Shown piece by piece: positions 1 through 39,843 of a stretch of 39,843 nt of DNA (positions are counted from its first letter, which is position 1; each line of letters begins with the position of its first letter). The notes below the pieces were generated by a model. The model worked only from the letters and a program-made list of their open reading frames with translations, did not search any database and was not told the DNA's origin. The stretch comes from Oscillatoriales cyanobacterium M59_W2019_021. GTDB lineage: Bacteria; Cyanobacteriota; Cyanobacteriia; Cyanobacteriales; Geitlerinemataceae. A program made the translations under genes and the position numbers. The stretch is taken from positions 1 through 39,843 of the forward strand of contig DVED01000148.1 of the NCBI GenBank assembly GCA_015295945.1. Direction: 5' to 3'.

Positions 1-1
1 C

Positions 2-235
2 AATTCTGGTGGCGTGGTTGAAAATATTGAAAACGGCAAAAATGGCTTTATTTATACCCCGCAAGATTCGGAAGATTTTACCCAGAAATTAAAGCAACTT
101 GTCGAAAGTTTCGACTTGCGGCAAGCAATGGGTGCGAACGGTCGTAAACAGGTAGAACAGTACAGTTGGGATACCACCGTGCAAAATTTAGTGGAAATTT
201 GGCAGCAACAAATTCGCGATCGTCATGTTGATTAG
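2..235 (+). CDS. Glycosyltransferase, C-terminal fragment (5' end outside window)
   Basis: The reading frame is open from the first complete codon and ends with TAG at 233-235, so only about 77 C-terminal residues are present. The opening residues NSGGVVENIENGKNGFIY match the nucleotide-sugar-binding segment near the end of GT-B glycosyltransferases (GT4/GT1 type), where an SGG(V/I)xE motif is followed by a glycine-rich NGxNG turn. The closing helix, with a YSWD motif, is also typical of this family's C-terminus. The sugar donor and acceptor cannot be read from the fragment. The GTG at 14 is an internal codon rather than a start, because the family motif begins before it. Confidence 0.72.
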   Translation, partial: NSGGVVENIENGKNGFIYTPQDSEDFTQKLKQLVESFDLRQAMGANGRKQVEQYSWDTTVQNLVEIWQQQIRDRHVD

Positions 236-447
236 GACAAATGCTGGTCGAGATCTCTCCAAAGCGTGTTGCGCGATCGTCAAAATCTACTGTAGGGGAG
301 AAGCCTTTGGGTTATAGATCTTGGGTTTAGCCTGGGATTTACTGCCCAAATGCTTCGCCCTTCCACTTCCACAGTTTGAAAACATCCCCTAGAACGTTCT
401 GTCCCTTTCCAGGGTCTACAAATTAATAAGTAGAGCATTGTGTTAGA

Positions 448-482
448 TGTTTAACCCTACCGATTGGGTTAAATCGGATTAG
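448..482 (+). repeat. 35-nt direct repeat, copy A
   Basis: Copy A aligns without gaps to 522-556 with 29 of 35 positions identical by my count. The shared core is CCCTACCGAT followed by GG.TTAAATC. Copy A has an internal inverted repeat, AACCC...GGGTT, that could form a small hairpin. The function is unknown. Confidence 0.6.
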
Positions 483-521
483 TTGTAAACCCGCCCAAAA
501 AATCAGGTAAAATACTCATGT

Positions 522-556
522 TGTTTGCCCCTACCGATCGGATTAAATCAGATGAG
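522..556 (+). repeat. 35-nt direct repeat, copy B
   Basis: This is the second copy of the repeat at 448-482, offset by 74 nt. Changes in this copy remove most of the AACCC/GGGTT arm pairing seen in copy A. It lies just before the terminator hairpin at 576-608. Confidence 0.6.
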
Positions 557-575
557 ATGGGAATATCCACAACAA

Positions 576-608
576 AAAAGAGTCAAGTTGAAAAAACTTG
601 GCTCTTTT
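576..608. terminator. Probable bidirectional intrinsic terminator
   Basis: The arms AAAAGAGTCAAGTT (576-589) and AACTTGGCTCTTTT (595-608) pair over 14 bp with one G-U wobble around a 5-nt loop. T-rich ends are produced on both strands. It lies between the convergent glycosyltransferase (plus) and GUN4-like gene (minus), so it could end both transcripts. Confidence 0.8.
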
Positions 609-787
609 AAATTTTGCCAACCCGTCGATCGCGATCGAACTTAGAGTTGCACAACGGATTGACGATAATCGATGCGATACACCCATCCCCCACCCCCCTC
701 ATTCCCCCCTCAGAGGAGGGAAAATAGGGGAAGCTTCGCAGTTTTTTGTTGAGAGAGGGATTTAGGGTGAGGGCAAATAACCCATCT

Positions 788-1522
788 TCAAATTTCGCAA
801 TCAAAACACCGTTGGGCGAGTAAATCGGGTTTCCAGCCTTCGTAACCTCCCGCCAACACCCAGGTAATGCGGGGTAAGTGACCTTTGGGGGCATCGCGAT
901 CGAATTGCAGGTGGTGATAGTTCAACCATTCTCCCTCCTTTCGCCAACCCACGCGATCGCCGAATTGGAGATAATCGCGATCGACAGCCGTATAAATCCC
1001 TTTCTGCACGCTGAATCCGAAGCGTCCCTCGCTGTAGTGAACCCAGAGGCGATCGATGGTTTTCAAATCGTTACAGGGAAAGGGTAGAGAGCCTTGGGGA
1101 TGGGGTTCGGCTCGTTTGACTGCCCGACACACCCACACCATCACCTTACGGGTTTCGCGATCGGCGGCTTTATAATCTTCAGCAACAAGGTAATCTCGTA
1201 ACTGCGTATAGTCGGCGTCTACATCGCTAGTTAGGTCGCCAAAGTCGGTTTGCGGCACCTCGGGAGAAAGTCGTTCGTCGCCCTCTTCTTTTTCCTGCCA
1301 CTCAATGCCCTCAGAAGGTACGGGTTCTTCGGGTACGGGAACCTCCCAACCATTGGGCACCGGAACGTCGGGCGAGGCAATGGGGTCGTTCTGGACGAGT
1401 AAATCTTCATCCCCTTCCCATTGGGGTTTCTGGAGAGTTTGTCGCTCCCACTTCCAAGCCACATAAGCCGAGACGATCGCTACGAATGCCCCTGCTAGTG
1501 CAGCAATTAACCTCCAATCCAT
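788..1522 (-). CDS. Membrane-anchored GUN4-domain protein
   Basis: The 244-residue product has three parts. Residues 4-23 are a hydrophobic N-terminal helix followed by basic residues (WKWERQ), predicted to anchor the protein in a membrane. Residues 28-95 are an acidic, proline-rich linker. Residues 100-230 match the GUN4 domain, with DYTQLRDYLVAEDYKAAD, ETRKVM, a DLKTIDRLWVHYS segment, GRFGFSVQKGIY, and FGDRVGWR before GHLPRITW. GUN4 proteins bind porphyrins and stimulate Mg-chelatase. Cyanobacteria also have GUN4-like paralogues fused to anchors or kinases, and this membrane form is more likely one of those than the chelatase cofactor. Tetrapyrrole binding is inference. The start is an ATG directly before the anchor. 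Confidence 0.8.
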   Translation of the reverse strand: MDWRLIAALAGAFVAIVSAYVAWKWERQTLQKPQWEGDEDLLVQNDPIASPDVPVPNGWEVPVPEEPVPSEGIEWQEKEEGDERLSPEVPQTDFGDLTSDVDADYTQLRDYLVAEDYKAADRETRKVMVWVCRAVKRAEPHPQGSLPFPCNDLKTIDRLWVHYSEGRFGFSVQKGIYTAVDRDYLQFGDRVGWRKEGEWLNYHHLQFDRDAPKGHLPRITWVLAGGYEGWKPDLLAQRCFDCEI

Positions 1523-1600
1523 AGGACTCCCAACTGTTGAAATAACGCCCTCAATAGCCGAGAGAGCCGTCGATGGCGAGTCTCCCTAACCAGGGGAACG

Positions 1601-2368
1601 TTATGATGATACTTGAATTTCATCCAATTGGGCGATCGTCACGTCGGCAGCTTGCAAATGAGCAGTGGCAGGTTGACCCCAGCAAATGCCGATACAGCCA
1701 GCCGCACCCGCCTGTTTCCCCATCTTGATATCCAGAGGCGAATCCCCCACCATCAAGGTTTGCGAAGGTTCGACTCCCAAGGCACGACAAGCGTCGAGAA
1801 AGAGGGAGGGATCGGGTTTGCTCGGACCGGAGTCTACGCCCATTTCTAGCTGAATATAGGGTTCGAGTTGGTGTCGGGCGACAAACTCCCGAACGCGCAC
1901 CGTAGTATCGGCGGAGAGGATGCCCAATTTCAACCCCGCCTTCGAGAGGGCTTCTAGGGTTTCCAAGCATCCAACAAATAACGGAGAGGGTGCTGTGTCT
2001 TTCAACATTTGATCGGCTTCGTCGAAGGCTTGGCGGGCGATTTCCACCGATTCCAACCAGCCGCGACCCGTTTCGGCAACGTATACCGCCGCCGCAATTT
2101 CGTTTTCTCTGCGACTGCCCACCGCCAGCAATCCCGCCGGATCGAGGGTATTGCCGTCCAACCCGCACGCCACCAGCAGCGAATCTCCCGCACCGGGAAT
2201 TTGAGCGTCGATGAGGCGCGATCGCTTTCGCCCTAAATTTCTGAGGAATTCTTCCGAATCCACCAGCGTCCCATCTTTATCGAAGACGATCGCTCGAATC
2301 CCCGAGAAAATCGAGTTTTTGCATTGAATGTCTACCAAAGGGGGCAACTCCTCATCCATCGCACTCAT
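1601..2368 (-). CDS. HAD-superfamily hydrolase (phosphoglycolate phosphatase-like)
   Basis: About 255 residues with the full HAD motif set. Motif I is FDKDGTLVDS near residue 30 (nucleophile Asp and the Asp two residues later), motif II is ILSADT, motif III is the Lys of GPSKPDPSLF, and motif IV is VGDSPLDIKMG. A helical cap lies between motifs I and II, as in subfamily I enzymes such as phosphoglycolate phosphatases and beta-phosphoglucomutases. The substrate cannot be decided. The frame opens further at a TTG (2380), but that region is the tail of the rpsA terminator hairpin, so I prefer the ATG at 2368; the ATG at 2359 is also possible. Neither has a clear Shine-Dalgarno sequence. Confidence 0.82.
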   Translation of the reverse strand: MSAMDEELPPLVDIQCKNSIFSGIRAIVFDKDGTLVDSEEFLRNLGRKRSRLIDAQIPGAGDSLLVACGLDGNTLDPAGLLAVGSRRENEIAAAVYVAETGRGWLESVEIARQAFDEADQMLKDTAPSPLFVGCLETLEALSKAGLKLGILSADTTVRVREFVARHQLEPYIQLEMGVDSGPSKPDPSLFLDACRALGVEPSQTLMVGDSPLDIKMGKQAGAAGCIGICWGQPATAHLQAADVTIAQLDEIQVSS

Positions 2369-2370
2369 AA

Positions 2371-2419
2371 CACAAAACAAAACGCCAACGGCTACTTTTC
2401 GATCGCCATTAGCGTTTTG
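2371..2419 (-). terminator. Intrinsic terminator for rpsA
   Basis: On the minus strand a 15-bp stem forms between 2419-2405 and 2392-2378 (CAAAACGCTAATGGC with GCCGTTGGCGTTTTG, two G-U pairs). It is followed by TTTTGTG-type sequence. It lies about 160 nt after the rpsA stop codon and ends at the likely HAD start codon, suggesting the HAD gene is not simply read through from rpsA. Confidence 0.7.
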
Positions 2420-2578
2420 CCATTGATAGCTACCAGCCTCTAGCTGTCAGCCGTCCACTAAAACTCCAGACACGTAAGGGTGGTAAGGTTGAAGAGAACT
2501 TCACTTCCACTGGAATCTTTGGGTCTTTGAGTTTTCGACCTCTAGCTGCAACCCTAATGGCGATTGCTATCTCACCGT

Positions 2579-3556
2579 CTAGTCATCGATGGCCGATGGA
2601 ATTTCTTCATCGTCAGCATCGGCACTGGCAAGCTCGACATCTTCGCTGCCACCTTGCATCCGAGCGCGCATTTGCTCCCGGAATTTAGCTGCCATTTCCT
2701 CGGCTTTCTCGTAAACGAGTTGAGGATTTTTCACCATGTCTCCCGGCTCGGGTTCGAGTTGTTTGGTAGACAGAGAAATTCGACCCCGTTCGGCATCGAG
2801 ATCGATGATCATCACTTTCAACTGGTCGTTGACATTAAACACGCTGTGCGGCGTGTCGATATGATCGTGGGAAATTTCGGAAATGTGGAGCAAACCGCTG
2901 ACTCCACCAATATCGATGAACGCCCCGTAGGGTTTGATCCCGCGCACGGTTCCGATCGTCACTTCTCCCACTTGCAAGCCGTTCATCTTATGTTCGACTA
3001 GCGCCCGTCGATGGCTCAACACCAGACGGTTGCGCTCTTCATCGACTTCTAAAAACTTCAACGGCAAATCTTCGCCTACCAAGTCTTCTTTGGGCTTGCG
3101 CGTACTGATGTGAGAGCCGGGAATGAACCCACGCAACCCTTCGATGCGGACGAGCGCCCCACCGCGATTGGTGGCAAATACCCCAGAATGCACCGTAGCA
3201 TCCTCGGCTTGGAGCTGGCGAACCCGCTCCCAAGCACGCATGTATTCGATTCGACGGATCGAAAGCGTAAGCTGTCCGTCTTCATTTTCATCGGTGAGGA
3301 TGAAAAACTCTCGAGTTTCGTTTGCCTGTAGAACTTCTTCGGGAGCGTCTACGCGGTTGATCGACATTTCCTGAAGCGGAATGTAAGCTGCCGTTTTGGC
3401 GCCGATATCGATCAACGCGCCCCGAGGCTCGATGCTGAACACCGTTCCGGCAACCACATCGCCTGGGCTGAAGTGGTAGTCGTATTTGTCCAGTAGGGCG
3501 GCAAAATCTTCGTGTGTGAATCCAACGTCTCTAGTAAGTGTTTTCCGATCGAGCAT
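2579..3556 (-). CDS. rpsA: 30S ribosomal protein S1
   Basis: The 325-residue protein has the short cyanobacterial/chloroplast form of S1, with three S1 RNA-binding domains at roughly residues 31-100, 117-185 and 198-268. Diagnostic stretches are GALIDIGAKTAAYIP, GALVRIEGLRGFIPGSH and GAFIDIGGVSGLLHISEIS. The tail is acidic. E. coli S1 has six domains, and three is normal for cyanobacteria. S1 binds mRNA on the small subunit and helps initiation. It is the last gene of a minus-strand run psbB-psbT-nrdR-rpsA, an arrangement I recall from other cyanobacteria, and has a structured leader of about 440 nt that could allow autoregulation (inference). Confidence 0.95.
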   Translation of the reverse strand: MLDRKTLTRDVGFTHEDFAALLDKYDYHFSPGDVVAGTVFSIEPRGALIDIGAKTAAYIPLQEMSINRVDAPEEVLQANETREFFILTDENEDGQLTLSIRRIEYMRAWERVRQLQAEDATVHSGVFATNRGGALVRIEGLRGFIPGSHISTRKPKEDLVGEDLPLKFLEVDEERNRLVLSHRRALVEHKMNGLQVGEVTIGTVRGIKPYGAFIDIGGVSGLLHISEISHDHIDTPHSVFNVNDQLKVMIIDLDAERGRISLSTKQLEPEPGDMVKNPQLVYEKAEEMAAKFREQMRARMQGGSEDVELASADADDEEIPSAIDD

Positions 3557-3995
3557 GCGTGTTGTTTCCTAGAACTGAATCTCCTTGATAGCGAACTGTG
3601 CCTCCTGCTAGGTTGTCTGTTGGGTTTAGACGGGATGGCTTCCCTCCGAATCTTGAGTAACCGCTAGCAGTTACCGCGTGTGAATGAGAGTCGGGTGACT
3701 CTCTTGATTTTTTGGGTGAAGGCATGATAGAGAATCTGAACTTCATCATTCTACCCTACCCAAACCGATCGTGCGATGGTTTGAGATCGAAATTGGCTCG
3801 ATTGATGTTATTAATGCTACCGATCGCCAAACCCGGTCGATCGCCCTAGTACATGGTGGCGGAAATCAGTCTACTCTTGCCAATTCGTGAAAAGCTTACG
3901 GGCTCGCGATTTTTAATTTTGCGGAAAGTGAGCGGTGTCGGTTTCCGTCCCGCTCAACTTTACCAAGATACATTTTTGATTTCGCGTCTAGGGCT
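3557..3995 (-). promoter_or_regulatory. Long structured leader / intergenic region upstream of rpsA
   Basis: This 439-nt stretch between nrdR and rpsA contains no convincing gene. It has three hairpins: GTAAC/GTTAC around GCTAGC (3657-3674), a perfect 7-bp GAGAGTC/GACTCTC stem with a 4-nt loop (3686-3703), and an 11-bp stem with one bulge, AAAGTGAGCGG with CCGCTCAACTTT (3925-3961). None is followed by a T-run on the minus strand. They could be leader or processing structures; S1 autoregulation through its leader is known in other bacteria, but here it is only inferred. Confidence 0.45.
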
Positions 3996-4556
3996 TTAAA
4001 GTTGCCAGTTTCCCGTACCCGAAGGCGTTGCCCAAGAAGGCGATGACTCGAATTCTCCTGGAGTCTCTGGCGGTGCAGCGGGGTCGGCATTGGCATCGGT
4101 GGGATGACCGGATCGCAAATGATTTAAGGTTTCGACAAAATCCCGAATGCCTTGAAATTGACGGTAAACGGAGGCGAAACGAACGTACGCGACTTCGCTT
4201 ACCGGACGCAAATGCTGTAAAACCAAATCGCCGATTTCTTGAGAGGTGACTTCGCGAACAGCTCGTTGTTGGAGTTCGGCTTCGAGTTCGTCGATTAAAA
4301 CTTCTAACTGAGTTGAGGATAGACCCGTTTTTTCGCAAGCCCTGACAATGCCCCGCAGCAATTTCGATCGATCGAAAGATTCGCGTTTTTCGTCCCGTTT
4401 GATCACGGTAATCGGCACGAATTCAATCCGTTCGTAGGTGGTAAATCGACGCTGGCACTGGAGGCACTGTCGGCGTCGTCGGATGCTGCGACCGGATTCG
4501 GCCGATCGCGATTCGAGGACCCGACTTTCTGTATGCTCGCAGAAGGGACATTGCAT
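3996..4556 (-). CDS. nrdR: Transcriptional repressor NrdR
   Basis: The 186-residue protein opens with a zinc ribbon (C3, C6, C31 and C34) carrying a basic SIRRRRQC stretch that contacts DNA, followed by FTTYERIE. An ATP-cone domain follows at about residues 49-139 ([20 protein letters not shown], then [13 protein letters not shown] and [13 protein letters not shown]). NrdR senses ATP/dATP and represses ribonucleotide reductase genes. The last 35-40 residues are a low-complexity Pro/Ala/Ser tail not needed for the family fold. It lies between psbT and rpsA, all on the minus strand. No NrdR box was identified here. Confidence 0.93.
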
Positions 4557-4707
4557 GGCTGGTCGCTCGCGAGGACGCGAGAGGGCTTAGTCGGAGGGAA
4601 GTCAACGACCGATCGAGATTCTGCGCGATCGGCAATTGGCTAGAAAAAACGAGAACAGACGCGCGGATTTTTCTCGGCTGCACGTCTGTATTCGGCGTTT
4701 CGAGTGG

Positions 4708-4739
4708 CGATCGGTAGAGCACCAATGCCCTACCGATCG
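4708..4739. other. Perfect 10-bp hairpin between psbT and nrdR
   Basis: CGATCGGTAG (4708-4717) pairs perfectly with CTACCGATCG (4730-4739), and two further G-C pairs form after one mismatch. There is no T-run on either side, so it is not a standard terminator. It may be an RNA-processing or stabilising structure in the psbT-nrdR transcript, or a small repeat. Confidence 0.5.
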
Positions 4740-4759
4740 GTAAATTGAGAGAAAATCGG

Positions 4760-4855
4760 TTATTTCCCAATCTTGGGCGTTTCCCGAAAGGCAATGGCAA
4801 AGAAAATCGTTCCCAAGGCTAACGCCAAAACCAAAATATAAACAAGAGCTTCCAT
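4760..4855 (-). CDS. psbT: Photosystem II protein PsbT
   Basis: A 31-codon gene on the minus strand, with ATG at 4855 and TAA at 4760-4762. The product starts MEALVYILVLALALG, forms one membrane helix and ends FRETPKIGK, the invariant features of PsbT. PsbT is a single-span subunit at the photosystem II dimer interface near D1 and CP47. It follows psbB by about 190 nt with an intrinsic terminator in between, so it is probably expressed at least partly separately from psbB. No strong Shine-Dalgarno sequence was seen. Confidence 0.96.
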   Translation of the reverse strand: MEALVYILVLALALGTIFFAIAFRETPKIGK

Positions 4856-4950
4856 GGTTCGATTACCCAGCTATGAGTTGAGGTATTTACTAGTTTACCA
4901 AGTGGAACATCAAATTTCCGACTTGTGTGATTTTGAAACATCGATCGCTT

Positions 4951-4991
4951 CAAAAAACAACCCACGCTTGCCGTCAATCGAAAGCGTGGGT
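4951..4991 (-). terminator. Intrinsic terminator after psbB
   Basis: On the minus strand ACCCACGCTT (4991-4982) pairs perfectly over 10 bp with AAGCGTGGGT (4969-4960), followed by TGTTTTTT. It lies about 50 nt after the psbB stop codon and ahead of psbT, so most psbB transcripts should stop here. Confidence 0.88.
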
Positions 4992-5041
4992 CGGGGATGG
5001 GATCGGAAGACCAACCCCATACCGCGATCGAATTCGATCGA

Positions 5042-6571
5042 TTACACTTCTTGTTTGCGAGTCGAGCGATCGCCCACTTTTTGGAAGAAGCCAAATTCGA
5101 CTTGTTCTTCGTCCAAATCGGGGTCGATTCCGGCAAACACGTCTCGGTACAACGTCCGAGCGCCGTGCCAAACGTGACCGAAGAAGAACAACAGCGCAAA
5201 GCAAACGTGTCCGAACGTAAACCAACCCCGAGGACTGGTGCGGAACACACCATCTGAATTCAACGTTTCCGTATCGAATTCAAACGGCTCGCCCAATTGC
5301 GCTTTCCGAGCGTACTTCTTCACTTCGGCAGGCGACGTGATGGTTTGACCGTCCAATTCGCCGCCGTAGAAGGTAGCTGTCACTCCAGCTTGCTCGAAGC
5401 TGTAGCGAGATTCAGCCCGACGGAAGGGAATATCAGCGCGAACCACGCCATCTTTATCCGTCAAAATGACGGGGAAGGTTTCAAAGAAGTTGGGCATCCG
5501 CCGCACGGTTAACTCGCGACCTTCGCGATCGGTAAACACCGGGTGTCCGAGCCAAGCTTGAGCGATTCCGTCGCCTTTATTCATCTGTCCGGTCCGGAAC
5601 AGACCGCCTTTAGCGGGGTTGTTGCCAATGTAGTCGTAGAACGCCAGTTTCTCGGGAATTTGTTCCCAAGCTTCCGTTGGGCTCGCACCTGCGGAAATGC
5701 TGGATTGAACGCGACGGTTGATTTCTTGCTGGAAGTATCCGCTATCCCACTGATAGCGAGTCGGTCCGAACAATTCGATCGGAGTTGCCGCCGTGCCGTA
5801 CCACATGGTTCCCGCTACGACAAATGCCGCGAAGAAGACCGCAGCAATACTGCTGGATAATACCGTTTCGATATTCCCCATGCGCAAGGCACGATACAGC
5901 CGCTCGGGAGGACGCACGCTCAGGTGGAACAGTCCGGCAATGATACCGACAATTCCGGCGGCGATGTGGTGAGCGACAATCCCCCCGGCGTTGTAGGGGT
6001 TAAATCCTTCCGGTCCCCAAGATGGGGCGACCGGTTGAATGCTTCCCGTCAGTCCGTAGGGATCGGAGACCCACATTCCCGGACCCCAGAGTCCCGTCAG
6101 GTGGAAGGCTCCGAAACCGAAGCACAGCAGACCGGACAAGAACAAGTGAATGCCGAACATTTTCGGCAAGTCCAGAGCGGGTTCCCCGGTGCGGGGATCT
6201 CTGAACAGTTCCAAATCCCAGAACACCCAGTGCCAGCAGGCAGCTAGGAATAAGAGACCGGAAAGAACGATGTGGGCGATGGCGACGCCTTCAAACGACC
6301 AATAGCCGGGATCGACTCCCGTTTCGCCCGTAACGCTCCAACCGCCCCAAGATCCGGTGACGCCCAACCGCGCCATGAAGGGCAGGACGAACATTCCTTG
6401 CCGCCACATGGGGTTAAGAACGGGATCGCTGGGGTCGAAAATGGAGAGTTCAAATAAGGTCATCGACCCTGCCCAACCGGCCACGAGGGCGGTGTGCATT
6501 AAGTGTACGGCGATCAATCGTCCCGGATCGTTCAGGACGACTGTGTGTACGCGATACCAAGGTAGTCCCAT
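5042..6571 (-). CDS. psbB: Photosystem II chlorophyll-binding core antenna CP47
   Basis: The 509-residue protein is full length for CP47 and begins [19 protein letters not shown]. It has six membrane helices with chlorophyll-ligand histidines (for example [25 protein letters not shown], and [19 protein letters not shown] near the end). The large lumenal loop between helices five and six covers about residues 260-440 ([20 protein letters not shown] onward). CP47 binds antenna chlorophyll and passes energy to the reaction centre. A strong Shine-Dalgarno sequence (GAGGAGGAG) lies about 10 nt before the ATG. An 18-bp perfect palindrome lies about 90 nt upstream and a terminator directly downstream. 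Confidence 0.98.
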
Positions 6572-6991
6572 TGACTACGCTCCTCCTCTATTACATCTTG
6601 CTCAACGCTTTTATCCTTATATTCATTTGCCAGGATTATCGGCGATGCGCCGTCCCCGAGTCACCTCGATCGAGGTGAGACGACGGTAGTCGATCGGGCG
6701 CTGGAAAAATGAAGATTATGGTGAAATTTCCTACCGCTAATTCGGCAGGATATCTACCTTAACGAGAAATGGGCGCTTTCTAAGATTAGAATTCGGTTCC
6801 ATCTTCGGTGGGGTAGGGGGAGTCTTGAAAGCCAAGACCCATTATTTGGGGCTGTGACGCCTGCCTGCTAACCGAGTTATCGTCTAGGCACGAGCGTCCA
6901 AACGTTTATGTAGTTTATCATAAATCCGTTAACGATTCTTCACTGACTCCACTTCGGACGGCATCGAGACTGGGGCGATTGCTGGGTGCCC
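6572..6991. promoter_or_regulatory. psbB upstream region, 420 nt
   Basis: No gene was recognised between psbB and the small conserved unknown. On the minus strand it contains the psbB ribosome-binding site (GAGGAGGAG, about 6580-6588) and the 18-bp palindrome at 6661-6678. I could not place a promoter with confidence. Confidence 0.5.
6661..6678. promoter_or_regulatory. 18-bp perfect palindrome upstream of psbB
   Basis: TCACCTCGATCGAGGTGA is its own reverse complement across all 18 positions. It is centred about 98 nt from the psbB ATG on the upstream side. It could be an operator for a dimeric regulator or a leader hairpin. It contains CGATCG, which is common in this genome, but the outer six bases on each side are not explained by that. 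Confidence 0.45.
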
Positions 6992-7315
6992 CTATTGAGC
7001 GTCTTGTCGGGTCAGTTGACAAGTTGCCGACGACGTGCACAGAAGTTCGAGCGCCTGTTCGGCACTCATCAAGCGTTTGAGAACCACTTGACCGATATTT
7101 TCCTTTGCCGCCGCCAGGTCGTTTCCCGGTTTGACTTCCACCATCAAAACGGCATCTTCCACTCGGTACAGCCACAACTTTTCCGCCGGCTCTACCAGAC
7201 ATAAATTCATTCGTTCGATTTCGGGTTCTCGTCGCCAAGCGGTGGAACTCCACAAGCCTTCGGAACTCCAGATGCGGTTGACGATCCATCCCTCAGATAA
7301 GAAAAAATATTTCAC
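6992..7315 (-). CDS. Small conserved protein of unknown function
   Basis: A 107-residue soluble protein starting MKYFFLSEGWIVNRIW. It has the middle segment EIERMNLCLVEPAEKLWLYRVEDAVLMVEVKP and an Ala/Leu-rich helical C-terminus (MSAEQALELLC). It resembles a small protein I recall as conserved among cyanobacteria, but I know no function. There is no signal peptide, membrane helix or metal motif. It lies between lipB and psbB on the same strand. The codon pattern and absence of internal stops support it over the overlapping frame 6918-7289. Confidence 0.65.
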   Translation of the reverse strand: MKYFFLSEGWIVNRIWSSEGLWSSTAWRREPEIERMNLCLVEPAEKLWLYRVEDAVLMVEVKPGNDLAAAKENIGQVVLKRLMSAEQALELLCTSSATCQLTRQDAQ

Positions 7316-7320
7316 GATCG

Positions 7321-7404
7321 GTCATTGGTCATTGGTCATTTGGTGTTGGGGGTTTGGGGTTTGTTAGTGGTTAGTGGTTTCTCTCCCCCTGCTTCCCCTG
7401 CCTT
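7321..7404. repeat. Dispersed intergenic repeat, copy 1 (GGTCATT / GGTTTGGGGT type)
   Basis: Tandem GGTCATT words (7321-7340) are followed by G/T-rich GGTGTTGGGGGTTTGGGGTT, GTTAGTGG words and then a C-rich CTCTCCCCCTGCTTCCCCTG stretch. The same succession occurs at 12423-12520 and in part at 17761-17850. The lipB reading frame runs into it, so the last residues of LipB are encoded by the repeat. Confidence 0.8.
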
Positions 7405-8097
7405 TTTCAATTCGGGGAGGAAGTGCGAGAGATCGGCGTGCTGCAAGCGAACGTCGAAGACATCGGCAAAGGTCGCGGCAACGATCGGACGGATGTCCTC
7501 GACGGTAATCCCCGGTCGAAATTGCGCCAAGCTACCAACGGGTCGATCGGCAATCCCACAGGGGATAATATACCCGAAGCCCGTCAGATCGGGACAGACA
7601 TTGAGGGCAAAGCCGTGCATGGAAATCCACCGACTGACCTTGATGCCAATGGCGGCGACTTTGCATCCCTCCACCCACACTCCGGTTAGCCCTTCAATCC
7701 GCGAACCTTGCAGTCCCAATTTCTCCAACACCCGAATTAGCACTTCTTCGAGTTGCCGTAAATACCAATGTAAATCCTGGCGGTAGCGTCGCAGGTTGAG
7801 AATGGGGTAGCCCACCAGTTGACCGGGACAGTGGTGGGTGACTTCTCCGCCGCGTTCGACGCGATGGATGTCCCACCCGGTTTGGTAGGCTTGGGGTTTG
7901 AGAAAGTCTCGAGTCGCCCCTTGTCCCAGGGTGTACACCGGGGGATGCTCGACCAGCAAGAGCAAGTCTTCCCGGTCGGGATCGTCGCGACGGCGAGCGA
8001 CCCATGCTTGCTGCCAAGCCCAAGCGACGGTATAGGGGACGGGTGACGATGTGGATAGACAGTACAGCAGATGTGGTTCTCTTTTACTCTGAATCAT
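7336..8097 (-). CDS. lipB: Octanoyltransferase LipB
   Basis: LipB moves the octanoyl group from acyl-carrier protein to the lipoyl domains of 2-oxoacid dehydrogenases and the glycine cleavage H protein. Family motifs are present: [37 protein letters not shown], the conserved Lys in [17 protein letters not shown], and the catalytic Cys in PCGI (about residue 180 from my start). The frame opens at 8175, but the extra 26 residues are unlike the family, so I use the ATG at 8097 ([15 protein letters not shown]). The C-terminal 18 or so residues (from [16 protein letters not shown]) come from a dispersed repeat and are probably not part of the fold. Confidence 0.92.
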
Positions 8098-8406
8098 CTC
8101 AAAAATCAAGGGGGATTTGATGCCAATTTGAAAGAGAAGCGGCTCGATCGAATCACAAATTATCAAGGAATGCAAAGGATTTTAAAGTTACATCAGCGAG
8201 AATGCCAGATGCAATACAATAATTGTAAGGAAAGTGAAAGCACTTCAACTTTCCCACAACTAAACCGCCCTTGGACGTTGTGTTGGTAGGAATCGGCAAT
8301 CCCCGCCCCGTTTCCTTTCTCACCTAAAAAAGAGAGCGATCGGCAGTTAATTTAGCCTGCAAAATTATCCTTTTTTAGGTATAGCCTTCAGCGGGAATAT
8401 GACAGT

Positions 8407-9057
8407 ATGAAACTAGTTATCCAAGGCAAAAATATCGAGATCACCGATGCGATTCGCGAGTACGTTACTCAAAAGATCGATAAAGCGGTGAACCACTTTC
8501 AAAATCTGACCATGGAAGTGGATGTAAATCTCTCGGTGGAACGCAACCCTCGGATTACGACCAGTCAATCGGCAGAAGTCACCATCTACGCCAATGGCGC
8601 GGTGATTCGGGCGCAGGAAAGCAGCGAATCGATGTATGCCAGCATCGATTTGGTGGCGAATAAAATTGCCCGCCAACTTCGCAAGTATAAGGAAAAACGC
8701 AACGACAAGAAAACTCACGCCCAAGTCAAGACGGGGACGATGGTGCAGCAAAAGCCCGTCGGCGAGAATCTCATCGGCGATCGCACTCCCGAATTGCCCG
8801 GAGAAGTTGTCCGCACCAAGTATTTTGCTATGCCGCCGATGACACCAGAAGAAGCCTTGGAAAACTTGAAGCTGGTGGATCACGATTTCTATATGTTCCT
8901 GAATTCTCAAACCGGAGAAATCAACGTGATTTACGAACGCAATCATGGCGGTTATGGTATCATTCAACCGCGTCCCGGTAATGGTGATCGCCACAAAGAA
9001 CAAAACGGGAACGGTTCCGTTTCACCCGATCGCACCCATCCTCAAACGGTGAGTTGA
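8407..9057 (+). CDS. hpf: Long-form ribosome hibernation promoting factor (LrtA)
   Basis: The 216-residue protein has the N-terminal HPF/RaiA domain (residues 1-105: [41 protein letters not shown]). A linker leads to the C-terminal dimerisation domain (about 140-200: [30 protein letters not shown]-like segment, [17 protein letters not shown]). This two-domain form binds the small subunit and joins ribosomes into inactive 100S dimers. In cyanobacteria it is known as LrtA, made in the dark or under stress, with regulation through a long leader. The upstream 230 nt contain no gene. A terminator follows directly. Confidence 0.94.
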
Positions 9058-9119
9058 AGTAGAGATTTTTGCGTTGGGTGAAAATCTCAAACTCCCTAAG
9101 AGTTAAATGATTCCTATGA

Positions 9120-9155
9120 CGAGGGTATCTCAATCATTGGATGCCCTCGTTTTTT
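9120..9155 (+). terminator. Intrinsic terminator after hpf
   Basis: CGAGGGTATC (9120-9129) pairs with GATGCCCTCG (9140-9149) over 10 bp with one wobble pair, followed by six T residues. It lies about 60 nt after the hpf stop. Confidence 0.9.
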
Positions 9156-9171
9156 GCGATCGCAGAAGGCA

Positions 9172-9315
9172 GTGACCAGTGACCAGTGACCAGCGATCGG
9201 AGATCGGTTGGTAGGGTGTGTTGAGGTACGAAACGCACCATTCTAATTCCCAACCCCAAACCCCAACCCCCAAACCCCAAACACCCAACCCCAAATGACC
9301 AATGACCAATGACCA
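9172..9315 (+). repeat. Composite dispersed repeat, copy 2
   Basis: It contains tandem GTGACCA words (9172-9194), the 31-nt GTAGGGTGTG...GCACCA element (9210-9240), a run of AACCCCAAACCCC words and then tandem AATGACC words up to 9315. It is the opposite orientation of the word order seen in copy 1 at 7321. The ATG of the following flavoprotein gene is inside the AATGACC run. Confidence 0.8.
9210..9240 (+). repeat. GTAGGGTGTG...GCACCA element, copy 1
   Basis: The 31-nt element has outer parts GGTAGGGTGTGTTGAG and CGAAACGCACCA around a 3-nt centre. The same outer parts occur in reverse orientation at 38179-38212 around a 6-nt centre. Elements of this general sequence are common between genes in many cyanobacteria. 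Confidence 0.75.
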
Positions 9316-10549
9316 GAGATCGTTACGGATTGTAGTTTTAGGCGGTGGGGCAGCGGGATTTTTTGGGGCGATCGCTTGTGCCGAAACTTATCCCCACACC
9401 CGCGTTACCGTTCTCGAAGCCAATCGCCAACCCCTTGCCAAGGTGAGAATTTCTGGCGGCGGGCGGTGCAATGTCACCCATGCTTGTTTCGACGTTGCTG
9501 CCCTCGTCGGGAATTATCCCCGTGGGGGGAAAGCACTGCGGGGGGCGTTGACGCGGTTTCAACCCCGGCAGACGATCGAGTGGTTCGCCCGTCGCGGCGT
9601 GGCGTTGAAAACCGAGGCAGACGGGCGGATGTTCCCCACCACCGACGATTCCTCTACTATTGTCGATTGTTTGATGCAGGCGGCACAACGGGCGGGTATT
9701 CAAATTCGTACGGGAACTCCGGCGATCGCCCTGCGTCCCAATGCCGATGGGTCGTTTGCCGTGGAATTAAAATCGGGAGAAATCTTCGTTGCCGATCGGA
9801 TATTAATCGCCACGGGAAGCAACCCCAAGGGTTATCGATGGGCGGCGGATTTGGGACATTCGATCAACCCTCCCGTCCCGTCGCTGTTTACCTTTAATCT
9901 TACCGATCGATCGTTACGGGAGTTGGCGGGGGTTTCCGTCGATTCGGCACGGGTGCGATTGCCCGATGCCAAGCTAACCCAAACCGGACCGCTACTGGTT
10001 ACTCACTGGGGATTGAGCGGTCCGGCTATTTTGAAATTGTCGGCATGGGGAGCGAGATTTTTAGCGGAATGTGGATATCAAACGCCGTTAATTGTCAATT
10101 GGTTGCCGGAGGAAAATCCGGAAACGTTGCGGCAACAATTGCAAGGGCTGCGATCGCAATCGGCTAAAAAGGTGATCGGGTCTTATTGTCCCTTTCCCTT
10201 GGCGAAGCGGTTATGGTTGTATTTGCTCGATCGCTCCGGAATAGACCCGCAAACACGCTGGTCTCAAGTGTCGAATCAAGCGTTCAATTCCTTAATTGAA
10301 ATGCTCGGGAACAGCCGATATCAGATTACTGGAAAAGGCGTTTTTAAGGAAGAATTCGTCACTTGCGGGGGGGTAAATCTTAAAGAAGTCAACTTTAAAA
10401 CCATGGAAAGTCGCCGCTGTCCTCATCTCTATTTTGCTGGGGAAGTTTTAGATATCGATGGGGTGACGGGTGGGTTTAATTTTCAGAGTGCGTGGACGAC
10501 GGGGTGGATTGCGGGACAGGCGATGGGGAAGTTTATAAGTAATAAGTAA
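9302..10549 (+). CDS. BaiN/HI0933-family FAD-dependent oxidoreductase
   Basis: The 415-residue flavoprotein has an N-terminal Rossmann FAD site (GGGAAG at residues 14-19, Glu at the end of the second strand in VTVLEAN). The family signature KVRISGGGRCNVTH lies near residues 47-60. A central insert domain contains LTQTGPLLVTHWGLSGPAIL, and the C-terminal FAD motif is DIDGVTGGFNFQSAWTTGW. The substrate of most HI0933/YhiN proteins is unknown; one relative, BaiN, acts in bile-acid reduction in gut bacteria, which does not apply here. The ATG at 9302 and the stop near 10547 both lie in repeat words (AATGACC and AAGTAATAAGTAATAA), so the true start may be different. Confidence 0.88.
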   Translation: MTNDQRSLRIVVLGGGAAGFFGAIACAETYPHTRVTVLEANRQPLAKVRISGGGRCNVTHACFDVAALVGNYPRGGKALRGALTRFQPRQTIEWFARRGVALKTEADGRMFPTTDDSSTIVDCLMQAAQRAGIQIRTGTPAIALRPNADGSFAVELKSGEIFVADRILIATGSNPKGYRWAADLGHSINPPVPSLFTFNLTDRSLRELAGVSVDSARVRLPDAKLTQTGPLLVTHWGLSGPAILKLSAWGARFLAECGYQTPLIVNWLPEENPETLRQQLQGLRSQSAKKVIGSYCPFPLAKRLWLYLLDRSGIDPQTRWSQVSNQAFNSLIEMLGNSRYQITGKGVFKEEFVTCGGVNLKEVNFKTMESRRCPHLYFAGEVLDIDGVTGGFNFQSAWTTGWIAGQAMGKFISNK

Positions 10550-10606
10550 TAAATAAGTTTTTTCCTCAATATCCGTTGCTAATCCGCCGTTGCCCACCGC
10601 ATTTTA

Positions 10607-10718
10607 CCAGGGGTTTTAAACCCCTGGCTAATAGCTAAACTCCTCGCTTAGTGGACTGGGAGAAATTTCAGTCCATTTTAATGGAGTTGGGCTATTAGCC
10701 GGGAACTTAAGTTCCCGG
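10607..10718. repeat. Nested palindromic element (MITE-like or large RNA hairpin)
   Basis: The 112-nt element is bounded by two palindromes: 10607-10627 (CCAGGGGTTT, one extra T, then AAACCCCTGG) and 10699-10718 (CCGGGAACTTAAGTTCCCGG, perfect). Between them GGCTAATAGC (10626-10635) pairs with GCTATTAGCC (10691-10700), AACTCC (10638-10643) with GGAGTT (10683-10688), and TGGACT (10652-10657) with AGTCCA (10670-10675) around GAAATTTC. The arms are nested, so the whole can fold as one long hairpin with palindromic shoulders. No coding capacity. Confidence 0.7.
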
Positions 10719-11202
10719 CGGGATTTGAGACGAAACGATAAGGGGATAATTGCCTGACCTATTCGCCATTTATTTGTAAAAGGTCTGAATTATCAATCTT
10801 CAAAATTTGTCAATCCCTTCGCAAACAATCTTAAAAATTCCCCAAGTTGAAAACGTGACGCCAAGACTGAATCGATTCGCAATAAGAGTGTCAATAATTA
10901 AGGGTCGATCGACGAAAAATCGGGCATTGTAGCGAATTTGATCGACTTATTCCAAATTTTAGGCAAAAAAACCCCTTGGTATTGTTCAAAATTTTACCCT
11001 AAAATTCCATCGCCCGCAACCCCCATTTTGTCGTCGCTTATTGACACCATTCTCACACATTAAGTTCTGTTAAGAAGCTCGATCGATAGAAAGATTTAAA
11101 TTCTGCGAAGATCGATCGTCCATTCAGCTTATCAATGGTCAATCGACGGGCGATCGAGAATGTCACAGAAACGGTAGAATATCTGTTTGCTTTCACCACT
11201 AT

Positions 11203-11234
11203 TACCCATTACTATTACCCATTACCCATTACCA
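11203..11234 (+). repeat. ATTACCC tandem words
   Basis: Three copies of ATTACCC plus a TATTACC variant precede the methyltransferase start. The complementary GGGTAAT words occur at about 28106-28122 and 38155-38180, and ATTACCC again at about 35653-35668. Confidence 0.65.
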
Positions 11235-11241
11235 GCCCTCG

Positions 11242-12417
11242 ATGAATCCAGATATCAGTACCGCCGTCCGCCAACTTTACGACACCTATCCCTTTCCCCC
11301 AGAACCCCTCCTTGACGAGCCGCCGCCGGGGTATAACTGGCGCTGGAACTGGCTGACGGCTTACAGCTTTTGTACTGGAAGGAAACCCGATCGATCAGAC
11401 ATCCGCATTTTGGATGCCGGATGCGGGACGGGAGTGGGGACGGAATATTTAGTACACCTCAACCCCCAGGCGCGGGTGACGGGAATCGACTTGAGTCCGG
11501 GGGCGCTAGAGGTGGCGCGGGAACGATGCCAGAGATCGGGTGCCGATCGCGTCGAGTTCCACAATCTCAGCCTATACGATGCCGATCAACTCGACGGCGA
11601 ATTCGACCTGATTAACTGCGTCGGCGTCCTCCACCATCTGGAAGATCCCATTCGCGGCATTCAAGCTCTCGCCTCCAAGTTAGCGCCGGAGGGACTGTTC
11701 CACATCTTCGTCTACGCAGAATTGGGACGGCGGGAAATTCTGTTGATGCAGCAGGCGATCGCCCTGTTGCAAGGGGAAGAACGCGGCGACTTTACCGCCG
11801 GAGTCCGGTTGGGACGGGACTTATTCGCCACCTTACCCCCAGACAACCGCATCGTCGTCGAAGACAAACGGCGCTGGTCGATGGAAAACCACCGCGACGC
11901 CAACTTTGCCGATATGTACCTCCATCCCCAAGAAATCGATTACAATATCGAAACGTTATTCGATCTCATCGACGCTTCGGGATTGACCTTTATCGGCTTC
12001 TCCAATCCGGGATACTGGCAGATCGATCGCCTGTTGGGGAAATCGCCAGAATTGATGGAACGCGCTAGCCAATTGAGCGATCGCCAGCGTTATCGCCTTA
12101 CCGAACTCCTTGACCCGGAACTGACCCACTACGAATTTTTTCTCGGTCGGGAACCCCTAGCAAAAGCGGACTGGTCTGAGGATGCAACTCTACTGGCTGC
12201 CATCCCCGAACTAAGTCCCTGCCTCCAAGGTTGGCCCGCACAATCGATCTTCGGTCCGGACTACCAACTCATCCAACTCACCGACGCTGAGTTTGCTTTT
12301 CTCCAAGGCTGCGAAGCGGGAGGGCGATCGGTCCAAGACCTACTCCCCACCTCCGGTCTCGATCTCGAAACCGTGCGATCGCTCCTCAGTCGCCAACTCA
12401 TTCTTTTGTCGATTTAG
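11242..12417 (+). CDS. Class I SAM-dependent methyltransferase with C-terminal extension
   Basis: The 391-residue protein opens with the YDTYPFPPEP motif common to a cyanobacterial methyltransferase group. A class I SAM-binding core follows: DAGCGTG at residues 58-64 (motif I), an Asp-containing GIDLSPGALEVAR (motif II) and NCVGVLHHLEDP near residue 130 (post-motif). Residues 270-391 form a C-terminal part with WQIDRLLGKSPELMERA and a helical end, which I do not recognise; it may bind the substrate or a partner. The acceptor is unknown. It stands 325 nt upstream of the ATP synthase operon on the same strand, with a dispersed repeat between, so co-transcription is doubtful. Confidence 0.82.
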   Translation: MNPDISTAVRQLYDTYPFPPEPLLDEPPPGYNWRWNWLTAYSFCTGRKPDRSDIRILDAGCGTGVGTEYLVHLNPQARVTGIDLSPGALEVARERCQRSGADRVEFHNLSLYDADQLDGEFDLINCVGVLHHLEDPIRGIQALASKLAPEGLFHIFVYAELGRREILLMQQAIALLQGEERGDFTAGVRLGRDLFATLPPDNRIVVEDKRRWSMENHRDANFADMYLHPQEIDYNIETLFDLIDASGLTFIGFSNPGYWQIDRLLGKSPELMERASQLSDRQRYRLTELLDPELTHYEFFLGREPLAKADWSEDATLLAAIPELSPCLQGWPAQSIFGPDYQLIQLTDAEFAFLQGCEAGGRSVQDLLPTSGLDLETVRSLLSRQLILLSI

Positions 12418-12742
12418 GGGTTTGTCATTGGTCATTGGTCATTCGGGGTTGGTTAGTTGTTAGTTGTTAGTTGTTTCTCTCCCCCAGCTCCCCCTGCCTC
12501 CCCTGCCTTCTTCCTTCAAAAATTCTGAACTCCTGAACTCCTGTAGGCGCAGCCAGTGCGAAGCACTTACTCCTGAACTCCTTTTATTAATTTTTTTTTA
12601 AGTCTTGTTTCCCCTTCGTGATAAGATGACTTCTGGCTTGGATAGTCCGAGCCACGCACCATGATGGGTTATGCCGCACCGATCGTGGCGGGCTGTTTTG
12701 TCAAAAACGCAGCTTGTCGTTATGGCTCTGGGATAGAAACCG
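12418..12742. other. Region upstream of the atp operon, 325 nt, largely repeat
   Basis: The first half is dispersed repeat copy 3 (12423-12582). The remaining 160 nt are unique and contain a T-run at 12592-12599 and probably the atp promoter and leader, but I see no box convincing enough to mark. No RNA gene or coding frame was recognised. Confidence 0.5.
12423..12582. repeat. Composite dispersed repeat, copy 3
   Basis: Word order: GTCATTG tandem, GGGGTTGGTTAG, three TTAGTTG words, a C-rich CTCTCCCCCAGCTCCCCCTG stretch, then CTGAACTC tandem words interrupted by GTAGGCGCAGCCAGTGCGAA. The first part matches copy 1 (7321), and the CTGAACTC part matches copy 4 (17761-17880). Confidence 0.75.
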
Positions 12743-13270
12743 ATGCTTGGCGATCGTAATTTGGATGGCGAGCAAAGCTCGATTTATCCGGGTTTCCGCA
12801 GATCGGAGTCGCCAAACGCGACTTCGCCCGAATCGACCCCCCAACCTCTCGCCGCCGTCCCCGCAACCTCGAACGAGGTGCAGTCGGAAAGCTCCCCCGC
12901 AGACCGGGAAACGGGAATGCAGGAATACGCTCGGCTCAAACAAGAGTTGTATGGGGTGACCCTGGCGTTAATGGGAGTCATTTTCGTTTCAGTCTGGGTG
13001 TTGTACGCGCTTCCCGTGGCGTTGAACTATTTGCTCGGCGCGACTGTGGGAATCGTGTATTTGAGAATGCTGGCGCGGGATGTCGATCGCATAAGCCAGG
13101 ATTTCCGATCCTTTAGCAAAACGCGGTTTGCGGTCTTTATTGGGGCGATCGTCCTGGCGACCCAAGTCGAGCAACTCCAAATCGTTCCCATTTTTTTGGG
13201 TTTTTTGACGTATAAAGCCACGCTCATCGTTTATATGGTGCGCCTTTCACTGTTACCCGAGCGATCGTAA
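12743..13270 (+). CDS. atpI: ATP synthase accessory subunit I
   Basis: The 175-residue protein has four predicted membrane helices in its last 110 residues (GVTLALMGVIFVSVWVLYAL, NYLLGATVGIVYLRML, FAVFIGAIVLATQ and IVPIFLGFLTYKATLIVYMV). It is the first gene of the atp cluster, where subunit I (called atp1 in cyanobacteria) helps assemble the c-ring. The first 58 residues are polar and low in complexity. A shorter product starting at the ATG at 12917 (MQEYARLKQELYG) would fit the family better, and neither start has a decisive Shine-Dalgarno sequence. Confidence 0.85.
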   Translation: MLGDRNLDGEQSSIYPGFRRSESPNATSPESTPQPLAAVPATSNEVQSESSPADRETGMQEYARLKQELYGVTLALMGVIFVSVWVLYALPVALNYLLGATVGIVYLRMLARDVDRISQDFRSFSKTRFAVFIGAIVLATQVEQLQIVPIFLGFLTYKATLIVYMVRLSLLPERS

Positions 13271-13332
13271 ACATCGATCGAGTAAAGCGTGAAGTTATCC
13301 CCTCACCTGTTGAGGAATCTGCCTAAATCGAA

Positions 13333-14079
13333 ATGTTGGATGTTTTAGACACCTTTAGCGCTCTCCCGATCGCTTCTCTAGAAGTCGGACATCATTTGTA
13401 TTGGCATATTGGCAACCTGAAAGTTCACGGTCAGGTTTTTATTACCTCCTGGATTGTCATTGCAATTTTGTTAACGGCTTCGGTGCTAGCCACTCGTAAT
13501 ATCCAGCGAGTTCCAACAGGTGCCCAAAACTTGATGGAATACGCCCTGGAATTCTTGCGAGACTTGGCTAAAAGTCAACTCGGAGAGAAAGAGTATCGTC
13601 CTTGGCTCCCCTTTATTGGCACTTTATTCCTGTTTATTTTCGTGTCCAATTGGTCGGGCGCACTGGTTCCGTGGAAACTGATCCACATTCCAGAAGGCGA
13701 ACTCGCCGCTCCCACCAATGACATTAATACGACAGTAGCTCTAGCTTTATTGACCTCCATTGCGTATTTTTACGCGGGTTTCAAGAAAAAAGGGCTGGGC
13801 TATTTTGCCAAATATATCGAGCCAACGCCGATTCTGTTGCCGATCGCGATTCTAGAAGATTTTACCAAGCCCCTCTCCCTGAGTTTCCGTCTATTTGGTA
13901 ACATTTTGGCAGACGAACTAGTGGTTGCCGTATTGGTTTTACTAGTTCCTCTGTTCGTGCCCATTCCGGTGATGATGTTGGGTCTGTTTACAAGTGCCAT
14001 TCAAGCCCTTGTATTTGCCACCCTGGCAGCAGCCTACATTCACGAAGCCCTGGAGGGGCATGGCGAAGAAGAGCATTAA
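13333..14079 (+). CDS. atpB: ATP synthase subunit a (Fo)
   Basis: The 248-residue integral membrane protein forms the proton half-channels against the c-ring in the thylakoid membrane. Key features are [13 protein letters not shown], the [11 protein letters not shown] loop, the essential Arg in [15 protein letters not shown], and the final helices [29 protein letters not shown]. The length is normal for cyanobacteria. It follows atpI by 62 nt and precedes the c subunit by 126 nt. In chloroplast-style naming this gene is atpI, and here I use the bacterial symbol. Confidence 0.97.
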
Positions 14080-14148
14080 AGAGCGCCTGTTATTAAGTTG
14101 AATCTCAACGAAAAAATGGCGATCAAACGCTTCGATCTCGTCGGCTAA

Positions 14149-14451
<303 letters not shown>

Positions 14452-14501
14452 ACCGACGGATCGGGGAGGCGGCGTGCTAGAAACGCACCCGTTCCCCATC
14501 T

Positions 14502-14534
14502 AAGCGAGAGAGGGGGATTTTCCCCCCTTGGCTT
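14502..14534 (+). other. Stem-loop between atpE (c) and atpG (b')
   Basis: GGGGG (14512-14516) pairs with CCCCC (14522-14526), with outer pairing AAGC (14502-14505) to GCTT (14531-14534) and internal mismatches. It is followed by TTAATTTTGCC, a weak T-rich tail. It may be a processing or stabilising structure, or a leaky terminator, that raises c-subunit expression relative to downstream genes. Confidence 0.4.
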
Positions 14535-14584
14535 CTTAATTTTGCCTTCCTTCGATCGAGTTCCCGTACTTTTAAACCCAAGCA

Positions 14585-15019
14585 ATGTTTGATTTCGATG
14601 CCACTTTGCCCCTCATGGCAGTGCAATTTTTAATATTGATGGCTCTGTTGAACGCGGTGTTCTTCAAACCGCTGAGCAAGGCGCTAGACGAACGAGATAA
14701 TTATATCCGTCAAAATTATAAAGATGCAGAAGATCGGTTGGCGAAAACCCAGGAATTGGCGAGCCAATACGAACGAGAGCTAGCCCAAACCCGCAAAGCC
14801 GCCCAAGAGATCGTCATTGCCGCGCAAAACGAGGCGCAAGAGCGATCGAATCAAAAAATTGCCGAAGCGCAGCGGGAAGCCCAACAAGCTCGAGAAAAAG
14901 CGGCTGCCGAAATCGAACAGCAGAAGCAAGAAGCCATGCAATCTCTCGAAGGGCAAGTCAGCGCTCTCAGCCGCCAGATGCTGGAAAAACTGTTGGGTGC
15001 CGATTGGGTCAACAGCTAG
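14585..15019 (+). CDS. atpG: ATP synthase subunit b' (Fo stalk)
   Basis: The 144-residue protein has a short N-terminus, one membrane helix ([18 protein letters not shown]) and a long charged coiled coil ([20 protein letters not shown] onward, rich in Ala, Glu, Gln). b' is the diverged second b subunit found in photosynthetic bacteria and pairs with b as the peripheral stalk. It lies 70 nt before atpF. The symbol follows cyanobacterial use; in E. coli atpG means gamma. Confidence 0.95.
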
Positions 15020-15089
15020 CGGTCGCGGCGAACGCGCGTCACGACGACCCGCGACAGATCGACAACGGACACGAAAACAGTAGATAAAC

Positions 15090-15626
15090 ATGGAAACGTT
15101 TGTGTGGCTGGCAAATGCCAGCGCAGAGGTAGAAGGTGGGGGCTTCGGACTCAACTTCGATATCTTAGAAAGTAACATCATCAACCTCAGCATCATCATC
15201 GGAGTCTTGATTTACTTCGGGCGGGGTTTTCTGGGGAAAGCCCTGGGCGAACGCAGCGAACGCATCGAAACCGCCATTAAAGAAGCCGAACAGCGGGTGC
15301 GAACCGCGCAAGAATCCCTCTCCGACGCCCAGCAAAAGCTGACCCAAGCGCAAGCTGAGGCGCAGAAGATTCGGGCAAACGCCGAAGAGCAAGCTCGGGC
15401 GGCGAAAGCCGCGATTCTGGAAAAATCCGATCGCGAGATCGAACGCATGAAAGCGAGCGCCAGTCAAGAGTTGGAAGGCGATCGCGATAAAGCCATCGCT
15501 GAATTGCGGAACCGGGTGACGGCACTGGCGCTCGAACAAGCCGAAGCGCAATTGCGCCAACAGTTGAGCGATCGCGCCATTCAAGAAAAAGCGGTCGATC
15601 GCAGTATTGCCATGCTCGGAGGTTAA
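15090..15626 (+). CDS. atpF: ATP synthase subunit b (Fo stalk)
   Basis: The 178-residue protein has an N-terminal extension and one membrane helix ([20 protein letters not shown], about residues 29-48), then a long coiled coil with heptad-like Ala/Glu/Arg repeats up to the C-terminus. It forms the peripheral stalk with b' and delta. The stop codon is only 3 nt before the delta start, indicating tight translational coupling. Confidence 0.95.
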
Positions 15627-15629
15627 CCC

Positions 15630-17758
<2,129 letters not shown>

Positions 17759-17760
17759 TT

Positions 17761-17880
17761 AGTCATTGGGGGTTGGGAGTTCGGGGTTTGGGATTTGGGG
17801 TTTGCTAGTGGCTAGGGTCACTGGTCGCTGTCTTCTCCCCTTCCTGAACTCCTGAACTCCTGAACTCCTGCAACTCCTCG
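17761..17880. repeat. Composite dispersed repeat, copy 4, inside the atp operon
   Basis: It has GTCATTGGGGGTTGGGAGTT, GGGGTTTG words, GCTAGTGGCTAG, then CTGAACTC in tandem (17844-17867) and AACTCCTCG, ending 9 nt before the atpC ATG. The arrangement matches copy 3 upstream of the operon. It occupies almost the entire atpA-atpC gap. Confidence 0.78.
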
Positions 17881-17889
17881 AAAAAAATT

Positions 17890-18840
17890 ATGGCTAATCT
17901 TAAAGCAATTCGCGATCGCATTCAGTCGGTCAAAAATACTCGAAAAATCACCGAAGCCATGCGCTTGGTGGCAGCCGCTCGGGTGCGCCGCGCCCAAGAA
18001 CAGGTGCTGTCCACCCGTCCTTTTGCCGATGCCTTGGCTCAAGTTCTGTACGGCTTGCAAAATCGCCTCCAATTTGAGAGCGTCGATTTGCCCCTGCTAC
18101 AACAGCGCCCCGTGAAAACTGTGGGATTGTTGGTCATTTCCGGCGACCGGGGACTGTGCGGTGGTTACAACACCAACGTCCTCAAACGGGCAGAAGCTCG
18201 CGCTAAGGAACTGACGGCTGAAGGCGTCCAGTACAAGTACATCTTGGTGGGACGCAAGGCAGTGCAATACTTCCAGCGTCGCAATGCGCCCATTATCCAA
18301 ACCTACACCGACAACGAGCAAATTCCTACCTCGAAAGACAGCGCCCAAGTCGCAGACTTACTGCTTTCGGTGTTTCTCTCCGAGACCGTAGACCGGGTGG
18401 AATTGATTTACACCAAGTTCGTGTCCTTGGTCAGTTCTCGTCCGGTGGTACAAACCCTGCTGCCCCTCACTGTCCAAGGTCTGGAAGTTCACGACGATGA
18501 AATCTTCCGCCTGACCACTAAAGGCGGACAGTTCCAAGTGGAACGGGAAAAAGTGGAGATGCCGAATACGGATTTGCCTCGAGATATGATCTTCGAGCAA
18601 GATCCCACGCAAATTCTCGATGCCCTGTTGCCGTTGTATCTGAATAACCAGATGTTGCGAGCTTGGCAAGAGTCGGCGGCTAGTGAGTTAGCCGCGCGGA
18701 TGACGGCGATGAACAACGCCAGCGATAACGCTAAGGAGTTGATCCGAACCCTATCTTTGTCGTATAACAAAGCTCGCCAAGCTTCTATTACCCAGGAGCT
18801 ACTAGAAGTAGTCGGCGGAGCCGAGGCTCTTTCGGGTTAG
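17890..18840 (+). CDS. atpC: ATP synthase subunit gamma (F1 rotor)
   Basis: The 316-residue protein starts [36 protein letters not shown], the conserved N-terminal rotor helix. It has [20 protein letters not shown], and the C-terminal helix with [21 protein letters not shown]. It includes the roughly 35-residue insertion of cyanobacterial and chloroplast gamma, but I see no pair of cysteines of the chloroplast redox switch. It is the last gene of the operon and ends before a strong terminator. The 130-nt gap before it is filled by a dispersed repeat, and no clear Shine-Dalgarno sequence precedes the ATG (only GAAAAAAATT). Confidence 0.97.
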
Positions 18841-19389
18841 AAAAGCACTTGACAATTTTTCTTTCATATGCGCTCGCTCTTTTCGAGCGCTTTTTCGTGG
18901 AGGATTTACCGCCCAAATTGCGTCGCCCTCCAGACGTGGGAACCTCAGTATGGGTTAAGCAAAATCCTGTATCCCTTGTTAGGGTTTGGGGTTAGTTATT
19001 AGTTGTTCGTTACAACAGTAAATACCACTTTCTCTGGGGAAGAGGGGTGGCAATCAGCTATAAACCCAAAAACCCATTCACTCTGAAATTGGGGGGACTG
19101 TGGTGTCGGGACTGTTCGATTTGAGAGATCCTCTTCAAGGAGAAAATTGTCGATCGGACGAAAGACGCGGCAAAATGCGGACGATAGATGCCGATCGAAA
19201 CCCTACAGGAAACCCGCGATCAAGTTGGCACGATGAAGCGACTGCCAAGGAACGGCGAGGGATGGAAAAATAGGACTTAAGGCTGGACAAAAACGGATTG
19301 AGGATGACCAATAGTCACCTTAAAGAAGGGAAAAGATGAGAATTGGATATTGGGACGCCCAGTAGCGTTACCAATCCCCAATAATCCAG
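18841..19389. other. Intergenic region, 549 nt, no gene seen
   Basis: After the atp terminator this convergent gap holds a short GGGTTTGGGGTTAG/TTAGTTGTT repeat fragment (about 18981-19010). The rest is unique sequence in which I find no coding frame or RNA gene. Confidence 0.55.
18870..18895 (+). terminator. Intrinsic terminator of the atp operon
   Basis: GCGCTCG (18870-18876) pairs perfectly with CGAGCGC (18884-18890) around a 7-nt loop, followed by five T residues. It lies 30 nt after the atpC stop. Confidence 0.92.
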
Positions 19390-19851
19390 TTACATTTCCC
19401 AATCTTCTAGTTCTTCGTCTTCGTCGATTTGAGCATCGAGTTTGGCAGCGATCGCCCCAGCAAGGGCAGCTTCTAAAGTCGCGGCATTCACGTGAGACGC
19501 CGCCTGTTCTTTTAGGGGGCTGGTCATGGGAATTAACCGCAACAGTCGATTTTCTTGAACGAGATCGAAGTAAGCTTCCGCTCGAACGCCCGTTTTCAGT
19601 TCCAAACAATCGAAACTGCAAACATTGAGATAGAGCGAGTGGTTGGTCACGACGGTAGACTGGCTGGGATCGGCGAAAACCTCGACAACATAGCCTTCTC
19701 CGCGACTCATCGGCTTGCCATTTTGAATGTAAATGTAGCGAACGCGATCCAAATCGGCAAGGACTTTTTGCATATCTCGCTTGTTGACCAGCGTGCCGGT
19801 ATCGACGATGCAAGGAGCGGGGGTTTGGGTATTGAAGGAGCTGTTAACCAT
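19390..19851 (-). CDS. Conserved cyanobacterial protein of unknown function with acidic tail
   Basis: The 153-residue protein has the central segment VDTGTLVNKRDMQKVLADL, VRYIYIQNGKPMSRGEGYVVEVF and LYLNVCSFDCLELK. I recall it as resembling a protein conserved across cyanobacteria without known function. Residues 118-145 are an Ala-rich helix, and the end is very acidic (IDEDEELEDWEM). There is no membrane segment or signal peptide. It is divergent from cobS and convergent with the atp operon. Confidence 0.7.
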   Translation of the reverse strand: MVNSSFNTQTPAPCIVDTGTLVNKRDMQKVLADLDRVRYIYIQNGKPMSRGEGYVVEVFADPSQSTVVTNHSLYLNVCSFDCLELKTGVRAEAYFDLVQENRLLRLIPMTSPLKEQAASHVNAATLEAALAGAIAAKLDAQIDEDEELEDWEM

Positions 19852-20058
19852 AAAAATGAGCCTCGGGTTGTAGTATCTTCCCCGAATCCTAATCGGGTTT
19901 ATCTTGATCGGTCAATTTGCAGAGAATCGATCTACGATCGGTTAGTCGATTACATCAGATACAGGAAGGAAGATTAACAGGTATTGCGGATACAATCTAA
20001 TTTTGGCACAGCCGGAAAAGTTCCGGTATCCGCCAAATGGCTGAAACCCTCTAAATTC

Positions 20059-20859
20059 ATGTACGAACGTAACAAAGTTTCCTTCTGGAGTCGTCAATTT
20101 TGGTTTCAACAGGGTCAAGTCTTAGCGGCAGCGATCGCCTTTTATACCTGCTTGCCCGTTCCCTTATCCTGGACGTTGGAATTTCGCGGCATCGCCCGAA
20201 TGGCGCCATTGGTAGGCTTGCTAGTGGGCGGTGTGCTGGGACTGTTGGATACGGGGTTGCAGCTTTTGGGAATGCCCCTCCTGACGGGGAGCGCCGCGAT
20301 CGTCGTTGCCGGAGTGGCTATGACTGGAGGGCTCCACTTAGATGGTGTCATGGATACGGCAGATGGGCTAGCGGTGTCTGACCCCCAACGGCGCTTGCAG
20401 GCGATGAGCGATAGCGTGACGGGGGCGTTTGGCGTCATGGCAGCTATCTGCGTCGTTTTGTTGAAAGTCGCCGCCCTTGCCGACTTGGAAAATGATCGCT
20501 GGCTGGCGTTGATGGCGGCGTTGGGTTGGGGGCGCTGGGGACAATTGGTGGCGATCGTTCGCTATCCTTATTTAAAGTCCACAGGAAAAGGAGCGATCCA
20601 CCGAGGATCGATTCGATCGCCCTTAGAACTCCTGCCGGGATTGATCTTGTTGTTAGCCCTCAGTATCGGGCAAATCCTGCTCGCCCCCGATCGGTGGCTG
20701 GTAGCGGCGGGAATGGCACTGGGGGGAATAGCGATCGCCATTTTAACGGGCGCTGGGTTGAACCACAAACTCGGCGGTCATACCGGAGATACCTACGGTG
20801 CCGTTGTCGAATGGACGGAAGCCTTGCTGCTGTGCTTGCTGACCGCTCTAGAACCCTAA
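20059..20859 (+). CDS. cobS: Adenosylcobinamide-GDP ribazoletransferase CobS
   Basis: CobS joins adenosylcobinamide-GDP and alpha-ribazole to make (pseudo)cobalamin at the inner membrane. The 266-residue protein has about seven hydrophobic segments. It carries the family's Asp-rich motif [15 protein letters not shown], followed by [16 protein letters not shown], and the C-terminal [16 protein letters not shown]. The frame opens at a TTG (19984), but I prefer the ATG at 20059 ([14 protein letters not shown]), just before the first conserved residues. No cobalamin riboswitch was recognised upstream. Confidence 0.93.
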
Positions 20860-21022
20860 GCCGATGACGAAGCTGGCTCCCCGCCAGGGTATCGGAACTT
20901 TCATATGCTATTGCTATATTTGAAGCATTACATTTTTTTTGATACTCAAAAAAGACTCGAGGTGATGGGGAGTGTACCTCTCCATTCTGCGAGGGAAATC
21001 TTGTAAATTCTAGGAGATTGCC

Positions 21023-22273
21023 ATGCCTCAGAAACGCACTGAAATTGCCCGAGATCGCCAAGTGAAATGTCCGGAATGTGGTGCAGAATTTGAAGTCGAA
21101 GCGATTCTCCGCGAAAATATCGAGCAGGAACTCAGACAGCAACTAACAGTAGAAATTCGCGATCGCCTGACCGCAGATTTACAAACCCAGATCGAGCAAG
21201 AACTCGAAGCAAAACTGCATCAGCAAATCGCCAGCCTCAAAGCAGAATCCAAGATCGCCCAAGAACGACTTCACGAGCAAATCGAAGAAGCAAAACAAAG
21301 AAACCAACGCCTACAAGCTGAAAAAGCTGCCCTCAAACAGGCAGAACGGGAGCTTCAAGACTTAAAAGAAGAAATGGAAGAGAAACTCGATATCGCCCGA
21401 TACGAAGCGAGCCGAGAAACTAAGCAAAAACTCAAGCAAGAGTATCAAGAACAATTGAGTCGCGACCTGCAAAAAGCTCTGGCAGATAAAGAGATTGAAT
21501 TAACGGAAAAAGCAGAAAAAGAACGGCAACTGAAAGCGCAACTCGACGAACTCCAGCAAAAGCTCGAACAAGGTTCGATGCAGCTTCAGGGCGAAGGATT
21601 GGAGTTAGCCATTGAAGAAACTTTGCGGAAGCTCTTTCCCCGAGACCACGTAACGGAAATTAAAAAAGGAGCCTTCGGAGCCGATTTAACGCAGATTGTT
21701 GTGAACCGCTTCGGAGCTTCTGTGGGCAAAATTATTTATGAGTCGAAAAAGCAGAAAAACTGGCAAGATGAGTGGCTGCAAAAGCTACGTCAAGATGCGA
21801 TCGCCGAGAAAGCCGATCTGAAAGTAATTGTCAGTACCTCTTTACCTAAAAATTTTAAGGGCTTCGGACAGATTGACGATATTTTTATTTGCCAATATCA
21901 CGAACTTCCGGTTGTTGTCGCCTTGTTACGCGAAGTCTTGATTCAGGTGCATCAAGAGAAGAATGTTCAAGAAAATATGAAAACCGTTCAAGAGCAAATT
22001 GTAGACTATATTCGCAGTGATGAGTTTATCACGGTGATGACGATGGTACAAGACGCTTATCACGCTTTTAGTGAAGATTTGCGCAAAGAAGAAGAGTATA
22101 TGAAAAAGCGCTGGAAGGCACGGCGCGATTATCTCAGTAAAATCACGACGGGGATGACTTCTGTCTTGGGAAGTTTAGCGGCGATCGGAGGCAGTCAATT
22201 GAATTTTTCAGGAAAATTATTTAACAGCAAACCTCCTGAATTTTTGCTATCAGAATCAGATGTTGATTCGTAG
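21023..22273 (+). CDS. DUF2130 coiled-coil protein
   Basis: The 416-residue protein starts with half a zinc-ribbon-like motif (KCPECGAEF; C16 and C19). A long coiled coil follows (residues 30-200, rich in Glu, Gln, Lys, Leu). The DUF2130 domain covers about residues 205-370, with HVTEIKKGAFGADLTQIVV, GKIIYESKKQKNWQDEWLQKL and KADLKVIVSTSLP. DUF2130 is related in fold to RmuC-type and PD-(D/E)XK nuclease proteins: the E...D..Q...E.K spacing is consistent with such an active site, but nuclease activity is inference. It has its own ribosome-binding site (AGGAG) shortly before the ATG. Confidence 0.82.
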   Translation: MPQKRTEIARDRQVKCPECGAEFEVEAILRENIEQELRQQLTVEIRDRLTADLQTQIEQELEAKLHQQIASLKAESKIAQERLHEQIEEAKQRNQRLQAEKAALKQAERELQDLKEEMEEKLDIARYEASRETKQKLKQEYQEQLSRDLQKALADKEIELTEKAEKERQLKAQLDELQQKLEQGSMQLQGEGLELAIEETLRKLFPRDHVTEIKKGAFGADLTQIVVNRFGASVGKIIYESKKQKNWQDEWLQKLRQDAIAEKADLKVIVSTSLPKNFKGFGQIDDIFICQYHELPVVVALLREVLIQVHQEKNVQENMKTVQEQIVDYIRSDEFITVMTMVQDAYHAFSEDLRKEEEYMKKRWKARRDYLSKITTGMTSVLGSLAAIGGSQLNFSGKLFNSKPPEFLLSESDVDS

Positions 22274-22357
22274 CTATTAGACCTCTGGAGAAAACTCAGT
22301 TTTTGCCTAGACAAAGCAAGGGTTTGAGGGGGATTTCCGGAGATATTTAATATAGCA

Positions 22358-22374
22358 GGGCGAATACCATTCGC
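22358..22374. repeat. GCGAAT/ATTCGC hairpin repeat, degenerate copy
   Basis: GCGAAT (22360-22365) and ATTCGC (22369-22374) flank ACC. A fuller version, GGGCGAATGGCATTCGCCC, lies at 39006-39024. Both follow the stop codon of a plus-strand gene by 40-90 nt. Confidence 0.5.
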
Positions 22375-22516
22375 ACGCCATTTGCTCCACTTGTCTTGGA
22401 AAATTGCTCCCCAAGACCGCATTTTCCGCTGGGCAGACCCCAAGACCGCAATGGCTCCCCTACAAATGGTAGTTTAATGGTCAAATTGCATAAGTCCTGG
22501 ACTATCGACTAGCCCA

Positions 22517-23620
22517 TTACCCAATCCGTTCGATCCACACTTTCATCGCTTCGATGCGCAGAGATTGAGCGCGAGTGCCGCAGTATTGACCGTTGGAGCA
22601 GGTAGGCGAGTCGCCGATATTTTGGATGTGAGCGACATAGCAAACCCGGTAGTTTGCCGCTTCCGGACCGCCGATGCGAATGGCAAAACCTTCCAGTCGC
22701 CGGTTTTCGCCGCGAGTGCCGACGAACTGACCGGAAGTCACCCACGGGGTATCGCCCACTCCGGCGAGGTGCGCCATATATTCGAGTTGCAAGCCGGGAA
22801 GGGGGGTTGCCAAACTCATTTGGAAGCCTTCGATGCCTTTAGCTTGACCGCGAGTTCCGGCAAATTCGCTGGCGCCGAATTCGCGATCGCCCATCCCTTC
22901 GATATGGACGACAATCTTGAGTGGGAGGGCAGAAGCCGAGGGGGTTTTGCCCGTTTTCGGCAGCGAGGTGGTTTCTAACCCCAAGCTTTTCGCTCCAAAA
23001 ACGATCGGCGGTTCGGCGGTAACTTGGGGAGCCGTTGGGGGTGCAACGTTGCCCCAAATAAAAGTATCGATGTTTTGGGGGGACGCAGCCGCTGCGGGGG
23101 AAGGAGGGCTAGATGGGGCTTTCAAGGTTAATTTACCTCGGGAGGCGGCGATCGCTATCGGCTGACCCAGGGATTGGCTCACCGCTTCCGTCAGGCGCAC
23201 CCACTCGGTATCCTGAAGTTGGTTGCCGCGATCGATCAAGGTCAGCAGTACCGCCACCGGATGCCGACCTTCCACCAAACTCTTCACGTCAGGAGGCAAG
23301 TAAGCTTCGGGCGTGTTGAGGATTTTCGTCCGAAAGGCTCGCACTTGCTCTTGATATCCCGTCAACGCCTCGAAATTGGGCTGTTCGACATGGGTCAGCG
23401 ATAAGAAGCGATCGAGAATGCGTACGGCTTTGTCCCGCATGGGGGTGGAGGATGACGATGCCGAACTCGCCAGCGTTTGCAATAAGCTTTTCAAATCTTT
23501 CAGGGAACTTTGCTCGCCAATGGCAGGCAAGGGAGATAGATTCGAGGCGGCTGCCAGTTCGATGATTTGCATTTGCAGAGTGTTGAGTTGTTGCAGCAGC
23601 GCTTGCGGATCGTATTTCAT
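22517..23620 (-). CDS. Protein with three C-terminal ChW-like repeats
   Basis: The 367-residue protein has a helical N-terminal half (residues 1-165, MKYDPQALLQQLNTLQMQII...) of unknown type and a Pro/Ala/Ser-rich linker (about 165-230). Three tandem repeats of about 45 residues follow (233-277, 278-322, 323-367), each with the pattern (Y/V)xxHIxxxGD...(S/E)xxFxGTRGxxxxIEGFxxxx. This matches the ChW (clostridial hydrophobic W) repeat, except that the hallmark Trp after the central Gly is Asp in all three. ChW proteins in clostridia are secreted adhesins or enzymes, but here no signal peptide is seen. The function is unknown. Confidence 0.72.
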   Translation of the reverse strand: MKYDPQALLQQLNTLQMQIIELAAASNLSPLPAIGEQSSLKDLKSLLQTLASSASSSSTPMRDKAVRILDRFLSLTHVEQPNFEALTGYQEQVRAFRTKILNTPEAYLPPDVKSLVEGRHPVAVLLTLIDRGNQLQDTEWVRLTEAVSQSLGQPIAIAASRGKLTLKAPSSPPSPAAAASPQNIDTFIWGNVAPPTAPQVTAEPPIVFGAKSLGLETTSLPKTGKTPSASALPLKIVVHIEGMGDREFGASEFAGTRGQAKGIEGFQMSLATPLPGLQLEYMAHLAGVGDTPWVTSGQFVGTRGENRRLEGFAIRIGGPEAANYRVCYVAHIQNIGDSPTCSNGQYCGTRAQSLRIEAMKVWIERIG

Positions 23621-24076
23621 GGGAGGTAGTTGGGGGCGATGAACGATTTGCTGGAAGACTGGCGCGGTTTGTCAAGGGTTTTCAAAATATCTTAACGATC
23701 GAAACCCGAATACTGACAGAGGCTCCGAAAGGCAATTTTATCGGTTTAGGGCGCATTCGTCATGGGTGACGAGCGAGTAGCGAGTACAAGGGTGCGGCGA
23801 TAAAGCTACCATTGAGGGGAAGCGAGATAGAAGAGGAGAAACCCATGCCTCCAACACCCCTATATATTTCATCTCGGGTTTGACGATCGACCCCCGAGTT
23901 GTGCGAATCTCGATCGCATTGGCGTAGCCCGTCTTCTGGACGCAGCGAATCCTCGCTGTGTATCGCTCCGGCACGGTCAACCTGATTGCATCCCTAAAAA
24001 GTCTGCTGGAAGAAGGTTGCGGGTTTTCAGAAAAGTCTCCTAACAAACCTCGTCCAGTGCCTAGCTGTCACTCAAA
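23621..24076. other. Intergenic region, 456 nt, no gene accepted
   Basis: This is a divergent gap between the ChW-like protein and the sensor kinase. A 102-codon minus frame (23738-24046) is judged non-coding because it spans palindromic GGCGTAGCCCGTCTTCTGGA-type repeat sequence at about 23922-23950. Promoters for both flanking genes should lie here, but none could be placed. Confidence 0.5.
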
Positions 24077-27000
24077 ATGTCCGAGGAATCAGCCACTTTC
24101 CAGCCAAATCGATCGATTCCCATCGATCCTGCCGTGACGATCTCCAAGGGAGCGACCGTCCGGCAAGCGATCGATCTGATGTACCGACGGCAGACGAGCT
24201 ACCTGGCGGTGGTGGACGGCTCTCGGTGGGTGGGGATGTTTGTCGAAGGCGATGCCATCCGGATCGTGGCGTTGGGGCAATCCTTAGACGAAATGTCCGT
24301 CGCCCGCGCCATCTCTGCCGATCCCGTCGCTCTGCGAGTGGGCGATCGTTTCCTCAATCTGGCGGACGCCAACTCCCCATGTCATCTCCCACCGGAGTTG
24401 TATTCGGCTGCCCTTCAGTTGTGTCGGGAGCATTCCCTGCGCCATTTGCCCTTAATCGACGAACGAGGCAATCTGTTAGGCGTTCTCGATGATCGATCGT
24501 TGTGGTTGGAGAAGGTCAATCTCCCGGTTATCGAAGAGGTGCGAGACAATTGGAAAGATCGGGTCGTGCCTGTGCCTCCAATCGAAATCCAATGGCAGAC
24601 CTCCCCTCGGCATTGGCGGGCGATCTTTGCCGCACTGCACGATTGGGTGCTGGCAATCGATGCGGGACGAAAAACCATTCGCGTCTTGCCCACGCAACAT
24701 CTCCTCAGTCAGGATGCCAGCGATCTTGCCCGAATTACCGCCACTTACTATCGCTTTTTTGACAGTGCCGCCGAGGAATTTTGGCATCCCGTTCGCCAAG
24801 CGCTCTCCACCCAGCAACGGGTTGATTTCGAGTATGTCGTCACCTTGGGCGATCGATCGACGGGCATGGCGGCAAGTATTTCGCCCCTGTCGGCAACGGA
24901 AGTGGTGTGGGTAGCGCGGGATATCAGCGATCGTCTGGGATCGGAAATGCTGCTGCACAATCTTGCCACAGAATTGGAAGTGCAATTGGACGAAAGAACC
25001 GCCCAACTCCACGAAGCCGAGAGCTTTTTGCTGGAAGAAATTCGCGATCGTCACACTTCCGAAGAAGACCTCAAGACGGCCAAAGATCGACTGCAAGCCG
25101 TCATCGACGCCGTTCCCGGCTTCGTTTCTTGGATCGGCAAAGACAACGAAAACGGGGACATCTCCCCCGATTTGCGATATCTAGGCGTCAATCACCATTT
25201 AGCCAGCAGTTTCGGGTTGTCCCCCCAAGATTTTGTCGGTCAACGGGTCGGCTTTCTCGAAGGTCCGTCGGAATTTACCGAGTTTCTGGTGCAATTCATG
25301 TCTCAAGACTTGCAAGCGGATTCTCGCGTCGTCGATTTGATGTTGAAGGGCAAACCGTGCAGTTACTTGATCGCCGTGCAGAAATACCAGCAAAATCGGG
25401 CAGCCGTGTCGGTGGGCATCGATATTACCGATCGCAAAAAAGCCGAAGAGTCTCTGCGCTATCAACTCGCCTTTGAAAAGTTGGTGATGAGCATTTCTAC
25501 GGATTTTATCAACTTGAAATCCGAAGACAGCGATGGCGGCATTCGGCGAGCGCTTCAGAGTATCGGCGAGTTTTGCGGGGTGGATTACAGTTACGTATTT
25601 CTGTTCGACGACGACGGTATCGCCTTGAATTCGACTCACGAGTGGGTGATGCCGGGACTGGACGATCGTCTAGTTCCCCTGCGCGATCGCCTGCAAGCGA
25701 TCTTACCCGAAGCTTTAGGTAGACTCAAACTCGGCGAAGCCCTCTGCCTCCAGGGTCGCGATCTCGCCTCGGCAGACGAGTCGGAAATGGCAGTCGCTTC
25801 TCTGGTTGCCGTTCCCATGACTTATCGGGGATACGTAATGGGGTTTACGGGGTTGAGTGCGGTGCGCGCTCCCAAAACCTGGTCTTCCAGTCAAATGAGC
25901 TTGTTGCGCATCGTCTCCGAACTGTTTACGAGTACCTTGCAGCGCCAAAATGCCGAACGGGAATTGCGGCAAAGCGAGCGCAAATTCCGGGCAATTTTCG
26001 ATCAAGCCTTTCAGTTTGTCGCCTTGCTACAGCCTGATGGCACGACCATCGAAATCAACCAAACCGCTCTGGATTTCTTGGGTTTGACCCTGGATGCGGT
26101 GGCGGGCAAACCGTTCTGGCAGACGGGATGGTGGCGGGGGGCGACGGATGTGGGACAGCAAATGAAATGGGCGATCGATCGCGCCCTCCTCGATCGACTG
26201 GTACGCTGCGAAGTGGAAGTGACCGGAACCGACGATCGCCGTCTCACCCTGGATTTTTCCCTCAAACCCGTGAAAGACGAAACGGGACGAGTGGTGTTGC
26301 TGATTGCCGAGGGACGGGACGTCACCGAGCGACAACTCGCCCAGCAGCGATTGCAACTGGCTTACCAACATACCCAATTACTCTCGGAAGTGACGCTAAA
26401 AATTCGCCAATCGTTGAAGTTGGACGATATTTTACAAACCTCGGTGGAAGAAGTCCAGAACATTTTGGGGGCGTCGCGGGTGTCGATCTTGCGCCTGGGA
26501 TCTCCGTCTGGGGGGGCGATCGTCAAAGAAGCCGTATTACCGGGTTATACGTCCCTACAAGGGCGATCGATCTCCGATCCGTACTTTTGGTGCGACAATC
26601 CCCTCGCCAGCCACGTCGGGCAACTCAGCGCTATTACCGACGTGGGGGATTGGGAACACCTCCAACACTACGACGTTCGGGCGCGATTGGTCGTCCCCAT
26701 TTTTATTTCGCGTACCGGACTGCCTCGCGATCGTCCCAGCACGCCATCGGAGGCATCCCCCTTATTATGGGGCTATTCCATCGCCCATCAGTGCGATCGA
26801 CCCCGGCAGTGGACGGAGTTCGAGATCGACTTGTTAGGGCAGCTCGCCGACCAACTGGGCATCGCCATCACCCACGCCCAACTCCTGGACAATCTCGAAG
26901 AAATCGTCGCCCAGCGCACGGCAGAACTGCGGTCTGCCAATCAAAATTTACAGCAAGAAATTCGCGATCGCCGCCGCGCCGAAGACGCCTTGCGACGCAG

Positions 27001-28117
27001 CGAACAACAATTGCGCCTGACTGCCGACGCCTTACCGGTTCTCATTTCCTACGTCGATTCCCAGCAATACTATCGCTTCAACAATCGCGCCTACGAACAC
27101 TGGCTGGGCAAACCCCTCTCGGCAATTACCGGACACCACCTACGAGAAGTCCTCGGCGAAGAAGCTTACCGATTGTGTCAGCCTTACGTGGAAACAGCAC
27201 TCTCCGGAGATCGGGTCAGTTACGAAGTGCAATTCCCAGAAACGAACGGAACCCGTCGCTATGTCAGTATCACCTATATTCCCGATGTGGGCGAGTTGGG
27301 GGAAGTCAAAGGGTATTTTGGGGTGGCGATCGATATCAGCGATCGCAAAGCTGTAGAGCAGATGAAAGACGAGTTTCTGTCCGTTGCCAGCCACGAACTG
27401 CGGACGCCGCTGACCTCGATTCGCGGTTCTTTGGGATTGCTGGCAACGGGACGCCTGGGGTCGCTGTCGCTCAAAGGTCAGCGGATGTTAGAAATTGCCC
27501 GCGATAACACCGAACGCCTCTGCCGTTTGGTAGACGATATCCTCGACTTGCAGCGGATGGAATTGGGAGAAGCGCAAACGATCCAACAGCGTTACAATGC
27601 CGTGGAATCGGTCGTGCAGGCGATCGAAGCCATGCAGTCGATGGCAGATGCGGCAGGCATCGAATTGTGGGTGCAGTTGGAGGGTCGATCGTTTTGTCCG
27701 AAACATCCCCAACACCGATCGCAGCTTCTGTCTCGATACTCGTTTCTCATTGATGCCGATCCTGATCGCATTTTGCAAACCCTGACCAATTTAATCAGCA
27801 ATGCGATTAAGTTTTCTCCCGCGAAAACGACGGTTTGGGTGTCCCTGACCCGGCAAAACCGCACAGTTTGCTTCCAAGTTCGCGATCGCGGACGCGGGAT
27901 CCCCCCCGACAAACTCGAGAGTATTTTCGGTCGGTTTCAGCAAGTCGATGCCTCGGATTCCCGGCAAAAAGGCGGGACGGGACTGGGTTTGGCAATTTGC
28001 CGCCAGATTGTCGGACAGCACGGCGGCTCGATTTGGGCGGAAAGTATTTTGGGGGAAGGCAGTACGTTTTACTTGACGCTACCAGAGGCGGGGGCAGGCG
28101 ACGCCGGTAATGGGTAA
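24077..28117 (+). CDS. Multi-domain sensor histidine kinase (CBS-PAS-PAS-GAF-PAS-GAF-PAS-HisKA-HATPase)
   Basis: The 1346-residue soluble kinase has: a CBS pair (1-160), PAS (about 180-285), coiled coil (292-330), PAS (335-455), GAF (461-620), PAS (630-755), a phytochrome/cyanobacteriochrome-like GAF (764-925), coiled coil, PAS (975-1095), HisKA with the phospho-acceptor H1106 in SVASHELRTPLTSIRGSL, and HATPase with N box NLISNAIKFSP (N1238, N1242), DRGRGIPPD and GGTGLGLAI. The second GAF has VRARLVVPIFI and LLWGYSIAHQCDRPRQW, but no Cys at the usual bilin-attachment place (DVGDWEHLQHYDV), so covalent bilin binding is unlikely. No membrane segments. A response regulator lies 289 nt downstream. 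The last codons (AGNG) lie in a GGTAATGGGTAATGGG repeat. Confidence 0.93.
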   Translation: MSEESATFQPNRSIPIDPAVTISKGATVRQAIDLMYRRQTSYLAVVDGSRWVGMFVEGDAIRIVALGQSLDEMSVARAISADPVALRVGDRFLNLADANSPCHLPPELYSAALQLCREHSLRHLPLIDERGNLLGVLDDRSLWLEKVNLPVIEEVRDNWKDRVVPVPPIEIQWQTSPRHWRAIFAALHDWVLAIDAGRKTIRVLPTQHLLSQDASDLARITATYYRFFDSAAEEFWHPVRQALSTQQRVDFEYVVTLGDRSTGMAASISPLSATEVVWVARDISDRLGSEMLLHNLATELEVQLDERTAQLHEAESFLLEEIRDRHTSEEDLKTAKDRLQAVIDAVPGFVSWIGKDNENGDISPDLRYLGVNHHLASSFGLSPQDFVGQRVGFLEGPSEFTEFLVQFMSQDLQADSRVVDLMLKGKPCSYLIAVQKYQQNRAAVSVGIDITDRKKAEESLRYQLAFEKLVMSISTDFINLKSEDSDGGIRRALQSIGEFCGVDYSYVFLFDDDGIALNSTHEWVMPGLDDRLVPLRDRLQAILPEALGRLKLGEALCLQGRDLASADESEMAVASLVAVPMTYRGYVMGFTGLSAVRAPKTWSSSQMSLLRIVSELFTSTLQRQNAERELRQSERKFRAIFDQAFQFVALLQPDGTTIEINQTALDFLGLTLDAVAGKPFWQTGWWRGATDVGQQMKWAIDRALLDRLVRCEVEVTGTDDRRLTLDFSLKPVKDETGRVVLLIAEGRDVTERQLAQQRLQLAYQHTQLLSEVTLKIRQSLKLDDILQTSVEEVQNILGASRVSILRLGSPSGGAIVKEAVLPGYTSLQGRSISDPYFWCDNPLASHVGQLSAITDVGDWEHLQHYDVRARLVVPIFISRTGLPRDRPSTPSEASPLLWGYSIAHQCDRPRQWTEFEIDLLGQLADQLGIAITHAQLLDNLEEIVAQRTAELRSANQNLQQEIRDRRRAEDALRRSEQQLRLTADALPVLISYVDSQQYYRFNNRAYEHWLGKPLSAITGHHLREVLGEEAYRLCQPYVETALSGDRVSYEVQFPETNGTRRYVSITYIPDVGELGEVKGYFGVAIDISDRKAVEQMKDEFLSVASHELRTPLTSIRGSLGLLATGRLGSLSLKGQRMLEIARDNTERLCRLVDDILDLQRMELGEAQTIQQRYNAVESVVQAIEAMQSMADAAGIELWVQLEGRSFCPKHPQHRSQLLSRYSFLIDADPDRILQTLTNLISNAIKFSPAKTTVWVSLTRQNRTVCFQVRDRGRGIPPDKLESIFGRFQQVDASDSRQKGGTGLGLAICRQIVGQHGGSIWAESILGEGSTFYLTLPEAGAGDAGNG

Positions 28118-28406
28118 TGGGTATCATGGTGGAGAGCGATGACCCTAGCCATTCGCTCGGCAAGTCTGGCAATTCTTTTTTGTCACGTCGGCTGACTTCC
28201 AGTACAATAAAACCTAGATTACACGATCTTTTACAAGACGAGAATCCGAGTCGATCGGCAAGCCTAACCTAAAATTAGATGGCTGGTCTTTGACATGATT
28301 GAGTCCAGAAGTTCTAGTCGGGTTAAGATAAAAATTTTAGTAGGTCTGGATTTTAATTTTATGAACGCAATGTTTGAGTTAAAAAGCAAAATTTCTATCT
28401 GTTGTT

Positions 28407-28784
28407 ATGACAAAAAAAATATTAGTCATTGATGATGAATCCGATATTCGAGAAGTCGCGAAACTTTGTCTCGAAATTAATAGTAACTGGGAAGTCATCA
28501 CGGCGGACTCTGGAGAAAGTGGGGTAGCGGCTGCCACGACCGAACAGCCTGACGCAATTTTACTCGATGTGATGATGCCCGATATGGATGGGTTGGCAAC
28601 TTTGACGCGACTACAAAACGATGGAAACACGCAAGATATTCCCGTCATTCTCCTCACGGCGAAAGTGCAAGCCACTCAAGAATATCGCTATCAAAATTTA
28701 CGAATTGCTGCCGTTTTGGCAAAGCCATTCGATCCGGTGAATTTAGCCGCCCAAATCGCTCAGATTTTGAATTGGAAACTTTGA
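28407..28784 (+). CDS. Single-domain response regulator (CheY-like)
   Basis: The 125-residue receiver domain has no output domain. The acidic pair is D9-D10 (VIDDESDIR), the phospho-acceptor is D54 (ILLDVMMPDMDG), the Thr is in ILLTAK, and the conserved Lys is in LAKPFDP. It probably receives phosphate from the upstream sensor kinase on the same strand, and being without a DNA-binding part it would act through protein contacts. The gap of 289 nt, A/T-rich just before the start, suggests its own promoter. Translation start ATG at 28407 follows TCTGTTGTT without a strong ribosome-binding site. Confidence 0.93.
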   Translation: MTKKILVIDDESDIREVAKLCLEINSNWEVITADSGESGVAAATTEQPDAILLDVMMPDMDGLATLTRLQNDGNTQDIPVILLTAKVQATQEYRYQNLRIAAVLAKPFDPVNLAAQIAQILNWKL

Positions 28785-29036
28785 AGAGGCGATCGTGCTA
28801 TAGCAAACCCAGCTTCTTGAGTCTAGAACGAATTCTCCGGGTTTTCGTTGAAATTCTATCGCTAAATTCTCGATCTTTATACGCTGTTTAACGTCATTAC
28901 GGGATAAGATAGTTTCTGAAAAGGGCTGGTAATGGGGCATTGGTAACGATCGCAGATCCTACGATTATTCCCATAATTAACGATATTATTACGGTCCTAT
29001 TGAGGTCTAATTTAGGACAAGTGACGACGAACGAAT

Positions 29037-31127
29037 TTACTCAAATCCAGACAGATTCCAAACTCCGATCGACCCGTCTCGCTCTCCCGAAATTAACATT
29101 TTTCCATCGGGACTAAAGGCGATCGCGCTGATAAAACGGGCGGGTTCTTCGTAAAGTAAATTTCCCGTTTCCACTTCCCACAATCGCAGGTTTCCCTTTT
29201 CCGTTTCCGTACTGCTTGCCAACCATTTGCCATCGGCACTCACGGCAATTGCCGAAATTTTGCGAGAGTTATCTTTCTCCAAGGTGCGGATGGCTTTTCC
29301 CGTTTGCGCGTCCCAGATTTCGATCGCCGTATCGGCGGTGGCGAGGATTTGACCGTCGGCACTGGTGGCAATCAGGCGATCGCCTTTTACCTGCGGCAAT
29401 GCCACCGATTCCCCCGTCGTCGCGTTCCACCAGACCAGTTGTCCCTCGAGACGACCGACCAGGAGGGTCGAATTGTGGGGACGAGTGGAGATTGCCGGAA
29501 AGCGATCGAAGGCAATTTCGCTGCGATCAAGCAACTCACCACTGCTGACGTTCCAAGTATGAATCGCAGTTTTCGTACTGCCGACAATCTGTTGACCGTC
29601 GGCACTGAATGCCAAGAACCCCACCCCCGCGCGATCGATCGATCGATTGAGTTTCTGAGTCGGTAAGTGCCACAGTTTCGTCGTGCCATCTTTACTGCTG
29701 GTGGCAACGGACTGGTTATCTGGCGCAACCGCGATCGCGCGCACGAGATCGCCGTGTCCCGGCAATTGCGCGATCGCCGTTAGCGTCGGTTCGGTTGCAA
29801 CGGGTATTGTCGAAATTGCCGCGACTTCCGGTTGTGCGGGAGAAGTTCTCGAGGCGGAAACCGAAGCCGAACGCGCCGACCAATACACCACACCCGCCAA
29901 TACTGCCGCCAACACCACACTCCCAGCTAACAGATCGTTTTTGCACTGCGCCACTTGACTCCAAAAGCCGCCGACGGAGTAGTTGGGAAGGGTTTGGTAA
30001 TGGATAGGGGGAAAAGTGGCAACGGTAGAACGGACGGGAACGGCGATCGGTACTCGGGGGGGACGCGGCAGCGGTTGAGGCGGCGGGGTGCGAAAGCGAT
30101 CGACATCTTCTTTAGTCGGGAAGGGATCGCGACCTCCCAACAGTTGCGTGCGATCGCACCACGGACAGCGCGTTTGGCGGACATTGTAGCGATGGTGGGG
30201 ATTTTTCTGGCAGATCACCAATTCCTGTTCCGCCGCTTCCAACGCTTGCACCCACGTTTGTGCGTCGGGACGCTGGCTGGGATCGAGGTATCCGGTATCG
30301 AAACACTGCAAAAACAATCGCCGCAACTCCGGGTATAAAATTCTCCCATCGGGAGCGATCGGCGTGGGACGGTAAGGAACCCGCCGACTGCCGTAGGGGA
30401 AATGTCCGGCAGCAATTCTCGCTTCGATCGACGGCGGATCTCCCACCCCGGTATACACCCCCGCAAACGGGTGCGTCCCTTCCATCAAGATTTGGAAAAT
30501 CAACACCGCTAACCCGAAGCGATCCTGTTCCGGCATCCGTTGGTAATGGCGCAAGGTTTTCCCCTGCAACTCCGGCGGGGTAAATTCCGGTTTGCCGACG
30601 GGACAGGGATAAATCCGGTCTCCCACGCGCACTTGAAACGAATCAGTATCCACCAGCGTTACCAACGCCGTCTGAGAGACCAAAATATTCGACTCGTTGA
30701 CATCGCCGATGACGTATCCTCCAGCGTGCAAACTGCTAACTGCCGCCGCCAAATTTCGCGCCGTTCGATGCAGGTAGAGATAATTAAAAAACGGCGTGCG
30801 ATCGCGCCGCGTTTTGGGATTGTAAAAATCGTGAAGGGGACGAACTTGAGAAACTTTCGGCATCAAGAATCCGATCGCTTTCCCCCGATTTTCCAATAAA
30901 TCCACGGGCCAGGCGATGGAGACGTGTCCTTCTGCCGCACTCGGGTCTTCTGGCGGATGCGCCACCATTGCCGCTAACTTCTCCCCCATTTCCGCCGTCG
31001 GGTGGTGATAAATCTTCGCTACCCAAGACGCATGTTCGGCAACCGCGTAAATTTTACCCTCTCCGCCGCCGCCTAACTCGGTGTTGAGGGTTACAAGTTG
31101 TCCGTTCGATCGTCGTCGCACCTGCAT
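29037..31127 (-). CDS. YegI-type Ser/Thr kinase with zinc-knuckle, membrane helix and WD40 repeats
   Basis: The 696-residue protein opens with a protein kinase domain (about 10-300). It has a glycine loop GGGGEGKIYAV, ATP-anchoring K38 (WVAKIYH), catalytic loop VIGDVNESNIL (I140-G141-D142 instead of HRD, N147), D160-T-D162 in place of DFG, and PEFTPPELQG. A Cys/His cluster follows (C306, H311/H312, C321, C324 in CPWC), probably binding zinc, then a Pro-rich linker, one membrane helix (about 399-418) and six WD40-like repeats (about 450-696). The variant motifs match the kinase of TerY-P/YegI triads. It is the last gene after the PP2C and vWA genes. The WD40 part would lie on the other side of the membrane from the kinase. 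Confidence 0.88.
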   Translation of the reverse strand: MQVRRRSNGQLVTLNTELGGGGEGKIYAVAEHASWVAKIYHHPTAEMGEKLAAMVAHPPEDPSAAEGHVSIAWPVDLLENRGKAIGFLMPKVSQVRPLHDFYNPKTRRDRTPFFNYLYLHRTARNLAAAVSSLHAGGYVIGDVNESNILVSQTALVTLVDTDSFQVRVGDRIYPCPVGKPEFTPPELQGKTLRHYQRMPEQDRFGLAVLIFQILMEGTHPFAGVYTGVGDPPSIEARIAAGHFPYGSRRVPYRPTPIAPDGRILYPELRRLFLQCFDTGYLDPSQRPDAQTWVQALEAAEQELVICQKNPHHRYNVRQTRCPWCDRTQLLGGRDPFPTKEDVDRFRTPPPQPLPRPPRVPIAVPVRSTVATFPPIHYQTLPNYSVGGFWSQVAQCKNDLLAGSVVLAAVLAGVVYWSARSASVSASRTSPAQPEVAAISTIPVATEPTLTAIAQLPGHGDLVRAIAVAPDNQSVATSSKDGTTKLWHLPTQKLNRSIDRAGVGFLAFSADGQQIVGSTKTAIHTWNVSSGELLDRSEIAFDRFPAISTRPHNSTLLVGRLEGQLVWWNATTGESVALPQVKGDRLIATSADGQILATADTAIEIWDAQTGKAIRTLEKDNSRKISAIAVSADGKWLASSTETEKGNLRLWEVETGNLLYEEPARFISAIAFSPDGKMLISGERDGSIGVWNLSGFE

Positions 31128-31414
31128 GGCAGTTGGGGATTACAGAGGAATTTAACGGAGAGTCTGGAAAAATAACCGCTTTATAAAGGCAGAAGACAGA
31201 AGGGAGAAGAAAAAAGATCGATCGGGTGAGGATTTCAGTATTTGCTGTTGTCCTAGCACTCCTGGCTACGGCTACACCCAGTGGGTCTATTGGACGGCAA
31301 TCTCAGGTTGAGGACGCAAAGCTCGATCGGTAACAGCCCCTTCGGCAACGCAATTTATCTCTATAATATTATCCCATCCTCTCTGGAGAGCCGTTTTTGT
31401 TAGTTGTACTGACG

Positions 31415-32275
31415 TTATTTAAGCGTTGCTAACAACAAAGTTAAATCGTCGTCGGTGCGTTGGGTGACGCGAGGAGACATTAAAAAGTTTTCCAGTTCTG
31501 CCTGTGCGTCGATTTCGTCGATATCGTCTTGGGAAATGAAGCGGAATAACGGCGAAAAGAACGGGGGATGGGGTTTTGCCGTCGGCATTTCCAAAGCTAA
31601 CAATTGTAAGCCGTCGGAAAAGATTGCTAAGTGAGTCGGACTGCCTTTCCAAAATAAGCATTGCGCTGTTTCCAAGGCATTGGGCGAGACGAGAAAGGTG
31701 GTTTCGTTGATGTATTCCCCGGTTTGCGGCGCGGTTAGGGCGATCGCCCGTTCCCCTTCTTCCATCACCACTGCCCCATCCCCAACCTGTGTCGCCACCA
31801 CCCACTCCGCCGTTGCCACTACTACGATTAACGTACTCGCTAACTCCCGCACCGAACTTTGTCGAGTCTGAGCTTCCAGTTCCACCGCTTCTCGGGCAGC
31901 TTCTAAGGCGTAAAAAATCGGCTTGGGTAAGTGAGAAGAACGCACTCCCTCGGATTCCGGGATGTCCGGATCGGGTTCTACGGTTTCGGTGGATTGCGCG
32001 GCATCGAAAGCAGCGGGAAGCGATCGCCAATCCGCTTGAGCTAGGCACTCCACTGCCGTTTTCACCGCCACCTGCGCCCCCACTTCCCCAAACGTTGCCG
32101 AACCCGCCCCATCCGCCACTGCCGCAATCAGCACGCCTTCCGGGGTAATCTGCCAACCGTGGGCATCTTGACAGGGCTGCGATCGCTTTTGGTGACTGGT
32201 TCCGCACACCGAAGCCGCCACCACGCGCCAGGTTGGGGGTTGGGGGTTGGGGGTTAGGGGTTGGTCATCGGTCAT
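31415..32275 (-). CDS. PP2C-family protein phosphatase (TerY-P/YegK type)
   Basis: The 286-residue Ser/Thr phosphatase has the metal-binding motifs QPCQDAHGWQ (D37), AAVADGAGSATFGEVGA (D55, G56), TQVGDGAVV and the final TDDDLTLLLATLK. The short, insert-free PP2C form with CGTSHQKRSQPCQDA near its N-terminus is the type found beside vWA and YegI-like kinases. It probably dephosphorylates the kinase or its targets. The ATG at 32275 and the next 14 codons are encoded by a GGGGGTTGGGGGTT repeat; a GTG at Val18 or Val19 just before ASVCGTSH may be the original start. The kinase gene follows after 287 nt. Confidence 0.9.
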   Translation of the reverse strand: MTDDQPLTPNPQPPTWRVVAASVCGTSHQKRSQPCQDAHGWQITPEGVLIAAVADGAGSATFGEVGAQVAVKTAVECLAQADWRSLPAAFDAAQSTETVEPDPDIPESEGVRSSHLPKPIFYALEAAREAVELEAQTRQSSVRELASTLIVVVATAEWVVATQVGDGAVVMEEGERAIALTAPQTGEYINETTFLVSPNALETAQCLFWKGSPTHLAIFSDGLQLLALEMPTAKPHPPFFSPLFRFISQDDIDEIDAQAELENFLMSPRVTQRTDDDLTLLLATLK

Positions 32276-32311
32276 GAAGTAATCAGTCAGAAGTAATAAG
32301 TTATGGACGAT
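32231..32311. repeat. Composite dispersed repeat, copy 5
   Basis: Three GGTTGGG words and GGTTAGGGGTTGGTCATCGGTC are followed by GTCAGAAGTAATAAGTTATGG. The words match copies 1, 3 and 4, and AAGTAATAAGT is also found at 10537-10554. It contains the PP2C start codon and lies in the gap between the vWA and PP2C genes. Confidence 0.72.
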
Positions 32312-32330
32312 GAGTGACTAGCGGCTAGCA

Positions 32331-33005
32331 TTACACCTCGCCCCATCCGGGTGGGGGGAGCGGCACTTGTTCGTCGGGTTTGGAGTTGGAAACGCGCTGC
32401 ATACTTGCCGACAACCATACGAACAATTCTCGGAAGTTTAACCCTTTGAGTTTCAACGGGGCGCGCACGGAAATTTCGCTCAACCTTTTCATGTTGGCAT
32501 TTTCTACCCCGACAGCAAAGAAGGCAACGCGCTTAGCGGTTTCGTCGTCGCGAATGCGATCGATCGCTCGTCGTACGGCTTCGTCAGATTCTCCTTGGGG
32601 TTCCCCGTCGGTAATCAGAAACACCCAGGGACGATAGTAGGTGACGCCATTATTGCGATACTGGAATTTGCGATCGGCAATCAGATCCAACGCTTGGTCG
32701 ATTCCCGTTCCCATACTCGTCATCCCTTGCGCCCGTAAAATCGGCGCTTCAAACCGATCGGCGGTGACGAAATCTTGAATCACTTTAACCTGAGAATCAA
32801 ACGAAACGATCGCCACTTCTACCCGCTTGCGAGCGAGATCGTCTTTGTTGAGTTCCTCGCAGAAGGTTTGCAATCCGGCGTTGAGTGCGTCGATAGGTGC
32901 GCCTCCCATGGAACCCGACGTATCCAACAACAGGACGCAGGGACAGCGGGGTTCCGGGTTTTCGGCAAATTCGACAGCTTCCTCTAATCTCAAAGGTTCT
33001 GGCAT
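32331..33005 (-). CDS. TerY-type von Willebrand factor A protein
   Basis: The 224-residue protein is essentially one vWA domain. It has a complete metal-ion-dependent adhesion site: DTSGSMGG (D28, S30, S32), the Thr in GMTSMGTGIDQAL, and the Asp of FLITDGEPQG. It belongs to the TerY/YegL group (family ending PLKLKGLNFRELFVWLSASM), which stands beside PP2C and kinase genes. vWA domains assemble protein complexes in a metal-dependent manner. It is the first gene of the minus-strand set vWA-PP2C-kinase, with 55 nt to the PP2C gene. No signal peptide is seen, so it should act in the cytoplasm. Confidence 0.92.
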   Translation of the reverse strand: MPEPLRLEEAVEFAENPEPRCPCVLLLDTSGSMGGAPIDALNAGLQTFCEELNKDDLARKRVEVAIVSFDSQVKVIQDFVTADRFEAPILRAQGMTSMGTGIDQALDLIADRKFQYRNNGVTYYRPWVFLITDGEPQGESDEAVRRAIDRIRDDETAKRVAFFAVGVENANMKRLSEISVRAPLKLKGLNFRELFVWLSASMQRVSNSKPDEQVPLPPPGWGEV

Positions 33006-33301
33006 ATCTATGTTTTAGGGTTGGCAAGATCGCTTTGGAGGGCGATCGCGTCTCTTCCACTCCTCATGGTAAGACAAGGGATCTCTAGTGGCTAGTAGGG
33101 GCGATCGATCGTTTCTGGCGGCGATGGAAAATGTCTTTATACCGTTATCAACTCCCGGTCTTCCGAATTTAATTCCCGTTGTTGGCGAGCCACCAAGTTG
33201 GCTGGCAACTGATAGATTAATTCTATCCCACTCGATCGCAGGGGGTCGTCGATCGGCAGTGCTGCCAAAAAGGGCGATCGCCGGAGCCTCTACAACGATC
33301 G

Positions 33302-35455
33302 CTAACTTTTGACGATCGCCCCAAAGTCTGCCAAGACCCGGGCGTGATTCCGTAAAAGCCCCAACAAATTTAATCGATTCTGTTTGATTTTCGGGTTGGA
33401 ATCCATCACTAAAACGCTATCTTCACCATCGAAAAATCGGCTAACAATCGGATTGATTTCTACTAAAGCATCGATGAGTTGTTGGTAGTTTCGATCGGCT
33501 TTAGCGGCTTCAGTTTTGGGAACCAGGGTTACCAAAGCATCGTAAAAGGCTTGTTCCGAATTCTTTTCAAAGAGGTCGGGTTGAACGAATTTGCTGGGTT
33601 CGAGTTCCTGGGTATTGAGAGTGCCTTGTTTGGCTAAACGGGTCGAGCGATTGACGGTTTCGTAGATGGTATCGAGCAGACCGTTCGCACGGATAGATTG
33701 CAGGAATAAAGCGCGATCACGAGCGTCTAATAAATCAGTCAGTACCCGTTCTCGATATTCCGGATCGTCCTCGCCTAATACAGCATTTACCAAGTCGTAA
33801 TCAACCGCTCGATCGTCTTGCAACAGGGTTTGAATGCGTTGCCCGAAAAAGTCTTGCAGTTGGGAGAGTAAATCGGCAGAAGTTTGGGGATAGTCATGAG
33901 TAAAGCTTGCTGTTGTTTTTTCCAGAAGGTTGTTTAAATTCAAGGGTAAATCTGCCGCCCAGATAATATTGACGATCGCGTTAGCTGCCCGTCGCAAGGC
34001 AAACGGATCGGAAGACCCAGAAGGCAACATTCCCAACCCGAAAATACAAACTAAGGTATCGAGGCGATCGGCTAAACCGACAATTTGCCCCACCGTCGTT
34101 TGCGGTAAATCGTCATCAGCCCCTCGGGGTAAATAATGCTCGGAAATTGCCACGGCAACAGCTTCCGCTTCCCCGCTGACTCGAGCGTATTTCTCGCCCA
34201 TAATCCCTTGTAATTCGGGGAATTCATACACCATTTGGGAAACCAAATCGGCTTTGCACAGATACGCCGCTCGTTGAATGTGCTGCCGTGTTTCTATTTC
34301 CAATTGCAGTTCGTCAGCAATGGTATCGGCAATGGAAACCAGGCGATCGACCTTTGCCCGTACCGACCCCAATTTTTCTTGAAACGTCACGGTTTCTAAC
34401 TGTGGCACGAAGCTTTCTAACGGCTTTTCGCAATCGGCTTTGTAGAAGAATTCTCCATCGGCTAACCGAGCGCGAATCACCCGTTCGTTCCCTTTGGCAA
34501 TTAATTCGGATTTTGCCGGATCGCCATTAGAAACTGTGATAAAATAAGGTAGAAGTTGGCGATCGTTTTCGAGGTTAAAAACTGGGAAATACCGCTGGTG
34601 AGAAATCATTACCATCGTTGTCACTTCCGACGGCAAAATTAAAAATTCCTCGTCAAAATTCCCCGTCACGGCAGTAGGCCATTCCACCAAATTCGTGACT
34701 TCTTGTAATAAATCTTCGGGAATTTCTGCCCGTCCTCCCACTTGTTTCGCAGCCGCTTCCACTTGTTGCCGGATATCCGCTTCTCGGCGTTGGGCATCGA
34801 CTTCCACGAACGCCCGTCGCAAACAGTCTGCATAATCGGCGGCGCGGGGAATGGCAACCCCTTCCGGATGCTGGCTGAGAACGCGATGCCCGTAGGAAAG
34901 GCGATCGCTTTTCACCGTCTGGGAACCCACCGTTAACTCGATGGGTAACACCGCATCGTCGAACAGCGCCACCAGCCAGCGAATCGGGCGGGAAAACCGC
35001 AACTCTCCATCCGCCCACCGCATAAACCGCTTACCCTCCAGGTTCTCGATCCACTCCGACACCAACTCGCGCAAAATCTCCGGTGTTTGCCGCCCGGAAA
35101 TCTGCTGGGTGACGAAGACAAACTCGCCCTTTTCCGTATCGCGAATGGAGAGCGATTCTACATCTACCCCTTGCTTGCGGGCAAATCCTACGGCAGCGGG
35201 TGTAGGCTTCCCGTCCTTGAACGCGGCGCTGGCGGGGGGTCCCTTGACTTCTTCCGTGCGATCGCTCTGACGTTGGGGCAACCCCTCGATTTCCACCGCC
35301 AGACGGCGCGGCGTTCCGTAAACGCGAACGGCTTGCGGCGTTAGCGACTGTTGGGCTAAACTTGCCGGAATCCGCGACTGCCACTGAGCGATCGCGCTGG
35401 AGACAAAGCTTGCGGGTAATTCTTCCGTTCCAACTTCGAGCAAAAAAGTAGCCAT
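33302..35455 (-). CDS. glyS: Glycyl-tRNA synthetase beta subunit
   Basis: The 717-residue protein is full length for the beta subunit of the alpha2-beta2 enzyme. It starts [18 protein letters not shown], then has [93 protein letters not shown], the HD-like helical domain (about 380-560), and the anticodon-binding C-terminus ending [20 protein letters not shown]. It charges tRNA-Gly together with GlyQ, which is not in the window. The frame is open to 35500, but the family starts at the ATG at 35455. Confidence 0.97.
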
Positions 35456-35519
35456 ATCAATCGTTACGCGAGGGGAAATTTCGAGAAAGCGTCGTACCAA
35501 AGAAACAGTTTACCGTATT

Positions 35520-35668
35520 CGTCATTCGTCATCAGTCACTTGTCATTGGTCGTTGAGTAGATTTGTAGGGCGGGAAAGTTGGCAAAGGAAATGTTGATAT
35601 AAGTGGGAATTGGGCGATCGAACCTGCGGGGAGTGCCCCCGGAACGAAATGCACCATTACCCATTACC
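35520..35668. repeat. Dispersed repeat words (GTCATTCGTC / ATTACCC)
   Basis: GTCATTCGTCATCAGTCACT and GTCATTGGTCGTTG (35521-35555) and CACCATTACCCATTACCGCG (about 35649-35668) belong to the same family of short words. The latter reaches the last codons of the DUF3747 gene. Confidence 0.6.
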
Positions 35669-36641
35669 GCGATCCCACCACTTGACCAGAGGCGCTGTCG
35701 AGGAGTTGGGCAAACTGACCGAGTTGTTCAGTCCCCAGGAGTGATCGCATTTCCATCAGTTTTTCAAAGTGCAAGTCGGAGAGCTCGGCTTGCAATTGGC
35801 GAACGCGCTTTTGCTGGCGGCGCAAAGTGCGATCGGAGGTTTGGACTCCCATCATCTGGCGCAATTGCTGGTGCGCTTGCTGTAAAGCTTGACCGCGTTC
35901 GGTAATGCGAGCGTTGTAGCGGGTTTCGATCTCCTGCATTTGCCGGACTTGCTCGGCAGACAGTTGCAGGAGCGACTCCGGCGCGGGTCGAGCGGGCGGT
36001 ACGGGAGTCGTGACCGGGGGTTTGGTCGGTTGCGGTGTCGGCGTGGGACGGGTGGCGACGGGGGTGGAAGTCGTCAGTTCGCTCAAGGTGAGATCGTTGG
36101 TGAGGTAAACGTGACCTAGGGTGCGACCGTCGTAATTGCGCTTGGTGAAGCGCCAACCGGGATTGAGTTGCAGTTTGACGAAGCCGGAGGAAACGCCGCG
36201 AGCGCGACCGATTTCCAGAGGTCCGCCGGGACGCGCACCGAAGGGAACGCCCATCAAGACGAGATCGTCCCCATCGCGAACCACGCGCAGGTTGTATTGC
36301 ATCCCCAAATCGCGATCGCCCACGCGAATGGAATAGCCGTTGCTATCGGTGCTGCGACCGCAGATTCCCGTAAAGTCGAAGTCGAGGAGTAAAGGATCGA
36401 TTTCGACGGGGTTCGATCCCGTTTCGCGCCAGCAAGGGCGATCATTAGAAATTTGTTCGAGAATGAGCAGTTGGTGGCGAGTGGAACCCACCGGAGCGGC
36501 GACGGCAATCAAGCGGTCTTGGCGGACTTCGGTTTTGCCGAAGGTGTTGGCTTGGGCGGGAGTGGCGGCAAACAGACCGATGGAAGACAGGGTAGCGGCG
36601 GTGAAAGCGGCGAAACGAAGGCGAAGAGAATTAGAGATCAT
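35664..36641 (-). CDS. Exported DUF3747 protein with C-terminal Spy/CpxP-like coil
   Basis: The 325-residue protein has a signal peptide (residues 1-31, cleaved after ATPAQA). Residues 33-195 match DUF3747, known from cyanobacteria: FGKTEVRQDRLIAVAAPVG, ILEQISNDRPCWRE, LLLDFDFTGICGRSTDSNGY and DDLVLMGVPFG. C68 and C92 or so may form a disulfide. A Pro/Thr-rich linker (about 195-222) joins a C-terminal helical segment with LSAEQVRQMQEIETRYNARI, resembling Spy/CpxP (LTxxQ) periplasmic chaperones. The role is unknown; an envelope protein with a helical clamp is inference. It stands upstream of glyS on the same strand. Confidence 0.8.
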   Translation of the reverse strand: MISNSLRLRFAAFTAATLSSIGLFAATPAQANTFGKTEVRQDRLIAVAAPVGSTRHQLLILEQISNDRPCWRETGSNPVEIDPLLLDFDFTGICGRSTDSNGYSIRVGDRDLGMQYNLRVVRDGDDLVLMGVPFGARPGGPLEIGRARGVSSGFVKLQLNPGWRFTKRNYDGRTLGHVYLTNDLTLSELTTSTPVATRPTPTPQPTKPPVTTPVPPARPAPESLLQLSAEQVRQMQEIETRYNARITERGQALQQAHQQLRQMMGVQTSDRTLRRQQKRVRQLQAELSDLHFEKLMEMRSLLGTEQLGQFAQLLDSASGQVVGSR

Positions 36642-37108
36642 GGGCGGTTCGAGTGAAGAGTGTTTGTTTCCTGATGTTTTTATTGTGCGGAAGCCATTAG
36701 CAACCGTGGGTTCGCCTCAGTCTAGTTATTCAACTGTCCACTGTACGATGTGACAATTTAACAGTTGGTTATCGCGGTGGATGGCATCTTATCCGAATGC
36801 TCCTAACCCGAAACCTTCAACCCGATGAGGTATGGGTTGTCTCGATTTCGATCGGACGGCTAACCGCCGTTCGCGTAGCGTCTCGGAACGAGAATCGCTA
36901 TAACCGCGCGAGCATAGATGAGTCGGTTGCCGTCTGTCGCTCTAACGGTAAGATTTCCGCACCACTTTGGGGAAAATTCTAATTTTTTTGTAAAGACTGG
37001 GGGGCTTTGTCGATCGACATGGTAAATTCCGGGTAAATTCCAAGATAAAATCTTGCTCCTACCCCTAAAATTAGGAGAATATTCGGTCTCGAGACCCTTA
37101 ACACGACT
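36642..37108. other. Intergenic region, 467 nt, no gene seen
   Basis: This divergent gap holds a HIP-type repetitive stretch, CGTTCGCGTAGCGTCTCGGA, at about 36868-36890, a pair of GGTAAATTCC words (37020-37040) and a small CCTAA/TTAGG hairpin (about 37063-37075). The latter may lie in the leader of the small plus-strand gene. No RNA gene was recognised. Confidence 0.5.
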
Positions 37109-37312
37109 ATGTCCATTCAAAAGTATCTTTCAACGTGCTGTCTCTCAGCTTTGGCGATCGCCATTGGATGCGGGATGCTTACACTTGAGCCAATATCGAT
37201 CGCCACTCATTCCACGGTGACCATCACTCAAACCGCAACAGAGCAAGACTCATCGTCACCCGGTAGCAGTCGCGGGGAAGAACGGAGAGCGCCCGCCCCA
37301 CAGACGTTGTAA
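37109..37312 (+). CDS. Possible small exported peptide
   Basis: A 67-residue frame with a hydrophobic N-terminus (STCCLSALAIAIGCGMLTL, residues 8-26) that looks like a signal peptide, possibly with a weak lipobox before C21. A polar tail rich in Ser, Arg and Pro follows (SSPGSSRGEERRAPAP). Such short exported peptides with basic Pro/Gly-rich ends are frequent in cyanobacteria, but I cannot tie this to a family. A TAGGAG sequence lies 37 nt upstream, too far to be a standard ribosome-binding site. It may be spurious. Confidence 0.4.
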   Translation: MSIQKYLSTCCLSALAIAIGCGMLTLEPISIATHSTVTITQTATEQDSSSPGSSRGEERRAPAPQTL

Positions 37313-37609
37313 AGCCTTTGTCAAGCGATCGGAACCACCAGGGGAGGGATGTGGATTGCAGGGCGTTCCCGATTTGTCAGTGGTTAAAGCTTGGGAAAAA
37401 TTTGCATCGATACCACCCTCTCTAAAACTCAGAACGATCGACTGGGGTGGGTCACGCCAGATCGAGCGGCGCAGTTGTCGAGCGTTCTAGCAGGTTGCAT
37501 CAGCATACCAAAGGGAAAGAATCTTTGATCGTAACCGACGATCGCCTCGCCACAGTCGAGATTGTCCGTCACAATAAAAAAACGGAAGTATTCACCCATT
37601 CATCTCTCT

Positions 37610-38164
37610 ATGTTACGTCAAATTTCTTTGGGAACCCTGGCTTTGTGGGTTGGTAGCATTTTAACCCTCGGGGGTTTAGCGGCTTACTTCGCCGACTACG
37701 CGACGCTCAATCTCGCCGGATTCTTTTACGGCATCCCCGTGGCATTAATTGGTTTAGCGCTGAAAACCGCCGAACTCAAACCCGTCCCTTTCTCGCAACC
37801 CACGACACCGGAAGTGCTAGCCATTCGCGAGAGGCAATCGACGGCAACGCAAACGCAAATTCTCCAGGATGTGACCCGCTATCGCTACGGACAGGAAGCA
37901 CATCTCGATGAGGCGCTGTCTTTCTTGGGGTTGAGTCCCACGGCGAAGGAACGACCCGTTCTCGAATCGTTGCGAGAAGAGGTGACTGACAAGGGTGAGT
38001 ATACATTGGTCATGGAATTTGACTCGCCTTTGATTTCGTTCGATCGCTGGCAAGAAAAGCGGGAAAAAATGGAAAAGTTTTTCGGTCCGGACGTGCGCGT
38101 AGAATTGAAGCAACCGGAAGAAGGTTATGTAGAAGTGGCTCTGATTTCAACGGTTAATGGGTAA
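37610..38164 (+). CDS. DUF2854 membrane protein
   Basis: The 184-residue protein begins MLRQISLGTLALWVGSILTLGGLAAYF. A second hydrophobic segment is NLAGFFYGIPVALIGLALKTAELKPV, matching DUF2854, which is conserved in cyanobacteria and plastids. The soluble part (from about residue 60) carries LSFLGLSPTAKERPVLESL and VMEFDSPLISFDRWQEKREKMEKFFGP. I know no function beyond thylakoid/plastid association. The frame opens at a TTG (37562), but the family starts at the ATG at 37610. The final residues (VNG) and stop lie in a TTAATGGGTAAT repeat word. Confidence 0.85.
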   Translation: MLRQISLGTLALWVGSILTLGGLAAYFADYATLNLAGFFYGIPVALIGLALKTAELKPVPFSQPTTPEVLAIRERQSTATQTQILQDVTRYRYGQEAHLDEALSFLGLSPTAKERPVLESLREEVTDKGEYTLVMEFDSPLISFDRWQEKREKMEKFFGPDVRVELKQPEEGYVEVALISTVNG

Positions 38165-38252
38165 TTGGTAATTGGTAATGGTGCGTTTCGCGTTGGCTCA
38201 ACACACCCTACCAACCCCAAACCCCAAATGACAAATGACCAATAAAAATTAG
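38150..38252. repeat. Composite dispersed repeat, copy 6
   Basis: TTAATGGGTAATTGGTAATTGG is followed by the 34-nt TGGTGCGTTTCG...CACCCTACC element (38179-38212), AACCCCAAACCCC and AATGACAAATGACCAAT. It sits just before the DUF6629 gene. The word order is close to copy 2 (9172-9315), with the central 34-nt element in the opposite orientation. Confidence 0.78.
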
Positions 38253-38262
38253 GAGAAAAAAG

Positions 38263-38967
38263 ATGTGTTTTTCAGCATCTGCGAGTTTTACAGCGAGTGC
38301 GTTCCTCGTTCCCACGGGGATTTACTGCGTGCGAGAGGCATTAAATGGAGATTCTTTAAGTTCTGACTGGAGAAAACACGAGTATTTGGCTTTAGCTTGT
38401 TTGCCCTTGTTTTTTGGTATTCAACAAGGTTTTGAAGGGATATTATGGTTGGGACTCGACGCCCCAAACTCGATCGAAATCACAGTTTCAGCGTTAGGAT
38501 TTCTCTTCTTTTCGCACTTTTTCTGGTTGACGTGGATACCCTTTTCTGCTTTTGCTTTGGAACATCATCCGCAGAAAAAGAACGCTTTGCTGGGTTTGAC
38601 GGCGATCGGGGCTTTATATGGCGTGTTTTTGTATTTGCCGTTACTCTTTAATCCAGACTGGCTGAATGTCAGTATTACCCATGGGTCGATCGACTATCAA
38701 GTGCGATTGATATTTGAGAACTTTCTTCGAGGTCAACAAGTAGTTTGGATTTATGTCTTTTTTATTCTCTGTCCTCTCTTTTTATCGTCCATCCGAGAAA
38801 TTAACGTGCTGGGCAGTTTAATTGCCATTTCTGCGTTTTTAAGCAGTTGGTTTTTCAGTCACGCTTTTATTTCAGTTTGGTGCTTTTTTGCGGCTTTAAT
38901 TTCCGCCTATGTTTTCTATGTGTTGCAAAAACACAACGAGTCGATTTCCGATGAGTGGATGGTGTAA
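38263..38967 (+). CDS. DUF6629 multi-pass membrane protein
   Basis: The 234-residue protein starts MCFSASASFTASAFLVPTGI, the hallmark of the DUF6629 family, and has about seven membrane helices. Among them are FGIQQGFEGILWLGL, FLFFSHFFWLTWIPFSAFAL, ALLGLTAIGALYGVFLYLPL and the last AFISVWCFFAALISAYVFYV. Its function is unknown. A ribosome-binding site (AGGAGAAAA) lies about 7 nt before the ATG. Confidence 0.85.
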   Translation: MCFSASASFTASAFLVPTGIYCVREALNGDSLSSDWRKHEYLALACLPLFFGIQQGFEGILWLGLDAPNSIEITVSALGFLFFSHFFWLTWIPFSAFALEHHPQKKNALLGLTAIGALYGVFLYLPLLFNPDWLNVSITHGSIDYQVRLIFENFLRGQQVVWIYVFFILCPLFLSSIREINVLGSLIAISAFLSSWFFSHAFISVWCFFAALISAYVFYVLQKHNESISDEWMV

Positions 38968-39005
38968 TATCCACTCAAAAAAAGGTAGCAACAGATCCAT
39001 GTCTA

Positions 39006-39024
39006 GGGCGAATGGCATTCGCCC
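39006..39024. repeat. GGGCGAATGGCATTCGCCC hairpin repeat
   Basis: The arms GGGCGAAT and ATTCGCCC are perfect, around GGC. A shorter, mutated copy is at 22358-22374. It lies about 40 nt after the DUF6629 stop and before the convergent rsmG. There is no T-run, so it is not a standard terminator. Confidence 0.65.
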
Positions 39025-39096
39025 GGGATTTGTAGCCAACATTTATGGATTTCATATCAGCGTGCCATTCAACAAGGGATTGTTCTGCCTTTCGCA

Positions 39097-39786
39097 TTAA
39101 AGATCTAGTTTGCGCAGGTAGACGCAGTGACGAACGGCACGATCGATCGGTGTCGTAAATGCCTCCACCCACTCGACGGTTCCCCCAAACCGTGCGACCG
39201 TCGATTGTAAGGTTTCCCGGTCTTCATCGGTCAACAAACCGCGATACAGAACGGCAACACCACCGGGTTTGAGGAAAGGGAGAGCGTACTCCGCACACAG
39301 CAAGGGCGATCCGACCGCCCGAATTAAGGCTAAATCGTAAGTCTGGCGGTGTTGGGGAAGGTGTCCTAAAACCTCCGCACGTCCCGTTAAAATGGTCGCA
39401 TTCTCGATCGCTAAATTTGAGAGCAACGTCTCCAGAAACGCCGTTTTCTTGCGCGTCGAATCGAGTAAAGTGACGTGCCAATCGGGTCGAACGATCGCCG
39501 CCGGAAGTCCCGGAAACCCTCCTCCCGTGCCGATATCGATGGCCCGTTCGATGATATTTCGCTCCCACAACGGCTGCAATCCCCGTAACGAATCCCATAA
39601 ATGCTTTTCCCAAAACGCCACGGGTTCGGTGATGCGAGTTAAATTAAGCTGGCGGTTACCCGCGACGATCGCCTCGTATAATTCTTGAAACTTCTGTTGT
39701 TGTGCGGACGTGGGTTGCCAGTCGAGCGTATCTTGCCAAAGTTCGCCCATTTCCGGCAATTGAGAAGTCGATCGGTTTGTTTGCAT
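39097..39786 (-). CDS. rsmG: 16S rRNA (guanine527-N7)-methyltransferase RsmG
   Basis: The 229-residue protein has the family segments GNRQLNLTRI, FWEKHLWDSLRGL, the SAM-binding motif DIGTGGGFPG (residues 84-93), LLDSTRKKTAFLETL and ALIRAVGSPLLCAEYALPFLKPGG. RsmG methylates G527 of 16S rRNA, in the streptomycin-related region of the small subunit. The start at 39786 (MQTNRSTSQLPEMGELW) is reasonable. A shorter start at the Met of EMGELW (39753) would also leave the family core intact. Confidence 0.95.
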   Translation of the reverse strand: MQTNRSTSQLPEMGELWQDTLDWQPTSAQQQKFQELYEAIVAGNRQLNLTRITEPVAFWEKHLWDSLRGLQPLWERNIIERAIDIGTGGGFPGLPAAIVRPDWHVTLLDSTRKKTAFLETLLSNLAIENATILTGRAEVLGHLPQHRQTYDLALIRAVGSPLLCAEYALPFLKPGGVAVLYRGLLTDEDRETLQSTVARFGGTVEWVEAFTTPIDRAVRHCVYLRKLDL

Positions 39787-39843
39787 AAGAAAACAGAGGG
39801 AACTGTCTTGAGCCGGGGAAGCGGGGGGAGCGGGGGAAGCAGA

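Follow-up and report, generated by a model that had tools for sequence, protein, structure and literature searches.

Among the closest described relatives of the gene set analysed here are YegL, PphC (YegK) and YegI of Escherichia coli. YegI is reported to be membrane-bound and to autophosphorylate on serine, and PphC is reported to dephosphorylate it (PMC13232886, in its account of Rajagopalan et al.). Triads of the YegI type are widespread and represent a known but poorly understood on/off switch, for which no signal or target was found in the literature searched. The combination of a vWA protein, a PP2C phosphatase and a kinase is shared by the TerY-P triads of tellurite plasmids, of CoCoNuT systems and of an OB-fold antiphage form. 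The kinase of TerY-P triads carries a zinc ribbon or an OB fold (PMC11090510).

The window analysed here is a stretch of 39,843 nucleotides (contig DVED01000148.1) from Oscillatoriales cyanobacterium M59_W2019_021. A first-pass annotation had assigned three minus-strand genes to a vWA protein, a PP2C phosphatase and a kinase-WD40 protein, and the open reading frames were found at these coordinates and on this strand, with the following features:

32331 to 33005, minus strand: vWA protein, YegL-like, 224 amino acids (MIDAS intact; YegL match)
31415 to 32275, minus strand: PP2C Ser/Thr phosphatase, PphC/YegK-like, 286 amino acids (PP2C_2, 9e-51; PphC match)
29037 to 31127, minus strand: YegI-type kinase with membrane helix and WD40 propeller, 696 amino acids (Pfam; YegI match)
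30213 to 31127, minus strand: kinase domain, residues 1-305 (protein-kinase fold predicted, pTM 0.90)
30687 to 30710, minus strand: catalytic loop IGDVNESN, residues 140-147, with D142 and N147 (alignment)
30642 to 30650, minus strand: DTD metal-binding motif, residues 160-162, replacing DFG (alignment)
30156 to 30212, minus strand: Cys/His cluster C306-x5-H312-x8-C321-P-W-C324, probable Zn site (alignment)
29877 to 29933, minus strand: single predicted transmembrane helix, residues 399-417 (hydrophobicity only)
29049 to 29786, minus strand: six-bladed WD40 propeller, residues 448-693, without cysteine (Pfam, predicted structure)

All three proteins are homologous to their E. coli counterparts. 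The vWA protein is 56% identical to YegL (1e-72), the phosphatase 34% to PphC/YegK (5e-41) and the kinase 37% to YegI over residues 7-324, Cys/His cluster included (1e-61); with matches of this strength the likeness is not due to chance. As judged from these alignments, the triad belongs to the YegI-PphC-YegL kind, as a variant that carries WD40, and the earlier YegL/YegK/YegI assignment holds, the kinase aligning with YegI through the Zn cluster. The TerY-P label given at the same time stands for the vWA-PP2C-kinase set as such but not for close kinship: compared to the plasmid-borne tellurite TerY-P, the vWA protein is only about 28-30% and the kinase about 24% identical, so that the triad is much nearer to YegI/PphC/YegL.

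The vWA protein matches the Pfam family VWA with 3.8e-15. Its MIDAS residues D28, S30, S32, T96 and D133 are all present, as had been proposed, and are kept in 97-100% of 102 vWA homologues. Likewise, the metal-binding residues of the phosphatase (D37, D55, D166, D221, D276 and D277; PP2C_2 match 9.3e-51) are kept in 97-100% of 119 homologues. Searches of solved structures with the vWA and PP2C sequences did not yield a useful relative.

The kinase contains a GGGGEG loop, K38, D142, N147 and D160, and the variant IGDVN...DTD motifs read from the sequence beforehand were located at residues 140-147 and 160-162. D142, D160 and D162 are invariant (D142 in 22 aligned sequences, YegI included). In the kinase alignment C306 and H312 of the cluster are invariant and C321 and C324 nearly so; the cluster is probably a Zn site. 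The predicted model has a protein-kinase fold (Z of about 20 in a fold search). The kinase part alone scores 28.6 bits (1.2e-6) against Pkinase, which is below the curated Pfam cut-off of 31.7, and such kinases may therefore be named only WD40 or TPR proteins by cut-off-based annotation. This represents an annotation blind spot.

The C-terminal part matches WD40 in Pfam with 1e-24. In the predicted structure 24 strands between residues 448 and 693 form six four-stranded blades, and when the full model was used in a fold search, only propellers were matched, the WD40 part filling the match list. The Cys/His cluster, membrane helix and about six WD40 repeats ascribed to the kinase by the first-pass annotation were thus all recovered (C306-H312-C321-C324, helix 399-417 and six predicted blades).

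The PP2C and kinase genes are 287 nt apart in the window. Among the nearest relatives whose triad genes are linked, most have 13-22 nt at this place and one has 100 nt. A promoter and terminator scan of the window gave fewer sites than were found in shuffled sequence. The triad is flanked by glyS and a response regulator, in line with the earlier observation that no tellurite genes adjoin it. One TerD gene was found, on a contig other than that of the triad, and none was found in the triad-bearing genomes G003, G005, G007 and G015. A link of the triad to ter genes was rejected, since the occurrence of TerD in relatives does not follow that of the triad.

The kinase was found in 59 of the 244 genomes of the phylum Cyanobacteriota surveyed. 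All 59 also encode the vWA and PP2C proteins, several of them at unlinked positions, which confirms the expected co-occurrence in related genomes; most members of the nearest family retain the three-protein set. The kinase-zinc core is conserved, and lineages have exchanged the C-terminal module attached to it. One membrane helix followed by WD40 is found in the window's family Geitlerinemataceae, in Roseofilum and in others, a TPR module in relatives of Nostoc, and a glycine-rich membrane domain in Microcoleus and Okeania. Further modules behind the core are GUN4, FGE-sulfatase and a PQQ propeller. On the kinase tree, WD40 forms occur at scattered positions, and supported branches force at least seven changes. 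The notion of the WD40 fusion as one conserved cyanobacterial subtype has to be abandoned, the C-terminal module being lineage-specific. WD40 identity was also considered as proof of a single inherited fusion and discarded: the WD40 parts of triad kinases are about 32-41% identical to that of the window, compared to about 30-36% for unrelated WD40 domains of the same genomes. Tentatively, one kinase-phosphatase-vWA core might serve cyanobacteria as a plug-in receptor platform, in which the module behind the Zn cluster is repeatedly exchanged. In the genome of the window, the WD40 kinase and a GUN4-like kinase may share a single PP2C-vWA pair. Such natural sensor swaps on a conserved core offer direct handles. 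The sensed signal may be readable from the module, e.g. from GUN4, which is a tetrapyrrole-binding fold, and domain exchange could test what the kinase core responds to.

We consider it fairly probable, on the basis of sequence and predicted structure, that the triad is a membrane-anchored, receptor-type Ser/Thr kinase switch with its six-bladed WD40 propeller outside the cytoplasm. On the cytoplasmic side would be the kinase domain with the Zn cluster, followed by a proline-rich, positively charged linker and the single membrane helix. The propeller would lie in the periplasm or thylakoid lumen and serve as the signal-receiving module. Its ligand would be a protein or peptide, the binding of which would shift the kinase to another state, e.g. 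of pairing, and thereby alter autophosphorylation and the phosphorylation of targets. Both the kinase and its targets would be reset by the PP2C enzyme. The vWA protein might, via its metal site, dock or present a substrate or carry the output. If true, this would be an unusual case of a WD40 propeller acting as the extracytoplasmic sensor of a bacterial kinase.

As a rule, WD40 domains act as scaffolds in the cytoplasm. The helix might accordingly be a mere anchor, or the propeller might lie inside, where it would gather substrates or partners beside the kinase; we regard this as rather unlikely. In clade B, WD40 directly follows the Zn cluster without a helix in between and is presumably cytoplasmic, so that WD40 need not be outside in this kinase family, and TPR and GUN4, which are attached to the same core, are usually intracellular. 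Neither are the flanks of the window's helix clearly biased in charge (+2/-2 in the 30 residues after it, +9/-6 in the linker). On the other hand, in all 30 clade A WD40 kinases measured, a helix separates the kinase from the propeller. In these, the linker before the helix (86 amino acids on average) is net positive, and the region behind it is slightly negative and almost devoid of cysteine (one in total, 29 of 30 having none). In unrelated WD40 domains that have no hydrophobic stretch, there are 11.8 cysteines per 1000 residues; the low content is nevertheless weak evidence for topology, as the sequences are related to each other and triad kinases with WD40 but no helix likewise contain few cysteines (2.6 per 1000). 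At 65-75% kinase identity, the part behind the helix is only 37% identical, compared to 47% in the TPR forms, as expected of a fast-changing receptor part. For clade A, to which the window belongs, these sequence features make it plausible that the propeller lies across the membrane from the kinase.

The switch could instead respond to infection, as the OB-fold TerY-P systems do. An antiphage function has been reported for triads that resemble TerY-P and whose kinase bears an OB fold (Gao et al. 2020, as cited in PMC11090510). One study describes protection of P. aeruginosa by TerY-P (PMC10889362), and some conflict systems are accompanied by related kinase-PP2C-vWA genes (PMC7159879). For the window we judge such a role improbable. 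Only the vWA protein matches a PADLOC TerY-P model, and the match to TerY is weak (E 0.022), similar to that of E. coli YegL (0.032); the PP2C protein has none. No OB fold was found in the kinase, either as a family match or in the predicted structure, the C-terminal part being the WD40 propeller. The window neighbours scanned are mostly housekeeping genes, and retention of the set by most of the nearest family is unlike patchy defence islands. Very improbable is a non-catalytic scaffold, in which the divergent kinase domain would bind without phosphorylating. The sub-threshold Pkinase score and the replacement of DFG by DTD would fit this, as would the many inactive kinases of related conflict systems (PMC7159879), but K38, D142, N147 and D160 are all present and conserved, and the PP2C partner is present in every one of the 59 kinase-bearing genomes. 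Moreover, YegI, which shares the DxD variant and has a serine at the position of N147 in the catalytic loop, is reported to autophosphorylate (PMC13232886, from its citation of Rajagopalan et al.).

The receptor-type switch proposed here shares with the E. coli system three homologues in the same gene order, the Zn cluster and predicted membrane segments. In YegI there are several hydrophobic stretches, and its C-terminal region looks helix-hairpin-helix-like by eye, whereas the window kinase has one helix and the WD40 propeller; furthermore, yegJ is located between pphC and yegI in E. coli K-12. The WD40-linked form had been taken as uncharacterised. This applies in part, since a vWA-PP2C-WD40 kinase triad is present in RefSeq on plasmid A of Trichormus variabilis ATCC 29413 (AVA_RS26675-26670-26665), with the kinase already named "WD-40 repeat-containing serine/threonine protein kinase". 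That kinase, a member of clade B, is about 40% identical to the one in the window but lacks a helix between kinase and WD40. Its sole membrane helix is at the C-terminal end, which would suit a cytoplasmic propeller, and its repeats contain cysteine. PkwA of Thermomonospora curvata, a named Ser/Thr kinase compared by its WD40 part only, was among the best solved-structure matches of the propeller. Cyanobacterial Hanks-type kinases (cbSTKII, PMC2176072) likewise carry C-terminal WD40, TPR, GUN4 or DUF323 modules; their kinase domains are canonical, while that of the window is below the Pfam cut-off and is accompanied by PP2C and vWA proteins.

Three genes lying next to each other on the minus strand of the window encode a vWA protein, a PP2C phosphatase and a YegI-type kinase (the triad):

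32331-33005, minus strand: vWA gene, first in order (Pfam VWA, strong match)
31415-32275, minus strand: PP2C gene, second in order (Pfam PP2C_2, strong match)
29037-31127, minus strand: kinase-WD40 gene, third in order (Pfam WD40, strong match)

The kinase domain scored 28.6 bits against Pfam Pkinase, below the curated cut-off of 31.7. All catalytic and metal residues of the triad are present. In an alignment of 22 kinases (two cyanobacterial clades plus E. coli YegI), there is no variation at glycine-loop G22-E23, K38, D142, D160, D162, C306 and H312, and almost none at N147, C321 and C324. Among 102 vWA and 119 PP2C homologues, conservation of the MIDAS and metal-site residues is 97-100%. 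Coordinates, Pfam matches and residue conservation bear out the adjacent genes and intact MIDAS described in the first-pass annotation, as well as its Cys/His cluster in the kinase (C306-x5-H312-x8-C321-P-W-C324, a probable Zn site). The window also encodes a 367-aa protein (22520-23620, minus strand) whose repeats are of the ChW type (clostridial hydrophobic W, PF07538), a name linked to clostridia and found here in a cyanobacterium. At 24077-28784 on the plus strand it encodes a single-domain response regulator preceded by a 1346-aa histidine kinase that contains CBS, PAS and GAF domains.

The kinase (E below 1e-30) was found in 59 of 244 genomes of the phylum, the vWA protein and the PP2C in 60 each and all three in 59, so that the anticipated co-occurrence extends to every kinase-bearing genome (Fisher p about 1e-54 or lower, which ignores shared ancestry and is not to be read literally). 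The vWA-PP2C pair and the kinase are located on different contigs in three genomes of one genus (G003, G006 and G008, genus g4), and in four others (G067, G078, G159 and G181) either the kinase lies away from the vWA and PP2C genes or the three genes are at separate places. This retention of unlinked genes, more telling than the Fisher p, indicates on comparative grounds that the triad is a real functional set. The gap between the PP2C and kinase genes is 13-22 nt in most of the window's nearest relatives and 287 nt in the window, where a promoter and terminator scan gave nothing convincing.

The kinase region behind the Zn cluster varies by lineage. WD40 behind one membrane helix is found in the window's family, the Roseofilum group and single loci such as L158 and that of Hormoscilla (L161). 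Nostoc relatives, Aliterella and Gloeocapsopsis carry TPR, likewise behind one helix, and Microcoleus, Okeania, Planktothrix and Trichodesmium have a glycine-rich multi-helix domain; other lineages have an FGE-sulfatase (formerly DUF323), GUN4 or PQQ-like propeller domain. These tails include the types listed for canonical cyanobacterial kinases, namely WD40, TPR, GUN4 and DUF323 (PMC2176072). The glycine-rich form makes up a single supported group on a tree built from 101 kinase-domain rows. WD40 requires eight changes on this quick tree with long branches, at least seven of them forced by supported branches, although such counts do not separate gain from loss; the WD40 fusion is thus not one conserved cyanobacterial subtype, a question raised initially.

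The window's genome encodes a second YegI-type kinase (L022:4040-6721, contig C89) in which one helix precedes a GUN4-like tail; neither vWA nor PP2C lies alongside it, and just one PP2C of the triad kind and a single close vWA turned up in this genome. Other family members likewise have orphan kinase paralogues (loci L042-L046, L050 and L051). Two loci on contigs labelled Candidatus Poribacteria (L173 and L175) encode triad kinases of the window kinase's clade, one with an FGE-sulfatase tail, by transfer or mis-binning, both being possible.

The window kinase contains a single predicted hydrophobic helix (residues 399-417) and, in the predicted full-length structure, 24 strands forming six blades, in agreement with the membrane helix and about six WD40-like repeats noticed initially. 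In this model (mean pLDDT 77.5, pTM 0.52; relative domain placement meaningless), a long helix (386-423) is flanked by disordered linkers. The kinase-Zn part modelled alone (pLDDT 89, pTM 0.90) matches protein kinases with Z about 20. Since 30 helix-bearing WD40 kinases have a linker of net positive charge and a nearly Cys-free region after the helix (one Cys in total), a propeller outside the cytoplasm is favoured, not proven, for the window's clade. Over matched WD40 stretches, helix-bearing triad kinases have 1 Cys in 7121 residues, and unrelated WD40 domains 27 in 2293 without and 5 in 2760 with a hydrophobic stretch; helix-less triad WD40 domains are also low (4 in 1549), so that low Cys alone is weak evidence for topology. 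In the Trichormus variabilis triad kinase, WD40 directly follows the kinase and the sole helix is C-terminal, and its WD40 should therefore lie inside; this plasmid triad (L213:4980-7028) has the same parts as the window's in the opposite layout.

Where kinase identity is 65-75%, WD40 forms share on average 37% identity behind the helix and TPR forms 47%. Such rapid divergence would suit a receptor part facing changing demands, but relaxed constraint would give a similar picture. Judged by homology, the window kinase would autophosphorylate and phosphorylate cytoplasmic targets, controlled by the propeller, and the PP2C enzyme would undo this phosphorylation. The step with the least support is that of the vWA protein, which may act as metal-dependent docking partner, the usual role of vWA domains.

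Earlier records cover the triad, its membrane form and, by annotation, even a WD40 version. The searchable literature, which does not cover the main subscription papers, gave no description of a WD40 form set off by the helix, of repeated tail exchange on a common core or of sets kept although unlinked. The window proteins match E. coli YegL (vWA, 56% identity, 1e-72), PphC/YegK (PP2C, 34%, 5e-41) and YegI (kinase, 37% over residues 7-324 including the Zn cluster, 1e-61), while tellurite-plasmid TerY-P is much more distant (vWA about 28-30%, kinase about 24%). PADLOC gave no more than a weak TerY match, to the window vWA, with an equally weak score for E. coli YegL, and in 13 related genomes TerD is present both with and without the triad. 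A Ter locus was therefore rejected, and of the two names in the initial assignment, TerY-P and YegL/YegK/YegI, the latter is much the nearer: judged by these similarities, the window triad is a member of the YegI branch.
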